Positions 1 through 64,000 of a DNA stretch of 64,000 nucleotides are shown here, in pieces. The DNA comes from Bosea sp. Tri-49. Its GTDB lineage: Bacteria; Pseudomonadota; Alphaproteobacteria; Rhizobiales; Beijerinckiaceae. Location of the stretch: assembly GCF_003952665.1 (NCBI RefSeq), contig NZ_CP017946.1, positions 5,103,001 to 5,167,000 of the forward strand. Reading direction: 5' to 3'. A model generated the notes under the pieces. The model did no database searches. It was not told where the DNA came from and saw nothing but the letters and a program-made list of their open reading frames with translations. Every line of letters begins with the position of its first letter. Position 1 is the first letter of the stretch. The position numbers and the translations under genes are program-made.

Positions 1-509
1 TGCCAGACATCGGCGATGATGATGGTGACGAAGGCCCAGATGGGCGATCCCAGCCAGTCCGGCGGGAAGATGTCGAAGGAGGCGATGATCGCGTCGGCCA
101 GCCCCCAGCGCGCCGCGAATATCCAGCGCAGGAACAGCGCCGCGACCACCGGCGTGATCAGATAGGGCACGAAGATCAGCGTCGAGAAGATGCGGGCGCC
201 ACGCGTCAGCTTGTAGAGCCCGAGCGCGAGCAGCAGGCCGAGCGCGAACTCGACTGCGAGCGAGCAGGCGACCAGGATCACTGTCGTCCGGAGCGAGGCC
301 CAGACGCGATCCTGGCCGAGCAAGGTGAGATAGTTGTCGGCACCGACGAAACGGGCCTGCGGCTGGCCGATATGGTAGTCGAAGAAGCTGAGATAGACGG
401 CGTAGAGCACCGGGTAGAGCTGCACGCCGAGCACGACGAGTGCGCTCGGCACCACGAACAGCCAGAGCGATATTTCGCGGGGATAGGCCCGCGCCGACGA
501 CGACGCCAT
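1..509 (-). CDS. Sugar ABC transporter permease (MalF/UgpA type), 3' end cut off by window edge
   Basis: This is an inner-membrane permease of a carbohydrate-uptake ABC transporter. The visible N-terminal part of about 169 residues starts MASSSARAYPREISLWLFV and has a first membrane segment rich in V and L. A periplasmic stretch containing FVGADNYLTLL follows, then further membrane helices (TTVILVACSLAVEFALGL, STLIFVPYLITPVVAALF). That layout is typical of MalF-like permeases, where the FVGLxNY element precedes helix 2. The substrate-binding protein gene lies immediately upstream on the same strand (61-nt gap), so the two are probably cotranscribed. The second permease and the ATPase are presumably beyond the left edge. 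The exact sugar cannot be read from the sequence. Confidence 0.85.
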   Translation of the reverse strand, partial: MASSSARAYPREISLWLFVVPSALVVLGVQLYPVLYAVYLSFFDYHIGQPQARFVGADNYLTLLGQDRVWASLRTTVILVACSLAVEFALGLLLALGLYKLTRGARIFSTLIFVPYLITPVVAALFLRWIFAARWGLADAIIASFDIFPPDWLGSPIWAFVTIIIADVW

Positions 510-570
510 TAGTCCATGCCTTGCTGGAGCGGCCCGGTTCAGGCCCGGACCGTTCCGGGAGCGAACCTGC

Positions 571-1833
571 TCACTTGTAGACGCCGCGGCGCGTCAGGAA
601 TTCCTCGGCCTCCTTGGCACCAGTGTCGAGCGCCTCCTTGACCGGCATCTCGCCGGTGACCGCTTGCAGGACGCGCCGCGTCACCGTCTCGCTGACTTCC
701 TTGAACTCGGCGAATTTCGGGAAGATCGCGCCCTTGTCCAGCGCCGGCACCAGCACGCTGTAATAGCGGAAGCGCTGGCGCAGTTCCGGATCCTCCAGCA
801 CCGAGACGCGCGTCGGGCAGGCGAGGCTCGCACCCTCGCGCTGGTTCGCCGGCGACAGCGTCGCGGCGAGCAGGCGGAACAGCGTGTCCTTGTTGCGCGA
901 GGAGAACTTCGAGATGGCGAAGGTGTCGGCGACGACGACCTGGCCGCCGCGCGGCGGCGGCGCCCAATTGATCTTGCCGATCACCTTGGACTGGTCCTGG
1001 CGGTCCATCGCGGCGGTGCGGGTCAGCCACTGCATGCCCATGGCGGCAGCGCCCTGCTGGAACAGGATGGTCGATTCGTCATTGCCGTTGGCGGTGTAGC
1101 CGCGCGGCGCGAAGCGCGTCAGCGACTTCATCGTCTCGATCGCGGCGATGCCCTTCGGGCTGTTGAACACCGGCTTCTTGTTGGCGTCGAACCAGCCGTC
1201 ACCGAGCGCATTCAGATACCAGTGGCCCTCATTGAGGACGCCGTCGCCCTTCAGCGTCATCACGGTACCGGCGACGGAGGGCGAGTTCAGCGCACCGGCG
1301 GCGGCGATGTACTCCTCGAACGAGGTCGGCGGCTTCAGGCCCTTGGCCTCGAACAGGTCCTGGCGATAGGCCATGAGCTGGGTATTGGTCAGCACCGGCA
1401 GGCCATAGACCTTGCCGCCGAACGAGGCCGAGCTCATCGCCGTCTTGGCGAAGTCGTCGAGCTTGTACTCGTCCTTGTGCTTGGCGATGTACTCGTCGAG
1501 CGGCTCGAGCCAGCCGTTCTGCGCGAAGTTTGCGATCGTCAAATCGTTGCCGAGCATGATGTCGATCGAGTCGGCGCCGGACGACAGCGTGATCGTCTGC
1601 AGCTCTTTCAGCGGCGCGTTCGGCATCAGGTCGGCCGTGACCTTCACGTTCGGCAGCGCGCTTTGGAGCTTCTTCACGTAGAATTCCAGCGCCGGATAGC
1701 GCTCGCCGACGAAGCGGACGTTCATCTCCTGCACCTGCGCGCCGAAGCCATAGGCGCTCGCCGCCATCGTTCCGGCCGCGCCCAGCACCGTCCGGCGGGA
1801 TAGGCCACTCTTGGATTCGTGCTGCTGCGTCAT
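571..1833 (-). CDS. Extracellular solute-binding protein, family 1 (sugar ABC transporter)
   Basis: This is the 420-residue periplasmic binding protein of the adjacent sugar ABC transporter. The N-terminus carries an SRRTVLGAAG stretch before a hydrophobic segment ending near AYGFGAQ, which resembles a twin-arginine (Tat) signal, so folded export is likely. The mature part begins EMNVRFVGERYPALEFY and contains features usual for MalE-like proteins, such as SADSIDIMLGND near residue 85 and YGLPVLTNTQLMAYR near residue 140. The length is normal for the family. The ROK regulator starts 131 bp upstream on the opposite strand and probably controls this operon in response to the sugar. The ligand is unknown. 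Confidence 0.9.
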   Translation of the reverse strand: MTQQHESKSGLSRRTVLGAAGTMAASAYGFGAQVQEMNVRFVGERYPALEFYVKKLQSALPNVKVTADLMPNAPLKELQTITLSSGADSIDIMLGNDLTIANFAQNGWLEPLDEYIAKHKDEYKLDDFAKTAMSSASFGGKVYGLPVLTNTQLMAYRQDLFEAKGLKPPTSFEEYIAAAGALNSPSVAGTVMTLKGDGVLNEGHWYLNALGDGWFDANKKPVFNSPKGIAAIETMKSLTRFAPRGYTANGNDESTILFQQGAAAMGMQWLTRTAAMDRQDQSKVIGKINWAPPPRGGQVVVADTFAISKFSSRNKDTLFRLLAATLSPANQREGASLACPTRVSVLEDPELRQRFRYYSVLVPALDKGAIFPKFAEFKEVSETVTRRVLQAVTGEMPVKEALDTGAKEAEEFLTRRGVYK

Positions 1834-1893
1834 GGTCTGTTCCCCGCTGGTTCAGGACGGTCTTTCGCCGCCGCCCTATTTATTCCAATGAAG

Positions 1894-1904
1894 TGATTTA
1901 ATCA
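1894..1904. promoter_or_regulatory. Candidate ROK operator (11-bp palindrome)
   Basis: TGATTTAATCA is a perfect palindrome around a central T. It lies in an AT-rich patch of the 131-bp region between the divergent binding-protein and ROK-regulator genes. ROK repressors commonly bind AT-rich inverted repeats between themselves and their target operon. The sequence and position are seen; binding is inferred. Confidence 0.35.
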
Positions 1905-1964
1905 GAAGCCACTTCGGCTGGCAAGCACCCGGGTGTAGGCAGAAGCGATGAGGCAGAGGCAAAG

Positions 1965-3179
1965 ATGAAGCTGTTCGGCGCCAATATGGACCATGCCCGC
2001 CGGTTCAACCGGCGGGTCGTGCTGGAGACGGTACGACTGCAGGCGCCGCTCTCGCGCGCAGAGATCACCCGCGCCACCGGCCTGGCGCCGCAGACCATCT
2101 CCAACATCATCGGTGAGCTCACCGAGGCCGGGCTGGTACGCAGCGTCAGCCGGCGCAGCGGCGCCCGCGGGCAGCCGGCCGTCGATCTCGACATCAACCC
2201 CGATGGCGGCTTCACCTTCGGCGTATCCTTCGGCCATGGCGTCTTGCTGGTCATCCTGACCGATGTCGCCGGCGTAGTGCGCGACCGCGCCGAGCTCGAC
2301 CTCGCCGCCGATGCGCCCGAGGCGGTACTCGACCAGATCGCGGCGACGATCTCAGCGATGCTCGAGCGCCAGCAGGTGGCGCGCCAGCGTGTCTGGGGCG
2401 TCGGCCTCGTCATTCCCGCCCTGTTCCAGGACGACCGGCTCGTGGTGCTCGGCGAGGTAGCGCTGCCCGGCTGGAAGGATTTCTCGCTGCGCCAGTCGCT
2501 GCAGGACAAGCTCGGTCTACCGGTGCTGCTCGAGAACGACGCCACGGCGGCGGCGATCGGTGAACGGCTCTACGGCGCCGGCCGCACCCTGACCGATTTC
2601 GCCTACATCTATATCGGCGCAGGCATTGGCGGCGGGCTCTTCCTGCGCGGCCAGCCCTATCGCGGCGGCTACGGCAAATCAGGCGAGATCGGCCATCTCG
2701 TCGTCGACACCGGCGGGCGACCCTGCCCATGCGGTAATCGCGGCTGCCTCGAACGCTACGCCTCGGTCTCGCTCGCGCTGAAGGCGCTTGGCGACGTCCA
2801 GGCGGCAACCGTCCGGCACGGCGATCTCGACCGCATCGCTGCGGCGCTTGAAGACGGCGACACACGCCTGCTCGCCTGGCTGGATGAGGCCGCAGCCAGC
2901 CTGCGCCAGGCCGTGGTGATGATCGAGAACATGCTCGACCCGCAGACGGTGATCCTCGGCGGAGTGCTGCCCCGGCCCGTTCTGGAGGCCCTGATCGCCC
3001 GGGTCGAGCCGCTACCGCGTAGCGTCAGCCTCAACAAGGCGGCCGACACGCCGCGTCTGATTGCCGCCGAGATGGGGCCGGACACGCCGGCGCTGGGCGC
3101 AGCGACGCTGCCGGTCTTCGACGGCATGACGCCGGAGCTGTCGCTTCTGTTCAAGCAGGACGTTGTAGAGCGGATCTGA
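1965..3179 (+). CDS. ROK family transcriptional regulator (NagC/XylR type)
   Basis: This is a 404-residue protein with an N-terminal winged helix-turn-helix (about residues 10-70; LSRAEITRATGLAPQTISNI) followed by a ROK sugar-kinase-like domain. The ROK zinc site is present as C254-P-C256-G-N-R-G-C261, within the usual G-R-P-C-x-C-G-x-x-G-C-L-E signature. The sugar/ATP fold motif ENDATAAAIGE is also visible near residue 190. The family senses sugars or sugar phosphates and represses catabolic or transport genes. It is transcribed divergently from the sugar ABC transporter operon, the classic arrangement for a local regulator. It ends 182 bp before the convergent oleate hydratase gene. Confidence 0.9.
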   Translation: MKLFGANMDHARRFNRRVVLETVRLQAPLSRAEITRATGLAPQTISNIIGELTEAGLVRSVSRRSGARGQPAVDLDINPDGGFTFGVSFGHGVLLVILTDVAGVVRDRAELDLAADAPEAVLDQIAATISAMLERQQVARQRVWGVGLVIPALFQDDRLVVLGEVALPGWKDFSLRQSLQDKLGLPVLLENDATAAAIGERLYGAGRTLTDFAYIYIGAGIGGGLFLRGQPYRGGYGKSGEIGHLVVDTGGRPCPCGNRGCLERYASVSLALKALGDVQAATVRHGDLDRIAAALEDGDTRLLAWLDEAAASLRQAVVMIENMLDPQTVILGGVLPRPVLEALIARVEPLPRSVSLNKAADTPRLIAAEMGPDTPALGAATLPVFDGMTPELSLLFKQDVVERI

Positions 3180-3361
3180 AGGAGGACTGGACGGGGGACC
3201 CGGTCTTCGGCTTGCCCAGGGCGTCACCGGTTGGATGCATCGTCGTCACTGGCCGCCTCATGCAAGCCCTCGTTGATTGATCGCCGAGGCCGTCGGCCAT
3301 CTCCGCCCTGCGAGCGAGGCGGCCCGAGCAAGCGTCGCCGGGCCAGCCGCGCGACTGGTGC

Positions 3362-5137
3362 CTAGATCAGCTTGGCGTCCCTGAGCAGCTCTTCGACATA
3401 GGTACCCTCGATCTTTGTCATGGCCACCTTGCCGATGAGGCGAGCCATGAACGGGAGCTGAATCTCGTGGAGTTTCTTCCGATCGTTGAGATAGTACAGT
3501 GCGCTCAGCAGCACGCGCACATCGAAGGACGAGGCGAAGACTTCGGGCACGCCGCGATCGACGTTGAAAAGCGAGTAGACCGCTTCCATTGCCGTGCGCA
3601 CCGAGTACTCGGTGGTGAACACCGTATCCTTCTCGGTTTCGGCGAAGTTGCCGATGAAGGCGAGATTCTTCGAGCCGTCCGGCACAACCAGCGGCCGGTC
3701 GCCCATCGCGCGCGGCATGAAGTAGGACGTGATGTAGGGCATGTTGCAGGGGATCGTGCTCGCTGACCGACGAGCCAGCTCAGGGATCGCCTCGGCTGGA
3801 ACGCCCATGTGGAAGAGCCACTCTTCGCACAGTTCCGCACCGGTGCATTCGCGGATGGTCTTCTTCACGAAATTGCCGGGCTTGTCGGAGAACAGGCCGT
3901 AGAGCCAGACCACCAGCTTCTGGCTTTGGTCCTGCGCCCTGAAATGCGGCTGACGGCTCATGGTGTAGCCGTACAGCCAGTTGGAGTCCTTGAAGTTGCA
4001 GGGGCCGCCGGTGACGATGCGGCCATCGCGCGGGTCGCGCCCGGTCATCTTCTCGATCCAGGGAACGATCTTGTCGTCGAGCAGGGTGACCGTTGCCGAG
4101 ATCGTCCAGTTGGCGTCCGGGATGTTCTCGCAGAACTTCTCCGGTCGGCCGAATGCGTGGTCCTGCGCGGCGAGATTCTTCCAGAGCGTCCATGCACCGC
4201 CATGGCCGGTTTCGATCGGCGCAGGATGGTCGTTGTCGCCGAATGTGGACGACTCGGTGATCGATCCGTTGGTGACGAAAACGACGTCGTTCTCCGTGAG
4301 GTCGAGCGTCTTCCGCTCGCCTGCCACGGTCATGACGAGCCGCCGGGCCATCTTGCTGCCTCCGGCCGCCTCGACCTCGATGGTCTCGACCTGGGTGCCG
4401 TACTGGAAGTGGACGCCCTTGCCCTCCAGCCAGGCGACGAGCGGCCTGATCAGAGACTCATACTGGTTGTATCGGGTGAAGCGCAGCGAGGAGAGATCGG
4501 CGAGCGTCGCTATATGGTGGACGAAGCGCAGCATGTAGCGGCGCATCTCCATGGCGCTGGCCCAAGGCTCGAACGCGAACATCGTGGCCCAGTAGAGCCA
4601 GAAGTTGGAGGCGAAGAAGTCCTCGCCGAAACATTCGTCGATGCGCTTGTCGTCGAGCTCGCTCTCGGGCGTCAGCGCGAGTTTCAGCATCTCCTCGACG
4701 GCCTTCGGCGTCAGCGTCAGGTCCGCCATGTGCGGAATAGGCTCTCCGCGCCCTTCGGTCGCGCGGCAGGGGTTTATGCTCGGGTCCTTCTTGTGCAGCC
4801 AGTACATCTCGTCGAGGACGGATGCGTCCGGCGTGTCGAGCGAGGGAATGGAGCGGAACAGATCCCACAGCGTCTCGAAATGAGCTTCCATCTCGCGGCC
4901 ACCGCGGATGATGAAGCCCTTATGCTCGTCGAGTATGCCGTCCATGCTGCCGCCGGGCAGACCGAGCTCCTCGAAGATGGTGATGCTCTCCCCGGGCAAT
5001 TGCGCGTCGCGTATCAAAAACGCTGCACCGGCAAGAGATGCGAGCCCAGCGCCAACGAAGTAAGCTCTTTTCTGGTCAACGCCGTCCGGCTTCGGTGCAC
5101 GCGCATAAGCCTCGAAATTACCGTTGCTGCGATACAT
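3362..5137 (-). CDS. ohyA: Oleate hydratase (FAD-dependent, EC 4.2.1.53)
   Basis: This enzyme adds water to the cis-9 double bond of oleic acid and related fatty acids to give 10-hydroxy fatty acids. The family was formerly called myosin-cross-reactive antigen. I chose the ATG at 5137 (591 aa, normal length) because MYRSNGNFEAYARAPKP is the family's usual N-terminus and GAGGAA lies about 7 nt upstream; a longer in-frame start at 5218 has less support. The FAD-binding Rossmann motif is at about residues 22-30 (AYFVGAGLASLAGAAF), followed by the conserved GLPGGSMDG and RGGREMEAHFE stretches. It is a single-gene unit convergent with the ROK gene. The likely role is detoxification of unsaturated fatty acids; FAD is expected to be structural. 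Confidence 0.93.
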   Translation of the reverse strand: MYRSNGNFEAYARAPKPDGVDQKRAYFVGAGLASLAGAAFLIRDAQLPGESITIFEELGLPGGSMDGILDEHKGFIIRGGREMEAHFETLWDLFRSIPSLDTPDASVLDEMYWLHKKDPSINPCRATEGRGEPIPHMADLTLTPKAVEEMLKLALTPESELDDKRIDECFGEDFFASNFWLYWATMFAFEPWASAMEMRRYMLRFVHHIATLADLSSLRFTRYNQYESLIRPLVAWLEGKGVHFQYGTQVETIEVEAAGGSKMARRLVMTVAGERKTLDLTENDVVFVTNGSITESSTFGDNDHPAPIETGHGGAWTLWKNLAAQDHAFGRPEKFCENIPDANWTISATVTLLDDKIVPWIEKMTGRDPRDGRIVTGGPCNFKDSNWLYGYTMSRQPHFRAQDQSQKLVVWLYGLFSDKPGNFVKKTIRECTGAELCEEWLFHMGVPAEAIPELARRSASTIPCNMPYITSYFMPRAMGDRPLVVPDGSKNLAFIGNFAETEKDTVFTTEYSVRTAMEAVYSLFNVDRGVPEVFASSFDVRVLLSALYYLNDRKKLHEIQLPFMARLIGKVAMTKIEGTYVEELLRDAKLI

Positions 5138-5413
5138 CCTGCGTTCCTCTGCATCTGTGGCGCGGGTGCCGGAAATAATCAAAACGCGATCCGCTAGCAG
5201 GCGGTGGCTTGTGGCCAAGAATGGCGATCCTGTAAGCTTTCATCTTCGGTCGGAATCATGACCCAGAGCTGCATCAGAAACGACGGTGGCTGGCCACTTC
5301 AGGTGGATGGGGCTCTTGTTACTTGCCATCGCCACCGCTCTGGCGATCGCGTCCTGGGCTCAATCTTTTTCGAACGTCACAAGGGCGAGGAGACGGCTCT
5401 CGGAAGCTCTCTT

Positions 5414-8400
5414 TCAGAACCTGACCGCGAGGTTTGCCTTGAAGGCGTGGTCCTGGGCGTCTTGCGCGAGCTGGCCGGTGTAGGCCAGGCTGAGCGCAGC
5501 GCTTGGGCTGATGGCGAGCTCGAGCCCGGCTTCGACGACGCCGGCGTCCCGTGCGATCGGCAGGCCGGCGACGGTGAATGAGCTGCTGCCGGCGAAGGCG
5601 AGCGCCGCGGTCGGCGTGACGTCGCCGAAAGCGTGGCGCCAGGCCAGCCCGCCGCGCAAGGTCAGGTCCATGCCCTGCAGTGCGAACGTGGTCGAGGCGC
5701 GCAGGCCCAGCGTCGAGTAGCCGAGGCTGGTGTCGTCGCTGCGGGCCGTCAGCGCTGCCGCCCCGCCGGTCTCGCTGAGCCAGTCCGTGTGCAGGTTGAC
5801 ATAGGCCAGCCCGGCGAACGGCTCGAGCGCCACCTTGCCGAGCGCGGTCTGGCCGAGATCGACGCGATAGCCGAGTTCGCCAAAGACCTGCGCCGTGCCG
5901 GCATCGTAGTTGCCCTTCAGCCCGTCGCTGAAGCCGGCGAAGGTTACGGTGCGACGGGTCTCGATGTCGTGCCAAGTGTAACTCGCGCCGGCGCGCAGCC
6001 CGAGCGCGCCCCATTGGCCGCCGCCATAAAGGCCGAAATGGTAGTTGTCGCTCTCGCCGGAGGAGAGCCGGGCGTTCACGTCGAACTCGCTGCGGCTGTA
6101 GCCGGCGATGACGCCGACGCGCATGGTGTCGAACACTGCGACATCCGCGCCGATCAGGAAGCCGCCGGTCGAGCGCGTCAGCTTGGCGGCGTTGCGGTCG
6201 CTGTCGGTTCGCCCCCAGGCGCCGTAGCCCTGGCCCCAGACCGCGAAGCGGTCGGTCCTGAGCCTGGGCATCGGTCCGGTCGCGCTCGGGGCAAGGTCGG
6301 CGCTGAAGCCGTAATTCAGCGTCGCCATCGGGCTGGCGCCGACCGCGCCGAAGGCCGAGCGCAGCCGGTCGTTGACCGCCGCGCGCAAGAGCCAGCTCTC
6401 GTCGACCAGCGCGCTCCTGGCGGAGGCGTGGATCTCGCCCGAGAGCGCGTCGAAGGCCTGGCGGGCGGAGGGCGCGTCGAGCATCAGGAGGCTGTTGTAG
6501 AGCGCCAGCGTCCTGCCGGCCTGCGGCAGCGTGTCGAGGCCGGCTGCGGTGGCGAACTGGTTGCGGGTCTGCGCCACGGTCCCGAAAATCGCCGGCGGGG
6601 CGGTCGGCGTCGTGACCGGAGGAGTGCCCGGACCCGGCGGGGTCACAGGCGGCGTGCCCGGGTCGGGAGGGGTCACAGGTGGCGTGCCCGGGTCGGGCGG
6701 CGTCACGGGCGGTGTGCCCTTCAACGCGATGACGAGGTCGACCTGGTTGGGCCGGTGGTCGACCGTGAGGTCGAGGAAGGCCGAGCGCGAGACCGCCCCG
6801 GCCACGGTGCCGCTGACCCCGCCGGCGGCGGTGATGATCGTGTAGCGCTGGCCGTTGATGTAGCTGGTCTGCGGATCGAGCGCGGTGACGCCGATCTGGC
6901 TGCCGGTCACCGTCGCCGTTCCCAAGGCGCCCCCCGTTGCGATGACGGCGATCCGGTCCGACGTGCCATTGCCGCCGATCTCGACCTCATAGAGCGAACC
7001 CGGCGCCAGCACGAGGTTGCCGGCGACGTTCAAGGTGCCGATCGAGTTGCCCGGCGCGATGGTCGCGCCGGACTGGATCGTGGTGGAGCCGACCGCGCCG
7101 GAACCGGCCAGTGTCGCGCCGTTGCGCACGGTGAGGGGCGAAAGCAGAAGCGTGCCGTTGACCGAGAGCTTGCCCGCCTCGACCGTCGTCGGGCCGGAGA
7201 GGATGTTGGAGCCAGTGAGGGTCAGGTTGCCGGCGCCGCGCTTGGTGAGGGAACCGCTGCCGGTGATCCGGTTGGCAAAGGTCGCGTCGGTTGGCTGATC
7301 GATGATCAGCGCACCGAGGTTGGAGATCCGGCCGCTGCCGAAGCTCGTGGCCTGACCAATCACCGTGCCGGCGGCGATCTCGGTGCCGCCCGCATAGGTG
7401 TTGACGCCGGTGAACGTCGTCGAGCCCGTGCCGCTATGGGTGACAAAGCCTGTGCCCGAGATCGCGCCGCCGAAGCTGACGGCGTCCGAGCGGTTGAGCA
7501 ACAGGTTGCCGTTGTTGACGACGTCGCCGACGATCGAGCCGTTCGTGCCACCGTCGCCGAGTATCAGAGTGCCGGCCGAGATCAGCGTGCCGCCGGTATA
7601 GGTGTTCGTCCCCGTGAGGCTGAGAATACCAAGATCGGACTTCACCAGCTGGGCGCCGCCAATGAGGTTGGAAGCGATCGTGGCCTGGGTGAAGGTGCCG
7701 CTCGCGGTGCCGTCGCCGACGCGGATGACCGCCTGCGTGCCGGTCAGCGTGATCTCGCCGCCCTGGACGGTGTAGCCGCCCGTTACGAACTGCATGCCCG
7801 AGGCGATGACGGGGCCGAGGCCGGTGACGACTGTGACCGTGCCGGGCGTGCCCTGGAAAACGGCGAAGGAGCCGGCCGCGAAGCCACCATTGGGGACGCC
7901 GAGCTCGTTCGTCCAGTTGTTGTTGCCGGAGGCGGCCAGCCAGGTGCCGTTGCCGCCGCCGATGACGCTGTTGTTTCGCCCGTCCGTCCCTCCGTCCCAG
8001 AAGCGCAGCGTCAGCCCGGCGGTGTTGACCAGGTTGACCTGCCCGGCGACGCCGGTCTGCACGAAGAAGTCGGGCGTCGGCACCGAGCCGACCGACAGAC
8101 CGTTATCGATCAGCGTGCCGGTATAGTTGAAGATGCGGTAGATGCCGGGATCGAAGCTGCCGCCCGGTGCGGTCGTGACGTTCAGGAGGCCGGCGACGGT
8201 GAGGTTGCCGTTGACGTTGGTGAGATCGTTGAGCGGGCCACCGGGAACGCCGGCCTGGCCGAGGTTATAGTTGAGCAGCGCGCCGCTGCTCAGGGTCAGG
8301 TCGCCATTGATCGTCAGCGTGCCCGGCGTCGCCCCGGCTGCGCCCGGCGCCAGCGTGCCGTTGGTGTCGATCGTGACGTTGCCGTTGATGGTACCGGTGC

Positions 8401-9463
8401 CACCGAGCGTCGCGCCGGTGAGCACGCCCACGGGGCCGAGCGTCGAGCCAGCGACCAGCAGCGTACCCTGCTCGACCGACAAGGGTATCGCGGTGGTGCC
8501 CGTGCCGGTCAGCGTCCAGGTGCTGGTGCCGGTCTTTATGAAGGCGTCGAAGTTCTGGTATTGCGCGGCCGGGCCGATGGCCGAGACGTTGAAGCTGGCG
8601 TCGGCGCTCCCGCCGAGGCGCAGGACGTCTAGGAGCCCGGTCGGATTCGCGACCACGTTGCCGAAGATCTGAGAGCCGGCCTGCAGCTCCAGCGTGATCC
8701 TGCCAGTCGTGACGCCCGTGGCAAGCCCGATCGCGTCGGTCGCGCCGACGCCAGCCCGGATCGTGCCGCTGTTGATGAGGTTGATACTGGTGCTCGCGCC
8801 AGTCGCTCTGATCGCGCTCCCCCCAACCCCGTTGGAACCTTCGATCGTCCCCGTGTTGACGATCAGACTGGAGCCGGTCGTGCTGTTGCGCACAAAGATG
8901 CCATTACCGCCTGACGTTCCGGTTCCACCTCGAATGGTGCCGTGGTTCGTCAGTGTGACGGCAGCGCCGGGGCCGCTGAAGTCCACACCGGCGCCCCCAT
9001 TTCCTGTACCGTTTGTTGCGCCCTGCACGAGGCCCATATTCGTCACCGAGGCGCCATTGCGGATTTGCAGCGCCGAACCTGAAGTCCCGCCCGCGGAGCC
9101 TTGGAACGTGCCTACCAGCGTCCTGACGGCGCCGGCGCCACTGATCGCAGCGCCGCTGTTCGGCGGGCCGAAGAGGGTGAAGCCCTGGGTGTCGATCGTG
9201 ATGGGCTTGGTCGGAACGGGTAGAGTCCCGCCCGTGACGAAGCTGGCGGTCAGCACAATTGTCGAACTGGGGTCCCCGTCGCCGTTCGCGAAGGTCATCC
9301 AGCCTTGCAGTTCCGCCCAGGTGCTTGCGGTATAGGTCGCGGCCGAGGCCGCAGAGGGAAGCCAGCAGGCCAGGGCCAAGGCGGCGCCGCTGACGCCCGC
9401 GAGAAGCCTGCCCTTCTTGGTCGATCTTATGGCCTCGATGCCCCTACCCGCGTGCGCTTCCAT
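5414..9463 (-). CDS. Autotransporter outer membrane beta-barrel protein (type V secretion)
   Basis: This is a 1349-residue classical autotransporter. The signal peptide spans about residues 1-41: a basic start, a long hydrophobic core, and cleavage after SAASA. The passenger (about 42-970) is Gly/Thr/Asn-rich and predicted beta-helical. It carries at least three autotransporter-associated repeats of the form TGxNTYxGGTxIxAGTL, for example TGTNTYTGGTLISAGTL. A Pro-rich linker with a 10-residue repeat (GTPPVTPPDP, about 980-1015) separates it from the C-terminal barrel (about 1080-1349). The barrel contains WGQGYGAWGRTDSD and ends in F (NLAVRF), the BamA recognition residue. The passenger has no recognisable enzymatic domain, so adhesion or autoaggregation is the likely role. 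It is monocistronic. Confidence 0.92.
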   Translation of the reverse strand: MEAHAGRGIEAIRSTKKGRLLAGVSGAALALACWLPSAASAATYTASTWAELQGWMTFANGDGDPSSTIVLTASFVTGGTLPVPTKPITIDTQGFTLFGPPNSGAAISGAGAVRTLVGTFQGSAGGTSGSALQIRNGASVTNMGLVQGATNGTGNGGAGVDFSGPGAAVTLTNHGTIRGGTGTSGGNGIFVRNSTTGSSLIVNTGTIEGSNGVGGSAIRATGASTSINLINSGTIRAGVGATDAIGLATGVTTGRITLELQAGSQIFGNVVANPTGLLDVLRLGGSADASFNVSAIGPAAQYQNFDAFIKTGTSTWTLTGTGTTAIPLSVEQGTLLVAGSTLGPVGVLTGATLGGTGTINGNVTIDTNGTLAPGAAGATPGTLTINGDLTLSSGALLNYNLGQAGVPGGPLNDLTNVNGNLTVAGLLNVTTAPGGSFDPGIYRIFNYTGTLIDNGLSVGSVPTPDFFVQTGVAGQVNLVNTAGLTLRFWDGGTDGRNNSVIGGGNGTWLAASGNNNWTNELGVPNGGFAAGSFAVFQGTPGTVTVVTGLGPVIASGMQFVTGGYTVQGGEITLTGTQAVIRVGDGTASGTFTQATIASNLIGGAQLVKSDLGILSLTGTNTYTGGTLISAGTLILGDGGTNGSIVGDVVNNGNLLLNRSDAVSFGGAISGTGFVTHSGTGSTTFTGVNTYAGGTEIAAGTVIGQATSFGSGRISNLGALIIDQPTDATFANRITGSGSLTKRGAGNLTLTGSNILSGPTTVEAGKLSVNGTLLLSPLTVRNGATLAGSGAVGSTTIQSGATIAPGNSIGTLNVAGNLVLAPGSLYEVEIGGNGTSDRIAVIATGGALGTATVTGSQIGVTALDPQTSYINGQRYTIITAAGGVSGTVAGAVSRSAFLDLTVDHRPNQVDLVIALKGTPPVTPPDPGTPPVTPPDPGTPPVTPPGPGTPPVTTPTAPPAIFGTVAQTRNQFATAAGLDTLPQAGRTLALYNSLLMLDAPSARQAFDALSGEIHASARSALVDESWLLRAAVNDRLRSAFGAVGASPMATLNYGFSADLAPSATGPMPRLRTDRFAVWGQGYGAWGRTDSDRNAAKLTRSTGGFLIGADVAVFDTMRVGVIAGYSRSEFDVNARLSSGESDNYHFGLYGGGQWGALGLRAGASYTWHDIETRRTVTFAGFSDGLKGNYDAGTAQVFGELGYRVDLGQTALGKVALEPFAGLAYVNLHTDWLSETGGAAALTARSDDTSLGYSTLGLRASTTFALQGMDLTLRGGLAWRHAFGDVTPTAALAFAGSSSFTVAGLPIARDAGVVEAGLELAISPSAALSLAYTGQLAQDAQDHAFKANLAVRF
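6612..6720 (-). repeat. 30-bp tandem repeat encoding the GTPPVTPPDP linker
   Basis: Three to four imperfect 30-bp units inside the autotransporter gene encode the repeated decapeptide GTPPVTPPDP, in the hinge between passenger and barrel. Copy number at such loci often varies between strains through slippage. The repeat is seen directly; variability is inferred. Confidence 0.85.
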
Positions 9464-9863
9464 AGGGGCTTCTCCTCCGGAGAATTAGGCCAGTCCAAGC
9501 TGCAACCATGCCGGGATTCGGCTGGCCGCCACAATGACGAATGGGCAACAGCAAGAACGGAAGGTTACGAAGTGCCCGGATATGTAACAGCGCGGTGACG
9601 CGAGCCGGGGAAGGGTCCGCAACGGGAGACAGCACGACCTGGCGCAAGGGCGGCGATGCTCACGGCGCAAAGACGCGCCTTTGCAGCGGAGCCATTAAGG
9701 CCGGCGGTCATGCGATCCCCCAGATAGGCAGCAGCCCTGCTAGTGAGTCGGGCGGCACGCAACCATGACTAGAGTCGGCGCGCTAAGGGAACATTAAGAC
9801 CTGCCTATTCCGCCGCATTGGGGGGCTGCGTCCAGCGCGGGCACGAGCGTCATCGGCTTGCGT
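9464..9863. other. 400-bp intergenic region, no gene recognised
   Basis: I see no convincing coding sequence here. The short ORFs on both strands have random-looking composition and no ribosome binding sites. A small hairpin (GCAAAG-N6-CTTTGC) lies near 9666-9684. The region near 9464 must hold the promoter of the autotransporter, but no clear -35/-10 pair stands out. Confidence 0.5.
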
Positions 9864-10118
9864 TCATAGCGCCCTGATCTGCTCCTCGAACTCCTCCGGA
9901 ATCTCCCCGTGCCGCGCCAGGACGGCGATGGCGCTGACCTCGCCGGTTTCGTCGTCTGCGACGACGTGCATCACGGCCAGCCCCTCGGCCGTGCGGGCCA
10001 TTCGCTCGCCGTCGTTCAGCGCATGGTGGCGGGTCTTTGACGGCACGCGCTGGCTCGGCACCAGGCGCTTACGGTGCGTCCTGAAGGGCTGAATGAAGAA
10101 GCTGTCGAGTGCGGCCAC
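9864..10118 (-). CDS. Small conserved hypothetical protein (84 aa), possibly SOS-controlled
   Basis: This 84-residue protein has a GTG start and begins VAALDSFFIQPFRTHRKR. The acidic C-terminal half ends in EEFEEQIRAL. I recall similar small proteins in rhizobia-like genomes, with an N-terminal basic FFIQPFRTHRKRLVP segment followed by a variable tail, but no function is known to me. A purine-rich GAGAGA stretch lies about 9 nt before the start. It is divergent from the 10178 gene, with an SOS box between them 24 bp upstream of its start codon. It is probably cytoplasmic, since no signal peptide or membrane segment is visible. Confidence 0.65.
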   Translation of the reverse strand: MAALDSFFIQPFRTHRKRLVPSQRVPSKTRHHALNDGERMARTAEGLAVMHVVADDETGEVSAIAVLARHGEIPEEFEEQIRAL

Positions 10119-10141
10119 GACTTGATTCTCTCTCTGGTATC

Positions 10142-10156
10142 GTTCTCAGTATGTTC
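10142..10156. promoter_or_regulatory. Alphaproteobacterial SOS box (LexA site), GTTC-N7-GTTC
   Basis: GTTCTCAGTATGTTC matches exactly the GTTC-N7-GTTC direct repeat that LexA binds in many Alphaproteobacteria. It is better than the minimum because the repeat extends to GTTCTCA on both sides (10142-10148 and 10153-10159). It sits in the 59-bp space between two divergent small genes, 22-24 bp from each start codon, where repression of either promoter is plausible. Confidence 0.65.
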
Positions 10157-10177
10157 TCATGCGGGAGAGCGCAACCC

Positions 10178-10408
10178 ATGTCTGCCGTGCCTCTGCCGGA
10201 CACGTCGCCGATGACGGAGATGGAGACCGAGATCGACGATCTGGTCGAGGAGCATGGCAGCGAGCGCGCTGTGATCCGGGTGTTGCTGCTGGACCTCGCG
10301 GAGTTAGCTCGCGACGGCGACCGTTCAGCCTCCAAAGGCTGGTTGCGCGGGCTTTTTAGTCCAGGCCGAAAAAATCGAACAGGCCAGCCTCTTCTGACGG
10401 ACAATTGA
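10178..10408 (+). CDS. Small conserved hypothetical protein (76 aa)
   Basis: I chose the ATG at 10178 because GGGAGAG lies 7-13 nt upstream; an in-frame ATG at 10109 would run across the SOS box. The sequence is acidic at first (TEMETEIDDLVEEHGSERA) and then AVIRVLLLDLAELARDG, followed by a basic tail with KGWLRGLF. This resembles a family of small alphaproteobacterial proteins of unknown function with the pattern E-(I/L)-D-x-L-(I/V)-x-E-x-G-x-x-R-x-A-(I/L)-R-x-L-L-x-D-L-x-x-L-A. It is divergent from the 10118 gene and may respond to DNA damage through the shared SOS box. No enzymatic motif is visible. Confidence 0.65.
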   Translation: MSAVPLPDTSPMTEMETEIDDLVEEHGSERAVIRVLLLDLAELARDGDRSASKGWLRGLFSPGRKNRTGQPLLTDN

Positions 10409-10492
10409 ATTAAATCGCCTGCTCAGCGCGGGCCGCGAGCTGGTTGATCTTTCGGCTTCATCCGCCACTCGACGAATTGAACTCTTCGGGCT

Positions 10493-10741
10493 TCAAGCCT
10501 CATCGCTATCCAGACCGGCGGCACGGCGAAGCACCGCGTTCATGCGATCCTGCCAGCCAGATCCGCCACTCTGAAAATGCTCGAGCACATCCCGGTCGAT
10601 CCGCAGCGAGACCAGTTCCTTTGCGCCTGGGATCGTCGGCTGCTTCGCGGGAGCTGCCGGCGCTGTCGACGCGGCGGGCCTGAACAGCGCCTCAGCCTTG
10701 TCGCGAGCGCTCGTCGGCCGGCGCGTTCTGTCAGTGCTCAT
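10493..10741 (-). CDS. BrnA-like antitoxin family protein (orphan)
   Basis: This 82-residue protein uses the ATG at 10741; the longer in-frame ORF to 10810 has no better start signal. The N-terminal half is basic and Ala/Pro-rich. The C-terminal half, VSLRIDRDVLEHFQSGGSGW followed by QDRMNAVLR, matches the ribbon-helix-helix segment of BrnA/DUF4415 antitoxins, where D-P-D-V-L-x-x-F-x-x-x-G-x-G-W-Q-x-R-(I/M)-N-A-x-L-R is conserved. BrnT toxin genes normally lie just upstream, but none is visible between 10742 and 10880 on this strand. It is therefore an orphan, perhaps a DNA-binding regulator or a leftover of a lost toxin-antitoxin pair. Confidence 0.7.
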   Translation of the reverse strand: MSTDRTRRPTSARDKAEALFRPAASTAPAAPAKQPTIPGAKELVSLRIDRDVLEHFQSGGSGWQDRMNAVLRRAAGLDSDEA

Positions 10742-10879
10742 GTGAAGTCTCACTCTATGTCGTGCGCTCAACGTCCCGTGAGCTGATGCTGGATGGAGGT
10801 ATGATGCCAAGGCGAAGGCGCGGATGTTGCGTTGATCGCCATGGCGAGCTCGACTCCGAGCTTAGGGTCTTATCTCACG

Positions 10880-11269
10880 CTAGCACGGCCCGCTTCGCGT
10901 GATGCGCGTCACACGCCACGTGTCTGCCGTGCCCTTCGCGTCGAGTGCTTCCGTCTCGACCAGCATTCGGCATTGGAAACTTCGCGCGACGGTTGGGGCC
11001 CCGTAGCTTCCTGGGAGCACTAGCGCTGTGGAGGGACCGAACACCAGGAAGGATCGCCCCGAACCGGTTGCGTACGCATCGGACGGTGTCAGGCTGGTGC
11101 GCCGCATGAAGTCGGCCATCGATCCGCCGAGGAGCGTTTGGAACTCCGCATCTCGCTCGGCTTCGATTCCAGCGCTCGTGCGGCAACCAGCAAACAGCGT
11201 GCAGGCGGCTATGAGCGCCGCAAAAAGCGTGACGCGCCCGCAGCATTGAACCTGGTCGCTGTGTGGCAC
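10880..11269 (-). CDS. Putative lipoprotein, unknown function (129 aa)
   Basis: The N-terminus has a hydrophobic stretch (TLFAALIAACTLFAGC) ending in a good lipobox, L-F-A-G-C, with the lipidated Cys near residue 29. The rest is a small soluble domain with FQTLLGGSMADFMRRTSLTP and a C-terminal CRMLVETEALDAKGTADTW. Two further cysteines (one near CRML and the final residue) could form a disulfide. I do not recognise the family. It lies between the BrnA-like gene and tRNA-Arg, all on the minus strand, but the 138-bp gap argues against an operon. Confidence 0.65.
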   Translation of the reverse strand: MPHSDQVQCCGRVTLFAALIAACTLFAGCRTSAGIEAERDAEFQTLLGGSMADFMRRTSLTPSDAYATGSGRSFLVFGPSTALVLPGSYGAPTVARSFQCRMLVETEALDAKGTADTWRVTRITRSGPC

Positions 11270-11304
11270 GAACGGCGGAAATGAGTGTAAGTATTTGATT
11301 TGAT

Positions 11305-11381
11305 TGGCGCGCCCGACACGATTCGAACGTGTGACCTTTGCCTTCGGAGGGCAACGCTCTATCCAGCTGAGCTACGGGCGC
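11305..11381 (-). tRNA. tRNA-Arg (anticodon CCG)
   Basis: The minus strand gives a complete 77-nt cloverleaf with encoded CCA. The acceptor stem is GCGCCCG/CGGGCGC with discriminator G, and the D-arm is AGCTCAGCTGGATAGAGC. The anticodon stem is TTGCC/GGCAA with loop CTCCGAA, so the anticodon is CCG. The T-arm contains GTTCGAATC. It decodes CGG. Confidence 0.97.
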
Positions 11382-11467
11382 AAACCGTGCAGGCTGGATA
11401 GCTGATTGGCGCGGCTTGGGCAACGAGGGAATTTGCGGGAGCGGCTCTCGTCTCCTGCAGTCCGCTT

Positions 11468-14400
11468 CTAGACCTGTTCCTCCTTGGGCCGGGTCGATGG
11501 CCGCAGGCGCTCGCGCAGGCCCTGGAAGACGACGTAGAGCGCCGGGATCACGAAGATGCCGAGGAAGGACGCGAACAGCATGCCGCCGAAGACGGGCGTG
11601 CCGACATCGCGCCTGGCGAGCTTCGACGGCCCCTCGGCGATGACGAGCGGCAGCAGGCCGAGGATGAAGGCGAAGGAGGTCATCATAACCGGGCGGAAGC
11701 GCAGCCGCGCTCCCTCCGTCGCCGCATGCAGGAGCGGGTGCCCCTTCTCGCGCAGCTCCTTGGCGAACTCGACGATCAGGATGCCGTTCTTGGCGGCGAG
11801 GCCGATCAGCACGACGATGCCGATCTGGGCATAGAGGTCGAGCGTCAGTTTGGCGATAACGATGGCGACGAAGGCACCGAGCACGGCGACCGCCACCGAG
11901 AGCAGAACCGGCACGGGGATGGTCCAGCTCTCATAGAGCGCGACCAGGAAGAGATAGGCGAACAGCAGCGCGAAGGCGAGGATCATCCCCGTCTGTCCCT
12001 CGGCCCGTTTCTCCTGGAAGGAGACGTCGGTCCATTCGCCACGATAGCCGGTCGACAGTGTCTTGGCCGCGACCGCTTCCATCGCCTTCAGCGCCTGGCC
12101 GGAGGACACGCCTGGAGCGGGCGAGCCCTGCAGCGTCACGGCCAGGCGGTTGTTGTAGCGGATCAGCGCCTGCGGGCCGACAACGACCTTGGCTTCGACG
12201 AAAGAGCGCAGCGGCACCATGTCGCCGGATTTGCTGCGGACATTGATGCGGTAGATGTCGTTGACCGAGGCGCGATCAGTGCCATCGGCCTGGACCTGAA
12301 CCTGCCAGGTCCGGCCGAACAGGTTCATATCGTTGACGTAGTAGCCGCCGAGCGAAGCTTGCAGGGCCTGGAAGACGTCGCTCAGCGCGACGCCGAGGAT
12401 CTGGATCTTGTCGCGGTCGATGTCGAGATAGATCGAGGGCGCCGAATCCGAGAAGGTCGAGAACACCCGCCGCAATTGCGGGTCCTGGTTGGCGGCGATG
12501 GTGAGGCCGCGCAGCGTCCGGCCGAGCGCCTTGGGATCGGATGAGCCCATGTCCATCAGGACGTAGCTGAAGCCGCCGCCGCTGCCGAGGCCGATGATCG
12601 GCGGCGGAGCGACAGGCACGACGGTGCCGTCGCGCACGGCGCGGAACTTCTGCGCCAGGCGGGCGATAACCGCCGAGGCCGAGTCCTCCGCGCCCTTGCG
12701 CTCGTCAAACGGCTTCAGCGTCACGACGAAGAAGCCGGCATTGGGCTGGGAATAGTTGTCGAGGAAGTTGAGGCCGATGATCGTGGAATAGTCGGCGATC
12801 GCCTTCTCGCTCTTCAGGATGCCCTCGACCTCGGCGGCGAGCGTCGATGTCCGCCCGATCGAAGCGCCGTCGGGCAATTGGGCGACGACGAAGAAGGCGC
12901 CCTGGTCGTCCTCCGGCAGGAAGCCGGTCGGGGTGATCCGTCCCATCGCATAGATGCCGGCACCGAAGGCCGCGGTCAGAGCGATGCTGATGAGCGCGAC
13001 GCGCACGAGGCGCGCCACGGCCGAGCCGTAGCGGTCGCGCGTCCAGTCGATGCCGCGCATGACGTAGCCGATCGGCCCTCGCCGCGGCCCATGGTGAGGC
13101 TTCAGCAGGATGGCGCAGAGCGCGGGCGACAGCGTCAGCGCGTTGATGGCGGACAGCACCATCGCGACCGCGACGGTGACCGCGAACTGCCGGAAGAGCT
13201 CGCCCGAGATGCCGGGGATGAAGGCGACCGGCACGAAGACCGAGAGCAGCACCAGCGTGATCGCGATGATCGGGGCGACGATCTCGCCCATGGCGCGCTT
13301 GGTCGCCTCGGCCGGCGTCAGCTCGGGATGCTCCTCCATCACGCGCTCGACGTTCTCGATGACGACGATCGCGTCGTCGACGACGATGCCGATGGCGAGA
13401 ACGACGGCGAGCAGCGAGACGGTGTTGGCGGAATAGCCGATGGCGTTGAGCACGATGAAGGCGCCGACGAGGCTCACCGGCACGGCGATGGTCGGGATCA
13501 GCGTGGCGCGCAGATTGCCCAGGAACAGATAAACGACGAGCACGACGAGGACGAAGGCCTCGATCAGCGTCTTCTGCACCTCGTGGATCGTGGCGGTGAC
13601 GAAGGCGGTCGGGTCATAGGTGACCTTCCATTCGAGGCCTTCCGGGAAGGATTTCTGGAGGTCGCCGATCGTCTTCTTGACCGAGTCGAGGGCGGTGATG
13701 GCGTTGGCGCCGGGCGATTGGTAGACGCCGATCAGCACGGCCGGGCCGCCGTTCAACCTGGTGTCGCGATCGAGATTGGCGGCGCCGAGTTCGAGGCGCG
13801 CCACATCCGAGAGCCGCAGCACCGAGCCGTCGGCATTGGTGCGCAGCACGATCTTGCCGAACTCCTCCGGTGTGCTCAGGCGGCCCTTGGTCTGGATGTT
13901 GAGCTGCAATTGCTGATCGTCGGAGATCGGGCGGGCACCGATGCGCCCGACAGCCGCCTGCGCGTTCTGAGCCTGGATGGCGGCGATGATGTCGCCAGTG
14001 GTCAGGTTCAGCCCGGTCAGGCTGTCGGTGCGGATCCAGGCGCGGATGGCGTAGTCCTGAGCGCCGAACAGCGCGGCGTCGCCGACACCCGGGGTCGAGC
14101 GGATCGCGTCGAGCAGGTTGATCGTGACGTAGTTCGAGACGAACAGGGTGTCGTAATTGCCCTTCGGCGCATAGACGGCGATGACCCCGAGCAGCGCCGA
14201 CGACTTCTTCTTCACGACGACGCCGCTGCGCTGCGCTTCCTGCGGCAGCTTCGACAGGGCGATCTGGACGCGGTTGTTGACGTTGACGCTGTTGATGTCG
14301 GGGTTGGTGCCGAGCTCGAACGAGACCAGCAGCGAATAGCTGCCGTCATTGCCGCTGACGCTCTTCATGTAGAGCATCTTGTCGGTGCCGACGATCTGGG

Positions 14401-14602
14401 CCTCGATCGGCTGCGCCACGGTCTGCTCGACCACGGCAGCCGAGGCGCCGGGATAGGAGGTCGTCACCGAGACCTGCGGCGGCACGATATCGGGATACTG
14501 CGCCACCGGGATCGCAAAGAGCGACAAGAGACCCGCGATCGTGGTGACGAGCGCGATGACGATGGCCAGCCTTGGCCGGTCGACGAAGACGGAGCTCAGC
14601 AT
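11468..14602 (-). CDS. RND efflux transporter, HAE-1 family (AcrB/MexB type)
   Basis: This 1044-residue proton-driven inner-membrane pump exports hydrophobic drugs and organic compounds through a tripartite channel. The N-terminus [18 protein letters not shown] and the repeated 12-helix plan with two large periplasmic loops are typical. The helix 4 proton-relay motif [20 protein letters not shown] is near residue 400, and [12 protein letters not shown] is near residue 570. The length matches AcrB/MexB. The adaptor gene ends 4 nt upstream, so the two are translationally coupled. No outer-membrane factor gene or regulator is adjacent, so a TolC-like protein encoded elsewhere is probably used. 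Confidence 0.95.
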
Positions 14603-14606
14603 GGGC

Positions 14607-15767
14607 TCAGCTCCGGCCGGCCGGCGGCGTCACGGGCGAGGCGAGGACGGGCACGCCCGGCCTCAGATTTTGCAGACCCTGGATGACGATCTGCTCATTG
14701 CCGGCGAGCCCCTGCTCGACGACGACATAGGAGCCGGCCTCGGCTCCGATCTTGACCCGTTTGGCCACCGCCTTGCCGTCCTCGACGGCGAAGACATAGG
14801 AGCCCTGCTGGTCGGCGATCAGCGCCGATTGGGGCACCAGCACCTTTTCTTCGCTCTGAGGCGCCTGGACGGCGACGCGCACGAGCGTGCCGTCGAGGAG
14901 CTGGCCCGCCGGGTTGGGCAGCGTGGCGCGCACCAGCACAGTATCGGTGGCGCGCTCGACCGAGACGTCGACGAAGTCGACGCGGCCCTTCTGGTCGTAG
15001 GTCGAGCCATCGGAGAATTTGAGGCTGACGAGCGGGGCCGAGCCATCGGTGGGCAGCCGGTTCGTCTTCAGCGCCAGGAATTCGCGCTGGCTGACCGGGA
15101 AGGTGACATACATCGGATCGTCGCTGACGATCTGCGCCAGCACGCCGCTATCGGGCCCGACGACATTGCCCTTGGTCAGCTTGGTGCGGCCGATGCGGCC
15201 GGAGATCGGCGCCTTGATCTCGGTGTAGCCGAGATTGATCTGCGCCGTCTTCAGATTGGCGGCGGCGGTGGTCTCGTCGCCCTGCGCGCCCTTTTCCTCG
15301 GCGACACGCTGGTCACGGATGGCGACCGAGCCGGCATTGGTGCGCAGCAAATCCTCGGCGCGCTGGCGTTGCAGGCTGGCGTTCTGCAGGGTGCCCTGGG
15401 CCCGCTCCAGCGCGCCCTGCGCCTGCTCGACGGCGGCTTCGAACGGCGCGCGCTCGATGCGGAAGAGCGGCGTGCCCTCGGTGACGGTCGCGCCATCCTT
15501 GAACAGAACGTCCTCGAGATTGCCGGTGACGCGGGCGCGGATGTCGACGCGGTTGACGGCTTCGATGCGCCCGACGAAGTCGGCCGATTGCGTGATGGCG
15601 CGCTTCTCGGCGGTAACGGTGCCGACCGGGACGGCGGCGGGCGCAGGCTGCTGGGCGAGGATGCTTGTCGTCGGCCCAAAAGCGAAAGCGGCCGCAAGCG
15701 CCATGACGGGGAGATGCAAGGCCGAAGAGATCCGCTTCACGCGCGCCATTCGTGAAAGCTCAGACAT
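14607..15767 (-). CDS. RND efflux periplasmic adaptor subunit (membrane fusion protein)
   Basis: This 386-residue HlyD/AcrA-like adaptor joins the RND pump to an outer-membrane channel. A hydrophobic N-terminal segment (about residues 17-38, ending SILAQQ) directs export. The lipoyl half-motifs [16 protein letters not shown] and [20 protein letters not shown] flank an alpha-helical hairpin rich in Q, A and E (about 100-150). A beta-barrel and a membrane-proximal domain follow. It is first in a two-gene operon with the RND pump. The N-terminal MSELSR could instead start at the internal Met7. Confidence 0.93.
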
Positions 15768-15932
15768 AGGCCCCTCCTCTTCGCCGCCAACGCACTGCCG
15801 CGGTCGTCAACTGCAGCGCGCACAACCCTATCCCACGTCGATACTGAGCATTTTCTACGGGGAACGCTACGGTCTTGTTACGGGCCCGATCGGGCGCGTC
15901 GGAATATTGTTCGCGGCGCGGTGCGAATGCAC

Positions 15933-17549
15933 TCACGACGCTCTGTCGAAGCTGTCGGCCCGGGCGAGATCCCAGTTGCGGCGATAGAAGGCGTGCTCGC
16001 AGCGTCCGCTCACCAGCTCGGCAGGCTCCAGAAAGACGTGCAGGTCGGAGAACAGGCGGATCTCGGTGGCACTGACGCGGCGCACGAGATGGTGCGGGCC
16101 GAGCTCCTCGGGATGGGTCAGGCCGGCTGCCGCCAGCATGTCGGCCAGCGCATGCAGCGTGTTGGCGTGGAAGCGATGGACGCGCTGCGCCTTGTCCGGC
16201 ACGACCAGTGCGCGCTGGCGGACGGCGTCCTGGGTGGCGACGCCGGTCGGGCAGCGATTGGTGTTGCAGGACAGGGACTGGACGCAGCCAAGCGCGAACA
16301 TGAAGCCGCGGGCGGCATTGGCCCAGTCGGCGCCGATCGCGAGGACGCTGGCGATGTCGAAGGCGCTGACGATGCGCCCGGCCACGCCGATCTTGACCTT
16401 GTCGCGCAGTCCGGCGCCGACCAGCACATTGTGGACGAAGAGCAGGCCCTCGCGCATCGGCAGGCCGATATGGTCGCTGAACTCGACCGGGGCTGCGCCG
16501 GTGCCGCCCTCGGCGCCGTCGACGACGATGAAGTCCGGCACGACGCCGCTCGCCAGCATCGCCTTGACCATGCCCATGAACTCCCAGGGATGGCCGAGAC
16601 AGAGCTTGAAGCCGACCGGCTTGCCGCCCGAGAGCTCACGCAATTGCGCGATGAAGGCCATCATCTCGAGCGGGGTCGAGAAGGCGCTGTGGCTCGGCGG
16701 CGAGATGCAGTCGCGCCCGACCGGGACGCCGCGCGTCGCCGCGATTTCGGGCGTGACCTTCGGCGCCGGCAGGATGCCGCCATGGCCGGGCTTGGCGCCC
16801 TGGCTCAGCTTGATCTCGATCATTTTAACCTGGGCGTCGGTGGCCTGCCGGGCGAAGCGCTCGGGATCGAAGCGGCCATGCTCGTCGCGGCAGCCGAAAT
16901 AGCCGCTGGCGACCTCCCAGACGATGTCGCCGCCGCCTTCGCGATGATAGGGGCTGATGCTGCCCTCGCCGGTGTCGTGGCTGAAGCGGCCGAGGCGCGC
17001 GCCGGTGTTGAGCGCCCTGATCGCATTGGCTGAGAGCGAGCCGAAGCTCATCGCCGAGATGTTGAATACCGAGGCGGAATAGGGCTGCCGACACTGGTCG
17101 TTGCCGATGGTGATGCGGAAGCGCTCGGGATCGGAGACCGGCGCCGGCCGGGTCGAATGGCCGATGAACTCATAGCCGTCGCGATAGACGTCGAGCAGCG
17201 TGCCGAAGGGATGGTCGCCGGCGAGATTCTTGGCGCGGCGATAGACCAGCGAGCGCTGCGAGCGCGAGAACGGCGCTGCTTCCTCGTCTGCCTCGAACAG
17301 GTATTGGCGCAGTTCGGGACGGACCAGCTCGGCGAACCAGCGGATATGGCCGATCACCGGATAGTTGCGCCGGATCGCGTGCTCGGTCTGGGCAAGGTCC
17401 CAGAGCCCGAGCAGCGCCAACGCCGTCGCCAGCAGGCCGGGTAGCCAGAACCAGTTGTAGCGGAAGGCCAGCGGGACCGTGATGAGCGCGACCAGAATGC
17501 AGACGATCAGCGTGGTGAAGCGGCTCAGTCGCAACGTCATATCCGACAC
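15933..17549 (-). CDS. FMN-binding glutamate synthase family protein, membrane-anchored
   Basis: This 538-residue protein has two N-terminal hydrophobic segments (about residues 10-50: FTTLIVCILVALITVPLAF and FWLPGLLATALALLGLW) followed by a GltB central/FMN domain. The typical stretches SAMSFGSLSANAIRALN and GEGSISPYHREGG are present, as is PGHGGILPAPKVTPEI. Near residues 422-433 is C-x5-C-x4-C-P-T-G-V-A-T-Q, matching the 3Fe-4S ligand set of glutamate synthase. It lacks the glutamine amidotransferase domain, so it cannot be a complete GOGAT. The true substrate is unknown for this widespread stand-alone family. It is monocistronic. Confidence 0.88.
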   Translation of the reverse strand: MSDMTLRLSRFTTLIVCILVALITVPLAFRYNWFWLPGLLATALALLGLWDLAQTEHAIRRNYPVIGHIRWFAELVRPELRQYLFEADEEAAPFSRSQRSLVYRRAKNLAGDHPFGTLLDVYRDGYEFIGHSTRPAPVSDPERFRITIGNDQCRQPYSASVFNISAMSFGSLSANAIRALNTGARLGRFSHDTGEGSISPYHREGGGDIVWEVASGYFGCRDEHGRFDPERFARQATDAQVKMIEIKLSQGAKPGHGGILPAPKVTPEIAATRGVPVGRDCISPPSHSAFSTPLEMMAFIAQLRELSGGKPVGFKLCLGHPWEFMGMVKAMLASGVVPDFIVVDGAEGGTGAAPVEFSDHIGLPMREGLLFVHNVLVGAGLRDKVKIGVAGRIVSAFDIASVLAIGADWANAARGFMFALGCVQSLSCNTNRCPTGVATQDAVRQRALVVPDKAQRVHRFHANTLHALADMLAAAGLTHPEELGPHHLVRRVSATEIRLFSDLHVFLEPAELVSGRCEHAFYRRNWDLARADSFDRAS

Positions 17550-17628
17550 CTGTCCGAACGAGGTTCCCTCCTTCTAGCTTTGATAGATTCGAAAGACGAT
17601 CGGCGAGAGGATCGGAGGCCCTTGCCGG

Positions 17629-18633
17629 CTAGGCATGGCCGTAAGCGTCAGCGTCTTCGTTCGACGGTTCCTGCTTGTCGAAGGCTTCGAGCCAGCGCGA
17701 CAAGCCCGATGATGGAGAGCCCGCCCGCAACTGCCGCAGCGTGACACGCAGGGTGTGGCGGGCAAATTTGTTTGCCGGCTCGCGGAAGCCGGCGGGATCG
17801 GAGCCGGAGCGGATCGCTTCCAGAACTTCCTGCTTCAACGCCGTGAGTTCGGGATCGCCGGTGGCAGCAAGGAGCGCCTGGAAGTGCTCATGTGCCGCGC
17901 CGTCCCAAGGCCGCGGCCGGGCCATGGCGTCCTTCAGCGGGTGGGCCGGGACGAGATGGGCGAAGGGCACCCAGCCATCCGGGACCGGCTCGGTCGCCGC
18001 GTGGGTGCGGCCGTTGCGCAGCAATTGCGGCAGGACATGGGTGTGCGGCCCTTCCGGGCTCCTGCCGTCGGCCGGCGGGATCGGCTGGTATACCTCGCAG
18101 CGGCCGGCGCGCGTGACGAAGACGCGATGCGGGCCCTTCGCGACGATCGCCGCCATCGCCGGATTGCCGGGCTCGAACAGGCTCTTGCCGGCGACGGAGC
18201 GCAAGGTCGCGATCAGCTCGGGATCGCCAGTGCGGATGCAGATGTCGACCTGCAAGGTGCCGAGGCCCATGTCGAACAGGATGCCGGCGCGATCCTGCGG
18301 CCGCAGAGCCGCTTCGTCCGGGCCGAGCTCTGTCAGGACGCTGCGTCGGTTCATCGCGCAGATGGCTTCCGGCAGGCAGAGTGCGACGCGATGGCTCCAG
18401 CCCTGGCCGACCGCGGTTTCGGAGGCGAAGAGCCTGACCTTTGAGAGGTCGTCAAAGCCGATGCCGCCGCGATCGGTGACAGCGGAGAGGCGGCCTGGCC
18501 CGGCGCCGAGTTCGACGGGCTCGCCAGGATCGCGCAGGAATTCGGCGATGGCGCCGAACGTGCCGACATTCCATTGCGTCGTCGCGGTGGCGAGTTCCTG
18601 ATGGATCAGGCTGGTCACGTCATCTGCCGTCAT
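17629..18633 (-). CDS. Uncharacterised protein at the end of the B12-uptake operon (DUF6925-like)
   Basis: This 334-residue protein starts at the ATG at 18633, overlapping the ABC ATPase stop by 4 nt (ATGA). The ORF can be extended upstream to 18666, but the coupled start is more likely. The sequence has no signal peptide or membrane helix. It is acidic early (MTADDVTSLIHQELATAT) and contains a likely FDDLSKVRLF element, CLPEAICAMNRR and GPHTHVLPQLLRNG. Its two Cys and several His residues could bind a metal, but no known motif is evident. I believe it falls in the family named DUF6925, without a search to confirm. Tight coupling in a riboswitch-controlled operon suggests a role in handling corrinoids after uptake; this is inference. 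Confidence 0.75.
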   Translation of the reverse strand: MTADDVTSLIHQELATATTQWNVGTFGAIAEFLRDPGEPVELGAGPGRLSAVTDRGGIGFDDLSKVRLFASETAVGQGWSHRVALCLPEAICAMNRRSVLTELGPDEAALRPQDRAGILFDMGLGTLQVDICIRTGDPELIATLRSVAGKSLFEPGNPAMAAIVAKGPHRVFVTRAGRCEVYQPIPPADGRSPEGPHTHVLPQLLRNGRTHAATEPVPDGWVPFAHLVPAHPLKDAMARPRPWDGAAHEHFQALLAATGDPELTALKQEVLEAIRSGSDPAGFREPANKFARHTLRVTLRQLRAGSPSSGLSRWLEAFDKQEPSNEDADAYGHA

Positions 18634-19421
18634 CTGCCGGATTCTCCATGGTCGAGGGCCTGCCAAGGCAGGACAAAATTTTCGCTGTCGCGGCTGCCAC
18701 GGGCGACTGCGATGCCGAAGGCGCGGGCGAGGTTGCCATCGTCGAGCACCGAGGCCGGCGAGCCGTCGGCGAGGATGCGGCCGCCATCGAGCAGGACCAG
18801 CCGGTCGCAGAAGCGTCCAGCCAGCGCGAGATCATGCAGCACGACGACGACACCGGTGCCGGCAGCGGCGATGCGCCTGAACAGCGCCATCGCCTCGAGC
18901 TGATGGCGCGGGTCGAGCCCGACCAGCGGTTCGTCGGCGAGCAGCATCTCCGCTTCGACCGCCAGCGCCCGCGCCAGCAGCACGCGCATGCGCTCACCGC
19001 CCGACAGGCTGTCGAGGCTGCGCTCGCGGAAGGCGGTCGCGTCGGTGGCGGCGAAAGCCTTGGTGATCGCAGCCTTGTCGGCTTCGGTCAGGTCGGCGAA
19101 GGGGCGCCGATGCGGCAGGCGGCCGAGCGCGACGACGGCCTCCGCCCGCATCTGCCATTGCACGCTGCCGCCCTGGGCGAGGAAAGCGAGACGCTGCGCG
19201 AGCGTGCAGCGGCCCAGCGCCCTTGCCGGCACGCCATCATAGAGCACCGTGCCGGCCGCCGGCGGCAGCAGATCGGCGAGGATGCGTAGGAGAGTGGTCT
19301 TGCCGGCGCCGTTGGCGCCGATCAGGCCGACGAGCTCGCCGGGCCGCAGGGCAAGGTCTATTCCCGCGAGGATCGGCTTGCCGTCGAAGGCGATCGCGAT
19401 GCCGTTCGCTTCAATACGCAT
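18630..19421 (-). CDS. btuD: Cobalamin ABC transporter ATP-binding protein
   Basis: This 263-residue ATPase drives B12 import. The Walker A motif GANGAGKTTLL is near residue 37, the signature LSGGERMRVLLARAL near 135 and Walker B EMLLADEPLVGLD near 155. The switch His is in VVVVLHDLALA. The start is the ATG at 19421 (MRIEANGIAIAF). The much longer open frame continuing to 20603 is read-through of the permease gene in another frame. The start overlaps the permease stop in an ATGA arrangement, and the stop overlaps the start of the following gene by 4 nt. Confidence 0.92.
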   Translation of the reverse strand: MRIEANGIAIAFDGKPILAGIDLALRPGELVGLIGANGAGKTTLLRILADLLPPAAGTVLYDGVPARALGRCTLAQRLAFLAQGGSVQWQMRAEAVVALGRLPHRRPFADLTEADKAAITKAFAATDATAFRERSLDSLSGGERMRVLLARALAVEAEMLLADEPLVGLDPRHQLEAMALFRRIAAAGTGVVVVLHDLALAGRFCDRLVLLDGGRILADGSPASVLDDGNLARAFGIAVARGSRDSENFVLPWQALDHGESGR

Positions 19422-20446
19422 CACGCCTCCCGCCGCAGGCGCTGGATCAGGCTGAACAGGAAGGGCGCGCCGATCAGGGCGGTGACGACGCCGAGCTTGA
19501 GCTCGGGTCGGATCGGCATCAGCCGCAGCATCGTATCGGCGGCGAGCAGCAGGATCGCGCCGCCGAAGCCGCTGACCAGGAGCAGCCGGCCGGGCTTGTG
19601 GCCGACAAGCGGGCGCAGGAGATGTGGCACGACGAGGCCGACGAAGCCGATCGCTCCGGTGACGGCGACGGCGCTGCCGACCGCAAGGGCCGCCCCGCCG
19701 ATCAGCCGGACCCGCAGCCAGGTCAGGTCGAAGCCGAGGCTGCGCGCCGTGTCCTCGCCAAGGGTGAGGCCGTCGAGCGCCGGTGCGCTGGAGAGCAGTA
19801 GGATCCAGCCGGTGAGCACCAGTGGCAGCACCAGCCAGACATGGATCAGGCTGCGATCGGCGAGCGAGCCCATCAGCCAGAACACGATCTCCAGCGCGGC
19901 ATAGGGGTTGGGCGCGAGATTGAGCGCGAGCGAGGTCATCGCCCCGGCGAAGCTGTTGATCGCGACGCCGGCGAGGATCAGCGTCATCGTGCCGGCGCCG
20001 CGGCCATTGAGCGCGAAGAGCAGGAGCACCGCGAGCAGCGCCCCGGCGATGCCGCCGAGCGGCAAAGCGAGCGCGAAGGCGCCGGCGAAGCCGGAATAGA
20101 ACACGGTGACGGCGCCAAAGGCGGCGGCGCTGGAGATGCCGACGATGCCGGGCTCGGCCAGCGGATTGCGCAGTAGGCCCTGCATAGCCGCGCCGGCGAG
20201 ACCGAGGCTGAAGCCCACCAGCGCGCCGAGGATGGCGCGTGGCAGGCGCAATTCGACGAGCACGAGCGCGGGCAGGCTCTGCCGGCCTGCGATCCAGTCG
20301 CCGAGCGCGGCGAAGAGGTCGAGTTCGGCATAGCCGACCGCCAGCGACAGCACGGCCATAACGAACGTGGCGGCGGCCAGCAAAGCGACGAGCCGCCAAT
20401 AGGACATCCCGTCGGATGCGGACGATGGCATGGCTGCTGTGCTCAT
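19421..20446 (-). CDS. btuC: FecCD/BtuC-family ABC transporter permease (cobalamin)
   Basis: This 341-residue inner-membrane permease has about ten hydrophobic segments. It carries the family motifs LRLPRAILGALVGFSLGLAG near residue 68, followed by AMQGLLRNPLAEPGIVGISS. The cytoplasmic coupling segment GFVGLVVPHLLRPLVG is near residue 268. These are standard BtuC/FecCD signatures. The family also serves haem and siderophores; the upstream cobalamin riboswitch and BtuB-like receptor decide for B12. Its start overlaps the btuF stop by 4 nt. Confidence 0.92.
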   Translation of the reverse strand: MSTAAMPSSASDGMSYWRLVALLAAATFVMAVLSLAVGYAELDLFAALGDWIAGRQSLPALVLVELRLPRAILGALVGFSLGLAGAAMQGLLRNPLAEPGIVGISSAAAFGAVTVFYSGFAGAFALALPLGGIAGALLAVLLLFALNGRGAGTMTLILAGVAINSFAGAMTSLALNLAPNPYAALEIVFWLMGSLADRSLIHVWLVLPLVLTGWILLLSSAPALDGLTLGEDTARSLGFDLTWLRVRLIGGAALAVGSAVAVTGAIGFVGLVVPHLLRPLVGHKPGRLLLVSGFGGAILLLAADTMLRLMPIRPELKLGVVTALIGAPFLFSLIQRLRREA

Positions 20447-21303
20447 GGTCTTGATCCGGCGGGTGTCGGCGCGGCCGCGTCGAGCAGCAATTCGATCGCA
20501 TCGACCACCGCCGGGCCGGCGCAGGTCCAGAGCTTGGATGGCAGGGCGACGAGCTTGAGCCGGTCGCCGAGCCGGGCGAGGACCGGATGGTGCAGGACCT
20601 CATGAGCGAGCGAGGGTGGGCCGTCCGGCGTGGTGTTGAGGATCAGGATATCGGCCTTGCCGAGTGCGACGGTCTCGAGCGCGATCTGGCCGTAATTGTT
20701 GATGCCGAGCTCGGCGGCGAGGTTGGTCAGCCCCGCCGCCGTCAGGATCTCGTCGACGAGCGAGCCGCGCCCGGTGGTGAAGCCGTTCGGGCGCAGGACG
20801 ATGGCGCGCGGGTTTGCGGGGCGAGGGCGGTCCGCCAGCGCGGCGAGGCGTGCATCGATCTCCGCGATCAGCACTTCGCCGTTCTGCTGCTCGCCGAGCA
20901 CCTGCGCCATGTCGCGGATCTGCGCGCGCATCTCGGCGAGATTGCGCGGCACGCCGAATTCGCGCACCGGCGCGCCGACCCGCTTCAGCAGCGCGACGGT
21001 CGAGCGTGTCGTATAGGCGCCGGCGATGACGAGATCGGGTTTCAGCGCCAGCATCTGCTCGACCAGGCCGTGATTGGCCGGAATCACGAGAGCGCGCGCG
21101 GCCATATTGGCGTTGCGCGGGTCCTGCGACAGCCAGGTCACCGAGGCGATGTGCTTTGGTGACGCGAGCCGGAGCACCAGCTCGTCGGTGCACATGTTGA
21201 GCGAGACGATGCGCTGCGGCTGCGCCGGCACATCGTCCGCGTGGGCGAGGCCGGCGAAGATCGCCAGCCAGAGGCCGAGTGCGAGGGCGGCCAACCCTCT
21301 CAC
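20443..21303 (-). CDS. btuF: Cobalamin-binding periplasmic protein
   Basis: This 286-residue protein has a cleavable signal (about residues 1-22, ending GLAHA) and a mature start DDVPAQPQRIVSLNMCTDELVL, characteristic of the BtuF/FecB fold. Further conserved parts are LALKPDLVIAGAYTT near residue 90 and the C-terminal LPSKLWTCAGPAVVDAIELL. It carries cobalamin from the outer-membrane receptor to the BtuCD permease. Overlaps of 4 nt on both sides show it is in the middle of the operon. The same fold binds haem and siderophores, so the ligand is assigned by context. Confidence 0.88.
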   Translation of the reverse strand: MRGLAALALGLWLAIFAGLAHADDVPAQPQRIVSLNMCTDELVLRLASPKHIASVTWLSQDPRNANMAARALVIPANHGLVEQMLALKPDLVIAGAYTTRSTVALLKRVGAPVREFGVPRNLAEMRAQIRDMAQVLGEQQNGEVLIAEIDARLAALADRPRPANPRAIVLRPNGFTTGRGSLVDEILTAAGLTNLAAELGINNYGQIALETVALGKADILILNTTPDGPPSLAHEVLHHPVLARLGDRLKLVALPSKLWTCAGPAVVDAIELLLDAAAPTPAGSRP

Positions 21304-23243
21304 AGGCTCATCCTGATCCCGCCGAAGGCGCTGAGGCCCGGCACCAGGAAGCCGACCGGGTTCTCGTAGCGCTTGTCGAACAGGTTATCGACGCGCCCGA
21401 ACACGGTCAGCCGCTCGTCGACCTTGTAGTCGGCGGCAAGGTTGACGATGGCGGCTCCCGGAGCGCGCAGGCGCGCGATCGAGAAGTCGCGATTCCCGTC
21501 CATACGCTCGCCGAGATAGATCAATGTCGCCGACAGCGTCAGCTTCTCGATCGGCGTCCAGCTCGCAGTGACGCTGGCCTTGTGGCGCGGCCGGCGCAGC
21601 AGTTCCTGGCGCGCGGTCTCGTCCTTGGCGAGGGTGAAAGTGTAGTCGGCGCGGACCTTGAACTGCGGCGTCAATTCCAGTGCTGCGAAGGCCTCGACGC
21701 CCTTCGTCGTGGCGCGGCCGATGTTCGTATAGGAGGTGCGCGCGGCGTTGGTCAGGATCAGGTTGTCGATGTCGTTATGGAAGTACGTCGCGCCGAATTT
21801 GACCTGCCCGCTCAGCAGCGGCTGCTCGAAGCCGGCATCCCAGCCGCGGCTTTCCTCCGGCTTGAGGTTCGGGTTGCCGTAGAAGTTGAAGGCCGGGCGT
21901 GAATCGCTGAAGCGCTCGCTCAGCGTCGGCGCCTTGAAGCCGGTGCCATAGCTCGCCTTCAGCTTGGTTTCGGTGCCTGGCACGATGAGGACCGGTGCGA
22001 TGCGATAGGTGGTGTGGCCGCCGAACTTGTCGTCGTGATCGTAGCGGATATTGGCGACGGTGAAGAAGCGGTCGGTCCAGTTCGATTGCAATTCGACGAA
22101 GGCGCCCCTGTTGCCGTTCGAGACGGTCTTGTTGGGGGTGTCGAAGCGCTCGGTCTCATATTGCAGGCCTGCGACCAATGTCTGGCCCTGCGTGATCTTC
22201 AGGTCGCCGCGCCAATCGTATTTGGTGCGCTCGCCGAGATTCTCGGTCGGTAGCTCGAGAATGCCCGCGGCGTTCGGCCGGCGGTTGGAGCGATCCTGGT
22301 TGCTGTAGGAGACGCCGAAGCGGTTGACGAAACGGCCGTCCAGCGGATCCCAGACGATCTCGCCGCGGGTGAAGGCCTGGCGGTAGTTCTGACTGGAGCG
22401 GAAGGCATCCGGCCGGCTCGGGAAGCCGGAATCGTTAGTGAACAGCAACTGCCCGTCGATATAGCGGCCGACCCAGTTGACGCTCAGCGTGTCGGTGAGG
22501 CGGGCGCCGAGGCGGGCGGAATAGCTCCAGTTGTCATAGGAGTTGGGATTGCGGCGCCGGCCAGGCGGAACGAGTTCCGGCGGCGTTATTGGTGTCGCCT
22601 CCGCTCGAAAATGGCTGACGCTGAAGGCATAGTCGAAGCGGTCATTGCCGCCGCTGAGGCCGACGCTCTGGTTGAAGGTGCCGTGCGAGCCGGCTTCGAT
22701 CGAGCCCGTCAGCTTCGGCGGGCCTTCGCCACGCTTGGTGGTGATCGAGATGACGCCGCCGAGCGCATTGGCGCCGTAGAGGCCGCTCTGCGGGCCGCGC
22801 AGCACCTCGATCCGCTCGATGTCGGTGGTCAGCATCTGGCCGAAATCGAAGGAGCGGTTCGGTGTTGAGGGGTCGTTCACCTCGATGCCGTCGATCAGCA
22901 CCTTGACGTGGTTCGAATTGGTGCCGCGCATGAAGACCGAGGTCAGCCCGCCAGGGCCGCCGGTCTGGACGATGTTGAGGCCGGGCACGGCGGCGAGCGC
23001 CTGCGGCAGGGTGCGGCGCTGCTGGCGTTCGATCTCCTGTGCCGTGACGACGGTGACGGAGCTGGCGATCTCCCTGGCCGGCGTCGGCACGCCGGTTGGG
23101 CTGACGACGATCTCGTCGAGCGCGATCGGCTTCTCGCTCGATTGCGCTCGCGCTGCGAGTGGCGTCAGTAGGGTCGAGGCGGCGAGCAGGGACAAGGCAA
23201 CAGGCAAACGCCCGCTCTTGGCGGGGCTGGGCAAACGGATCAC
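21300..23243 (-). CDS. btuB: TonB-dependent vitamin B12 receptor
   Basis: This 647-residue outer-membrane receptor begins with a GTG at 23243, with GAGG about 8 nt upstream. The signal peptide spans about residues 1-33 (ending ARAQ), followed by a TonB box-like segment LDEIVVSPTG. The plug domain contains QALAAVPGLNIVQTGGPGG, RGTNSNHVKVLIDGIEVND and IERIEVLRGPQSGLYGANA, which match BtuB closely. The 22-strand barrel ends GLSAFGGIRMSL. It is the first gene after the cobalamin riboswitch, so its expression should fall when adenosylcobalamin is plentiful. Confidence 0.92.
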   Translation of the reverse strand: MIRLPSPAKSGRLPVALSLLAASTLLTPLAARAQSSEKPIALDEIVVSPTGVPTPAREIASSVTVVTAQEIERQQRRTLPQALAAVPGLNIVQTGGPGGLTSVFMRGTNSNHVKVLIDGIEVNDPSTPNRSFDFGQMLTTDIERIEVLRGPQSGLYGANALGGVISITTKRGEGPPKLTGSIEAGSHGTFNQSVGLSGGNDRFDYAFSVSHFRAEATPITPPELVPPGRRRNPNSYDNWSYSARLGARLTDTLSVNWVGRYIDGQLLFTNDSGFPSRPDAFRSSQNYRQAFTRGEIVWDPLDGRFVNRFGVSYSNQDRSNRRPNAAGILELPTENLGERTKYDWRGDLKITQGQTLVAGLQYETERFDTPNKTVSNGNRGAFVELQSNWTDRFFTVANIRYDHDDKFGGHTTYRIAPVLIVPGTETKLKASYGTGFKAPTLSERFSDSRPAFNFYGNPNLKPEESRGWDAGFEQPLLSGQVKFGATYFHNDIDNLILTNAARTSYTNIGRATTKGVEAFAALELTPQFKVRADYTFTLAKDETARQELLRRPRHKASVTASWTPIEKLTLSATLIYLGERMDGNRDFSIARLRAPGAAIVNLAADYKVDERLTVFGRVDNLFDKRYENPVGFLVPGLSAFGGIRMSL

Positions 23244-23374
23244 GGTAAAACCTCGGCGGTAACGTCAGTGGCACGTCACCGCGAACGAGATAATCCGCTC
23301 CGCTCCCGCAAACGGGCGCGCAAAGGCTTATCACCCATCAGCGGACCCCCGGCCGATGTGTTCGCGTGTGACCA

Positions 23375-23547
23375 CGGCTGACGGCAGGTCTCCTGGCTCG
23401 CGGGTCACCGCCTTTCACCGCCTTCCCAGGTCCGAGGCCCCAGTGGCGTGTGGCGAAAGGCTCGCCGCTTACAGTTGCGGGGGCAGCCGCAGCATGAGAT
23501 GGCCAGGCCACCCGCACTGCGTTCCCTTTTGATCCCGTGAGGGAACC
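23375..23547 (-). promoter_or_regulatory. Cobalamin (adenosylcobalamin) riboswitch
   Basis: On the minus strand the element starts with GGTTCCCTCACGGGATC and AAAAGGGAACGCAGTG. It continues with the core GCTGCCCCCGCAACTGTAAG, then GCCACTGGGG and GGGAAGG, and ends in the B12 box AGCCAGGAGACCTGCC (23383-23398). All hallmark blocks are in order, so this is a typical Rfam cobalamin element. It lies about 130 nt upstream of btuB and should control all five genes of the operon. Confidence 0.97.
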
Positions 23548-23638
23548 GTCGCATTCACGAGTAGGGCGGAAATGCGGCGGGGTCAATTCGGACTCCGCCG
23601 CCGCGTTCCCTCGCGTGAGGCGCCATTATCTGCGAGGA

Positions 23639-25372
23639 TCAGTCCGGCTTGGCCGGAGGGGACGGCTCCTTGCCGGCGAGCGGCGTTTTGGGCGCAGCCG
23701 CCTTGGGTGTTGCCGACGCCTGCATCGAGTTGCCGAGCGAGGCGGCGAGCAGGGCCTGAGTCGGATCGGACCCCTTGAAGCCGGCCTGGGCCAGTATCTC
23801 GTCGAGGATAGGCTTCTGGGCGGTGAAGCTCAGGAGCTGGCTGGAGAGGTCGCCGATCGGGTTGCCGGCGTGCTCTCCCTGCGCCCCGGCAAGGGCGCTC
23901 GCGAACCCGCCCGCGCTGAAGATCCGGATGTCCGAGATCTTCTCGATCGGCTTCATCGCCTGCTCCAGAGCGAGCGGCACGATCTCGATCCGGGCCTTGG
24001 CCAGCTCGAACTCGATGATGCCCGCGGAGAGCGCATTGCGCGCCTCGTTCTTGGCGCGCTCGGCCCTGGCCTGCGCCTCGCCGAGCTCGATCACGCCGGT
24101 GGCGCGGATCTTGGCCGCTTCGGCTTCGGCCTCGGCCTGGATCTTGACCGCGGCGGCAAGGTCCTCGGCCGCGTGGCGCTCGGCCTCGGCCTTGACGGTG
24201 ACCGCGGTCGCCTGCTGCTCGGCGTCCTTGCGGGCATCGATCACGGCGATGCGCTTGGCGCGTTCGGCGATCTCGACGTCGCGAGCGGTGGTCACCTGCT
24301 CCTCGGCCGTCGTCGCCGCAGCCTTGGCCGCGTCGGCCTTGGCGCGGGCCGCCTGCTCTTCCTCGGTCTTGTTGGCCACCGCGATGGCGGCATCGATGCG
24401 GGCGGTCTCGGTGATCTTGCGCGCCTCGGCCTCGCGTTCGGCGATGCCACGCTCGGCGTCGATCCTGGCCGATTCCCGTGCCTGGCGGGCCTGAGCCTCG
24501 CGCTCGGCGATGCCGCGATCAGTTTCGAGCCGCGCGGTCTCCTCGCTCAGGCGCGCCAGTTGCTCGGCCTTGGCGGCTTCGGCCCGCGTCTCGGCCGTCT
24601 TGTTGGCGATGTCGCGCTCCTGGCTGAGCTCGGCGTCGCGCTGCTCGCGCTGGATGGTCAGGCGCCGCAGCGAGGCCTCGCGATCCTTGGTGGCGATCTC
24701 GACCTCGTTGTCGCGGACGATCTGGTTGCGCTCGCGCTTGCGCTCCTCGGTGATCTTGGTGAGGGCGGTCAGGCCCTCGGCATCGAAGGTGTTGTTCGGG
24801 TTGAAATGCTTGATGTCGGTCTGGTCGAGCCGAGTGAGCGAGACCGATTCCAGCTCCAGCCCGTTGGATTGCAGGTCATGGGCGACCGCTGCCTGCACCG
24901 ATTTGACGAATTCGGCGCGCTGTTCCTGCAGGTCCTGCAGCGTCATCGTCGCCGCCACCGAGCGCAGGCCGTCGACGAACTTGGCCTCGACCAGCGTCTT
25001 GAGCGCGTCGACGTCGTTGGTGCGGTCGCCCAAGGTCTGGGCGGCGAGCGCGATATTGTCGGCATCAGGCTTCACCCGGACGTAGAACTCGGCGGTGATG
25101 TCGGCACGCATCCGGTCCGTGGTGATCATCGATTCATGCTCGGAGCGCTTGACCTCGAGCCGCAGCGTGCTCAGCGACACCCAGGAATAGGAGTGGAATA
25201 TCGGCAGGATGATCGAGCCGCCGTCGAGCACGACCTTCTTGCCGCCCAGACCGGTGCGGACATAGGCCTTGTCGCGCGCCGCCCTAGTGTAGAGCGACGT
25301 CATGATGACGCCGATCACGACGATGCCGGCGACGATGGCGCCGGCGATGATGCCGAGTGAGAGGAAATCCAT
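23639..25372 (-). CDS. Flotillin family protein (SPFH domain, YqiK type)
   Basis: This 577-residue membrane scaffold protein has an N-terminal membrane helix (about residues 4-27, LGIIAGAIVAGIVVIGVIM) followed by an SPFH domain (about 30-210). A very long Ala/Glu/Arg-rich coiled coil (about 215-430) contains repeated R-x-x-A-E-x-E-A blocks. Flotillins form oligomers that organise membrane microdomains. The C-terminus is disordered and Pro/Lys-rich. It is the last gene of an operon after the YqiJ-like and PspA-like genes, an association known for bacterial flotillins and linked to envelope stress and membrane fluidity. Confidence 0.92.
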   Translation of the reverse strand: MDFLSLGIIAGAIVAGIVVIGVIMTSLYTRAARDKAYVRTGLGGKKVVLDGGSIILPIFHSYSWVSLSTLRLEVKRSEHESMITTDRMRADITAEFYVRVKPDADNIALAAQTLGDRTNDVDALKTLVEAKFVDGLRSVAATMTLQDLQEQRAEFVKSVQAAVAHDLQSNGLELESVSLTRLDQTDIKHFNPNNTFDAEGLTALTKITEERKRERNQIVRDNEVEIATKDREASLRRLTIQREQRDAELSQERDIANKTAETRAEAAKAEQLARLSEETARLETDRGIAEREAQARQARESARIDAERGIAEREAEARKITETARIDAAIAVANKTEEEQAARAKADAAKAAATTAEEQVTTARDVEIAERAKRIAVIDARKDAEQQATAVTVKAEAERHAAEDLAAAVKIQAEAEAEAAKIRATGVIELGEAQARAERAKNEARNALSAGIIEFELAKARIEIVPLALEQAMKPIEKISDIRIFSAGGFASALAGAQGEHAGNPIGDLSSQLLSFTAQKPILDEILAQAGFKGSDPTQALLAASLGNSMQASATPKAAAPKTPLAGKEPSPPAKPD

Positions 25373-25376
25373 CTGG

Positions 25377-26027
25377 TCAGCCCTCTTTGGTGTCGACGGC
25401 GCCGAGTTCCTGCGGCGCAGGGATAGCCTGGAAGAGACCGTCGGCGCCGTCCACGATCAGGACGAGCGCGCCGGTTTGGATGAGGTGGCCCGGAGCGGCT
25501 GTCGCCCGCAGCGCATGGATGTTGTCGTGCCGGTCCTTGACGCGCACCGTGCCGGGCTTGCCCTGGTCGAGTGGCCCGATGGTGACGGTGCCGATCAGTC
25601 CGACGAACTCCGCCTGGCTGAGCGCGCTGGTCTCGTCCTGGGGAATGATCCTGGCGATGCCGCGGCTGAGCCAGCGCGTCACCGGGGCGGCGCCGGCCAG
25701 GGCAAGCGGCACCGAGATCAGGGCCGGCAATGGGCCGCCGATGCCGGTCGCGAGCGACTGGATAGCGAAGCCGAAGGCCGCGAAAGCCGAGAGCAGGATG
25801 ACGGCGAGCACGAGGATGGGAACACCGCCGGCATTGAGCCAGGACATCCAGCCGCCGAGCAGGCCGGCATCATGATGGTCCGGACCGTGATGGCCAATGC
25901 CATCATCGAGCAAACCGGCGGCCGAGGCGCCGAGCAGCAGCGAGATGATCTCGACGAGCCCGAGGCCGACGACCGTCAGCAATGCGATCCAGAACGGCGC
26001 CGTGCCAGCCTGGACGATCCCGTCCAT
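25377..26027 (-). CDS. yqiJ: YqiJ-like membrane protein with OB-fold domain
   Basis: This 216-residue protein has three hydrophobic segments (about residues 8-32, 66-95 and 104-125) followed by a C-terminal beta-rich soluble domain (about 140-205) starting LSQAEFVGLIGTVTIGPLD. The domain resembles the NfeD/YqiJ OB fold. The family pairs with flotillin and is thought to position it in membranes. The start overlaps the pspA stop by 1 nt, and the flotillin start follows after 4 nt, so all three are translationally coupled. A His/Asp-rich loop (DDGIGHHGPDHHDAG) between helices 1 and 2 could bind metal. Confidence 0.85.
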   Translation of the reverse strand: MDGIVQAGTAPFWIALLTVVGLGLVEIISLLLGASAAGLLDDGIGHHGPDHHDAGLLGGWMSWLNAGGVPILVLAVILLSAFAAFGFAIQSLATGIGGPLPALISVPLALAGAAPVTRWLSRGIARIIPQDETSALSQAEFVGLIGTVTIGPLDQGKPGTVRVKDRHDNIHALRATAAPGHLIQTGALVLIVDGADGLFQAIPAPQELGAVDTKEG

Positions 26028-26668
26028 CAGCGCTGGCCTTCACGAAAGGCCTTGAGCCGCGCCTCGATGGCGTCGTCGCGCTGCAGGCGGCCGAGTTCCT
26101 CGACTTCGGCGGCGCCTCCCGTCGGCTTGGCGGGAACCCCGGTCACGCGCTCGACCGCAGCCAGAGCGTCGGCGAGGCGCTGGTCATTGCGCTGGGACGG
26201 CGTCGCCGCGGCCGGAACGGCTCGCTCGGCCCGCTTGGCGTCCTCGAGCCTCTTGGTCGCGTCGGCGCGGGCGGAGGCGACGCTGCGCAGGGTCGCCTCG
26301 GCTTCCGCCACCTCGGCGGCGTTCTCGGCGAGCGCTTTGGTCAGGGCCTCGCGCTGCGCCTCCAGGTCGATCTGGACGCCCGTGGCGGCGCGGGCGAGGT
26401 CGTCGCGGCCCTTCTCCAGGCCGGTCTTGATCTTCTCGTCGAGGTCGCGGATTTCGGCGTCGAGATCATCCGCCTTTGCCTTGAGCCGGTGGCCGGCGGC
26501 CATGGCGACCCCGAGCGCGGCGCGCGCCTCATCGGCGATCTTGCCGATCTCGCGAACCGCCTGCTGTGCGACCGCGACCGGGTTGGAGCTTTCCGCGACG
26601 TCGACGGCGTTGTTGACGACGCCGGCGATGACACGACCGAGACGGACGAGGATACCTTCGTTGGACAT
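26027..26668 (-). CDS. pspA: PspA/IM30 family protein
   Basis: This 213-residue protein is predicted almost wholly alpha-helical. It begins SNEGILVRLGRVIAGVVNNA, the amphipathic helix by which PspA/IM30 proteins bind stressed membranes. Next comes NPVAVAQQAVREI and long Ala/Glu/Arg/Lys coiled-coil segments (about residues 40-160). The ATG at 26668 has a strong Shine-Dalgarno sequence (AAAGGAGAG, 4-nt spacing), and the resulting length matches the family. The frame is also open upstream without a stop to 27133, so a fused 368-residue (or 360-residue) form is possible. The role is probably membrane protection together with flotillin. Confidence 0.85.
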   Translation of the reverse strand: MSNEGILVRLGRVIAGVVNNAVDVAESSNPVAVAQQAVREIGKIADEARAALGVAMAAGHRLKAKADDLDAEIRDLDEKIKTGLEKGRDDLARAATGVQIDLEAQREALTKALAENAAEVAEAEATLRSVASARADATKRLEDAKRAERAVPAAATPSQRNDQRLADALAAVERVTGVPAKPTGGAAEVEELGRLQRDDAIEARLKAFREGQR

Positions 26669-27133
26669 CGTGCTCTCCTTTTGCGGGGAAAGATCGGTTT
26701 GGACGCCGATCTGGACACTGATCGACGCCTCGCCGAAGACGAGGCGCGCTTCGGCGAAGTCGTTCCAGCCGGCGCGATAGCCGTCGACAGAATAGGGGAC
26801 GATGGCGCGCCCGCCGATGGTGGCGATACTGACGCTGTCGGGGCCCTTCACGGCGAACAGCTTGGCGTCGAGCGGGATATCGTTGATCGGCTCGTTCGCC
26901 TGACGCCGGCCATGGTCGCGCAGCGCCAGGGTTGCCATGCGCGAGGGCAGGCCGGTCCGAGTGCGGATCTCCTCATAGGCTTCTTCATGGAGGGCGACGA
27001 GATTGGCGCCCTTGGTGCCGTCGAGGATCGCCATCGCCTCACGAAAGGCCGACAGGGTCGCGAACAGCGCGTCGCGGTCCTCAGCCGAAGGCTTCAGGAT
27101 CAGCGCCATCGTGTTTTTTGGCTTCGCGATCAT
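26669..27133 (-). CDS. TnpB/OrfB-like N-terminal domain in frame with pspA (5' extension or separate product)
   Basis: This is about 147-155 residues, read from the ATG at 27133 or, better for a leader, from the ATG at 27109 (MALILKPSAEDRDALFATL). There is no stop before the pspA ATG. By eye it resembles the N-terminal half of IS200/IS605 OrfB (TnpB). The matching features are a short LKPSxExxxAL start, then YEEIRTRTGLPSRMATLAL, then LDAKLFAVKGPDSVSIATI, GRAIVPYS and a strand EARLVFGEASISVQIGV. The RuvC nuclease and zinc-ribbon parts are absent. A good sigma-70-type promoter lies just upstream. It may be a domesticated transposon fragment; whether it is fused to PspA or made separately is not decidable here. 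Confidence 0.55.
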
Positions 27134-27140
27134 ACTTCAT

Positions 27141-27169
27141 AATATAAAGCACTTCATTGGTGCTTTCAA
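27141..27169 (-). promoter_or_regulatory. Strong sigma-70-type promoter for the pspA-yqiJ-flotillin operon, with hairpin and repeats
   Basis: The minus strand shows TTGAAA (27169-27164), a 17-nt spacer and TATATT (27146-27141). The predicted start near 27134 leaves a leader of about 24 nt to the ATG at 27109. Overlapping the promoter are an inverted repeat AAAGCAC-N7-GTGCTTT (27146-27166) and a direct repeat ATGAAGT spaced 17 bp. Both are possible operator elements. Confidence 0.6.
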
Positions 27170-27243
27170 GGCGCCTGCAACCGAAGCGAGCGCTCGCAGC
27201 GCCGAAGCATTAGCGAGACGTGAAGAATTTCGATCGACGGATC

Positions 27244-27328
27244 GTCATTGGGAGCGAAGCGAAGCAATCCAGGGGCTGCGAGCTCTGCCGCCCCTGGATT
27301 GCTTCGTCGTCGTGCTCCTCGCGATAAC
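27244..27328. repeat. 85-nt palindromic intergenic repeat, copy 1
   Basis: The element begins GTCATTGGGAGCGAAGCGAA and folds back on itself through GCAATCCAGGGG and CCCCTGGATTGC, ending near GCTCCTCGCGATAAC. It is the same length and plan as the copy at 56864-56948. Such repeats are scattered between genes in rhizobia-like genomes. Confidence 0.85.
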
Positions 27329-27363
27329 GCCAGCGAGCTTCTGGGTTCGTGACGGCCGGCCGC

Positions 27364-28260
27364 TCAGAAGCTGTAGGCGGCTTTCACCTTGACCAGATGC
27401 TGGCTGAAATTGGTGATGTCGAGATCGCCGGGCTGGCCCTTAGCCTTGCCGGCGAGCTGGACATTGTAGGCCGCCGAGATCGCGAACTGCTTGGTCGCCT
27501 GCCAGAAGATGCCGGGGCCTGCGAAGGTGGCGTAGCCGGCGTCCTTGCCGAAGCCGAGTTCGTTGTGGCGGCGCTGATGGCGGACTTCGCCGCTGAGATA
27601 GAGCCCGTCGATCAGCTGCCAGGCGAGCGAGCCGCCGACCGTGAAGGTCGACGAGCGGCCATAAGGCGAAGGACCGGTCCAGGTCAGGTCGTGCGAGAGA
27701 TTGAGCGCGGCGTAGAGCTTGCCGGGGACCAGTGTCTTGTCGGCGAAGATGCGGATGCCGGTGTTGTAGGTGGTGAAGTTGCCGGCGCCGGTCGGGTCGA
27801 GGCGGTTGAAGCTGGGATCGACGACGACGGTCAGGCCGATGCCGTGCAGGTCGCGCCCGAGCAGGCGGTACTTCATCTCGACGCCGGCGCCGAAGCTGCG
27901 GCTGTCGGCGCCAGTGCCAGCGATGGTGGCGTCGGTATAGCCGCCAAGCAGATAGGGGCCGATCTCGAAGCAGGGGAACAGGCCGTAGGAGCCCTGGAGC
28001 TGCAGGCCGTGCGCGGCCTGGCGGCCGTCGCGGACACCGAAGCCGCCATTATACGTCAGGCTCGCGCCGAAGGAGCCGACCTCGGCGACATCCGAGCCCG
28101 TCGTGAAGCCGAAGGCGTCGGTCGGGATGCCCTCGCTTTCGGTGCAGGCCGAAAGCACGGGTGGCGCGACCGGCGCGCCCTTGCGGGAGGGAATATCGGC
28201 AGCGAGAGCGGGCGAGAGCAGGCCCGAGACGGCAAGGGCGAAGGCGGCGGGCTTGAGCAT
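27364..28260 (-). CDS. Outer membrane beta-barrel protein, unknown function (298 aa)
   Basis: The signal peptide is clear (about residues 1-20, LALAVSG-like core with cleavage after PALA). The mature protein is Gly/Tyr/Phe-rich with alternating hydrophobic residues and ends KVKAAYSF, a barrel C-terminus with terminal Phe. This indicates an outer-membrane barrel of perhaps 10-12 strands. I cannot assign a substrate; the family resembles the poorly characterised porin-like proteins common in Hyphomicrobiales. Palindromes 40-110 bp upstream may be operators. It is monocistronic. Confidence 0.75.
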   Translation of the reverse strand: MLKPAAFALAVSGLLSPALAADIPSRKGAPVAPPVLSACTESEGIPTDAFGFTTGSDVAEVGSFGASLTYNGGFGVRDGRQAAHGLQLQGSYGLFPCFEIGPYLLGGYTDATIAGTGADSRSFGAGVEMKYRLLGRDLHGIGLTVVVDPSFNRLDPTGAGNFTTYNTGIRIFADKTLVPGKLYAALNLSHDLTWTGPSPYGRSSTFTVGGSLAWQLIDGLYLSGEVRHQRRHNELGFGKDAGYATFAGPGIFWQATKQFAISAAYNVQLAGKAKGQPGDLDITNFSQHLVKVKAAYSF

Positions 28261-28297
28261 GGCTGGCGATCCTGTTGGCTAACCCACCCTACGCAAA

Positions 28298-28366
28298 TGC
28301 GAATGAGTCGCAATATCGAATGATCGATCGCGAGATCATGGCGTTACATTGTTGCGAATGCGCAAC
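28298..28366. promoter_or_regulatory. Two palindromes upstream of the barrel-protein gene, possible metal-regulator sites
   Basis: TGCGA-ATGAG-TCGCA (28298-28312) and GTTGCG-AATG-CGCAAC (28351-28366) lie 38-106 bp before the start codon of the barrel gene. Both share a GCGAATG core. The pattern resembles Fur-family operators, but no regulator is nearby and the assignment is weak. Confidence 0.35.
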
Positions 28367-28376
28367 AGCGGGTGGC

Positions 28377-28940
28377 TCAGCCGTGGGAGCTCAGGGTGTG
28401 CAAGCGCGCAAACGCCACCGGTGCGATCTCGGCCAGGGTGGCGATCGGCTTCCAGGCGGCGGCGTGGACTTCCTCTTCCTGGGCCGTCAGCGGCAAAGCC
28501 GGATCGGCGATGAAGAGATATTGCAGGTCGTGATGGATATGCGGCGGCTCGTTCCGGCGCGGATTGCCCGGCACCTCATGGCTGTCGATGGCGAAGGGCA
28601 GGTCGCCGCCGCGATGCCAGGGATGCAGGATGGGAGCGGCGACGCCGGTCTCTTCCACCGCCTCGCGCAGCGCCGATTCATGGAAGGTCGCGGCCGGCTC
28701 GTAATGCCCGCCGGGCTGGAGCCAGCGGCCGATCACGACATGGTCGATCAAGAGGATCTGCGCATGGTCGGGCGAGAGCACGAAGGCGCTGGTGGTGACA
28801 TGGCCCGGCATGGTCTCGCGCTGGTCGAGCGCGTGGCGCTCGGCCATCTGCCAGCGCAGCAGCGCCAACCGCTCGCGCGGGCCGGCGACCTCGGTGAGAT
28901 AGCGGGAGACGATGGAATCGAGGCGGGGAAGGAAGCTCAT
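28377..28940 (-). CDS. Nudix hydrolase (187 aa)
   Basis: This is a cytoplasmic pyrophosphohydrolase of the Nudix superfamily. The Nudix box appears near residues 70-92 as GHYEPAATFHESALREAVEE. The catalytic REAVEETGV part is intact, but the conserved Glu seven residues after the first Gly is replaced by Ala, so activity may be altered. An N-terminal helical extension (about 1-45) precedes the fold. The substrate cannot be predicted. It lies between the barrel-protein gene and the DUF3616 gene, with 52 nt to the latter. Confidence 0.85.
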   Translation of the reverse strand: MSFLPRLDSIVSRYLTEVAGPRERLALLRWQMAERHALDQRETMPGHVTTSAFVLSPDHAQILLIDHVVIGRWLQPGGHYEPAATFHESALREAVEETGVAAPILHPWHRGGDLPFAIDSHEVPGNPRRNEPPHIHHDLQYLFIADPALPLTAQEEEVHAAAWKPIATLAEIAPVAFARLHTLSSHG

Positions 28941-28992
28941 GGCCTCGTGCTTCGCATCTCCGGCAGCGGCAGGGAAGGCGCTTGCCTCCGCC

Positions 28993-30021
28993 TCAGCGCA
29001 GCTTCAACCGGTACTCCTCGAACTCACCGTTCTTTACCCCGTCATAGCCGACGATGATGCGTAATTCGTCGCGCTCTTCCGCCAGCACGGTGAGCGCCTC
29101 CGCCTTGGCATTCTTGCGTTGGCGCAGCTCGCCGAGCTCGCGGGCGGCAGTGGGATCGGCCGGGTCGAGCAGGACGATCGCATAGGGCACGTCTTGCTCC
29201 TGCGTCGGGCCGACGAGAACGAGCAGGCGCCCGTCGGCCAGCGTGGCGAGGTCGCGCACGCCGCGCTGCGCTCCGGCCGAAAAGGCCAGGAGTTGCGGCT
29301 TGGTGGCCGCCGGCTCGTTGCCCGGCTTGAACAGCTCGGCGACGCTGCCACCGACGAGGAAGGCACGTCCGTTGAGCGAAGGCGCGCGCAGGCCAAGCCA
29401 GAGCCGATCGCCAACGACGGCGAGGCCCTCGATGTTGAGTCCATTCGCTTCGGCGTCGAGCGGCTTGCCGAGATAAGGCGCGACCTCGCCGGCGGCAGCG
29501 AGGAGGTCGGAGACACGCCAGCTCAGCTCGGGCGCGCCGGCTTGGCCATTGCTGGGCGGGATGCGCGCCAGCAGGAAGGAGGAGGGGCGGTACTCGCCGC
29601 CATGGCGCGAGCAGCCATGCGAGCCGACGACATAGAAAGTGCGGTCGGCATAGGCGACACCCTCGCCGTCGAACTCGCCGAAGCCGCCCTGCTTGGGGCA
29701 GCCGATCGCCAGTTGGCGCCCGCTTGCGGCGGGGGCGGTGTCGCCGATGAGCGGCAGGCTGCGCTCGGGCCGGATCGTCGTTTGCGTCAGCGTCGCAAAC
29801 TGGGCCGCCTTGCTCTCATCGTTGACGACGAGGCAGCGCCATTCTCCGCCGGCAGGCGGGCGGCAGGCGATGCCGCTGATGTCCTTGGCGGCCTTGCCCT
29901 TCTTGCCGGCGAAATCGGAGCTGGCCTCGATCCGGCGCTCCGGCTTCAGCGACTCGGCAAGGGCAGGGCCGGCGGTGAGCAAGGCGAGGGCACAAAGGAC
30001 GGGCAGGGTGGCAAGCCGCAT
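28993..30021 (-). CDS. DUF3616 domain-containing exported protein
   Basis: This 342-residue protein starts at the ATG at 30021, which has GGAG 7 nt upstream and is followed by a signal peptide (MRLATLPVLCALALLTAGPA, cleaved after LAES). The mature part contains the DUF3616 features KDISGIACRPPAGGEWRCLV, VAYADRTFYVVGSHGCS and NIEGLAVVGDRLWLGLRAP. Together these suggest a beta-propeller-like fold. The family is exported and of unknown function; a phytase/esterase-like propeller is sometimes suggested. It lies 52 nt upstream of the Nudix gene on the same strand, so they may be cotranscribed. Confidence 0.85.
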   Translation of the reverse strand: MRLATLPVLCALALLTAGPALAESLKPERRIEASSDFAGKKGKAAKDISGIACRPPAGGEWRCLVVNDESKAAQFATLTQTTIRPERSLPLIGDTAPAASGRQLAIGCPKQGGFGEFDGEGVAYADRTFYVVGSHGCSRHGGEYRPSSFLLARIPPSNGQAGAPELSWRVSDLLAAAGEVAPYLGKPLDAEANGLNIEGLAVVGDRLWLGLRAPSLNGRAFLVGGSVAELFKPGNEPAATKPQLLAFSAGAQRGVRDLATLADGRLLVLVGPTQEQDVPYAIVLLDPADPTAARELGELRQRKNAKAEALTVLAEERDELRIIVGYDGVKNGEFEEYRLKLR

Positions 30022-30867
30022 GGTCTTGCTCCGATGGAAAGAGGCGAGATAGGCGTGCCGGCGGCAAGTTTCAAAGGCCGGGGTGCCAATTCTTATGCCG
30101 GGCAAAGACGTCTTGTTGCAGGAGCTGTCTTCTTCCTTAGGGATGAGTGGGGGAGTCCCTACAGCCTCCTTCTCCCCTCGGGGGAGAAGGTCCGGCAGGG
30201 GATGAGGGCGGTTCGACTGGGTGGAGACACGGCGCTGCCCTCATCCGTCAGCGCTTCGCGCTGCCACCTTCTCCCCCGAGGGGAGAAGGAAGATCGCGCC
30301 CAAGCACCATCCCCGCCCGCAGACTCATCGCGGGCGTTGTCGCAATGAGGGGCAGCGGAGCGCCGCGAGGCGCGGTTTGGTATTCCGCTTCCGTGAGCTA
30401 CGGAAGCGGCGCGGATGGATTGAGCCACCACCCGCACGCCCCGTGGCGCTCCGCCATCGGCGATTTTAAAGCTCCGGGCCGCGCTTCATTCGGATGCACC
30501 ACCGATCCCGCCCGCCGCCTTCGCCAGTTCCCCTCATCGGGTCGTCGCGTCGGCGGCCGGGCGGTTGGTCATCGACGGGCGTCCAGCTAGCGAGCTCCTC
30601 GCGCAGGGGCCGTAGTACCCCCAGGTCGGTTCCCGAAACCTCCCGAGTCCGGGGTGCAAACCCGGCCGCAGGCGCCGCACCCACCCCGCCAAACGACATG
30701 CCTCCGGATGGCCGCCCCTCGGGGATGGGATGCGGGCGAGTATACGGGAGGTCGAGAGGGCGGGGATAAGGTCGCGGACTGTCCCCGCGAGCGAGCCATT
30801 GAAGTCCACTTGCGACCCGAGCGGACCCACAAAGCGGATTGATCAGCTGTTTGAAGGCTCGACTTCG
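30022..30867. other. 846-bp gene-free region with palindromes
   Basis: Short ORFs on both strands lack family resemblance and ribosome binding sites, so I call no gene. The region contains the composite inverted repeat at 30168-30289 and a perfect hairpin CCGCTTCCGT-GAGCT-ACGGAAGCGG near 30379-30403. The segment 30480-30860 is GC-rich and unexplained; I compared it by eye with RNase P RNA, tmRNA and SRP RNA cores and saw no match. Confidence 0.5.
30168..30289. repeat. Composite inverted-repeat element (CCTTCTCCCC family)
   Basis: Left arm 30168-30190 (CCTTCTCCCC-TCG-GGGGAGAAGG, itself a hairpin) followed by GATGAGGG; right arm CCCTCATCC followed by CCTTCTCCCCCGAGGGGAGA at 30267-30289. The whole can form one long stem. 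It is a mobile-looking intergenic palindrome without coding capacity. Confidence 0.8.
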
Positions 30868-31842
30868 TCATGGCCAAACAGGTACGCCGTCCAGCCCCGC
30901 GGTTTCTGGCAGGCCGCAGATCAGATTCGCATTCTGCACCGCCTGGCCGGCGGCTCCCTTGCCGAGATTGTCGACCACGCCCATCGCGATCACCAGGTTG
31001 CGTTTCGGATCGGCCGCATAGCTAACGAATGCGAGGTTCGAGCCGGTGGCCCATTTGGTCTGCGGCGGCTTGTCGGTCACGCGGACGAACGAGCGCCCGG
31101 CATAGAAGCGCCTGGCCGCGTCCAGGCACTGGTCCGTGGTGGCGTGGCCGCGGCAATAGATGGTGGCGAGTATGCCGCGGGTCATCGGCACCAAATGTGG
31201 CGTGAACACCAGCCCGGCTGCGCTGCCGCCGCTCAGTCGCTCGATCGTCCGGGCGATCTCGGGCATGTGGGTGTGCTTGAGTAGGCTGTAGGGCACCAGG
31301 TTCTCGTTGCTCTCCGCGTAGCCGAACTCGCTGTCACCGCCCCGGCCGGCACCGGAGATGCCGGTCTTGACGTCGATCACGATATTGCCGGGCTCGATCA
31401 GCTTGTTGGCCAGCAGCGGCGCCAGCGGGGTCAGCGTCGCAGCGGGAAAGCAGCCGGGGTTGGCAATGCGGGTCCGACCCTCGATCTGAGCCGGCCAGAT
31501 ATCGGCCAGGCCGTAAGCCCAACCCTCGACGTAGCGGTGGTCGCCGCCGATATCGACGATCTTCACGTCCTTTGGGACGCGTGACAGCGCCTCGGCCGAG
31601 GCGCCCGTCGGCAGCGACGCGAACAGCACGTCGAGCTTCGGCAGGGTTGCCGGGTCCCATTTCTCGATCACCAGTTCGGCCAGCTTGGCAGGCACACCGG
31701 GGAAGCGGTCGACCAACCGGCTGCCGGCGCTGCTCTCGCGTGCGGCGTAGACCAGCTCGAAAGACGGGTGGCTCGCGACCAGGCGCAGCGCTTCGCCGCC
31801 GCCAAAACCGCTGATCCCGACAATGCCGACGCGAATGCTCAT
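30868..31842 (-). CDS. argC: N-acetyl-gamma-glutamyl-phosphate reductase
   Basis: This enzyme (EC 1.2.1.38) catalyses the NADPH-dependent third step of arginine synthesis. The 324-residue protein starts at the ATG at 31842 (AAGGA 7 nt upstream); a longer frame to 31869 runs into the terminator tail. The Rossmann motif VGISGFGGGEALRL is at residues 8-21. The catalytic Cys131 is in NPGCFPAATLTPLAP, and GISGAGRGG is near residue 155. It is monocistronic here, as usual for scattered arg genes in Alphaproteobacteria. An arginine-rich leader ORF and a terminator directly precede it, suggesting control by transcription attenuation. Confidence 0.95.
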   Translation of the reverse strand: MSIRVGIVGISGFGGGEALRLVASHPSFELVYAARESSAGSRLVDRFPGVPAKLAELVIEKWDPATLPKLDVLFASLPTGASAEALSRVPKDVKIVDIGGDHRYVEGWAYGLADIWPAQIEGRTRIANPGCFPAATLTPLAPLLANKLIEPGNIVIDVKTGISGAGRGGDSEFGYAESNENLVPYSLLKHTHMPEIARTIERLSGGSAAGLVFTPHLVPMTRGILATIYCRGHATTDQCLDAARRFYAGRSFVRVTDKPPQTKWATGSNLAFVSYAADPKRNLVIAMGVVDNLGKGAAGQAVQNANLICGLPETAGLDGVPVWP

Positions 31843-31867
31843 GATGGTGTCCTTCTGGGGTTCGGGC

Positions 31868-31903
31868 AAAAGAAAACCCCCGGAGCCGAGGGCAGCGGGG
31901 GTT
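31868..31903 (-). terminator. Intrinsic terminator in the argC leader (attenuator)
   Basis: On the minus strand, AACCCCCG (31903-31896) pairs with CGGGGGTT (31882-31875), and the loop can form an inner GCC/GGC pair. The stem is followed by TTTTCTTTT. It lies only 26 nt before the argC start and after the leader ORF, so it must be bypassed for argC expression. AGCGGCGG at the end of the Arg-codon hairpin can pair with CCCCCGCT of the stem, with one mismatch. Confidence 0.85.
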
Positions 31904-31953
31904 CAGAAACGCGAGTCGGGGTCGCTTCGGGGGCGGGACCTACGGTGAGGCAG

Positions 31954-32052
31954 TCACCACGCGGAAGGACACTGATCGACGCGCAGCCGAGAAGCCGCCG
32001 CTTGGATGAAGCGGCGTCGGCGTCGGTCGCAGAGGGTCGGGTTCCTGAGCAT
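31954..32052 (-). CDS. Putative arginine-rich leader peptide of argC (32 aa)
   Basis: The ORF reads MLRNPTLCDRRRRRFIQAAA and continues to a TGA; 8 of 32 residues are Arg, five of them consecutive (codons CGA CGC CGA CGC CGC). The Arg-codon run forms the 5' arm of a perfect 8-bp hairpin (CGCCGCTT-CATCC-AAGCGGCG). The 3' arm of this hairpin can pair instead with the ascending side of the terminator before argC. A candidate -35 TTGACG at 32084-32089 predicts a start of transcription within a few nt of the ATG, so the ORF may be leaderless, as reported for trpL of Sinorhizobium. No Shine-Dalgarno sequence is visible. An in-frame ATG at 32079 would give 41 residues. Confidence 0.6.
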   Translation of the reverse strand: MLRNPTLCDRRRRRFIQAAASRLRVDQCPSAW

Positions 32053-32139
32053 GTCCTGCGACACTGTCGTTACCCACATTCATCGTCAAGCGGAATGTCC
32101 GCTCCAAAGCAGACGATCCGAAGTCCGCGGCCGAGCGAC

Positions 32140-32178
32140 AAAAAAGCGAGCCCGCGCCGCTCTCCGAGTGGCGCGGGC
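32140..32178 (-). terminator. Rho-independent terminator of malate synthase gene
   Basis: On the minus strand, GCCCGCGCC (32178-32170) pairs with GGCGCGGGC (32158-32150), followed by TCGC and TTTTTT (32145-32140). It starts 8 nt after the aceB stop codon. It separates aceB from the argC leader, which therefore needs its own promoter. Confidence 0.92.
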
Positions 32179-32185
32179 CATTCTG

Positions 32186-33793
<1,608 letters not shown>

Positions 33794-33871
33794 GGCACTT
33801 GTCTCTCTAGGGCTACGATCAGGTGAACGCAGTATGCAGCTATCCGATTTTGTCGTGAATAGCAGAGAGTG

Positions 33872-33884
33872 TCAGATGATCTGA
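33872..33884. promoter_or_regulatory. Palindrome upstream of malate synthase, candidate operator
   Basis: TCAGATGATCTGA is a perfect 13-bp palindrome around a central G, placed 79 bp upstream of the aceB start and 110 bp upstream of the divergent SH3-protein gene. The size suits a GntR- or LacI-type site; no regulator gene is adjacent. Confidence 0.35.
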
Positions 33885-33993
33885 TCCAAAATAGAAACAA
33901 TGCCGTTTTACAGCGAAAGCAGCCCTGAATACGCCATTGCACAGGCGTGTCACGGCGCGGGGCGTGCCGGTTGACGATCAGGGGGATTTGTTC

Positions 33994-34281
33994 ATGACCG
34001 CCGCCCGCCTCGGCCTTTCCACCGCTGCGCTTGCGACTTGCCTATTTGCTGCACCAGCCTTCGCCCAGAGCCGCTGCGCCGTCACAGACCCGACCGGCAC
34101 GCCGCTCAATATCCGCGAGACGCCCAACGGCGAGATCATCGGCCGTGTCAGCAACGGCGCCGGCATCAGGGTGATGAACACCTCGTTCGACGAGCGTGGC
34201 CGGCCCTGGGCGCTGATCAGCCCGCGCGGCCGCAACCATGTGGTGGGCTGGGTCTACCGGGAATTCGTGTCCTGTTATTGA
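33994..34281 (+). CDS. Exported SH3b domain protein (95 aa)
   Basis: I chose the ATG at 33994 because GGGGGA lies 7 nt upstream and a signal peptide follows immediately (LGLSTAALATCLFAAPAFAQ). The mature part is a single bacterial SH3 domain: CAVTDPTGTPLNIRETPNGE, GRVSNGAGIRV and GRPWALISP, then GWVYREFVSCY. Cysteines near the start and end of the domain could form a disulfide. Such small periplasmic SH3b proteins probably bind peptidoglycan or proteins. It is divergent from aceB and stands alone. Confidence 0.8.
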   Translation: MTAARLGLSTAALATCLFAAPAFAQSRCAVTDPTGTPLNIRETPNGEIIGRVSNGAGIRVMNTSFDERGRPWALISPRGRNHVVGWVYREFVSCY

Positions 34282-34320
34282 GGCGGGCTGCTCGGACCAG
34301 TTGGCGACAGGATCGCGGGG

Positions 34321-34460
34321 AACCCTCTCCTGGAAGGAGAGGGCAGGGTGAGGTGTAGGCCCTGCGACCAGTTCCGCGAAACCTGACCGCGCGGTTGGGT
34401 TCAGGCCAACGTTTCCAGTCCGAACACCTCACCCCTACCCCCTCTCCTTCCAGGAGAGGG
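34321..34460. repeat. Inverted-repeat element with CCCTCTCC arms
   Basis: Left part 34321-34355 (AACCCTCTCCTGGAAGGAGA then GGGTGAGGTG) is complementary to right part 34424-34460 (CACCTCACCCC then CCTCTCCTTCCAGGAGAGGG). It has the same type of organisation as the element at 30168-30289 but different sequence. It sits between the convergent SH3 and HD-domain genes and could also terminate transcription. Confidence 0.75.
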
Positions 34461-34471
34461 GATCCCGCGCC

Positions 34472-35071
34472 CTATCCTGTCAACTCGCCGAACCGCTTCA
34501 GGAACGCCGCCTGCGCCTGCTCCGTCGCCTGCGGTTCGAGCAGCGCCAAGACCTCGCGCGGCAGGGCCTGAGGTCGACCGAAGAAGCGCAGCGCTTCCTC
34601 GCGCTCGAAGCCGGCGAGCTCGGTTGCCTCGAGGAAAGCCGAGATCTTGTCGGCATCCTTGGTCTTGCGCTTCACCACGGCCGGCGTTGCGGCCGGCAAG
34701 CCAAAGCGCAGATGGATCGCGCCCAAGAGGCGCAGTTCGACGCCCTTGTAGGCGTCGCCCATCACCGCCTTGAACGGCGAGATCATGTCGCCGATGACGT
34801 ATTCCGGCGCGTCGTGCAGCAGCCCCATCAGCCGCCATTCGCGCGGCCAGTCCGGATTGAGATGGCCGGCGATCGCCTCGACCAGGAGGCTGTGCTGCGC
34901 CACCGAGAAGGAATGGGCGCCGCGCGTCTGGCCGTTCCAGCGCGCGACGCGGGCGAGGCCATGGGCGATGTCCTCGATCTCGACATCGAGCGGCGAGGGA
35001 TCGAGCAGATCGAGCCGCCGGCCCGAGAGCATGCGCTGCCAGGCGCGCGGCGGGACAGGCAGCTTCGCCAT
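34472..35071 (-). CDS. HD-domain phosphohydrolase (YfbR-like 5'-nucleotidase)
   Basis: This 199-residue protein starts at the ATG at 35071, which shares its A with the TGA of the tag gene upstream. The HD-domain metal ligands are visible: H53 and H60 in GAHSFSVAQHSLLVEAI, H86-D87 in LLHDAPEYVIGDMISPFK and a later Asp in DADKISAFLEATEL. E90 is in the catalytic helix. E. coli YfbR dephosphorylates deoxynucleoside 5'-monophosphates, and a similar nucleotide-housekeeping role is likely. The tag-to-HD overlap indicates one operon with the glycosylase and YgfZ. Confidence 0.85.
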   Translation of the reverse strand: MAKLPVPPRAWQRMLSGRRLDLLDPSPLDVEIEDIAHGLARVARWNGQTRGAHSFSVAQHSLLVEAIAGHLNPDWPREWRLMGLLHDAPEYVIGDMISPFKAVMGDAYKGVELRLLGAIHLRFGLPAATPAVVKRKTKDADKISAFLEATELAGFEREEALRFFGRPQALPREVLALLEPQATEQAQAAFLKRFGELTG

Positions 35072-35694
35072 CAGGCGGCGGGGCGCGTGTCGCGGGCGAG
35101 CGCCGCGCATTCCTCTCGCCGGAAGCAGCCGGTGAGGTGATCGTTGACCATGCCGCAGGCCTGCATCACCGCGTAGACGATGGTCGGGCCGCAGAAGGTG
35201 AAGCCGGCGGCCTTGAGCTCCTTCGAGATCGCCTTCGACACGGCGGTCTCGGCCGGCACATCCTCATGGGTTCGGAAGGCGTTCTGGATCACGCGCCCGT
35301 CGAGATGCTTCCAGAGGAAATCGGTGAACGGCCCCTGCTCGCTCAACCTGAGATAGGCCTGCGCATTGCGGATCGTGCCTTCGATCTTGCCGCGGTGGCG
35401 GACGATGCCGGCGTCGGCGAGGAGGCGCTGGACATCGGCCTCGCCGAAGCGGGCGACGGCTTCAGGCTCGAAGCCGGCGAAGCCGGCGCGGAAGGCGTCG
35501 CGCTTCCTCAGAATGGTGATCCAGGACAGGCCGGCCTGGAAGCCGTCGAGCATCAGCTTTTCCCAGAGTGTGCGGGAGTCATATTCCGGCACACCCCATT
35601 CGGTGTCGTGATAGGCGAGATAGAGCGGATCGCTCCCCGGCCAGGTGCAACGATATTTGCCGTCGGGGCCCTCGACCGCCTCGCGCCCGCTCAT
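35071..35694 (-). CDS. tag: DNA-3-methyladenine glycosylase I
   Basis: This base-excision repair enzyme (EC 3.2.2.20) removes 3-methyladenine from alkylated DNA. The 207-residue protein has the family core RCTWPGSDPLYLAYHDTEWG (about residues 15-34), WEKLMLDGFQAGLSWITIL and FTFCGPTIVYAVMQACGMVN. NDHLTGCFR near residue 190 supplies the His/Cys pair that, with the N-terminal Cys and His, forms the Tag zinc site. It overlaps ygfZ by 4 nt upstream and the HD gene by 1 nt downstream. Confidence 0.95.
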   Translation of the reverse strand: MSGREAVEGPDGKYRCTWPGSDPLYLAYHDTEWGVPEYDSRTLWEKLMLDGFQAGLSWITILRKRDAFRAGFAGFEPEAVARFGEADVQRLLADAGIVRHRGKIEGTIRNAQAYLRLSEQGPFTDFLWKHLDGRVIQNAFRTHEDVPAETAVSKAISKELKAAGFTFCGPTIVYAVMQACGMVNDHLTGCFRREECAALARDTRPAA

Positions 35695-36578
35695 GCTGCC
35701 GCTCCGAATTCTGGCTCGCCGGGATAGGGAAAGCGGATGAAGGACGGCTTGCTCGCCAGCGTGAAAACGAGACCGCCGGCATCGAGCCTGTGGCCAGCGG
35801 CGAGCGCGTCCGCCACGCGGTCGAGCCGGAGCAGGGCAAGGCCGCGGCCACCCGCACAGGAGCCGACGCGGCCGATCAGCTTGCCACCGGCACTTGCCTC
35901 GACGCCGTCTTCCGGGTTCAAGCCCTCGCTGAAGACGATCGGCACGACGCGCGAACGCGCGGTGCCGCGGTGCTGCATGCGCGAGACCACCTCCTGGCCG
36001 ATATAGCAGCCCTTCCGGAAGGAGACGCCGCCGAGTTGGTCGAACAGCGCCTCGTGCGGGAAGGCGTCGCCATAGATGAAGTCGCGGCCGCCATCGGGGA
36101 TGCCGAGGCCGATGCGATGGGTGTGGTAGTCGTCCATCGAGGTATCGACGAGCTCGTCGGCGCCATCGAGGTCGACGATGGCGCGCTCGCCGAGCTCAGG
36201 GACGCGCGGATCGGCATAGACCAGCCCGGCATCGGCCGGCAGCTTGCCGCCATCGGTCGTGGCGATCACGGCGGCGCTCTCGCTGAGATCGTCGAGCGTG
36301 ACCTTGGCGCGCAGCTTGTAGAGCTTCAGCTTCTTCATCAGGTCGGCGGTCTGGAGCAGTGGCGTGTCGAGCAGGAAGCCGCCGCCCTCGGCGTCCGGGA
36401 CCGCGACGACCAGAAAATCGCCGATGATCTTGCCTTGCGGTGTCAGCAGCCCGCCATAGCCGGCGCGTTCGGCTGTGACGGTCTCCATCGCGTTGGTGAC
36501 GATATTCTCGAGGAAATCGCGGGCGTCGTCGCCGCTGACGCGGATGACGCCGCGGTCGACCAGTCTGGTTGCCGGCAT
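35691..36578 (-). CDS. ygfZ: Folate-binding protein YgfZ (Fe-S cluster maintenance)
   Basis: This 295-residue GcvT-like protein uses tetrahydrofolate and supports repair or assembly of certain iron-sulfur enzymes. The family signature KGCYIGQEVVSRMQHRGTAR is near residues 193-212. The N-terminus (VDRGVIRVSGDDARDFLENI) is typical. It is first of three overlapping genes (ygfZ-tag-HD). The function is known from E. coli ygfZ; the pairing with a DNA glycosylase has no obvious biochemical reason. Confidence 0.93.
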   Translation of the reverse strand: MPATRLVDRGVIRVSGDDARDFLENIVTNAMETVTAERAGYGGLLTPQGKIIGDFLVVAVPDAEGGGFLLDTPLLQTADLMKKLKLYKLRAKVTLDDLSESAAVIATTDGGKLPADAGLVYADPRVPELGERAIVDLDGADELVDTSMDDYHTHRIGLGIPDGGRDFIYGDAFPHEALFDQLGGVSFRKGCYIGQEVVSRMQHRGTARSRVVPIVFSEGLNPEDGVEASAGGKLIGRVGSCAGGRGLALLRLDRVADALAAGHRLDAGGLVFTLASKPSFIRFPYPGEPEFGAAA

Positions 36579-36734
36579 GGCTGAGCTCTTTCAGCGATCG
36601 CTGTTTCGGCGCGGGCGCCGTTCGCCCCGATAGTTAGGGTGCTTCGCCCCGGGGCTCAACCGGTGCGGCGAGCGAGCCAGGATTCGGGTGCCGTCCTCCG
36701 CCAGGAGCCGATCGCAGATTTTTTTTCGCGAGGC

Positions 36735-36761
36735 TGTCGATCCGGCGATTTGCCGTTCGAC
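36735..36761 (+). promoter_or_regulatory. Candidate ECF42 promoter upstream of DHFR-like gene
   Basis: TGTCGA (36735-36740), a 17-bp spacer, then CGAC (36758-36761), preceded by an 8-nt T tract ending near 36726. The same arrangement occurs at 37541-37567. ECF42 sigma factors have been reported to recognise a TGTCGA -35 element, and the ECF42 gene lies in this cluster. Confidence 0.65.
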
Positions 36762-36862
36762 GTGTCAGCAAGAAGCAGCGGAGGTCGCAGGTCATTGCGG
36801 CGCCCGCCCGAGCTTCGGAGAAGCGATGCGGGACGATCTCCCGCGAGTTCGGGAGACAACAG

Positions 36863-37525
36863 ATGAGACAAGTCGTTGCCGCCACCTTCGTGTCCCTCGA
36901 CGGCGTCATGCAGGCGCCGGGCGGCCCGCAGGAGGATCCGCAGGGCGGCTTCAGCCATGGCGGCTGGACCTTCCACCACTGGGACGATGCGATGGGCCAG
37001 GTCATGGACAAGGTCCTGACCGACAAGTTCGACCTGCTGCTTGGCCGCCGGACCTACGACATCTTCGCGGCGCACTGGCCCTATGCCGGCGACGATCCGA
37101 TCGCGGTCAAGTTCAATGCGATCACCAAATATGTCGCGACCTCCGAGCCGCAGACGCTGACCTGGCAGAACACCGTCGCGCTGCGTGGCGATCCCGCTGC
37201 GGAAGTCGCGGCGCTGAAGCGGCAGGACGGGCCCAAGCTCCTGCTGCAGGGCTCGAGCGAATTGATCCAGGCGCTGTTGGCCAAGGACCTGGTCGACGAG
37301 ATCACGCTGCTGACCTTCCCGGTCGTGCTCGGCAAGGGCAAGCGCCTGTTCGGCTCGGGCGCCATGCCGGCCGGGTTCAAGCTCGTCGAGAGCAGCGCCT
37401 CGAGCACCGGCGTGCTCATGGCGACCTATCGCCGCGAGGGCGAGGTCACGACCGGCTCGTTCGAATTTGCCGAGCCGAGCGCTGCCGAAATCGCCCGCCG
37501 CGAAAAAAATGCGGCCAAGGGCTGA
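36863..37525 (+). CDS. Dihydrofolate reductase family protein (RibD C-terminal-like)
   Basis: This 220-residue protein starts QVVAATFVSLDGVMQAPGGP, typical of the RibD_C/DHFR-like oxidoreductase family. It contains DLLLGRRTYDIFAAHWPY near residue 57 and LLQGSSELIQALLAKDLVDE with the dinucleotide-binding GSS near 130. ITLLTFPVVLGKGKRLF follows. The natural substrate is unknown. It is the first gene of a cluster with three YCII proteins and an ECF42 sigma factor, a combination seen often in actinobacteria and proteobacteria. It is preceded by a candidate ECF42 promoter, so it is probably part of the sigma factor regulon. Confidence 0.88.
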   Translation: MRQVVAATFVSLDGVMQAPGGPQEDPQGGFSHGGWTFHHWDDAMGQVMDKVLTDKFDLLLGRRTYDIFAAHWPYAGDDPIAVKFNAITKYVATSEPQTLTWQNTVALRGDPAAEVAALKRQDGPKLLLQGSSELIQALLAKDLVDEITLLTFPVVLGKGKRLFGSGAMPAGFKLVESSASSTGVLMATYRREGEVTTGSFEFAEPSAAEIARREKNAAKG

Positions 37526-37540
37526 ATTTTTTTCAGAGCC

Positions 37541-37567
37541 TGTCGATCGGGGCGTTCCTCGTTCGAC
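37541..37567 (+). promoter_or_regulatory. Candidate ECF42 promoter upstream of the YCII operon
   Basis: TGTCGA (37541-37546), a 17-bp spacer, then CGAC (37564-37567), preceded by a 7-nt T tract at about 37527-37533. The spacing, both core elements, the upstream T tract and the flanking GTTCGACGTG match the site at 36735-36761, while the spacer differs in part. That supports selection on the core elements. Confidence 0.65.
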
Positions 37568-37641
37568 GTGATCACAGAGGGCGGGAATTCTCCCGCCCCA
37601 TACCGAAGCAAAACCTAACCCCGACAGACAGGAGAAGACCG

Positions 37642-38064
37642 ATGCGCGTGATGGTTCTGGTCAAGGCCGACAAGGATAGCGAAGCCGGCGTGATGCCGAG
37701 CGAAGGCCTGCTCACCCAGATGGGCGCCTATAACGAGGAGCTGGTGAAGGCCGGCGTGATGCTGGCGGGCGACGGGCTCCATCCGAGCTCGAAGGGGCTG
37801 CGCATGCGTTTCTCGGGCTCGCAGCGGACGATCATCGACGGCCCCTTCGCCGAGACCAAGGAACTGCTGGCCGGCTTCTGGATCTGGCAGGTCCGCTCCT
37901 TCGACGAGGCGGTCGAATGGCTGAAGCGCGCGCCCTTCGATGGCGGCACCGAGATCGAGATGCGCCCGATCTTCGAGATGGAGGATTTCGGCGAGGCGCT
38001 GACGCCGGAGCTGCGCGAGCAGGAAGAGCGCCTGCGTGCGGAGACGGCGAAGCGCACCGGCTGA
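37642..38064 (+). CDS. YCII-related (DGPF) domain protein, copy 1
   Basis: This 140-residue protein starts at the ATG at 37642 (GGAGAAG upstream). It contains MRVMVLVKADKDSEAG, the conserved FSGSQRTIIDGPFAETKELL (the DGPF motif, about residues 60-72) and FWIWQVRSFDEAVEWLKRAP. YCII-like proteins have a ferredoxin-like fold with a conserved Asp/His region; their function next to ECF42 genes is unknown. It is nearly identical in length and sequence to the next gene, showing recent tandem duplication. It is the first gene after the second ECF42-type promoter. Confidence 0.9.
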   Translation: MRVMVLVKADKDSEAGVMPSEGLLTQMGAYNEELVKAGVMLAGDGLHPSSKGLRMRFSGSQRTIIDGPFAETKELLAGFWIWQVRSFDEAVEWLKRAPFDGGTEIEMRPIFEMEDFGEALTPELREQEERLRAETAKRTG

Positions 38065-38145
38065 TCGGGCGAAGGTTTCGCATTCCATTCAACCCGGACG
38101 GTGCGAGGCGAACCCTCCACCGCTCCGGTCAAACGGAGAAGACCG

Positions 38146-38568
38146 ATGCGTGTCATGGTTCTGGTCAAGGCCAGCAAGGACAGCGAAGCCGGCGCGATGC
38201 CGAGCGAAGACATGCTCACCAGGATGGGCGCCTATAACGAGGAGCTGGCGAAGGCCGGAGTGATGCTGGCGATGGACGGGCTCCATCCGAGCTCGAAGGG
38301 GCTGCGCATGCGCTTCTCCGGTTCGCAGCGGACGGTTCTCGACGGCCCCTTTGCCGAGAGCAAGGAATTGCTCGCCGGCTTCTGGATCTGGCAGGTCCGC
38401 TCCTTCGACGAGGCGGTCGAATGGCTGAAGCGCGCGCCCTTCGACGGCGGCACCGAGATCGAGCTGCGCCCCATCTTCGAGATGGAGGATTTCGGCGAGG
38501 CACTGACGCCCGAGCTGCGCGAGCAGGAAGAACGGCTGCGCGCCGAGTCGGCGAAGCTCGCCGGCTGA
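38146..38568 (+). CDS. YCII-related (DGPF) domain protein, copy 2
   Basis: This 140-residue paralogue of the preceding gene (about 88-90% identical by eye) begins MRVMVLVKASKDSEAGAMPS at the ATG at 38146, preceded by GGAGAAG. It keeps the DGPF core (LDGPFAESKELLAGFWIWQV). The 81-bp spacer before it resembles the spacer before copy 3 (both contain CATTCAACCCGGA and CCGCTCC), so gene and spacer were duplicated together. No separate promoter is seen, so it probably shares the transcript of copy 1. Confidence 0.9.
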   Translation: MRVMVLVKASKDSEAGAMPSEDMLTRMGAYNEELAKAGVMLAMDGLHPSSKGLRMRFSGSQRTVLDGPFAESKELLAGFWIWQVRSFDEAVEWLKRAPFDGGTEIELRPIFEMEDFGEALTPELREQEERLRAESAKLAG

Positions 38569-38649
38569 TCGAACGAAGGCTTCAAACCCCATTCAACCCG
38601 GAGGGTGGCAGGCGAGGACCTGCACCGCTCCAGACAACGGAGAAAACCG

Positions 38650-39066
38650 ATGCGTTTCATGGTGCTGGTCAAGGCGACCAAGGACAGCGAAGCCGGCGCA
38701 CCGCCGACCCGGGAACTGGTCGATGCGATGATGGCCTATAACGAGGAGCTGGTGAAAGCCGGCATTATGAAGGGCGGCGATGGCCTGCAGCCGAGCGCGA
38801 AGGGCGCGCGCGTCCAGTTCGACGGCGAGAGGCGCGCTGTCGTCGACGGGCCGTTCGCCGAGACCAAGGAACTCGTCGCGGGCTATTGGCTCTGGGAGTG
38901 CAAGTCGCTCGACGAGGCGATCGACTGGGTCAAGCGCTGCCCCAATCCGATGCCCGGCCCGTCCGAGATCGAGATCCGCCCGGTCGTCGACATCGCCGAT
39001 TTCGGCGAGATGGTCTCGCCCGAGGCCGCGGCAACCTGGGATCGCCTCAAGAGCGAGATCGGCTGA
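38650..39066 (+). CDS. YCII-related (DGPF) domain protein, copy 3 (diverged)
   Basis: This 138-residue protein starts at the ATG at 38650, following AACGGAGAAAACC. It is related to copies 1 and 2 but clearly diverged (MRFMVLVKATKDSEAGAPPT, VVDGPFAETKELVAGYWLWE, a longer loop CPNPMPGPSEIEIRPVV). It ends 43 bp before the sigma factor gene, so the sigma factor is probably transcribed with the three YCII genes. The conserved DGPF motif is intact. Confidence 0.9.
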   Translation: MRFMVLVKATKDSEAGAPPTRELVDAMMAYNEELVKAGIMKGGDGLQPSAKGARVQFDGERRAVVDGPFAETKELVAGYWLWECKSLDEAIDWVKRCPNPMPGPSEIEIRPVVDIADFGEMVSPEAAATWDRLKSEIG

Positions 39067-39109
39067 GCCGCTTGCCAGCGTCGATCGCTGATGGTGTGTA
39101 TCGCAGCCG

Positions 39110-40378
39110 ATGACGGCAAGCGATGCACACCGCGCGATCGAGACGGTCTTTCGGATCGAGGCCCCGAGGTTGATCGCGGGCCTCGCCCGCGTCACCCGCG
39201 ACGTCGGCCGGGCCGAGGAGCTGGCGCAGGACGCGCTCGTCGCCGCGCTCCAGCAATGGCCGGGCGAGGGCGTGCCGCGCAATCCAGGCGCCTGGCTGAT
39301 GCAGGCCGCCAAGCACCGCGCGCTCGACGGCCTCAGGCGCGCCAAGATGCTGCAGCGCAAGCATGAGGAGATCGGCCGCGATCTCGACGAGGAGGCCGAT
39401 CCGATCGCCGAAATCGAGGAGGCGCTCGACGACGAACTCGGCGACGACCTGCTGCGCCTGATCTTCACCGCCTGCCATCCGGTGCTCGCGGTCGAGGCGC
39501 GATTGGCGCTGACGCTGCGATTGATCGGGGGCCTCACCACCGAGGAGATCGCGCGCGCCTTCCTGGTGCCCGAGCCGACCATGGCCCAGCGCCTGGTCAG
39601 GGCGAAGAAGGCGCTGGCCGAGGCCAAGGTGCCCTATGAGGTGCCGCACGGCCCCGAGCTCGGCGAACGTCTCGCCTCGGTGCTGGAGGTGGTCTACCTG
39701 ATCTTCAACGAGGGCTATGCCGCGACCGCCGGCGAGGATTGGGTGCGCCCGGCTTTGTGCCAGGAAGCGATGCGGCTCGGGCGCATCCTCGCCGGCCTCG
39801 CACCGCAGGAGCAGGAGGTGCACGGCCTCGTCGCGCTGATGGAATTGCAGGCCTCGCGCCTGCGCGCCCGGATCGGGCCGGATGGCGAACCAGTGTTGCT
39901 GCTCGACCAGAACCGGGCGCGCTGGGATCGGCTGCTGATCAATCACGGCCTCAAGGCGCTGGAGACGGCGCGCAGGCTTTCCACTGCACCCAGCTCTTAC
40001 GTCCTGCAGGCCGAGCTCGCGGCCTGCCATGCCCGCGCCCACACCGCCGAGGAGACCGACTGGCGCCGGATCGCGGCGCTCTACGGCGCCTTGGGAGCGC
40101 TGACGCCCTCGCCGGTGATCGAGCTCAACCGTGCCGTTGCGGTCTCGATGGCGGACGGGCCGGCGGCAGGGCTTGCGCTGGTCGACGCGCTCACTGGGGC
40201 TCCAGCGCTGAAGAACTATCATCTGCTGCCGAGCGTGCGCGCCGACTTCCTGCTCAAGCTCGGCCGCCATGGCGAGGCGGAAGCCGAGTTCACCCGCGCC
40301 GCCGAGATGACCCGGAACCGGCGCGAGCGTGACCTGCTGCTCAGCCGGGCGCAGACCGCGCGAAAGGCGGCCGGCTGA
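39110..40378 (+). CDS. ECF42-type RNA polymerase sigma factor with C-terminal TPR-like extension
   Basis: This 422-residue protein has sigma region 2 at about residues 10-85 (IETVFRIEAPRLIAGLARVT, EELAQDALVAALQQWPGEG, AWLMQAAKHRALDGLRRAK). Region 4 follows at about 115-170 (LRLIFTACHPVLAVEARLAL, TTEEIARAFLVPEPTMAQRL). A long helical extension (about 185-420; VLEVVYLIFNEGYAATAGED, LNRAVAVSMADG, YHLLPSVRADFLLKLGRHGE) is the hallmark of ECF42. In this group there is no anti-sigma factor and the extension controls activity. The gene sits next to the YCII genes that such sigma factors typically control. The two TGTCGA sites upstream support autoregulation. Confidence 0.93.
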   Translation: MTASDAHRAIETVFRIEAPRLIAGLARVTRDVGRAEELAQDALVAALQQWPGEGVPRNPGAWLMQAAKHRALDGLRRAKMLQRKHEEIGRDLDEEADPIAEIEEALDDELGDDLLRLIFTACHPVLAVEARLALTLRLIGGLTTEEIARAFLVPEPTMAQRLVRAKKALAEAKVPYEVPHGPELGERLASVLEVVYLIFNEGYAATAGEDWVRPALCQEAMRLGRILAGLAPQEQEVHGLVALMELQASRLRARIGPDGEPVLLLDQNRARWDRLLINHGLKALETARRLSTAPSSYVLQAELAACHARAHTAEETDWRRIAALYGALGALTPSPVIELNRAVAVSMADGPAAGLALVDALTGAPALKNYHLLPSVRADFLLKLGRHGEAEAEFTRAAEMTRNRRERDLLLSRAQTARKAAG

Positions 40379-40409
40379 AACCGAGTGCAGCCGCCTAGCG
40401 GGCCGTTCT

Positions 40410-41285
40410 TCAGCGCATGAACTGCGCGATGGCGGCGAAATCGTCCTGACGGTGGCCGGCATCGATCGCCTTGCGGAACAGGCTGTCCTGTGCCTTGGGG
40501 ACGAGATCGTGCAGGCCGCGTTCGGCGCAGAGCTGCAGGAGCAGCCCAAAGGCGCCGTAGTGGACATCGAGCGAGGCGAGCGTCCCCGCGTCTGCAGCAA
40601 AGCGGCGGTCGCGGATGCGGGTGACCAGGTCGACCACTGCGCCCTCGACCACGGGCAGGAAGGCTTGGCGATGCTCTTCGAACAGGTCGAGCGCGATACC
40701 CTCGGCTTCGCAGATCGCCGCCGCCTGGGACTGGCCGAAGAGCACGCCCCACATCTGTCCGAGCAGGGAGAGGTCGAGCGCCGAGGCGTGGCCGACATCC
40801 TCGCCGACGAATTGCGGATTGCCGCCGAGCGCCAGGAGGATGAGCCGGTTCGCCTCGAACAGGGTCCGAGGCCCGGAGTAGAGGATGGTGCCGCCGGGCT
40901 CGCCGATGAAGTTCGGTGTCGCCATGATCGCACCGTCGAGATACTTCGTGCCGTTGTCGGCCGCCCATTTCGCCTGCTCGCGCGCCTGGTTCGGCGAGCC
41001 GGACGAGACCTGGACGATCAGCTTGCCGCGCAGGGCGGTCGCAGTCTCCGGCACCCGAAACAGCCTGTCCGAATCGGCATAGGTGCTGACGCAGACGACG
41101 ACGATGTCGGCTGCCGCGGCGGCGGCAGAGACCGATGACGCGATCTGGGCGCCCTGGTCGGCGAGCGCCGCCGCTTTTTCGGGCGAGCGGTTCCAGACAT
41201 GGGTGGGGATGCCGGCCTTCAAAAAGGCCTGGGCAAGGGCTGAGCCCATGCGGCCGAGGCCGATGACGGAAACAGTGGCACTCAT
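40410..41285 (-). CDS. NAD(P)-dependent oxidoreductase, imine reductase-like (beta-hydroxyacid dehydrogenase superfamily)
   Basis: This 291-residue protein starts at the ATG at 41285, with GGAGAG 5-10 nt upstream. The N-terminal Rossmann motif is VIGLGRMGSALAQAFLKAG, followed by HVWNRSPEKAAALADQGAQI, where Arg after Asn suggests NADPH preference. The C-terminal helical part (FVGEDVGHASALDLSLLGQM) resembles imine reductases and reductive aminases more than hydroxyisobutyrate dehydrogenases. The catalytic Lys of the latter is not evident. It is divergent from an HxlR regulator with a palindrome between them, suggesting induction by a reactive or toxic compound. Confidence 0.82.
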   Translation of the reverse strand: MSATVSVIGLGRMGSALAQAFLKAGIPTHVWNRSPEKAAALADQGAQIASSVSAAAAAADIVVVCVSTYADSDRLFRVPETATALRGKLIVQVSSGSPNQAREQAKWAADNGTKYLDGAIMATPNFIGEPGGTILYSGPRTLFEANRLILLALGGNPQFVGEDVGHASALDLSLLGQMWGVLFGQSQAAAICEAEGIALDLFEEHRQAFLPVVEGAVVDLVTRIRDRRFAADAGTLASLDVHYGAFGLLLQLCAERGLHDLVPKAQDSLFRKAIDAGHRQDDFAAIAQFMR

Positions 41286-41433
41286 CGATTGCTCTCCTGA
41301 CAAGGCGCGAGCACGGCTGCGATAGAAGCCACGGCTTCGATCGTGCGGTGTCGCGCATTTCTGTGTTGACCAAAGCCGACCCATGCCGGCTGTGTCTGCA
41401 GGAGAAATTGCAGTTTTATTTTTTATTTCAATT

Positions 41434-41451
41434 ACTTACATGAAAGTAAGT
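41434..41451. promoter_or_regulatory. Candidate HxlR operator
   Basis: ACTTAC-ATGAAA-GTAAGT is a perfect inverted repeat in an AT-rich patch between the divergent oxidoreductase and HxlR genes, 19 bp upstream of the HxlR start. HxlR-family proteins often bind TTAC/GTAA palindromes of this kind. Autoregulation and control of the oxidoreductase are inferred. Confidence 0.55.
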
Positions 41452-41469
41452 GGTCGGTCGGAGAAGGCT

Positions 41470-41817
41470 ATGCCAGTCAGGGTCAATCTGCCGGACGAAT
41501 GCGGTCTCGGCCAGGCGTTATCGGTGATCGGCGGTCGCTGGAAGTCGGCGATCCTGTGGGAACTGCACGAACGGGCGCTGCGCTTCGGCGAATTGCGCCG
41601 GCGCCTGCCGGGGATCAGCGAGAAGGTGCTCTACGAGCAATTGCGCGAGATGGAGGGCGACGGCGTCGTCAGGCGCGAGGTATTCGAGGAGGCAGTGCTG
41701 CGGGTCGAGTATTCGCTGACGCCGGCCGGGGCGGCGCTCAACGACGCCGCGCATACTCTGGCGCTATGGGGGCTCGCCCATTCCGGGCGCGGCGGGCTCC
41801 CGGTCGCGGCCGAGTGA
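41470..41817 (+). CDS. HxlR family transcriptional regulator
   Basis: This 115-residue winged-helix protein starts at the ATG at 41470 (GGAGAAGG upstream); the longer frame from 41383 runs through the operator. Typical HxlR features are C-GLGQALSVIGGRWKSAILWE near the start, FGELRRRLPGISEKVLYEQL as the recognition helix and wing, and VRREVFEEAVLRVEYSLTP. The Cys just before the helix (EC-G) is the conserved redox- or electrophile-sensing residue of several members. It probably represses the divergent oxidoreductase gene. Its stop codon abuts the next gene, which is convergent. Confidence 0.9.
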   Translation: MPVRVNLPDECGLGQALSVIGGRWKSAILWELHERALRFGELRRRLPGISEKVLYEQLREMEGDGVVRREVFEEAVLRVEYSLTPAGAALNDAAHTLALWGLAHSGRGGLPVAAE

Positions 41818-42189
41818 TCAGTGGCGCGTGCCGATGGTGAAGCTACCGTTGCGGATTTTCTCGGGCAGAGCCTCGGCGAAGACGGCTGTCGCCTCCTCGC
41901 CATAGGTCTCGACCAGCGTGCGCATCGCCGCGAACAGGGCGGCATGAGCGAGCGCGTCGGAATCGAGCCCGTCCTGACGCGCCTCGGCGAAGGCGTCCTC
42001 GACATAGCTATAGGCGACGTGGCGGGCGTCCTTGACGTCCTCGGCGAGGGTCGGATCGAGTGGCAGGTCGTCTGAAAGAGCGGACATGAAGGCGTCGGAA
42101 CCCGGCGTCGAAAGTAGCCCGTCGGACGGAGCGGATGGGTGCGAGCCCACGACCGCTCCAGTGATTTGCAGGCTGAGGATACGGTTCAT
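41818..42189 (-). CDS. Hypothetical protein (123 aa, or 89 aa from internal start)
   Basis: The C-terminal 89 residues (from MSALSDDLPLDPTLAEDVKD at 42087) are acidic and helical, with HVAYSYVEDAFAEARQDG and AHAALFAAMRTLVETYGEE. This pattern looks like a conserved small alphaproteobacterial protein, but I cannot name it. The first 34 residues (MNRILSLQITGAVVGSHPSA) look less conserved, and neither ATG has a strong Shine-Dalgarno sequence, so the start is uncertain. No signal peptide or membrane helix is seen. It is convergent with the HxlR gene. Confidence 0.6.
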   Translation of the reverse strand: MNRILSLQITGAVVGSHPSAPSDGLLSTPGSDAFMSALSDDLPLDPTLAEDVKDARHVAYSYVEDAFAEARQDGLDSDALAHAALFAAMRTLVETYGEEATAVFAEALPEKIRNGSFTIGTRH

Positions 42190-42275
42190 AGCCGGCGGGC
42201 GCCATCACGGTCTTTAAGAAAGGTTAATTCGTGGGGGACAATTCTGCCTAAGAATGGCGCAGGCCCGTCCCGAAA

Positions 42276-42716
42276 CTAGCCACCGAAGCGGCTGGCGAGC
42301 GCCTTGGCCAGCTTTTCACCCTCTACGGCGAGGCGGGCCGAGGCTTCCTGACTGCCGTCGCTGCAGGTGCGATGCGTCGCCGAATAGGCGCGGTAGCCGC
42401 GATTATAGGCGCTCGCCAGCCGCTCGCGTCGTTGCGGGCTGCGCCCTTCCGATTCGAGCAGCGCGGCCATGCGCTCGCGCCAGTCCTGCGCCTCGCGAGC
42501 CTCGCAGAGCGTGCGCAGATAGGCGAGCGAGCCGATGATCTCGGCGAGCTTCAGCAATTGCGGTTCATAGGGCGGCGGCGGTGATTCGGGCTCCGGCGGA
42601 GGCGGCTCGGCGGGCCGCTGCTGCGGCTGGGCCGGCCGCCGCGCCTGCGCCAGCAGCGCCTCGGGGCTCGCGGCGAGCACGGCCAGAAACAGGGCTGCGA
42701 GCGCGCGCTTCGTCAT
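42276..42716 (-). CDS. TIGR02301 family protein (exported, alphaproteobacterial)
   Basis: This 146-residue protein has a signal peptide (about residues 1-24, ending LLAQA) and a Pro/Gln/Glu-rich linker (about 25-50). A conserved helical domain follows: YEPQLLKLAEIIGSLAYLRT, LCEAREAQDWRERM and FNRGYRA-like NRGYRAYSATHRTCSDGSQE. The two Cys (LC and TC) are typical of this family, which is restricted to Alphaproteobacteria and of unknown function. It overlaps the Nudix gene upstream by 4 nt, so it is part of the SDR-Nudix-TIGR02301 operon. Confidence 0.85.
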   Translation of the reverse strand: MTKRALAALFLAVLAASPEALLAQARRPAQPQQRPAEPPPPEPESPPPPYEPQLLKLAEIIGSLAYLRTLCEAREAQDWRERMAALLESEGRSPQRRERLASAYNRGYRAYSATHRTCSDGSQEASARLAVEGEKLAKALASRFGG

Positions 42717-43207
42717 GCACCAGCGTCACGCGTGACAATGGCAGCGGCGCGACGCAGCACGTCGCCGAGTTCGCGCGTCGTCGGCAGGCCGCCCAGTTTC
42801 AGCGGGTCAGCCCACATCACCGCGCCAGCTTCCGGTCCTGGCTGGGGCTCGCCGGACAGCCACTGCCCGACATAGGACGCGATGACGAAATGATGGGTGA
42901 CGACACCCTTGGGATCGCGGCCGACGATCTCGACATGGCGGTTGAAGCCGAGGATGCGGGCGGTGACACCGACCTCTTCCTCGAGCTCGCGCAGCGCCGC
43001 TTCCTCCAGGCTCTCGCCGGCCTCGACCTTGCCGCCGGGCAGCGACCAGAGCTGGTCGGCCGGCGGCTTCGTTCGTGTCGCCAGCAGGACCTTGCCGTCA
43101 CGGAAGACGGCGATCGAGGCAGCAAGCACCGGGCGTGCTGCCGCGCGGGCAGGGTTGGGGAAGCGGATGACCTGCCCGCCATCGTGCCCGCCGCTCTCGT
43201 CACTCAC
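42713..43207 (-). CDS. Nudix hydrolase (164 aa)
   Basis: This hydrolase has a complete Nudix box, GGKVEAGESLEEAALRELEE followed by EVGV, near residues 53-76. The family hydrolyses nucleoside diphosphates linked to other groups. N-terminal VLAASIAVFRDGKVLLATRT resembles ADP-ribose pyrophosphatase/MutT-type members. It lies between an SDR gene and the TIGR02301 gene with 4-nt overlaps on both sides, indicating translational coupling. The particular substrate cannot be deduced. Confidence 0.92.
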   Translation of the reverse strand: MSDESGGHDGGQVIRFPNPARAAARPVLAASIAVFRDGKVLLATRTKPPADQLWSLPGGKVEAGESLEEAALRELEEEVGVTARILGFNRHVEIVGRDPKGVVTHHFVIASYVGQWLSGEPQPGPEAGAVMWADPLKLGGLPTTRELGDVLRRAAAIVTRDAGA

Positions 43208-43980
43208 ACGTGCTGCCCGCCATTGATGTGGAGCTCGGCGCCGGTGACATAGGACGAGGCATCCGTGCAGAGGAAATGGATCGCCTTCGCCACTTCCTCG
43301 GTCTTGCCGAGCCGCCCGAGCGGCAAGGTCGCGACGATTTTCTCGGTGCCGGGCGAGAGGATGGCGGTGTCGATCTCGCCGGGCGAGATCGAGTTCACCC
43401 GGATGCCGAGCGGCCCGAAATCGGCGGCCATCTCGCGGGTCAGGCTGGCGAGCGCAGCCTTCGAGGTCGCATAGGCGGCACCGGCGAAGGGATGGACGCG
43501 CGAACCGGCGATCGAGGTGACGTTGACGATCGCGCCCTTGGCGGCAGTCAGTTCGTCGAGCAGGCCGCGCGCCAGCATGATCGGCGCGAAGAAGTTGACC
43601 TGGAAGACCTGGTGCCAGTCGTTGAACGAGGTCGTCGCGGCGCCGAGCCGGCCGCCCTTCGGCCCCTTCGGCGAGATGCCGGCATTGTTGACCAGCGCAT
43701 TGAGCTTGCCACCCTCAGCGGCGAGGCGCTTCTTGATCTCGGCGATGCCGCGCATCGTGTCCTCAGGGTCGCCAAGGTCGATCTGGACATGGTCGTCGGC
43801 GCCCGACGGCCAGGGGCATTTGTCGGAGAAGGCCTGGCGCGAGCAGGACAGGATGCGCCAGCCAGCCATGGCGAACTGCATCACCGTGGCGTGGCCGATG
43901 CCACGGCTGGCACCGGTCAGCAGCATGACCGGGCGCTTGCCCGGCTCCGTCTTCGGAAAGTCGAATGTCGGCATGGCCAT
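43204..43980 (-). CDS. SDR family NAD(P)-dependent oxidoreductase
   Basis: This 258-residue classical short-chain dehydrogenase has TGASRGIGHATV (about residues 22-33) binding the cofactor and NNAGISPKGPKGG in the NNAG position. The catalytic triad is visible as Ser in VNVTSIAGSRVHP and Tyr-x3-Lys in AAYATSKAALASL. FGPLGIRVNSISPGEIDT is typical. The substrate is unknown. It is first of three genes joined by 4-nt overlaps. Confidence 0.92.
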   Translation of the reverse strand: MAMPTFDFPKTEPGKRPVMLLTGASRGIGHATVMQFAMAGWRILSCSRQAFSDKCPWPSGADDHVQIDLGDPEDTMRGIAEIKKRLAAEGGKLNALVNNAGISPKGPKGGRLGAATTSFNDWHQVFQVNFFAPIMLARGLLDELTAAKGAIVNVTSIAGSRVHPFAGAAYATSKAALASLTREMAADFGPLGIRVNSISPGEIDTAILSPGTEKIVATLPLGRLGKTEEVAKAIHFLCTDASSYVTGAELHINGGQHV

Positions 43981-43996
43981 GTGTTTGTGACTTTCC

Positions 43997-44611
43997 TCAG
44001 GGGTAGAGCCGGGTCTTCGTCCAGTCGTCGCCGGGGGCGGCGCGGCGGAAGACGACGCGGTCGTGCAGACGGAAGGCGCCGTCGCGCCAGAACTCGATAT
44101 ACAGCGGGACGATGCGGAAACCGGTCCAGTGCGGCGGGCGCGGCACCTCGCCGACGCCGAATTTCAGCGCATAGCTCGCGACCGCTTTTTCCAGAGCGAA
44201 CCTGCTTTCGAGCGGCCGTGATTGCTGCGAGGCCCAGGCGCCGATGCGGCTGTCGCGCGGGCGCGACTGGAAATAGGCATCAGCCTCGGCATCGCTGACG
44301 CGGCTGACCGGGCCGCGGATCCGGATCTGCCGGCGCAGGCTCTTCCAGTGGAACAGCGCAGCCGCCTTGGGCTGGCCGGCGAGTTCCTCGCCCTTTTGGC
44401 TTTGCGTGTTGGTGTAGAAGACGAAGCCGTCAGGGCTGCGGCCGTTGAGCAGGACCATGCGGACATTGGGCAGGCCGTCGGCGTCGACCGTCGAGAGCGC
44501 CATGCCGTTCGGGTCGTTCGGCTCGGAGGCCTTGGCCTCCTCCAGCCAGCTCTCGAACAGGGCGAAGGGCTCGCCGGCCTCGGTGAAGTCACCGCTCGTT
44601 AACGCATTCAC
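43997..44611 (-). CDS. pdxH: Pyridoxamine 5'-phosphate oxidase
   Basis: This FMN enzyme (EC 1.4.3.5) makes pyridoxal 5'-phosphate from pyridoxine or pyridoxamine phosphate. The 204-residue length is normal. The family features include [40 protein letters not shown] and the FMN-binding [14 protein letters not shown]. The C-terminal signature [18 protein letters not shown] is followed by [10 protein letters not shown]. It is divergent from the surface-antigen gene with 51 bp between the chosen starts. Confidence 0.96.
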
Positions 44612-44662
44612 GTGCTTAATCCTCGAAGGTTTTTAGGAAGCGTTGGGCGAGCGCGATCCGTA

Positions 44663-45202
44663 ATGCGGTTTGAGTTGGCAGACATATATAAGCCCCGCGA
44701 GCAGCGGAGCCAGAGGCCGCGTGAGCGCAGTCCCCTTGCGCGCGGGACATCGCTCGCCGGTGTGTTGCTGTTCGGGCTGGTTGCGGCCGGCTGCTCGATT
44801 TCCTTCCCGATCATGGGTCTGTCGAGCAAGGCCGAGGACGAGGTCGCGATGACCACGGCCTCGGTGTTGCCGGCTCGCGCCAGCGAGGGCAAGAGCCCGC
44901 TCGCCAATCTTGCGCCCGATCTCGGACCCGAAGACTGGCGTCGGGCTGAAGGCGCGATGGCGCTGGCGCTCGACCCACAAGGCAATGGCGCGCCGGTTTC
45001 CTGGGACAACGCCCAGAGCGGCATGAAGGGTATATTCACTCCGGTCGGCGGACCGTTCCTGAAAGCGGACGAGATTTGCCGTGCCTTCCTGGCGTCGATG
45101 AGCCTGCAGACCGGTCCGGTGAAATTGCAGGGCACCGCCTGCCGGCCGTCCGGCGGCGAATGGGCGGTCAAGGATGCCAAGACCTGGAAAGGCACGGCCT
45201 GA
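44663..45202 (+). CDS. RT0821/Lpp0805-like surface lipoprotein (17-kDa antigen family)
   Basis: This 179-residue protein starts at the ATG at 44663; the ORF opens at 44612 inside the pdxH start region. A long basic N-terminus precedes a hydrophobic segment (about residues 30-43: SLAGVLLFGLVAAGC) with lipobox V-A-A-G-C, so it is probably a lipoprotein with an unusually long n-region. The C-terminal domain has NGAPVSWDNAQSGMKGIFTP and FLKADEICRAF, ending with GEWAVKDAKTW, a pattern of the RT0821/Lpp0805 family. Function in the envelope is unknown. Confidence 0.78.
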   Translation: MRFELADIYKPREQRSQRPRERSPLARGTSLAGVLLFGLVAAGCSISFPIMGLSSKAEDEVAMTTASVLPARASEGKSPLANLAPDLGPEDWRRAEGAMALALDPQGNGAPVSWDNAQSGMKGIFTPVGGPFLKADEICRAFLASMSLQTGPVKLQGTACRPSGGEWAVKDAKTWKGTA

Positions 45203-45236
45203 GCCTGTTGCCAAGACGCCACAGTCTTCCCATGTA

Positions 45237-45272
45237 GGAGGCGGTTCCGGTACGCCGGGATACGAAGCCTCC
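45237..45272 (+). other. Hairpin upstream of the DnaJ-like gene
   Basis: GGAGGC (45237-45242) and GCCTCC (45267-45272) can pair around a 24-nt loop, followed by GGGGGTGTTTTTGA and the start codon at 45287. It may be a terminator of the preceding gene or a structure affecting translation, since no other Shine-Dalgarno sequence than the adjacent G-run is visible. Confidence 0.4.
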
Positions 45273-45286
45273 GGGGGTGTTTTTGA

Positions 45287-46207
45287 ATGCGTGATCCGTA
45301 TCAGGTTCTGGGCGTGGCGAAATCGGCTGATGAGGCCGAAATCAAGAAGGCGTATCGCCGCCGCGCCAAGGACCTGCATCCCGACCGCAACCAGGGCGAC
45401 CCGAAGGCGCAGGAGCGCTTCTCCGAGCTGAACACCGCCTATGAAGTCCTCGGCGACACGGACAAGCGCAAGCAGTTCGACCGCGGCGAGATCGACGCTG
45501 AGGGCAAGCCGCGCTTCTCCGGTTTCGAAGGCATGGGCGCCGGGCGTCGGGGCGCCCATCATGGCGGCTTCGAGTTCAACTTCGATGGCGGCGGGGCGTC
45601 CTCCGGCCGCGGCGGCGCCGACCAGGGATTCGACCCAGCCGACATCTTCGGTTCGCTCTTCGGCGATGCCGCCAGGCGCGGCGGGCGCGGCCGGGCGAGC
45701 CAGCCGCAGAAGCCGCCGGAACAGAGTTTCACGCTCGAGGTCAACCTGGCCGAAGCGGTCAATGGTGCGATGCGCCGGGTGAAGCTGCCCGGCGGGCGCG
45801 AGGTCGAGGTGACGATCCCGGAAGGCGTCGCCGACGGCAAGATCATGCGCCTGCGCGGCCTCGGCCAGACACATCCGCTCACCGGCGAGACCGGCGACGT
45901 GCTGATGACGATCAAGGTCCGGCCCGATCCGCGCTTCACTGTCGACGGCAGCAATCTGCGTGCGCGCGTTGCGGTCCCGCTGGCGACGGCGGTGCTGGGC
46001 GGGCCGATCCATGTGCCGACACTCGGGGGCGCGGTCGAGATGAACGTGCCGCCGCTGACCGGCACGGCGCGTCAGTTCCGGCTGCGTGGCAAGGGGCTAC
46101 CCGGTGCCAAGAAGGGCGAGCATGGCGATCTGTTCGTTTCGATCGACATCGAGATGCCGGCCGAAGACGCCGAGCTGACCGCGCTGATGAAAGCACGGGC
46201 CGGCTGA
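45287..46207 (+). CDS. DnaJ C-terminal domain protein (CbpA-like co-chaperone)
   Basis: This 306-residue Hsp40 has the J-domain at about residues 1-70 ([20 protein letters not shown], then the HPD tripeptide in [10 protein letters not shown]). A Gly/Phe-rich linker (about 75-145) and two beta-sandwich substrate-binding domains follow ([58 protein letters not shown]). It has no zinc-finger cysteines, so it is CbpA-type rather than DnaJ itself. It stimulates DnaK and probably acts in stress. It is followed 95 bp later by fabI on the same strand. Confidence 0.92.
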
Positions 46208-46302
46208 ACAGGAATTCGGCAAAGGACGCTTCCACCCTTCGACCGCCTCGGTTATGAGACGACCCGTTCTACTCGCCGGTTCGTCCAGTTCGAAGGTCCC
46301 AG

Positions 46303-47142
46303 ATGCCTGAATCCAGCAGCGCCGCCCCGACCGCCAATCTGCTCCGGGGCAAGCGCGGTCTCGTCATGGGTGTCGCCAACAATCGCTCGATCGCTTGGGG
46401 CATCGCCAAGGCGGCCGCGGATGCCGGCGCCGAACTCGCCTTCACCTATCAAGGCGATGCGCTGAAGAAGCGGGTCGAGCCGCTGGCGAAGCAGCTCGGC
46501 GGCCATGTCGTCGGCCATTGCGACGTCACTGATGGTGCGACGATCGACGCGGTCTTCGCCGAGATCGAGAAGCTCTGGGGCAAGCTCGACTTCGTCGTCC
46601 ATTGCATCGCCTTCTCCGACAAGGACGAGCTCACCGGCCGCTATGTCGACACGACCGAGGCGAACTTCTCGAAGTCGCTGCTGATCTCCTGCTATTCCTT
46701 CACGGCGATCACCCAGCGTGCCGAGAAGCTGATGCTGGATGGCGGCTCGCTGCTGACACTGACCTATTACGGCGCCGAGAAGTGGATGCCGCACTATAAC
46801 GTCATGGGCGTCGCCAAGGCCGCGCTGGAGTCGAGCGTGCAGTATCTCGCCGCCGATCTCGGACCCCAGAAGATTCGTGTCAATGCGATCTCCGCCGGGC
46901 CGATCAAGACGCTAGCGGCCTCGGGCATCGGCGATTTCCGCTACATCCTGAAGTGGAACGAGTACAACTCGCCATTGCGCCGCACCGTCACCATCGAGGA
47001 GGTCGGCGAGACTGCGGTCTTCCTGGTCTCCGACATGTCGCGCGGCATCACCGGCGAGATCATGCATGTCGATGCCGGCTACCATGTCGTCGGCATGAAG
47101 GTGCCGACCGCGCCGGATATCACGCTCGACAAGGGCGAGTGA
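46303..47142 (+). CDS. fabI: Enoyl-[acyl-carrier-protein] reductase (NADH)
   Basis: This enzyme (EC 1.3.1.9) performs the last step of each fatty-acid elongation cycle. It is a 279-residue SDR-like protein with the FabI-specific cofactor site GVANNRSIAWGIAKA. The catalytic Tyr-x6-Lys is Y165 and K172 in MPHYNVMGVAKAALES. DLGPQKIRVNAISAGPIKTL and MHVDAGYHVVGM complete the signature. The DnaJ-like gene lies upstream and the fol operon is convergent; a short hairpin (CTCAGC-TCG-GCTGAG, 47145-47159) separates them. Confidence 0.95.
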   Translation: MPESSSAAPTANLLRGKRGLVMGVANNRSIAWGIAKAAADAGAELAFTYQGDALKKRVEPLAKQLGGHVVGHCDVTDGATIDAVFAEIEKLWGKLDFVVHCIAFSDKDELTGRYVDTTEANFSKSLLISCYSFTAITQRAEKLMLDGGSLLTLTYYGAEKWMPHYNVMGVAKAALESSVQYLAADLGPQKIRVNAISAGPIKTLAASGIGDFRYILKWNEYNSPLRRTVTIEEVGETAVFLVSDMSRGITGEIMHVDAGYHVVGMKVPTAPDITLDKGE

Positions 47143-47145
47143 GTC

Positions 47146-47670
47146 TCAGCTCGGCTGAGCTGCCAACATATCCTTCAGGCGCTGGCTTCCGTCAGCGTCA
47201 CGGCTGACGTCCTGGCTCGCAATCGCCGCCAGCAGCGTCGCTATGCTGTGCTCCCCGATCGTGATCATCGGCGCGACCTCGGCCAGCGGCGCCAGCACGA
47301 AGGCGCGCTCGGCGATGCGTGGATGCGGAACTTGCAAGCCGGGTCGCTCGATCGTCTGCCCGCCATAGGTCAGGATGTCGATGTCGAGCGTGCGGGGCCC
47401 CCAGCGCTCGCGCCGCTCGCGGCCGCTCTCGCGCTCGATCGACAGGCAGAGTGCGAGCAGATCGTCGGCCGATAGCGTGGTCTCGATCAGCACCGCCATG
47501 TTGCGGAATTCCGGCTGGTCGAGCTTGCCCCAGGGCGCCGTGCGCCAGACCGAGGAAGCGGTTTTCAGCTCGACGCCGGCGTGCGCGCGCAGTCGCGCCA
47601 GTGCCGCCGCGAAGGCTGCAACCGGGTCGCCGAGGTTTCCACCCAGGCCGAGCGTCGCCTCAACCCTCAC
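47146..47670 (-). CDS. folK: 2-amino-4-hydroxy-6-hydroxymethyldihydropteridine pyrophosphokinase
   Basis: This enzyme (EC 2.7.6.3) transfers pyrophosphate to the pterin in folate synthesis. The 174-residue protein contains ATLGLGGNLGDP at the start, FRNMAVLIETTLSADDLLAL and RWGPRTLDIDILTYGG, the HPPK signature (R-W-x-P-R-x-(I/L)-D-(I/L)-D). PHPRIAERAFVLAPLAEVAP follows. It overlaps folB by 11 nt and is last of folP-folB-folK. Together with pdxH and ribB nearby it makes this a cofactor-rich region. Confidence 0.95.
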   Translation of the reverse strand: MRVEATLGLGGNLGDPVAAFAAALARLRAHAGVELKTASSVWRTAPWGKLDQPEFRNMAVLIETTLSADDLLALCLSIERESGRERRERWGPRTLDIDILTYGGQTIERPGLQVPHPRIAERAFVLAPLAEVAPMITIGEHSIATLLAAIASQDVSRDADGSQRLKDMLAAQPS

Positions 47671-48034
47671 GCGTGAAATCCAGCTTGATCCCGACCGATT
47701 CCATCCGTCCGGGGATCGGCGGGGCCGGCTTGCGCAAGGTGACCGCGACCTTGGTCACGGCGGGGTATCCCGCCAGGATGGCGTCCGCGAGCGCCCGCGC
47801 TGCCGCCTCGAGCAGCTTGAAACGCTTCCCCGAAAAGGTGCGCGTGACCAGCGCGACGACCTCGCCATAGTCGACCGTGTCGGCAAGGCTGTCGCTGAGC
47901 GAGGAAGCGCGCAGGTCGCAATCCAGGACGAGGTCCATCGAGAAACGCTGGCCGAGCCGGCCCTCCTCGGCGAAATGCCCGTGATAGGCGTAGAGGTCGA
48001 GCGCCTCGATGAAGATCTGCCCCGTCGCGCTCAT
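47660..48034 (-). CDS. folB: Dihydroneopterin aldolase
   Basis: This 124-residue enzyme (EC 4.1.2.25) converts dihydroneopterin to hydroxymethyldihydropterin in the folate pathway. Typical elements are IFIEALDLYAYHGHFAEEGR (with the active-site Tyr/Glu region), SLADTVDYGEVVALVTRTF and FKLLEAAARALADAILA. The C-terminus KVAVTLRKPAPPIPG is also typical. It is coupled to folP (4-nt overlap) and folK (11-nt overlap). Confidence 0.95.
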   Translation of the reverse strand: MSATGQIFIEALDLYAYHGHFAEEGRLGQRFSMDLVLDCDLRASSLSDSLADTVDYGEVVALVTRTFSGKRFKLLEAAARALADAILAGYPAVTKVAVTLRKPAPPIPGRMESVGIKLDFTREG

Positions 48035-48864
48035 CGTGCTTCTCCGATCGCTGCCCAGATCTTCAGCGCGTCGACATGCTCGTCGACGTCATGGGCGCGG
48101 ATGATGGCGGCGCCTTGCGTGACGCCGTAGAGATGCGCGGCGATGCTGGCGGCGACGCGCTGCGCCGGCACAGCCTTGCCGATGACATGGCCGAGCACCG
48201 ATTTGCGCGAGGCGCCGAGCAGGACCGGGCAGCCAAGCTCGGCGAGACGGCCGAGCTCTTTCATCAGCAGCAGCGATTGCTCGGCGGTCTTGCCGAAACG
48301 GCCGATACCGGGGTCGACGACGATCTGGCCGCGCGGCACGCCGGCTTCAATGGCGATCGCGATCGAGCGTTCGAGGAAGCGCATCACGTCGGCGAGGATG
48401 TCGAGCCCGGGATCGACCTCCTCGCGGTTGTGCATCAGGATGATCGGCGCGCCATGGCGGGCCGCGATGCCGGCGATGGCGGGATCGCGCTGCGCGCCCC
48501 AGACATCGTTGACGATCGAAGCGCCGGCCTTCAACGCCGCTTCGGCCACCTCGGCCTTGTAGGTGTCGATCGAGATCGGAATATCGCTCTTGGCGGCGAT
48601 GCCGATGATCACCGGCATGACCCGGGCGAGCTCACTTTGCGCCTCGAGGCGGATGTGGTCGGGCCTTGTCGATTCACCGCCGACATCGACGATATCGGCG
48701 CCCTGCTGCGCCAGCTTTAGTCCATGTGCGATCGCGACCGCAGGGTTGGCGAAGAGGCCGCCATCGGAAAAGGAATCCGGGGTGACGTTGACCACGCCCA
48801 TCAGCAGGGGCCTGGCGCCGAGGCTAAGCCTGCGGCCGTCCGGCAGTGTGAGCGTGGCGTTCAT
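48031..48864 (-). CDS. folP: Dihydropteroate synthase
   Basis: This enzyme (EC 2.5.1.15) joins pterin pyrophosphate with p-aminobenzoate and is the sulfonamide target. The 277-residue TIM barrel carries both signatures: MGVVNVTPDSFSDGGLF near residue 23 and GADIVDVGGESTRPDH near 55. KAGASIVNDVWG and GQIVVDPGIGRFGKTAEQSL are also present. The first gene of folP-folB-folK, it has no clear promoter element in the 144 bp before the divergent phosphatase gene. Confidence 0.96.
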   Translation of the reverse strand: MNATLTLPDGRRLSLGARPLLMGVVNVTPDSFSDGGLFANPAVAIAHGLKLAQQGADIVDVGGESTRPDHIRLEAQSELARVMPVIIGIAAKSDIPISIDTYKAEVAEAALKAGASIVNDVWGAQRDPAIAGIAARHGAPIILMHNREEVDPGLDILADVMRFLERSIAIAIEAGVPRGQIVVDPGIGRFGKTAEQSLLLMKELGRLAELGCPVLLGASRKSVLGHVIGKAVPAQRVAASIAAHLYGVTQGAAIIRAHDVDEHVDALKIWAAIGEAR

Positions 48865-49008
48865 GCGGCGATCGAGCGATGCGAGAGCCTGCCTCTTACA
48901 CAGGGCTTCGGTGCGCGGCCACTACAAAGCTCACGAGGCCGCGAGACCGGCCCCTGCGGCGCTTTAGCCGCTTTGACGTGGCGATCCTCAGCGTGCAAGA
49001 GGCGGGGC

Positions 49009-49605
49009 ATGGATGCCTTGACGATTCCTGGTCGCCTCTTCCTCGTTCGCCACGGCGAAACCGACTGGAATCGCGAGGGCCGATTGCAGGGCGGGAAGGA
49101 CATTCCGCTCAACGGGCTCGGTCGCATGCAGGCCGAGGAGGCGGCGCGCCGGCTCAAGGCGCTGACCCCCGATTACGCTACCGTCGACTATCTCTGCTCG
49201 CCGATGGAGCGGGCGCGCGAGACGATGACGATCCTGCGCCGCGAGCTCGATCTGCCACCAGACGGATTCCGCATCGACGAACGTCTGCGCGAACTGACCT
49301 TCGGTGACTGGGAAGGCTTCACCTGGCGTGAGGTCCGCAAGAGCGAACGCGAGCTCGCCCAGGCGCGCGAGCGCGACAAATGGGGCTTCGTGCCGCCGGG
49401 CGGCGAGAGCTATCGCATGCTTGCGGAGCGCATCCGGCCGGTCCTCGAAGGGCTGGCGCCCGATACGGTGATGGTCAGCCATGGCGGCGTGGCGCGGGCG
49501 GTGCTGGCCCTGATCGGTGCGGTCGGCACAGTGGATGCGGCCCGCGTCGAGATCTGGCAGGGCAAGATCCTCGTGGTCGAAGGCGACAAGGCGACGTGGA
49601 TGTGA
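49009..49605 (+). CDS. Histidine phosphatase family protein (phosphoglycerate mutase-like)
   Basis: This 198-residue protein starts at the ATG at 49009 (GAGGCGGGGC just upstream). The RHG motif LFLVRHGETDWNREGRLQGG with the phosphate-accepting His is near residue 16. The second catalytic pieces are LCSPMERARETMTILRRE and RLRELTFGDWEGFTW. MVSHGGVARAVLALIG near residue 155 supplies the other His. These are characteristic of the branch-2 histidine phosphatases (for example GpmB/CobC-like). The substrate is not predictable. It is divergent from folP and lies 222 bp before the NRPS gene. Confidence 0.9.
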   Translation: MDALTIPGRLFLVRHGETDWNREGRLQGGKDIPLNGLGRMQAEEAARRLKALTPDYATVDYLCSPMERARETMTILRRELDLPPDGFRIDERLRELTFGDWEGFTWREVRKSERELAQARERDKWGFVPPGGESYRMLAERIRPVLEGLAPDTVMVSHGGVARAVLALIGAVGTVDAARVEIWQGKILVVEGDKATWM

Positions 49606-49827
49606 CAGTCGGGCGCAAAAGCACGCCGACGCTTAACCGCATCCTGTGTTCGCGCTTGCCGTTCAGGCGAGGTTCAGCCACATCTTCGAAGGTACGGTCG
49701 GCTGGTGAGTGCTCGCGCGGCTGCGAGCGTCCGGTCGTAGGACTGGCGGGCGCGTCGTCACGGGGAGACGGCCGGTCGGCGTGAAGTGCAGTCCGGGCGC
49801 GATCGCCGGGACCTGCGGCGGGGCAGG

Positions 49828-52800
49828 ATGAACGATATCACCACAGTTTCGGCCGGTACTGCCGATTCGGGCGCAACGGCGCTTGCGATGCTGGCGGGCG
49901 AGAAGCGGCCAGAGCTGCTGCGCGACGAGGTACTCGCCGAGATTTTCGCGGCGAGCGTGTCCGCGCGTCCCGACCATATGGCGATGATTTCCGGCGAGCG
50001 CCGGCTGAGCTATGCGCAGGTCTGGGCAGAGGCGCAGGCGCAGGCGCGCGGCCTTGCGCTTGCTGGCGTCGGCCCGGGCGACATGGTCGGCCTGTGGATG
50101 CCGCGCGGCATCGACCTGCTGGTGGCGCAGATCGCGATCACGCTGTCGGGCGCCGCCTGGCTGCCCTTCGACGCCGAGGCGCCGGTCGAGCGCATCGCCA
50201 TCTGCCTCGAGGATGCCAGCGCCAAGGGCCTGGTGACACAGACCGATTGGAAGGCGCGGGCCGCAGCGACGGAACGCGTGGTCTGGTGCCCGCAACAGCT
50301 CGCCGAGGCGAGCGACGGCCAGGTACTGCCGGCCCGGGCGCCGGGGCTGACCCAGGACCATCCCGCCTATCTGATCTACACCTCAGGCTCGACCGGCACG
50401 CCCAAGGCGATCGTCATCAGCCAGCGCAACATCTGTCATTTCCTCCGTTCCGGAAACGCGCTCTACGGCATGGGCCCGGACGACGTAGTCTTCCAAGGCG
50501 CCTCGGTCGCCTTCGACCTGTCGATGGAGGAGATCTGGACGCCCTATCTCGTTGGCGCGACCCTGTTCGTCGCGACGCCGCAGATGATGGGCGACGCCGA
50601 GAAGCTGCCGGCGATCCTCGCCGAGGCCGGCGTCACCGTGATCGACACGGTGCCGACCCTGCTCGGTATCCTGCCGTCGGATGTGCCCTCGCTGACGCTG
50701 ATCCTGCTCGGCGGCGAGGCGCTGCCGCCCTCGATCGTGCAGAAATGGTCCAAGCCCGGCCGGCGCATCTTCAACACCTACGGGCCGACCGAGGCGACAG
50801 TGGTTGCAACCGCCGCTCCGGTCGAGCCGGGCGAGACCGTCACCATCGGCAAGCCGATCCCGAACTACACCGCCTATATCGTCGACGAAGCGATGCAGCT
50901 GACCGGCGTTGGCCAGCAGGGCGAGTTGCTGATCGGCGGGCCGGGCGTCGCCAAGGGCTACCGTCTGCGCCCCGAGCTCACGGCCGAGAAGTTCATCGCC
51001 AATCCGTTCGGCGGTTCGGACGATCCGATCCTCTACCGCTCCGGCGATGCCGTCAGCCTCGATGGCGACGGCAACATCGTCTTCCACGGCCGCATCGACG
51101 ACCAGGTCAAGATCCGCGGCTTCCGCGTCGAGCTCGGCGAGATCGAGGCGGCGCTCTCGGACGAGGCCGGCATCAGCCAGGCGGCAGTGGTGCTGCGGAC
51201 CGATGACGGCATTGAGCGGCTCGTCGCCTTCCTGGTTGGCGAGCCCGGCGTGCAGATCGAGGGAACGGTGCTGCGCGCCTCGCTGCGCGAGAAGCTGCCG
51301 CCCTACATGATCCCGGCGCATTTCGAGCCGACCGGCTCGCTGCCGCGCATGGTCTCCGGCAAGATCGACCGCAAGATGCTGAAGGCCGCGCCCTTGACGG
51401 CGCCGGCCGCGAGTGGCGAGCAGGAACCGCCGCGCAACGAGATCGAGGCCGCTTTGCTCGATGCGGCCAAGCGCGTGCTTGGCGCGCAGGCGCTGCCGCT
51501 GGAGGCGGATTTCTTCGTCGACCTCGGCGGCCATTCGCTGCTGGCGGCGCGCTTCATCTCGATCGTGCGCGAGACGCCGGCCTATGCCGGCATCACCCTG
51601 CAGGACGTCTATGGCGCGCGCACCTTGCGGGCGATGGCGGAACTGCTCGATGCGCGTGGCGTGCGGGCCGAGGAGGATCTCTCCTTCACGCCGCCACCGC
51701 TGCTGCGCCGCTTTCTCTGCGGGCTGGCGCAAGCTGTGGCTCTGCCGATCATCATCAGCCTGTCGACGGCGCAGTGGCTCGGCATCTTCGTCAGCTACAT
51801 GCTGCTCTCCGGCGAGGAATTGTCGGCGATGGCGCAGGTCTTCGCGCTGCTCGGCATCTATGTCGCGATCACCATCATCACCGGCTTCATCGCGATCGGC
51901 CTGAAATGGCTGGTGCTCGGCCGGACAAGGCCCGGAACCTACCCGCTCTGGGGCGTCTATTATTTCCGCTGGTGGTTCGCCTCGCGCGTTGCCGGGCTCG
52001 TGCACATCAAATGGCTGCAGGGCACGCCGGTGATGCGCTTCTACTGGCGCCTGCTCGGCGCCAAGGTCGGGCGCGACGTCATCATCTCGGATTACGAGGC
52101 AGGCGCGGTCGATCTCGTCGAGCTCGGCGACGGCACGACGCTGGGTTCGAAGACCACCTTCGCCAATGCCGAGGCGATCGGGGCTAACCTGATCATCGGC
52201 CGGATCACGATCGGCAAGGACGTCTATGCTGGCTCCTCGGTCGTCTTCGGCCATGGCTGCACTGTCGGCGACCATGCCGAGATCGGCGACCTGACCGCGA
52301 TCGCGCCGGGCGCGACCATCGGCACGGCCGAGATCTGGGACGGCTCGCCGGCGCGCAAGACCGGCGTGGTCGATCTCGAGGCCCTGCCGGAGCAGGCGCA
52401 GGCGAGCGGGCGGCGACGAACGGCGATGACGCTGTTCTACATCGTCATGCTGATCGCGTTGCCGCCGATCAGCCTCCTGCCGATCTTCCCGGCCTTCTGG
52501 CTGTTCGACAAGATCGACGATTGGGTCTCGACCTGGTCCGACATCAGCTATCTCTGGTACCTGCCGCTCCTGACCTGGCCGACGGCGATCGGCCTGATCA
52601 GCATCACCGTCTTCCTGATCTGTGCGCTGCGCTGGGCGATCCTGCCGCGCGTCTCGTCGGGCACCTATTCGATCCATTCGGGCTTCTACGCCCGCAAATG
52701 GACGGTAGCACTGGCGACCGAGGTGACGCTGGAGACGCTGTCGTCCCTGTTCGCGACGATCTACATGCGCTTCTGGTACCGGATGATGGGCGCGCACATC

Positions 52801-53838
52801 GGTGGCGGCGCCGAGATCTCGACCAACCTGTCGGGGCGCTATGACATCACCGGCATCGGCGCCGGCAACTTCATCGCCGACGAAGTGATCTTTGGCGACG
52901 AGGACATGCGGCGCGGCTATATGCGCCTCGACATGACCCGCACCGGCGAGCAGGTCTTCGTCGGAAACGATGCGGTCGTCCCGCCCGGCGCCGTCATCCC
53001 CGACCGGGTGCTGATCGGCATCAAGTCGAAGCCGCCGGCGAACGAACTGATGAGCGCCGGCGATACCTGGTTTGGCTCGCCGCCGATCAAGCTGCCGACG
53101 CGGCAGAAGGTCGATCTCGGCGCCGACTGGACCTACAAGCCCTCGCTGGGCAAGAAGCTGGCGCGCGCCGGCTTTGAGGCGCTGCACACATCCTTCCCGG
53201 CGATGCTGTTCATAACCTTCGGCACCATCGCCGTCGATCTCGTGCTGCAGCAGAAGATCTTCGACCGCGACTGGACGGGCCTGGCCCTCGCCTTCATGGG
53301 CTGCGCCGTCCTCATCGCCATCACCCAGGCGCTGATCTGCGCGCTGATGAAATGGCTGCTGATGGGCGTCTACAAGCCGGTGATGAAGCCGATGTGGTCG
53401 TTCTGGGCGATGCGTACCGAGGCGGTCTCGGTGCTCTACTGGGGCCTCGGCGGCAAGGTGCTGTTCGACTATCTGCGCGGGACGCCGTTCCTGCCCTGGT
53501 TCCTGCGCCTGTTCGGCGCGCAATACGGCCAGGGCGTCTGGCTGGACTCCACCGATATCACCGAGTTCGACTGCATCAAGGTCGGCGATTTCTGCACCGT
53601 CAACGCCCATTCCGCCCTGCAGACCCATCTCTACGAGGACCGGGTGATGAAGGTCGGCCGCGTCCATCTCGGCAAGGGCGTCTGCGTCGGCGCCGGCGCG
53701 ACGGTGCTCTACGACACCCATGTCGGCGACTACGCCCAGATCGGCCTGCTCACGGTGATCATGAAGGGCGAGAACATTCCGGCGAACACGCGCTGGGAAG
53801 GCGCGCCGGCAGTGCCTGCAGCAGCAGCGCAGCACTGA
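49828..53838 (+). CDS. Pls/PosA-family nonribosomal peptide synthetase with membrane-embedded C-terminus
   Basis: This 1336-residue protein starts at the ATG at 49828. The adenylation domain (about residues 25-530) has core A3 YTSGSTGTPK (from 184), A4 FDLSMEE (from 229), A5 NTYGPTE (from 316) and catalytic Lys512 in SGKIDRK. A carrier domain has LGGHSLL with Ser570. Then come three cycles of membrane helices (about 630-700, 870-940, 1118-1188), each followed by hexapeptide left-handed-helix repeats. This is the plan of epsilon-poly-lysine synthetase (Pls) and TIGR02353 proteins. There is no condensation or thioesterase domain. By hand alignment to GrsA the pocket reads D-L-E-D-L-G-T-V-V-K, whose acidic residues suit a basic amino acid. 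Product unknown; possibly a homopolymer of an amino acid. Confidence 0.9.
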   Translation: MNDITTVSAGTADSGATALAMLAGEKRPELLRDEVLAEIFAASVSARPDHMAMISGERRLSYAQVWAEAQAQARGLALAGVGPGDMVGLWMPRGIDLLVAQIAITLSGAAWLPFDAEAPVERIAICLEDASAKGLVTQTDWKARAAATERVVWCPQQLAEASDGQVLPARAPGLTQDHPAYLIYTSGSTGTPKAIVISQRNICHFLRSGNALYGMGPDDVVFQGASVAFDLSMEEIWTPYLVGATLFVATPQMMGDAEKLPAILAEAGVTVIDTVPTLLGILPSDVPSLTLILLGGEALPPSIVQKWSKPGRRIFNTYGPTEATVVATAAPVEPGETVTIGKPIPNYTAYIVDEAMQLTGVGQQGELLIGGPGVAKGYRLRPELTAEKFIANPFGGSDDPILYRSGDAVSLDGDGNIVFHGRIDDQVKIRGFRVELGEIEAALSDEAGISQAAVVLRTDDGIERLVAFLVGEPGVQIEGTVLRASLREKLPPYMIPAHFEPTGSLPRMVSGKIDRKMLKAAPLTAPAASGEQEPPRNEIEAALLDAAKRVLGAQALPLEADFFVDLGGHSLLAARFISIVRETPAYAGITLQDVYGARTLRAMAELLDARGVRAEEDLSFTPPPLLRRFLCGLAQAVALPIIISLSTAQWLGIFVSYMLLSGEELSAMAQVFALLGIYVAITIITGFIAIGLKWLVLGRTRPGTYPLWGVYYFRWWFASRVAGLVHIKWLQGTPVMRFYWRLLGAKVGRDVIISDYEAGAVDLVELGDGTTLGSKTTFANAEAIGANLIIGRITIGKDVYAGSSVVFGHGCTVGDHAEIGDLTAIAPGATIGTAEIWDGSPARKTGVVDLEALPEQAQASGRRRTAMTLFYIVMLIALPPISLLPIFPAFWLFDKIDDWVSTWSDISYLWYLPLLTWPTAIGLISITVFLICALRWAILPRVSSGTYSIHSGFYARKWTVALATEVTLETLSSLFATIYMRFWYRMMGAHIGGGAEISTNLSGRYDITGIGAGNFIADEVIFGDEDMRRGYMRLDMTRTGEQVFVGNDAVVPPGAVIPDRVLIGIKSKPPANELMSAGDTWFGSPPIKLPTRQKVDLGADWTYKPSLGKKLARAGFEALHTSFPAMLFITFGTIAVDLVLQQKIFDRDWTGLALAFMGCAVLIAITQALICALMKWLLMGVYKPVMKPMWSFWAMRTEAVSVLYWGLGGKVLFDYLRGTPFLPWFLRLFGAQYGQGVWLDSTDITEFDCIKVGDFCTVNAHSALQTHLYEDRVMKVGRVHLGKGVCVGAGATVLYDTHVGDYAQIGLLTVIMKGENIPANTRWEGAPAVPAAAAQH

Positions 53839-53910
53839 ACTAAGTATGCACTTGTTCTGCAACCCCTGGGTGCATTAGCTGTCCCGGCCCATCTTGGGCT
53901 GGGGGATACC

Positions 53911-54306
53911 ATGACGACCAAGCTTCTTGCCGCGCTCGCGGCGGCGGCTGCCCTGCTGGGCGGCTGCAATTCCACATCGACCTTCGCGACGAAGGTGAAT
54001 ACGCCGGTGATCGTGGCAGCGCAGGGCATGTATGCGGACCGCGCCTGCACCAGCTGGGTGCCGCCCGAGCCGTCCGTCTCAAGCCAGCCGGCGAATGGTC
54101 GCGTGACAACCGTTCTCGGCAAATATCCGATCAAGCAGAAGGGGCATCCCTGTGATGGCGCGATGCTCGACCGGATGATCTCCACCTACGCGCCCAATGC
54201 GGGTTTCCGCGGGCAGGATCGCTTCACCATCAAATACGATTACATCACAGATGATGGCGGCGGCCGCGCCACGACCAGCCGGGACTTCATCGTCGACGTG
54301 AAGTGA
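53911..54306 (+). CDS. Putative lipoprotein with cadherin-like motif (131 aa)
   Basis: The signal peptide (MTTKLLAALAAAAALLGGC) ends in lipobox L-G-G-C, with the lipidated Cys at residue 19. The mature part contains ANGRVTTVLGKYPIKQKGHP and ISTYAPNAGFRGQDRFTIKY, which resembles the Y-(T/A)-P-N-x-G-F-x-G-x-D-x-F-x-(Y/I) motif of bacterial Ig/cadherin-like repeats. Two Cys (in RACTSW and HPCDGAM) may form a disulfide. It starts 72 bp after the Pls-like synthetase on the same strand; cotranscription is possible but unproven. Confidence 0.75.
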   Translation: MTTKLLAALAAAAALLGGCNSTSTFATKVNTPVIVAAQGMYADRACTSWVPPEPSVSSQPANGRVTTVLGKYPIKQKGHPCDGAMLDRMISTYAPNAGFRGQDRFTIKYDYITDDGGGRATTSRDFIVDVK

Positions 54307-54380
54307 GCGTGCCGGCCGCGGGTTCCGCCTGCGCCGAAATGCGGCTAAGAGCCTGACGCGTCATTCGCGTCAGGCTGCTC

Positions 54381-55499
54381 ATGTCTCACAACACCTTCGG
54401 CCATCTCTTCCGCGTCACCACCTTCGGCGAGAGCCATGGGCCTGCGATCGGCTGCGTCGTCGATGGCTGCCCGCCGTTGATCCCGCTGAGCGAGGCCGAG
54501 ATCCAGCACGACCTCGACAAGCGCCGGCCCGGCCAGTCGCGCTATACGACGCAGCGCCAGGAGCCGGACGCGGTTCGCATCGTCTCCGGTGTTTTCATCG
54601 ACGAGAAGAGCGGCGAGCAGGTCACGACCGGCACCTCGATCGGGCTGATGATCGACAATGTCGACCAGCGCTCGAAGGATTATTCCGAGATCAAGGACAA
54701 GTACCGGCCGGGCCATGCCGATTTCACCTATGACGTGAAATACGGCATCCGCGACTATCGCGGCGGCGGCCGCTCCTCGGCGCGCGAGACGGCGATGCGC
54801 GTCGCGGCCGGCGCGATCGCCCGCAAGGTCGTCCCTGGCATGATCGTGCGCGGCGCCCTCGTCCAGATGGGCCCGCACAAGGTCGACCGCGGCAACTGGG
54901 ACTGGGAGGAGATCGGCCGCAACCCGTTCTTCTGCCCGGATGCGAAGGCCGCCGAGCGCTTCGCCGATTATCTCGACGGCATCCGCAAGTCAGGCTCCTC
55001 GATTGGGGCGGTGCTGGAGATCGTCGCGGAGGGCGTGCCGGCGGGCCTTGGCGCGCCGATCTACGCCAAGCTCGACGCCGAGATCGCCGCCGCACTGATG
55101 AGCATCAATGCGGTCAAGGGTGTCGAGATCGGCGACGGCTTCGCCGCGGCCGAGCTTTCCGGCGAGGAGAATGCCGACGAGATGCGCGCCGGCAATGACG
55201 GCAAGCCGCTGTTCCTGTCGAACCATGCCGGCGGCGTCCTGGGCGGCATCTCGACCGGCCAGCCGATCGTCGCGCGCTTTGCGGTCAAGCCGACCTCGTC
55301 GATCCTCTCGCCGCGCGCTACCGTGACCCGCACCGGCGGCGAGGCCGAGATGTTCACCAAGGGCCGCCACGACCCCTGCGTCGGCATCCGCGCCGTGCCG
55401 GTAGGCGAGGCCATGGTCGCCTGCGTGCTGGCCGACCAGTATCTGCGCCATCGCGCCCAGGTCGGCGTGGTCGAGCCGCGCTGGCCGTTCGGGCAGTGA
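54381..55499 (+). CDS. aroC: Chorismate synthase
   Basis: This FMN-dependent enzyme (EC 4.2.3.5) makes chorismate from EPSP, the end of the shikimate pathway. The 372-residue protein has N-terminal [20 protein letters not shown] (signature 1) and [20 protein letters not shown] (signature 2). [20 protein letters not shown] and the C-terminal [16 protein letters not shown] are also present. The stop at 55499 is followed directly by a palindrome/terminator-like sequence. Confidence 0.97.
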
Positions 55500-55521
55500 T
55501 TTCAGTATCACTGAAAATTTT
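55500..55521. terminator. Palindrome after aroC: weak terminator or operator for ribB
   Basis: TTTCAGT-ATC-ACTGAAA (55500-55516) is a perfect 17-bp inverted repeat followed by ATTTTT. As RNA it could form a weak terminator for aroC; as DNA it lies 52 bp upstream of the ribB start and could be an operator, possibly for ribB's own HTH domain. Confidence 0.5.
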
Positions 55522-55567
55522 TAACTCCTTCATTGCGGATGAAGCGAAGGCGTATTAGCTTCGCCTC

Positions 55568-56854
55568 ATGAAGCTCGACGCCTGGCTCCAGCAAACCAAG
55601 ACCGGCCGCAGCGCCTTTGCGCGGCAAGTCGACCTGTCGCCGGCGAGCGTCACCGCGCTCTGCAACGATCCCACTGCCTGGATCTCGCGCGAGAGCGCCG
55701 AGCGCATCGCCGCCGCCACCGGCGGCGCAGTCACCCCCAACGACTTTCTGGGCCTGCAGGGCCCACGCGAGGCCGCCATGATCGCCAGCAATGTCGCCGA
55801 GACCGTCGAAGCCTTCGCGCGCGGCGAGATCGTCATCGTCACCGATGACGACGACCGCGAGAACGAGGGCGATCTCATCGTCGCCGCCTCGCTCTGCACG
55901 CCGGAGAAGATGGCGTTCATCATCCGTAATACCTGCGGCATCGTCTGCGCGCCGCTGACCTCCGGTGAAGCCCGCCGCCTACGGCTCGACCCGATGGTCT
56001 CGTCGAACGACGCCCCGCTCGGCACCGCCTTCACCATCACCGTCGACGTCAAGCACGGGCTGACCACCGGCATCTCGGCCGAGCAGCGCACCAACACGGT
56101 GCGGGCGCTCGCCAACGGCAATATGGGCGCCGCCGATTTCGTCCGACCCGGCCATGTCTTCCCGCTGATCGCCAAGGATGGCGGCGTGCTGATGCGCTCG
56201 GGCCATACCGAGGCCGCCGTCGACCTGTGCAAGCTCGCCAATCTGCCGCCGGTCGGCGTCATCTGCGAGCTCGCCAACGACGACGGCACGGTGATGAAGG
56301 GCGCGCAGATCACCGCCTTTGCCCAGAAGCACAATCTCAAGCAGATCACGGTCGCCGACCTGATCGCCTATCGCCAGGCGCGCGAGAAGCTGGTCGAGCG
56401 GGTGCACTCCTTCCCGGTCAAGACCGAGTTCGGCGAGATGACCGGCCATGTCTATGTGACGCCGTTCGACGACACCCAGCATTTCGCCTTCGTGATGGGC
56501 AAGCTCGGCGATGGCGAGAAGGTGCCGGCCCGCTTGCATCGCGCCAATGTCGTCGCCGACGTGCTTGGCGGAGCCTCTTCGATCCAGTGCGTGCTGCGCC
56601 GCTTCCAGCAGGAGGGCAAGGGCGTGCTGGTTTATCTGCGCGACGGCTCGGCCGGCGTGCCGATCAAGAGCGTCGAGGACGAGGAAGGCTCGGACGCCCT
56701 GCGCTCGCAGCAATGGCGCGAAGTCGGCCTCGGCGCCCAGATCCTGCGCGATCTCGGCGTCGCCTCGATCGTCAACCTGGCCTCCTCGACCCGCGCCTTC
56801 GTCGGCCTCTCCGGCTTCGGCATCGAGATCGCCGAGACCTCACCGCTGGAGTGA
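55568..56854 (+). CDS. ribB: 3,4-dihydroxy-2-butanone-4-phosphate synthase with HTH-like N-terminus and degenerate GTP cyclohydrolase II domain
   Basis: This 428-residue protein has a short N-terminal Cro-like segment (about residues 1-65; FARQVDLSPASVTALCNDPT). The RibB domain (about 75-275) follows with VTDDDDRENEGDLIVAA and HGLTTGISAEQRTNTVRALA. It also has DFVRPGHVFPLIAKDGGVL and HTEAAVDLCKLANLPPVGVI. The C-terminal GCH II-like domain (about 285-420) lacks the C-x10-C-x-C zinc ligands: the region reads RLHRANVVADVLGGASS. That half is therefore probably inactive, as in several alphaproteobacterial ribB proteins. No Shine-Dalgarno sequence is visible; GCGAAG and CTTCGC flank the region just before the ATG and could form a hairpin. 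It works in riboflavin synthesis. Confidence 0.92.
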   Translation: MKLDAWLQQTKTGRSAFARQVDLSPASVTALCNDPTAWISRESAERIAAATGGAVTPNDFLGLQGPREAAMIASNVAETVEAFARGEIVIVTDDDDRENEGDLIVAASLCTPEKMAFIIRNTCGIVCAPLTSGEARRLRLDPMVSSNDAPLGTAFTITVDVKHGLTTGISAEQRTNTVRALANGNMGAADFVRPGHVFPLIAKDGGVLMRSGHTEAAVDLCKLANLPPVGVICELANDDGTVMKGAQITAFAQKHNLKQITVADLIAYRQAREKLVERVHSFPVKTEFGEMTGHVYVTPFDDTQHFAFVMGKLGDGEKVPARLHRANVVADVLGGASSIQCVLRRFQQEGKGVLVYLRDGSAGVPIKSVEDEEGSDALRSQQWREVGLGAQILRDLGVASIVNLASSTRAFVGLSGFGIEIAETSPLE

Positions 56855-56863
56855 GCGTCAGCC

Positions 56864-56948
56864 GTCATTGCGAGCGTAAGCGAAGCAATCCAGGAGGGCT
56901 CGCTCTGCCGCTCCTGGATTGCTTCGTCGCTGCGCTCCTCGCAATGAC
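56864..56948. repeat. 85-nt palindromic intergenic repeat, copy 2
   Basis: GTCATTGCGAGCGTAAGCGA starts the element; GCAATCCAGGAG and CTCCTGGATTGC form the inner arms; it ends GCTCCTCGCAATGAC, complementary to the start. Same length as copy 1 at 27244-27328. It lies between the convergent ribB and deacetylase genes. Confidence 0.88.
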
Positions 56949-56956
56949 GACAAGGG

Positions 56957-57886
56957 CTAGCCGCGCATCAGCGCGGTGACATGGGCAGCGGCCGATTTCG
57001 ACAGGCCCTCGAGATCGTAGCCGCCTTCCAGGATCGAGACGACGCGGCCGCCGGCATGACGGTCGGCGATCTCCATCAGCTTCTGCGTCGCCCAGGTGAA
57101 GTCGGCTTCCTTCAGGTTGAGGTTGGCGAGCGGGTCGCGCCAATGCGCGTCGAAGCCGGCCGAGATGATGACGAGGTCGGGCCGGAAATCGGCAAGGCGC
57201 GGGAGGATTGCGCTCCCGAAGGCGTCGCGGAAGGCATCCGTGCCGTCGCCAGCCCGCAAGGGGGCGTTGACGATGGTGCCGTGCTCGCCGCGCTCGGACG
57301 GGGCGCCGGTGCCGGGATAGAGCGGCATCTCATGGGTCGAGGCGTAGAGCACGCTGGCGTCGCCCCAGAAGATCTCCTGTGTGCCGTTGCCGTGATGGAC
57401 GTCCCAGTCGACGATGACGACTCGCTCGGCGCCATGCACACGCTGCGCGTGGCGGGCGGCGATGGCGGCATTGTTGAAGAAGCAGAAACCCATCGCCTTG
57501 TCGCTCTCGGCATGGTGGCCGGGCGGGCGCATCGCGCTGAAGGCGTTGGTCGCGCGCCGGGTCATGACCTCATCGACGGCATGGACGGCAGCACCGACCC
57601 CGTGCAGGACCGCTGTGAGCGTGCCCGGCGACATGATGGTGTCGGCGTCGACCTGGACGAGGCCCTGTTGCGGTGAGGCGTCGACGATTGCCTGCGCATA
57701 GGCGGCCGGGTGGCAGAGCGCGACCTGGGCGAGCGTGCCCTCCGGAGCCTCGACCCGTTGCAGAGCTGTGAAACGCTCTTCTTCCAGCGCCTGCTCGACG
57801 GCGCGAATCCGGTCGGCACGCTCGGGATGACCCGGCGGCGTGGCATGGCGGAGACTGGAGGGGTGGCTGATCAGAAGTGTGGTCAC
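56957..57886 (-). CDS. Histone deacetylase family protein (class II HDAC-like)
   Basis: This zinc-dependent deacetylase of the HDAC/acetylpolyamine amidohydrolase superfamily has 309 residues from a GTG at 57886 (GGAG 8 nt upstream), giving TTLLISHPSSLRHATPPGHP. A longer frame from 57931 (also GTG) lacks a ribosome binding site. Catalytic pieces are RPPGHHAESDKAMGFCFFNN (His-His pair), VVIVDWDVHHGNGTQEIF (zinc Asp and His) and ISAGFDAHWRDPLANL (zinc Asp). In bacteria these enzymes act on acetylated small molecules or lysines. Palindromes 54-86 bp upstream suggest regulation. Confidence 0.92.
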   Translation of the reverse strand: MTTLLISHPSSLRHATPPGHPERADRIRAVEQALEEERFTALQRVEAPEGTLAQVALCHPAAYAQAIVDASPQQGLVQVDADTIMSPGTLTAVLHGVGAAVHAVDEVMTRRATNAFSAMRPPGHHAESDKAMGFCFFNNAAIAARHAQRVHGAERVVIVDWDVHHGNGTQEIFWGDASVLYASTHEMPLYPGTGAPSERGEHGTIVNAPLRAGDGTDAFRDAFGSAILPRLADFRPDLVIISAGFDAHWRDPLANLNLKEADFTWATQKLMEIADRHAGGRVVSILEGGYDLEGLSKSAAAHVTALMRG

Positions 57887-57939
57887 ACCAAAGTCTCCGA
57901 AGTCGGTAGGCGAGCCGAATGGTCCAGACACGAATCCGA

Positions 57940-57972
57940 TCAGGTTGTACCAACCTGACCGGTAAAACGGTC
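57940..57972. promoter_or_regulatory. 19-bp perfect palindrome and second inverted repeat upstream of the deacetylase gene
   Basis: TCAGGTTG-TAC-CAACCTGA (57940-57958) is a perfect 19-bp palindrome, and GACCG-GTAAAA-CGGTC (57957-57972) overlaps it by 2 bp. Length and symmetry suit a TetR-type dimer site. It is 54 bp upstream of the deacetylase start. No regulator gene is adjacent. Confidence 0.5.
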
Positions 57973-58168
57973 TCTAGGCTCCAAGCGTGACCATATTGTC
58001 ACTGCAATGCAGCAAGACGCCAGAGCAAGGCTGGAACTTCATTGCCTCAGAATCATTTGAGCCGTAAGACCGGGTTGCGTTCGATCCGGGCCGTGCCTTG
58101 TCGGGTCACCGTTTTTTAACGATGCATTCATCATAACGAGCGTCGTTTCGGCGTCGGCGGTGGAAACC

Positions 58169-58765
58169 ATGAAGCAGACTTTCGTTGCGGTGCTCGGCCT
58201 GTCGGTGCTCCTCGGCGCCTGCCAGTACAAGACGGTCCATGCGCCGTCGCTGTCGGCACGCGATGCCGAATACATGGCGCTCGTTCCGAATTTCGAGACG
58301 CAGATCACGCATCTGCCCTACGAGATCACTGATCCGACCGGTGAAGAGCCTGGCACGATCATCGTCGATACCACCGAGAAGTTCCTCTACTTCGTCCTGC
58401 CGAACAAGAAGGCGATCCGCTACGGCGTCGCGACCGGCGACGAGGCTTTTGGCTGGACCGGCACGGCGGTGATGCAGCGCAAGGCCGAGTGGCCGCGCTG
58501 GACGCCGCCCGCCGAGATGATCGCGCGCTGGCCGCATCTGGCCCCGCGCGCCGGCGGCATGGAAGGCGGGCCGGAGAACCCGCTCGGCGCCCGCGCTCTC
58601 TATCTCTACCAGAACGGCAAGGACACGCTCTATCGCATCCACGGCACCAACGAGCCGGAGACGATCGGCCGCTCGGCCTCGTCCGGCTGCATCCGGATGC
58701 GCAACATCGACGCGATCGACCTCTACAACCGCGCCGCGGTCGGCGGAAAGGTCATCGTTCGTTGA
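58169..58765 (+). CDS. L,D-transpeptidase (YkuD/ErfK family), lipoprotein
   Basis: This 198-residue enzyme cross-links peptidoglycan or attaches proteins to it. I chose the ATG at 58169 over an in-frame GTG at 58160. The N-terminus KQTFVAVLGLSVLLGAC has lipobox L-L-G-A-C, so it is membrane-attached in the periplasm. The catalytic motif is HGTNEPETIGRSASSGCIRM, with His and Cys in the usual H-x-T-x(n)-S-x-G-C-(I/V)-R arrangement, near residue 160-180. It is preceded by the deacetylase operator region in the divergent direction. Confidence 0.93.
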   Translation: MKQTFVAVLGLSVLLGACQYKTVHAPSLSARDAEYMALVPNFETQITHLPYEITDPTGEEPGTIIVDTTEKFLYFVLPNKKAIRYGVATGDEAFGWTGTAVMQRKAEWPRWTPPAEMIARWPHLAPRAGGMEGGPENPLGARALYLYQNGKDTLYRIHGTNEPETIGRSASSGCIRMRNIDAIDLYNRAAVGGKVIVR

Positions 58766-58790
58766 TCGGGTGACGCCGCGGCGTCGCACT

Positions 58791-59687
58791 TCAACCCAGT
58801 TCGATCAGAAGGATTTCCGGCGGCGCGCCCAGCCGGATCGGCAGCTTGCTGGTGCCGAGCCCGGCCGAGACGATCAGGTCGCGGCCATTTTCCTCGACAT
58901 GACCATAGGCGTAGCGATTGCCGTAGCGCGACGGCACGATCGGCGACCAGCCGAATAGCCTGACCTGACCGCCATGGGTATGGCCCGAGAGGGTCAGCCC
59001 GATGCGGGCCGGCGCTTCAGCAAAGATGTCGGGCTCATGTGCCATCAGGATCAACGGGGCGTCGTCGGTGACCATGGCGAGCGTGGCGGGAAGATCGTCC
59101 ACGCCATAGGGGCGCCCGCGTGGCCTGCGCCGCAGGACGAAGGCTTCCTGGTCGCCGAGCCCAGCGATCCAGAGCGGTCCGGCGCTGGTCTCGAGCCTAA
59201 CTGCGCGGTTTTCCAGTACGGGAATGCCAAACTGCTCGAGCGCCACCGTGGACTGCGTCGGCCCATTCAGCTCGCGCTGGGCACGTTCGTCCTGCCACCA
59301 GTCATGGTTGCCGAGGATGGCGAAACGACCGGCGGGTGCTTCGAGGCGGGCGAGCTCGGCAGCCCATTCGGCAGGCGCAGGGTCATCGGAGCGGCGAGCC
59401 CGGCTGGCGACGAAATCGCCGAGCAGCAAAGTGAGATCGGGCTTCAGGGCGTTGGTCTGCTCGACGATCTGGCGGACGCGCGAGACCGGCATATGGGGGC
59501 CACCGACATGCAGATCCGAGATAACGGCGAGCCGCAGTCGCTTGCCTTCCGGCCAGCCGGCCGGCCTGAGCTTATAGCGGGTGACGCCCTGATGGGTCGG
59601 CTCCCATGCATAGGCGTAGCTGCCGAGCCCGACACTGGACAGAAAAAGACCGGCGAGAGTTTGAAGAACTCTGCGCCGGTCAAGCAT
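58791..59687 (-). CDS. Metallophosphoesterase (exported or membrane-anchored)
   Basis: This 298-residue calcineurin-like phosphoesterase begins LDRRRVLQTLAGLFLSSVGL, a twin-arginine-like signal. Metal-binding motifs are in order: LAVISDLHVGGPH (D-x-H) near residue 53, LLLGDFVASR (G-D), AILGNHDWWQD (G-N-H-D) near 140 and LTLSGHTHGGQVRLF (G-H-x-H) near 240. The set matches the YaeI/UDP-2,3-diacylglucosamine hydrolase-like branch. The natural substrate is uncertain; lipid phosphodiesters are likely. It is convergent with the transpeptidase gene. Confidence 0.9.
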   Translation of the reverse strand: MLDRRRVLQTLAGLFLSSVGLGSYAYAWEPTHQGVTRYKLRPAGWPEGKRLRLAVISDLHVGGPHMPVSRVRQIVEQTNALKPDLTLLLGDFVASRARRSDDPAPAEWAAELARLEAPAGRFAILGNHDWWQDERAQRELNGPTQSTVALEQFGIPVLENRAVRLETSAGPLWIAGLGDQEAFVLRRRPRGRPYGVDDLPATLAMVTDDAPLILMAHEPDIFAEAPARIGLTLSGHTHGGQVRLFGWSPIVPSRYGNRYAYGHVEENGRDLIVSAGLGTSKLPIRLGAPPEILLIELG

Positions 59688-59714
59688 GGAGGGTCTCAGT
59701 AGAAGGTCGTCGTA

Positions 59715-59912
59715 TCAATCTTCGAAACCATTGCGCAGGAGCGCCGGAACGTCCCTGTGCTGCGAGGTCAACGCGGCCGGGGCCCAGCGGGTTCCCGCCA
59801 GGATGGCAGGAATCGCGATCGGGCGGAAGCGCGATGCATAGGCCTCACGTGCGCTGGCATCATGGAAGCTGGCGGAACGGTGCACCTGGTGGCGCGGCTT
59901 ATGCGTCGACAT
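59715..59912 (-). CDS. Small hypothetical protein (65 aa)
   Basis: The ATG at 59912 is preceded by GAGGATC. The sequence is basic, STHKPRHQVHRSASFHDASA followed by REAYASRFRPIAIPAILAGT, ending LLRNGFED. I do not recognise a family, and no signal peptide or membrane helix is seen. It lies 27 bp upstream of the metallophosphoesterase gene on the same strand, which makes cotranscription possible. Being a GC-rich short ORF it could be spurious. Confidence 0.45.
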   Translation of the reverse strand: MSTHKPRHQVHRSASFHDASAREAYASRFRPIAIPAILAGTRWAPAALTSQHRDVPALLRNGFED

Positions 59913-60145
59913 GATCCTCGGTTTCCAGTTCATCGGGCCGGCGGTTCCTGGCCGCCAGCACCTGCAATGTCGCTGCCGATCAGGTCGGGCCGGCGGCGGC
60001 ATCATGAAATTCTCGTGACGTTTTCATCGTCACACCGAGGCTTTGGTCAGCTTTGGCACAGTTTCGCGGGAGGCGGCTGGAAATCGAGGCGCGGGGAACC
60101 CTTCTCCCGTGTGGGAGGTGGGATCCCGCGCTCAATTGTTTTGCG

Positions 60146-61528
60146 TCAGGCCGCAAGCAGGCCTTCCGCCTTGACCCAGTCGAGCGTCCGGTTCAGTGCC
60201 CGCTCGTAGCGGTCGAAGAGCTCGTCGATCTCGGCTTCGGTGATCACCAGCGGCGGGCAGAAGGCGACGCGGTCACCGCCAAGGGCGCGCAGGATCAGGC
60301 CTTCGTCCTGGGCGAAGCTGGTCGACTTCAGCGCGACGCCCTTCTTGGCCTCGAACTGGGCCTTGCTCGCCTTGTCCTTGACGAACTCGATGCCGCCGAT
60401 CAGGCCGACGCCGCGGGCTTCGCCGATCAGCGGGTGCTCGGCAAGTTTGGTCAGGCGCTGCAGGAACTTCGGCTCGACTTTGCGGACATGCTCGATGATC
60501 CGGTCGCGCTGGTAGATCTCCAGCGTCTTGACCGCGACCGCGCAGCCGACCGGATGGCCGGCATAGGTATTGCCGTGGCCGAAGGTGCCGATCTTCTTGC
60601 TCTGGTCGACGAGCACCTCATAGACCGGCTCGTTGATCAGCACGGCGCTGAGCGGGAAATAGGCCGAGGTCAGCGCCTTGGCGCAGGAGAGCGTGTCGGC
60701 CTTCATCTTGTAGGTCGTAGTGCCGAACATCTCGCCGGTACGGCCGAAGCCGGTGATGACCTCGTCGGCGATGAACAGGACGTCGTACTTGGCGAGGACG
60801 GCGTTGATCGCCTCGAAATAGCCCTCCGGCGGGGTCACAGCGCCGCCGGCGCCCATCACCGGCTCGGCGATGAAGGCGGCGACCGTGTCCGGCCCCTCGC
60901 GCTGGATCATCTCGTCGAGCTCGGCGGCGAGCCTGGCCGAGAAGTCGAGCTCGCTCTCGCCGGCTTCAGCGAAGCGATAATGGTGCGGGCAGGAGGTGTG
61001 CAAAATGCCGGGGAGCGGCAGGTCGAAATCGGTGTGGTTGGCCGGCAGGCCGGTCAGCGAGGCCGAGGCGACGGTGACGCCATGATAGGCCTTCAGCCGC
61101 GAGATGATCTTCTTCTTCTTCGGGCGGCCGAGCGCATTGTTCATGTACCAGACCAGCTTGACCTGGGTGTCGTTGGCGTCCGAGCCGGAGGCGCCGTAGA
61201 ACACCTTGGAGATCGGCACCGGGGCGATCTCCTTCAGCTTTTCGGCCAACTCGATCGCCGGGTCGTGGCTGCGGCCGGAGAAGAGATGGGTGAAAGGCAG
61301 CTTCTTCAGCTGCTCATAGGCGACCTCGGCCAGCTCCTGGTTGGAATAGCCGAGCGAGGTGCACCAGAGCCCGGCCATGCCCTCGATATAGTCCTTGCCG
61401 GTCGTGTCGTAGACGAACACACCCTTGCCTCGCTCCAGCACCAACGGGCCGACTTCGCGATGAACAGCCAAGTTGGTGTAGGGATGGACGAGCGTCTCGA
61501 TGTCACGGACGGCGAGGTTGGTCAGCAT
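60146..61528 (-). CDS. Class III aminotransferase (omega-amino acid:pyruvate type)
   Basis: This PLP-dependent transaminase has 460 residues. Visible parts are KGVFVYDTTGKDYIEGMAGL near residue 35, SGSDANDTQVKLVWYMNNAL near 115 and AYHGVTVASASLTGLP near 150. Then VLFIADEVITGFGRTGEMFG near 250 (PLP pyridine-binding Asp) and SCAKALTSAYFPLSAVLI near 283 (Schiff-base Lys) follow. These belong to the aspartate aminotransferase family of class III, often annotated as omega-transaminase or pyruvate aminotransferase. The specific amino donor is not predictable. It is monocistronic. Confidence 0.92.
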   Translation of the reverse strand: MLTNLAVRDIETLVHPYTNLAVHREVGPLVLERGKGVFVYDTTGKDYIEGMAGLWCTSLGYSNQELAEVAYEQLKKLPFTHLFSGRSHDPAIELAEKLKEIAPVPISKVFYGASGSDANDTQVKLVWYMNNALGRPKKKKIISRLKAYHGVTVASASLTGLPANHTDFDLPLPGILHTSCPHHYRFAEAGESELDFSARLAAELDEMIQREGPDTVAAFIAEPVMGAGGAVTPPEGYFEAINAVLAKYDVLFIADEVITGFGRTGEMFGTTTYKMKADTLSCAKALTSAYFPLSAVLINEPVYEVLVDQSKKIGTFGHGNTYAGHPVGCAVAVKTLEIYQRDRIIEHVRKVEPKFLQRLTKLAEHPLIGEARGVGLIGGIEFVKDKASKAQFEAKKGVALKSTSFAQDEGLILRALGGDRVAFCPPLVITEAEIDELFDRYERALNRTLDWVKAEGLLAA

Positions 61529-61886
61529 TCCCGGCTCCTGCTTTTTATGCGTCGTTTATGCGAGCATAGACCGCGACCCGCGCAAGCGCTGAGCGATTTT
61601 CCTGCAGATCAGGGCAGAGTCTGGCGCGGGACGGGCCGCGCTCGTCGGAATCTTGAGGCGACGTCAAACCTCAGCCCTCATCCTGATGAGCGATCCGCAA
61701 GGATCGCGTCTCGAAGGATGCTCCAGCTGGTTCCGGAGCCTCCCGGTGCCTCCTTCGAGGTGCCGCTGTGCGGTTCCTCAGGATGGGGGCTGATGCGGGA
61801 TATTGCGCTTGGAACGATTCCAATCATGGCTTGCCAGCCGTCGCGGCGATGCGCATGGTTCCGCGCGATTCCGAGAGAGGCCCTGC
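61529..61886. other. 358-bp intergenic region with inverted-repeat element
   Basis: No gene is visible. From about 61668 to 61795 there is an imperfect inverted repeat, with CTCATCCTGA at the left and TCAGGATG at the right and internal TCGAAGGATGC against CCTTCGAGG. This CTCATCCTGA-type element is a common dispersed repeat in related genomes. The aminotransferase promoter should be near 61529-61570. Confidence 0.6.
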
Positions 61887-62417
61887 ATGATCAACCCCGC
61901 CATGATGGCGAACCAGCCGGCGCCCGGCCGCGACTGCGGCAGCTGCACGCTGTGCTGCAAGGTCTACGACAATCCCGATGTCGGCAGCGTCGCCGGGAGC
62001 TGGTGCCAGCATTGTCAGCCGGGGCGTTGCTGCAATATTTACCCGACCCGGCCGCAGCAGTGCCGCGATTTCTTCTGCCTGTGGATGACGCAGGCTTTCC
62101 TCGGTCCAGAGTGGAAGCCCGACAAAGCCCGCTTCGTGCTGACCATGGACCCGGCGACGAGCTGGCTGTTCGTGCAGCTCGATCCCGGCGCGCCGCAGGC
62201 CTGGCGCAAGGAGCCCTATCTGACGCAATTGCGCCGTTGGGCTGCGGCCGGCAACCGCCCGGTCGTCGTCTTCCTCAACAAGTCGGCGACCGCGGTCTTG
62301 CCGGACCGCGACGTGCCGCTCGGCGTGGTCGCCGCCGACGAGCGTCTGGTGCTGCGCGAGGAATTGGCGGGCGGGCGGGCGCGCATGACCGTGGCGAAGG
62401 TCAAGGCCGCAGCGTGA
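61887..62417 (+). CDS. YkgJ-like cysteine-cluster protein (putative metal-binding)
   Basis: This 176-residue protein starts at the ATG at 61887 (GAGAGG 6 nt upstream). The N-terminal half has DCGSCTLCCKVYD, then SWCQHCQPGRCCNIYPTRPQ and QCRDFFCLWM: more than eight cysteines in the spacing of the YkgJ zinc/iron-chelating domain. The rest is soluble and beta-rich (ATSWLFVQLDPGAP, NRPVVVFLNKS). Function unknown. Its TGA overlaps the GTG of the downstream VOC gene, so the two are coupled. Confidence 0.88.
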   Translation: MINPAMMANQPAPGRDCGSCTLCCKVYDNPDVGSVAGSWCQHCQPGRCCNIYPTRPQQCRDFFCLWMTQAFLGPEWKPDKARFVLTMDPATSWLFVQLDPGAPQAWRKEPYLTQLRRWAAAGNRPVVVFLNKSATAVLPDRDVPLGVVAADERLVLREELAGGRARMTVAKVKAAA

Positions 62418-62833
62418 GCGAGCCGGATCGGTCGATGCTGCATCACCTGTCGTTGGGCGTCGCTGATATCGAAGGCGCCACAGCCTTCTACGACGCGGTG
62501 CTCGCGCCGCTCGGCTATGTCCGCGTCTGGAGCGATCTTCGGCCCGGCGAGGTCAATCAAGCGGTCGGCTACGGTGTTCCCAGCGGCGGCGACGCGCTGG
62601 CACTGAAGCATCGGCCGGCCGGGCAGCGGCCGCCGGGGCCGGGGTTCCATGTCGCTTTTGCGGCTCCCGACCGGCAGGCCGTCGACCAGTTCCATCGCGC
62701 CGCGCTCCAGCATGGCGGGCGCGATAATGGTGCACCGGGCCTGCGGGCGCATTACGGCCCGCACTATTATGCGGCCTTCGTCATCGACCTCGATGGCCAT
62801 CACATCGAAGCCGTGTTCAACGCAGCGATCTGA
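62414..62833 (+). CDS. VOC family protein (glyoxalase/bleomycin-resistance fold)
   Basis: This 139-residue protein uses the GTG at 62414 (GTGA overlap with the upstream gene) or the ATG at 62435; the coupled GTG is favoured. LHHLSLGVADIEGATAFYDA and VLAPLGYVRVWSDLR form the first beta-alpha-beta module. PPGPGFHVAFAAPDRQAVDQ, HYGPHYYAAFVIDLDGHHIE and AVFNA form the second. His and Glu residues at the usual metal-ligand positions are present (H in LHHLS, H in FHVAF, E in HHIEAVF). The substrate is unknown. It is followed 18 bp later by the P1 peptidase gene. Confidence 0.9.
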   Translation: MSEPDRSMLHHLSLGVADIEGATAFYDAVLAPLGYVRVWSDLRPGEVNQAVGYGVPSGGDALALKHRPAGQRPPGPGFHVAFAAPDRQAVDQFHRAALQHGGRDNGAPGLRAHYGPHYYAAFVIDLDGHHIEAVFNAAI

Positions 62834-62851
62834 CCGGAACAGGAGACTGCC

Positions 62852-63880
62852 TTGAGCAAGCGGGCGCGCGATTACGGCCTGGTGTGCGGTTCGCTGCCGC
62901 CCGGCCCGCTCAACGCGATCACCGATGTGGCCGGTGTCACCGTCGGGCATCGCACCGTGCGCGAGGGTGATGTCCTGACCGGGTTCACCGCGGTGCTGCC
63001 GCATCAGGGCGATCTCTTCCGCGAGAAGCTGCGGGCCGGCGTCGAGGTGATCAACGGCTTCGGCAAGAGCGCCGGGCTGATGCAACTCGCCGAGCTCGGC
63101 CAGATCGAGACGCCGCTCCTGCTCGGCAACACCTTCTCGGTCGCTGTTGGCATCGAGGCACTGGTCGGTCGCGCGCTCGCGGGCAACCCGGAAATCGGCT
63201 GCAGCACCGGGACTGTCAATTCGCTGGTGCTCGAATGCAATGACGGCTTCCTCTCCGATATCCGCGCCCGGCGCCTGACGGTCGCCGATGCGGAAGCGGC
63301 GCTGGATGCGGCGAGCAGTGGACCAGTCGAGGAGGGCGCGGTCGGCGCCGGCATGGGTATGAGCGCCTTCGGCTTCAAGGGCGGCGTCGGCACGGCTTCG
63401 CGTCTGATCGCGCTCGACGGCCGCAGCTTCACGCTCGGCCTGCTGGTGCAGGCGAATTTCGGCAATGCCGGCGATCTCGTCCTGCCGGACGGGCGCCGCC
63501 CGGTGCCGCCGGTCGCGAATTCGGTCCAGCCGCCGGAGCGCGGCTCGGTCATCATTATCCTGGCGACCGATCTGCCATTGGAGAGCAGGCAGCTCACGCG
63601 CATCGCCCGGCGCTGCGGCGCGGGGCTGGCGCAGCTCGGCGCCTTCTGGGGCAATGGCAGCGGCGACATCGCCATCGCCTTCTCGACCGCGGGCCGGATC
63701 GTGCATCACGACGAGGCCGATATCGTTCCGCTCGCCGTGCTCAACGAGAACCGGATCGACCTGCCGTTCCGCGCCGCGGCCGAGGCGACGCAGGAGGCGG
63801 TGCTGAACGCCATGCTTGCCGCGCCGGAGACGATCGGGCGGGGCGGCAATCGCCGGCCGTCGCTGGCGGATTGCCTTTGA
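62852..63880 (+). CDS. P1 family peptidase (DmpA-like aminopeptidase)
   Basis: This 342-residue Ntn-fold peptidase starts with TTG at 62852, supported by AGGAG 6 nt upstream. The N-terminal GPLNAITDVAGVTVGHRTVR is the family signature. EVINGFGKSAGLMQLAELGQ and GNTFSVAVGIEALVGRALAG follow. The autoprocessing/nucleophile Ser lies in WGNGSGDIAIAFSTAGR near residue 270, in the G-S-G-D context of DmpA. The family self-cleaves to form an active N-terminal-nucleophile enzyme that releases N-terminal D- or L-amino acids from small peptides. It is last of three coupled genes. Confidence 0.93.
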   Translation: MSKRARDYGLVCGSLPPGPLNAITDVAGVTVGHRTVREGDVLTGFTAVLPHQGDLFREKLRAGVEVINGFGKSAGLMQLAELGQIETPLLLGNTFSVAVGIEALVGRALAGNPEIGCSTGTVNSLVLECNDGFLSDIRARRLTVADAEAALDAASSGPVEEGAVGAGMGMSAFGFKGGVGTASRLIALDGRSFTLGLLVQANFGNAGDLVLPDGRRPVPPVANSVQPPERGSVIIILATDLPLESRQLTRIARRCGAGLAQLGAFWGNGSGDIAIAFSTAGRIVHHDEADIVPLAVLNENRIDLPFRAAAEATQEAVLNAMLAAPETIGRGGNRRPSLADCL

Positions 63881-64000
63881 CCCGTCCACGCTGGCGAGGC
63901 CGCCGATCAGCATGTCGTGTCGCAAAAGCAGGCAAGTTGGACTGAGGCCTTGTCTTTCGACATAGACGTAGGGTCGCCCGTGGGCCGATTGCTGTTTCAA

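Follow-up and report, generated by a model that had tools for sequence, protein, structure and literature searches.

We describe a second copy of argC (argC2) in Bosea sp. Tri-49 whose leader, with a probability that we put at roughly 0.9, is a ribosome-mediated attenuator that senses charged arginyl-tRNA and controls this solitary gene, the leader and argC2 having spread as a unit. The original prediction, made for the window (the whole 64-kb stretch of DNA that was analysed), had proposed an arginine attenuator on argC, and the conserved design found in relatives supports it; ribosome stalling, antitermination, the arginine response and the transcription start are what we infer. The present analysis adds four points: a probably leaderless ORF, the identity of the gene as a second, mobile argC, the existence of two old leader types, and the absence of the switch where argC2 stands beside another argC.

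In the proposed mechanism, transcription would start at or beside the leader AUG, and the peptide would be translated without a Shine-Dalgarno sequence. With ample arginine, the ribosome would pass the Arg codons and strand 2 and then leave; strand 2 would be covered or re-paired with strand 1, strand 3 would pair with strand 4, and the 3:4 terminator so formed would stop transcription about 26 nt before argC. When arginine is short, the ribosome would stall on the Arg run and cover strand 1, strand 2 would pair with strand 3 before strand 4 is made, no terminator would form, and argC would be transcribed.

The layout of the locus is given in Table 1. The elements on which the original prediction was built were found again: the 32-codon ORF encodes the peptide MLRNPTLCDRRRRRFIQAAASRLRVDQCPSAW with 8 Arg, five of them consecutive; the perfect hairpin on the Arg run, CGCCGCTT/AAGCGGCG, is present, with a folding energy of -29.0 kcal/mol (z -2.8) for a 59-nt piece containing it; a strong terminator (-21.0 kcal/mol, z -3.9) ends about 26 nt before argC; and a stable terminator of aceB precedes the leader. 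The whole 261-nt leader is only mildly stabler than its shuffles (z -1.7), 10 of 200 of which were equally stable. A consensus terminator scan listed the argC terminator and missed that of aceB.

Table 1 Features of the argC2 locus, in coordinates of the window
Feature	Positions	Strand	Remarks
aceB intrinsic terminator	32149..32179	minus	six T, T run to 32140; -26.5 kcal/mol, z -3.1
Promoter	32061..32089	minus	-35 TTGACG 32089-32084, 17-nt spacer, proposed -10 CAGTGT 32066-32061 (8 nt upstream of the leader ATG)
Leader peptide ORF, 32 codons	31954..32052	minus	ATG 32052, TGA 31954
Five Arg codons CGA CGC CGA CGC CGC	32011..32025	minus	proposed ribosome stall site and strand 1
Strand 2, AGCGGCGGCTTCTCGGCTGCGCGTCGATC	31974..32002	minus	alternative partners: strand 1 or strand 3
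Side hairpin region, present in most relatives	31915..31931	minus	competes with the lower part of the antiterminator
Strands 3 and 4, intrinsic terminator AACCCCCGCTGCCCTCGGCTCCGGGGGTT	31868..31903	minus	hairpin 31903-31873, T tract to 31868
Shine-Dalgarno-like AGAAGG of argC	31851..31856	minus	sequence; 8 nt upstream of the ATG
argC2, N-acetyl-gamma-glutamyl-phosphate reductase, second copy	30868..31842	minus	TIGR01850

The argC of the window matches TIGR01850 (288.5 bits; cut-off 233.6), and another argC of the same genome (G000:C1:1873883), near an ORF that we take to be an agmatinase gene, matches TIGR01851 (404.6 bits). The genome has more than one argC, the window gene being an extra, solitary and mobile copy. 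Within the genus Bosea, argC2 occurs in 16 of 37 genomes, that of Tri-49 included, and the identical 16 carry the leader; in one of them (G021) argC2 is divided between two contigs, and nothing beyond a 44-nt DNA match was obtained from a seventeenth genome (G015). In G030, a Bosea-genus genome rated 100% complete, argC2 is present and the other argC was not found; it may have been replaced by argC2 or missed by the assembly.

A search of named contigs for relatives of argC2 gave 224 loci, and the best 80, with 87-98% amino-acid identity, were analysed. The closest of these belongs to a Bosea sp. (98% identical), and the others are assigned to Bosea, Methylobacterium, Reyranella, Vineibacter, the Roseomonas group, Kiloniellaceae, Bradyrhizobium, Cupriavidus and others, some of the organism labels being those of metagenome bins that may be wrong. 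One locus (L105) had no upstream DNA and was dropped; among the 79 left, the terminator motif was detected in 51, and 28 are without the leader. A free alignment of the 79 upstream regions mixed two unlike groups. The alignment A1, comprising 55 leaders, leaves out L074 (no ORF start), the 28 loci without a leader and 11 leaders identical to named ones. The conservation check in relatives that had been proposed turned out favourably: the Arg run, the 1:2 hairpin, the 2:3 antiterminator and the terminator are kept in Hyphomicrobiales and Rhodospirillales (NCBI names). A conserved operon partner of argC2 was considered and rejected, no listed cluster of neighbouring genes being found at more than 7 of the 80 loci once argC itself and the overlapping frames of argC and leader had been set aside.

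The start of the leader ORF and the frame up to the Arg run are among the best-kept properties of the region. In 51 of 52 leaders (the window and 51 relatives) the Arg run is preceded, at a distance of exactly 9 or 10 codons, by an ATG, so that, by predicted translation, an ORF with codons for the amino acid made by the controlled pathway is present at these 51 loci. The spacing is 10 codons in eight Roseomonas-type leaders and 9 in all others with an ORF start, which is lost in L074. A longer in-frame ORF begins at ATG 32079 in the window; among the relatives it is ATG 32052 that is conserved as the start. In A1, the ATG and the run are separated by 27 or 30 nt, and all 55 leaders have 3-6 Arg codons in the run, its length changing in steps of 3; all length changes in this part are thus multiples of three. 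The interval between the beginning of the run and the terminator measures 116-129 nt, and every remainder occurs in it. For codons 2-9 of the common leader type, pN/pS is 0.58 in the proposed frame vs 1.17 and 0.79 in the other two. These patterns point to a coding constraint up to the Arg run. Downstream of it the frame is free, with stop codons falling past strand 2, and the C-terminus of the peptide is therefore probably not what matters. Two departures were seen in the run: it is shortened to 2 codons in an Agrobacterium plasmid leader, and one Arg is replaced by Cys in L130.

An alternative is that the leader works as an arrest peptide, sensing arginine or ornithine in the exit tunnel like the fungal arginine attenuator peptide, instead of through hungry codons. 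In its favour, the common type keeps part of its N-terminus (MLRN..LCD). The other type has a different N-terminus, for example MGDLRLRTAN, yet the Arg run is common to both, and the C-terminal part shifts frame freely between species. We give the arrest-peptide explanation very little credence and prefer stalling at the Arg codons.

The promoter also lies at a regular distance. TTGACG is present in the 16 aligned Bosea-genus leaders, and TTGAC is found 35-38 nt upstream of the leader ATG in 49 of 52 rows; among the exceptions, the value for L064 is masked by a second TTGAC, and L074 and L094 are without TTGAC. In an overlapping set from further genomes, 26 of 28 rows have a distance of 36-37 nt. 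The TTGAC-ATG distance is the same in the two leader types, which differ by one codon upstream of the Arg run. A scan for the sigma-70 consensus found no promoter, and the assignment rests on conservation, with CAGTGT as the proposed -10 box. Because the -35 box stands 35-38 nt before the ATG in 49 of 52 leaders, the ORF is probably translated leaderless, from a transcript starting at the AUG. By eye, many leaders have an AGGA-like word abutting the ATG, which leaves less room than a usual Shine-Dalgarno sequence needs.

The pairing partners of strand 2 were studied in the 55 aligned leaders. The antiterminator first proposed, AGCGGCGG/CCCCCGCT, is favoured by folding, but it contains one central mismatch and had been stated too short, its extent being about 32001-31977 with about 31918-31895. 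Another antiterminator, GGCTGCG/CGCAGCC, obtained from the alignment fold, was rejected, as folding of each sequence without the part that the ribosome is proposed to cover favours the extended AGCGGCGG/CCCCCGCT pairing. Pairs are kept in 95.5% of cells for strands 1:2, in 97.9% for strands 2:3 and in 98.8% for the terminator, and when the partner is slid by 1-3 columns only 25-79% of cells pair. Compensatory changes amount to one pair in 1:2 and to none in 2:3 or in the terminator. Covariation, which the original prediction had proposed to look for, is almost missing from the core helices and gives moderate support to the side hairpin; the core being nearly invariant, its support comes from conservation and not from covariation. 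On strand 3, column 166 is C in 40 leaders and U in 15; it has no partner in the antiterminator, and in the terminator both bases pair with the opposite G. The side hairpin, between the stop codon and the terminator, is paired in 72.9% of cells. Its columns 131-140 read G-C in 28 leaders, A-U in 16, G-U in 5 and other combinations in 6, with both sides changed in 16 sequences and a covariation score reached by 0 of 500 shuffles; other covariation measures do not stand out for this hairpin.

Each of the 55 leaders was then folded with strand 1 concealed and without strand 4, as if this had still to be transcribed. When the mask on strand 1 ended at column 42, the mean probability of the antiterminator was 0.75 (above 0.5 in 45 of 55 leaders); it was 0.86 with masking to column 45 (above 0.5 in 50 of 55) and 0.92 when the 5' end of the RNA was set at column 49. 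The mean fell to 0.23 for RNA exposed from column 40, and the model therefore requires the stalled ribosome to cover strand 1 as far as about column 42. For the leader in the window, the consensus register of the antiterminator has a probability of 0.48-0.66 if the RNA is ended at column 182 and of 0.15 if it is ended later; a slipped register competes, and in the best fold of the RNA ending at column 182 strands 2 and 3 are nevertheless paired. Weak antiterminators were found in L121, L072 and L082. In the simulation with no ribosome, the terminator has a probability of 0.94. It still wins in the stalled state at equilibrium (mean 0.78; 0.93 in the window), and antitermination must hence be kinetic, with timing deciding. 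An intrinsic terminator does lie between the ORF and the gene, and strand 2 has an exclusive choice of partner, which is weak in a few sequences and conserved rather than covarying. Taken together, the comparison of sequences shows mutually exclusive pairings in a conserved arrangement.

The original prediction had cautioned that GC-rich DNA can yield CGN runs by chance. In 20,000 dinucleotide shuffles of 31870-32100, an ATG with an Arg run appeared in 20 and together with a terminator in 0, which removes the caution for the combined arrangement; a chance origin of the leader was rejected on this count. On both strands of the 64-kb window, 6 ATGs are followed within 25 codons by 5 consecutive Arg codons. 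Of these ATGs, 4 belong to ORFs no longer than 60 codons, and only the two in-frame ATGs of the leader ORF also have a terminator-like hairpin at 60-260 nt on the downstream side. A more specific alternative is that GC-rich, hairpin-forming DNA gave rise to the Arg run incidentally and that the region is only a leaky terminator, constitutive or controlled by a protein. CGN runs are common in such DNA, the run doubles as a hairpin arm, and the core is almost free of compensatory changes, all of which this alternative would accommodate. It does not account for the ATG that 51 of 52 loci have in frame at a fixed 9 or 10 codons, for length changes that come in threes as far as the Arg run and not beyond it, for the pN/pS of 0.58 in frame, for the promoter-to-ATG distance kept in 49 of 52 rows, or for the shuffles, and we consider it very improbable. 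A phage origin was also rejected, the phage collection giving no match.

The distribution of the leader was studied with a covariance model, R1. Strong matches were found in 3 of 385 genomes of the class (that of Tri-49, G340 and G418), in 31 of 75 genomes of the family f92, in 4 of 397 of the order and in 2 of 398 of the phylum, the four samples overlapping. All 35 strong matches compared with the positions of argC2 lie directly upstream of it, and the leader is linked to the argC2 type of argC. This position is that of a cis element and bears on another alternative, in which the main product would be a trans-acting small RNA from the terminated leader, like rnTrpL, with attenuation secondary. 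The near-invariant core would suit such an RNA, and a leaderless attenuator RNA with a role in trans is described for S. meliloti in the part of the source cited here (PMC10117765). We hold this to be highly unlikely as the main function, an added role in trans being possible, and retain attenuation of argC2 in cis. Among the weak matches in the class, nine loci were examined and comprised two genuine leaders, the decayed L158 and six loci without a leader. Other weak or doubtful matches were rejected: L208 and L209 from the order scan on inspection, and, from the f92 scan, L200 and L201, which are leuA leaders, and L199, a decayed argC2.

Family f92 is read as Reyranellaceae because several of its leaders match named Reyranella loci; NCBI places Reyranella in Hyphomicrobiales, and the f92 genomes are grouped here outside the order of Bosea. 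In this family argC2 is present in 45 genomes and the leader in 31, 28-43 nt upstream of argC2. None of the 31 leader-bearing copies adjoins the other argC. In the 14 without leader, the other argC lies 102-481 nt upstream on the same strand in 8, 1.1 kb away in 1 and elsewhere in 5. Fisher's exact test of tandem arrangement against leader gives p 1.4e-5, which is not a true probability since the f92 genomes are related. The switch is thus absent in f92 where argC2 follows the other argC, and absent too in some solitary copies. Several leaders of f92 are identical to leaders of the named set (52 leaders), and because of this overlap the two counts are not independent. As a separate observation, a gene read from sequence as a GNAT-like acetyltransferase adjoins argC2 in the attenuator-less loci L204, L070, L076, L085, L091, L097, L106 and L114; in L204 it stands between the other argC and argC2.

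Roseomonas-type and common-type leaders both keep the ATG spacing, the Arg run, the hairpin and the terminator. The two types are 58-61% identical and the argC2 genes behind them 90-93% (0.81-0.86 at 4-fold sites), and so the leader types seem, on these identities, to have parted before the genes were exchanged. In 11 of 11 common-type relatives, the identity of the leader core to the window exceeds that of the 4-fold sites of argC2; this was so in 0 of 3 Roseomonas-type relatives, whose leaders are less like the window than their genes are. In many loci the leader and argC2 occur together with differing flanks, and some relatives have flanks in common, aceB being upstream in L052, L053, L059 and L095. 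Agrobacterium leguminum, Methylobacterium aquaticum and Roseomonas haemaphysalidis each have the leader-argC2 unit on a plasmid, and plasmids of two Paracoccus and one Paraburkholderia carry argC2 with no such leader. The Agrobacterium leguminum copy (L160, on pTiCFBP4996), with its two-codon Arg run, lies between catabolic genes of fatty-acid type. Two decayed copies were also seen: in L158 (G418:C1:2589077-2592184) the leader runs into an argC tail, and L199 (G470:C102:6600-8200) consists of a terminator and a broken argC start.

A tentative reading, which we find possible and rather doubtful, is that leader and argC2 form a self-contained, transferable rescue cassette: a silent spare ArgC, turned on only when arginyl-tRNA is short. 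It would need no host regulator, hence its presence in distant hosts and on plasmids, and the switch would be dropped when the gene joins an arg operon of the host. If this reading is true, the trigger could be, for example, a resident ArgC that is inhibited or outpaced. If the attenuator is confirmed, arginine would join the amino acids with leader-peptide attenuators, here moving between bacteria with a spare enzyme, and one would have to ask why a second argC, turned on only when arginine is scarce, is present in many bacteria.

Several known systems resemble parts of this leader. The leuA, ilvB and his leaders of proteobacteria combine regulatory codons, alternative hairpins and a terminator before a biosynthetic gene. 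The argC2 leader has the same layout and differs from these attenuators in the amino acid; its promoter-to-ATG distance is nearly that of a leuA leader in two f92 genomes, 36 nt (by eye); we know of none among them that is part of a mobile spare gene. The survey of proteobacterial attenuators by Vitreschak and others (2004) reportedly lists no arginine case. The fungal arginine attenuator peptide also involves an upstream ORF and arginine, and it is eukaryotic and acts on translation by arrest of the nascent chain. In a T-box, the RNA binds a tRNA and no ORF is translated, unlike in the argC2 leader, which is also without an Rfam match. A cmscan of 30000-34500 against Rfam (E up to 1) gave three matches, none of them within the leader; a T-box riboswitch and a known Rfam leader family were rejected as candidates, neither the T-box model nor the curated leader models matching there.

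The open-access full texts searched, to which most subscription papers do not belong, contained no arginine-biosynthesis gene under an Arg-codon attenuator that uses an intrinsic terminator. Neither the word argC nor the word arginine is present in the main text of a survey of premature terminators (PMC2965389) or in that of a paper on alphaproteobacterial motifs (PMC1273637). The nearest known case is orf34 in the Salmonella speF leader, in which consecutive Arg codons sense arginine; as far as the cited part of that paper goes, it differs in serving a polyamine gene, in Rho-dependent termination, in the involvement of RNA structure and RNase G, and in having two consecutive Arg codons, and its family is a DUF2618 (PF10940) peptide before an ornithine decarboxylase gene (PMC6386406). 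A leader of this type was rejected here, the 32-aa peptide having no Pfam match up to E 10 and the gene being argC. The trpL/rnTrpL system of Sinorhizobium meliloti, another alphaproteobacterium, is similar in being an amino-acid attenuator with a leaderless leader-peptide ORF, whose RNA also acts in trans; in the sections consulted it concerns tryptophan, trpE and a 14-aa peptide, whereas the argC2 leader concerns arginine and has a longer ORF running through strand 2 (PMC10117765). RNA control of arginine genes is likewise found with T-boxes, which the cited portion of one survey mentions for arginine genes outside Actinobacteria, reporting no RNA element at actinobacterial arginine operons (PMC1262725). 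The carA motif of betaproteobacteria, an RNA motif before a gene serving arginine and pyrimidine synthesis, is an extended imperfect hairpin, and the excerpt cited mentions no Arg-codon ORF like that of the argC2 leader (PMC8632094).

Some minor observations concern the surroundings of these leaders. In the window, 30137-30350 and 34217-34470 are alike low-complexity stretches, perhaps a dispersed repeat, with Rfam microRNA matches far below thresholds. About 50 nt past the argC2 stop, many common-type loci (for example L049, L067 and L113) contain an imperfect inverted repeat, GCGGGCCTCC ... GGAGGTCCGC, and beyond the conserved argC2 tail the flanks differ, by eye, among many loci. The leuA leaders L200 (G446:C23:79000-80800) and L201 (G448:C1:992500-994100), which precede a gene read from its translation as leuA-like, encode the Leu-containing peptide MIWRLRSLRLIAAGL, with TTGAC 36 nt before the ATG (by eye) and a hairpin like that of the arginine leader; a common origin of the arginine and leuA attenuators is possible.
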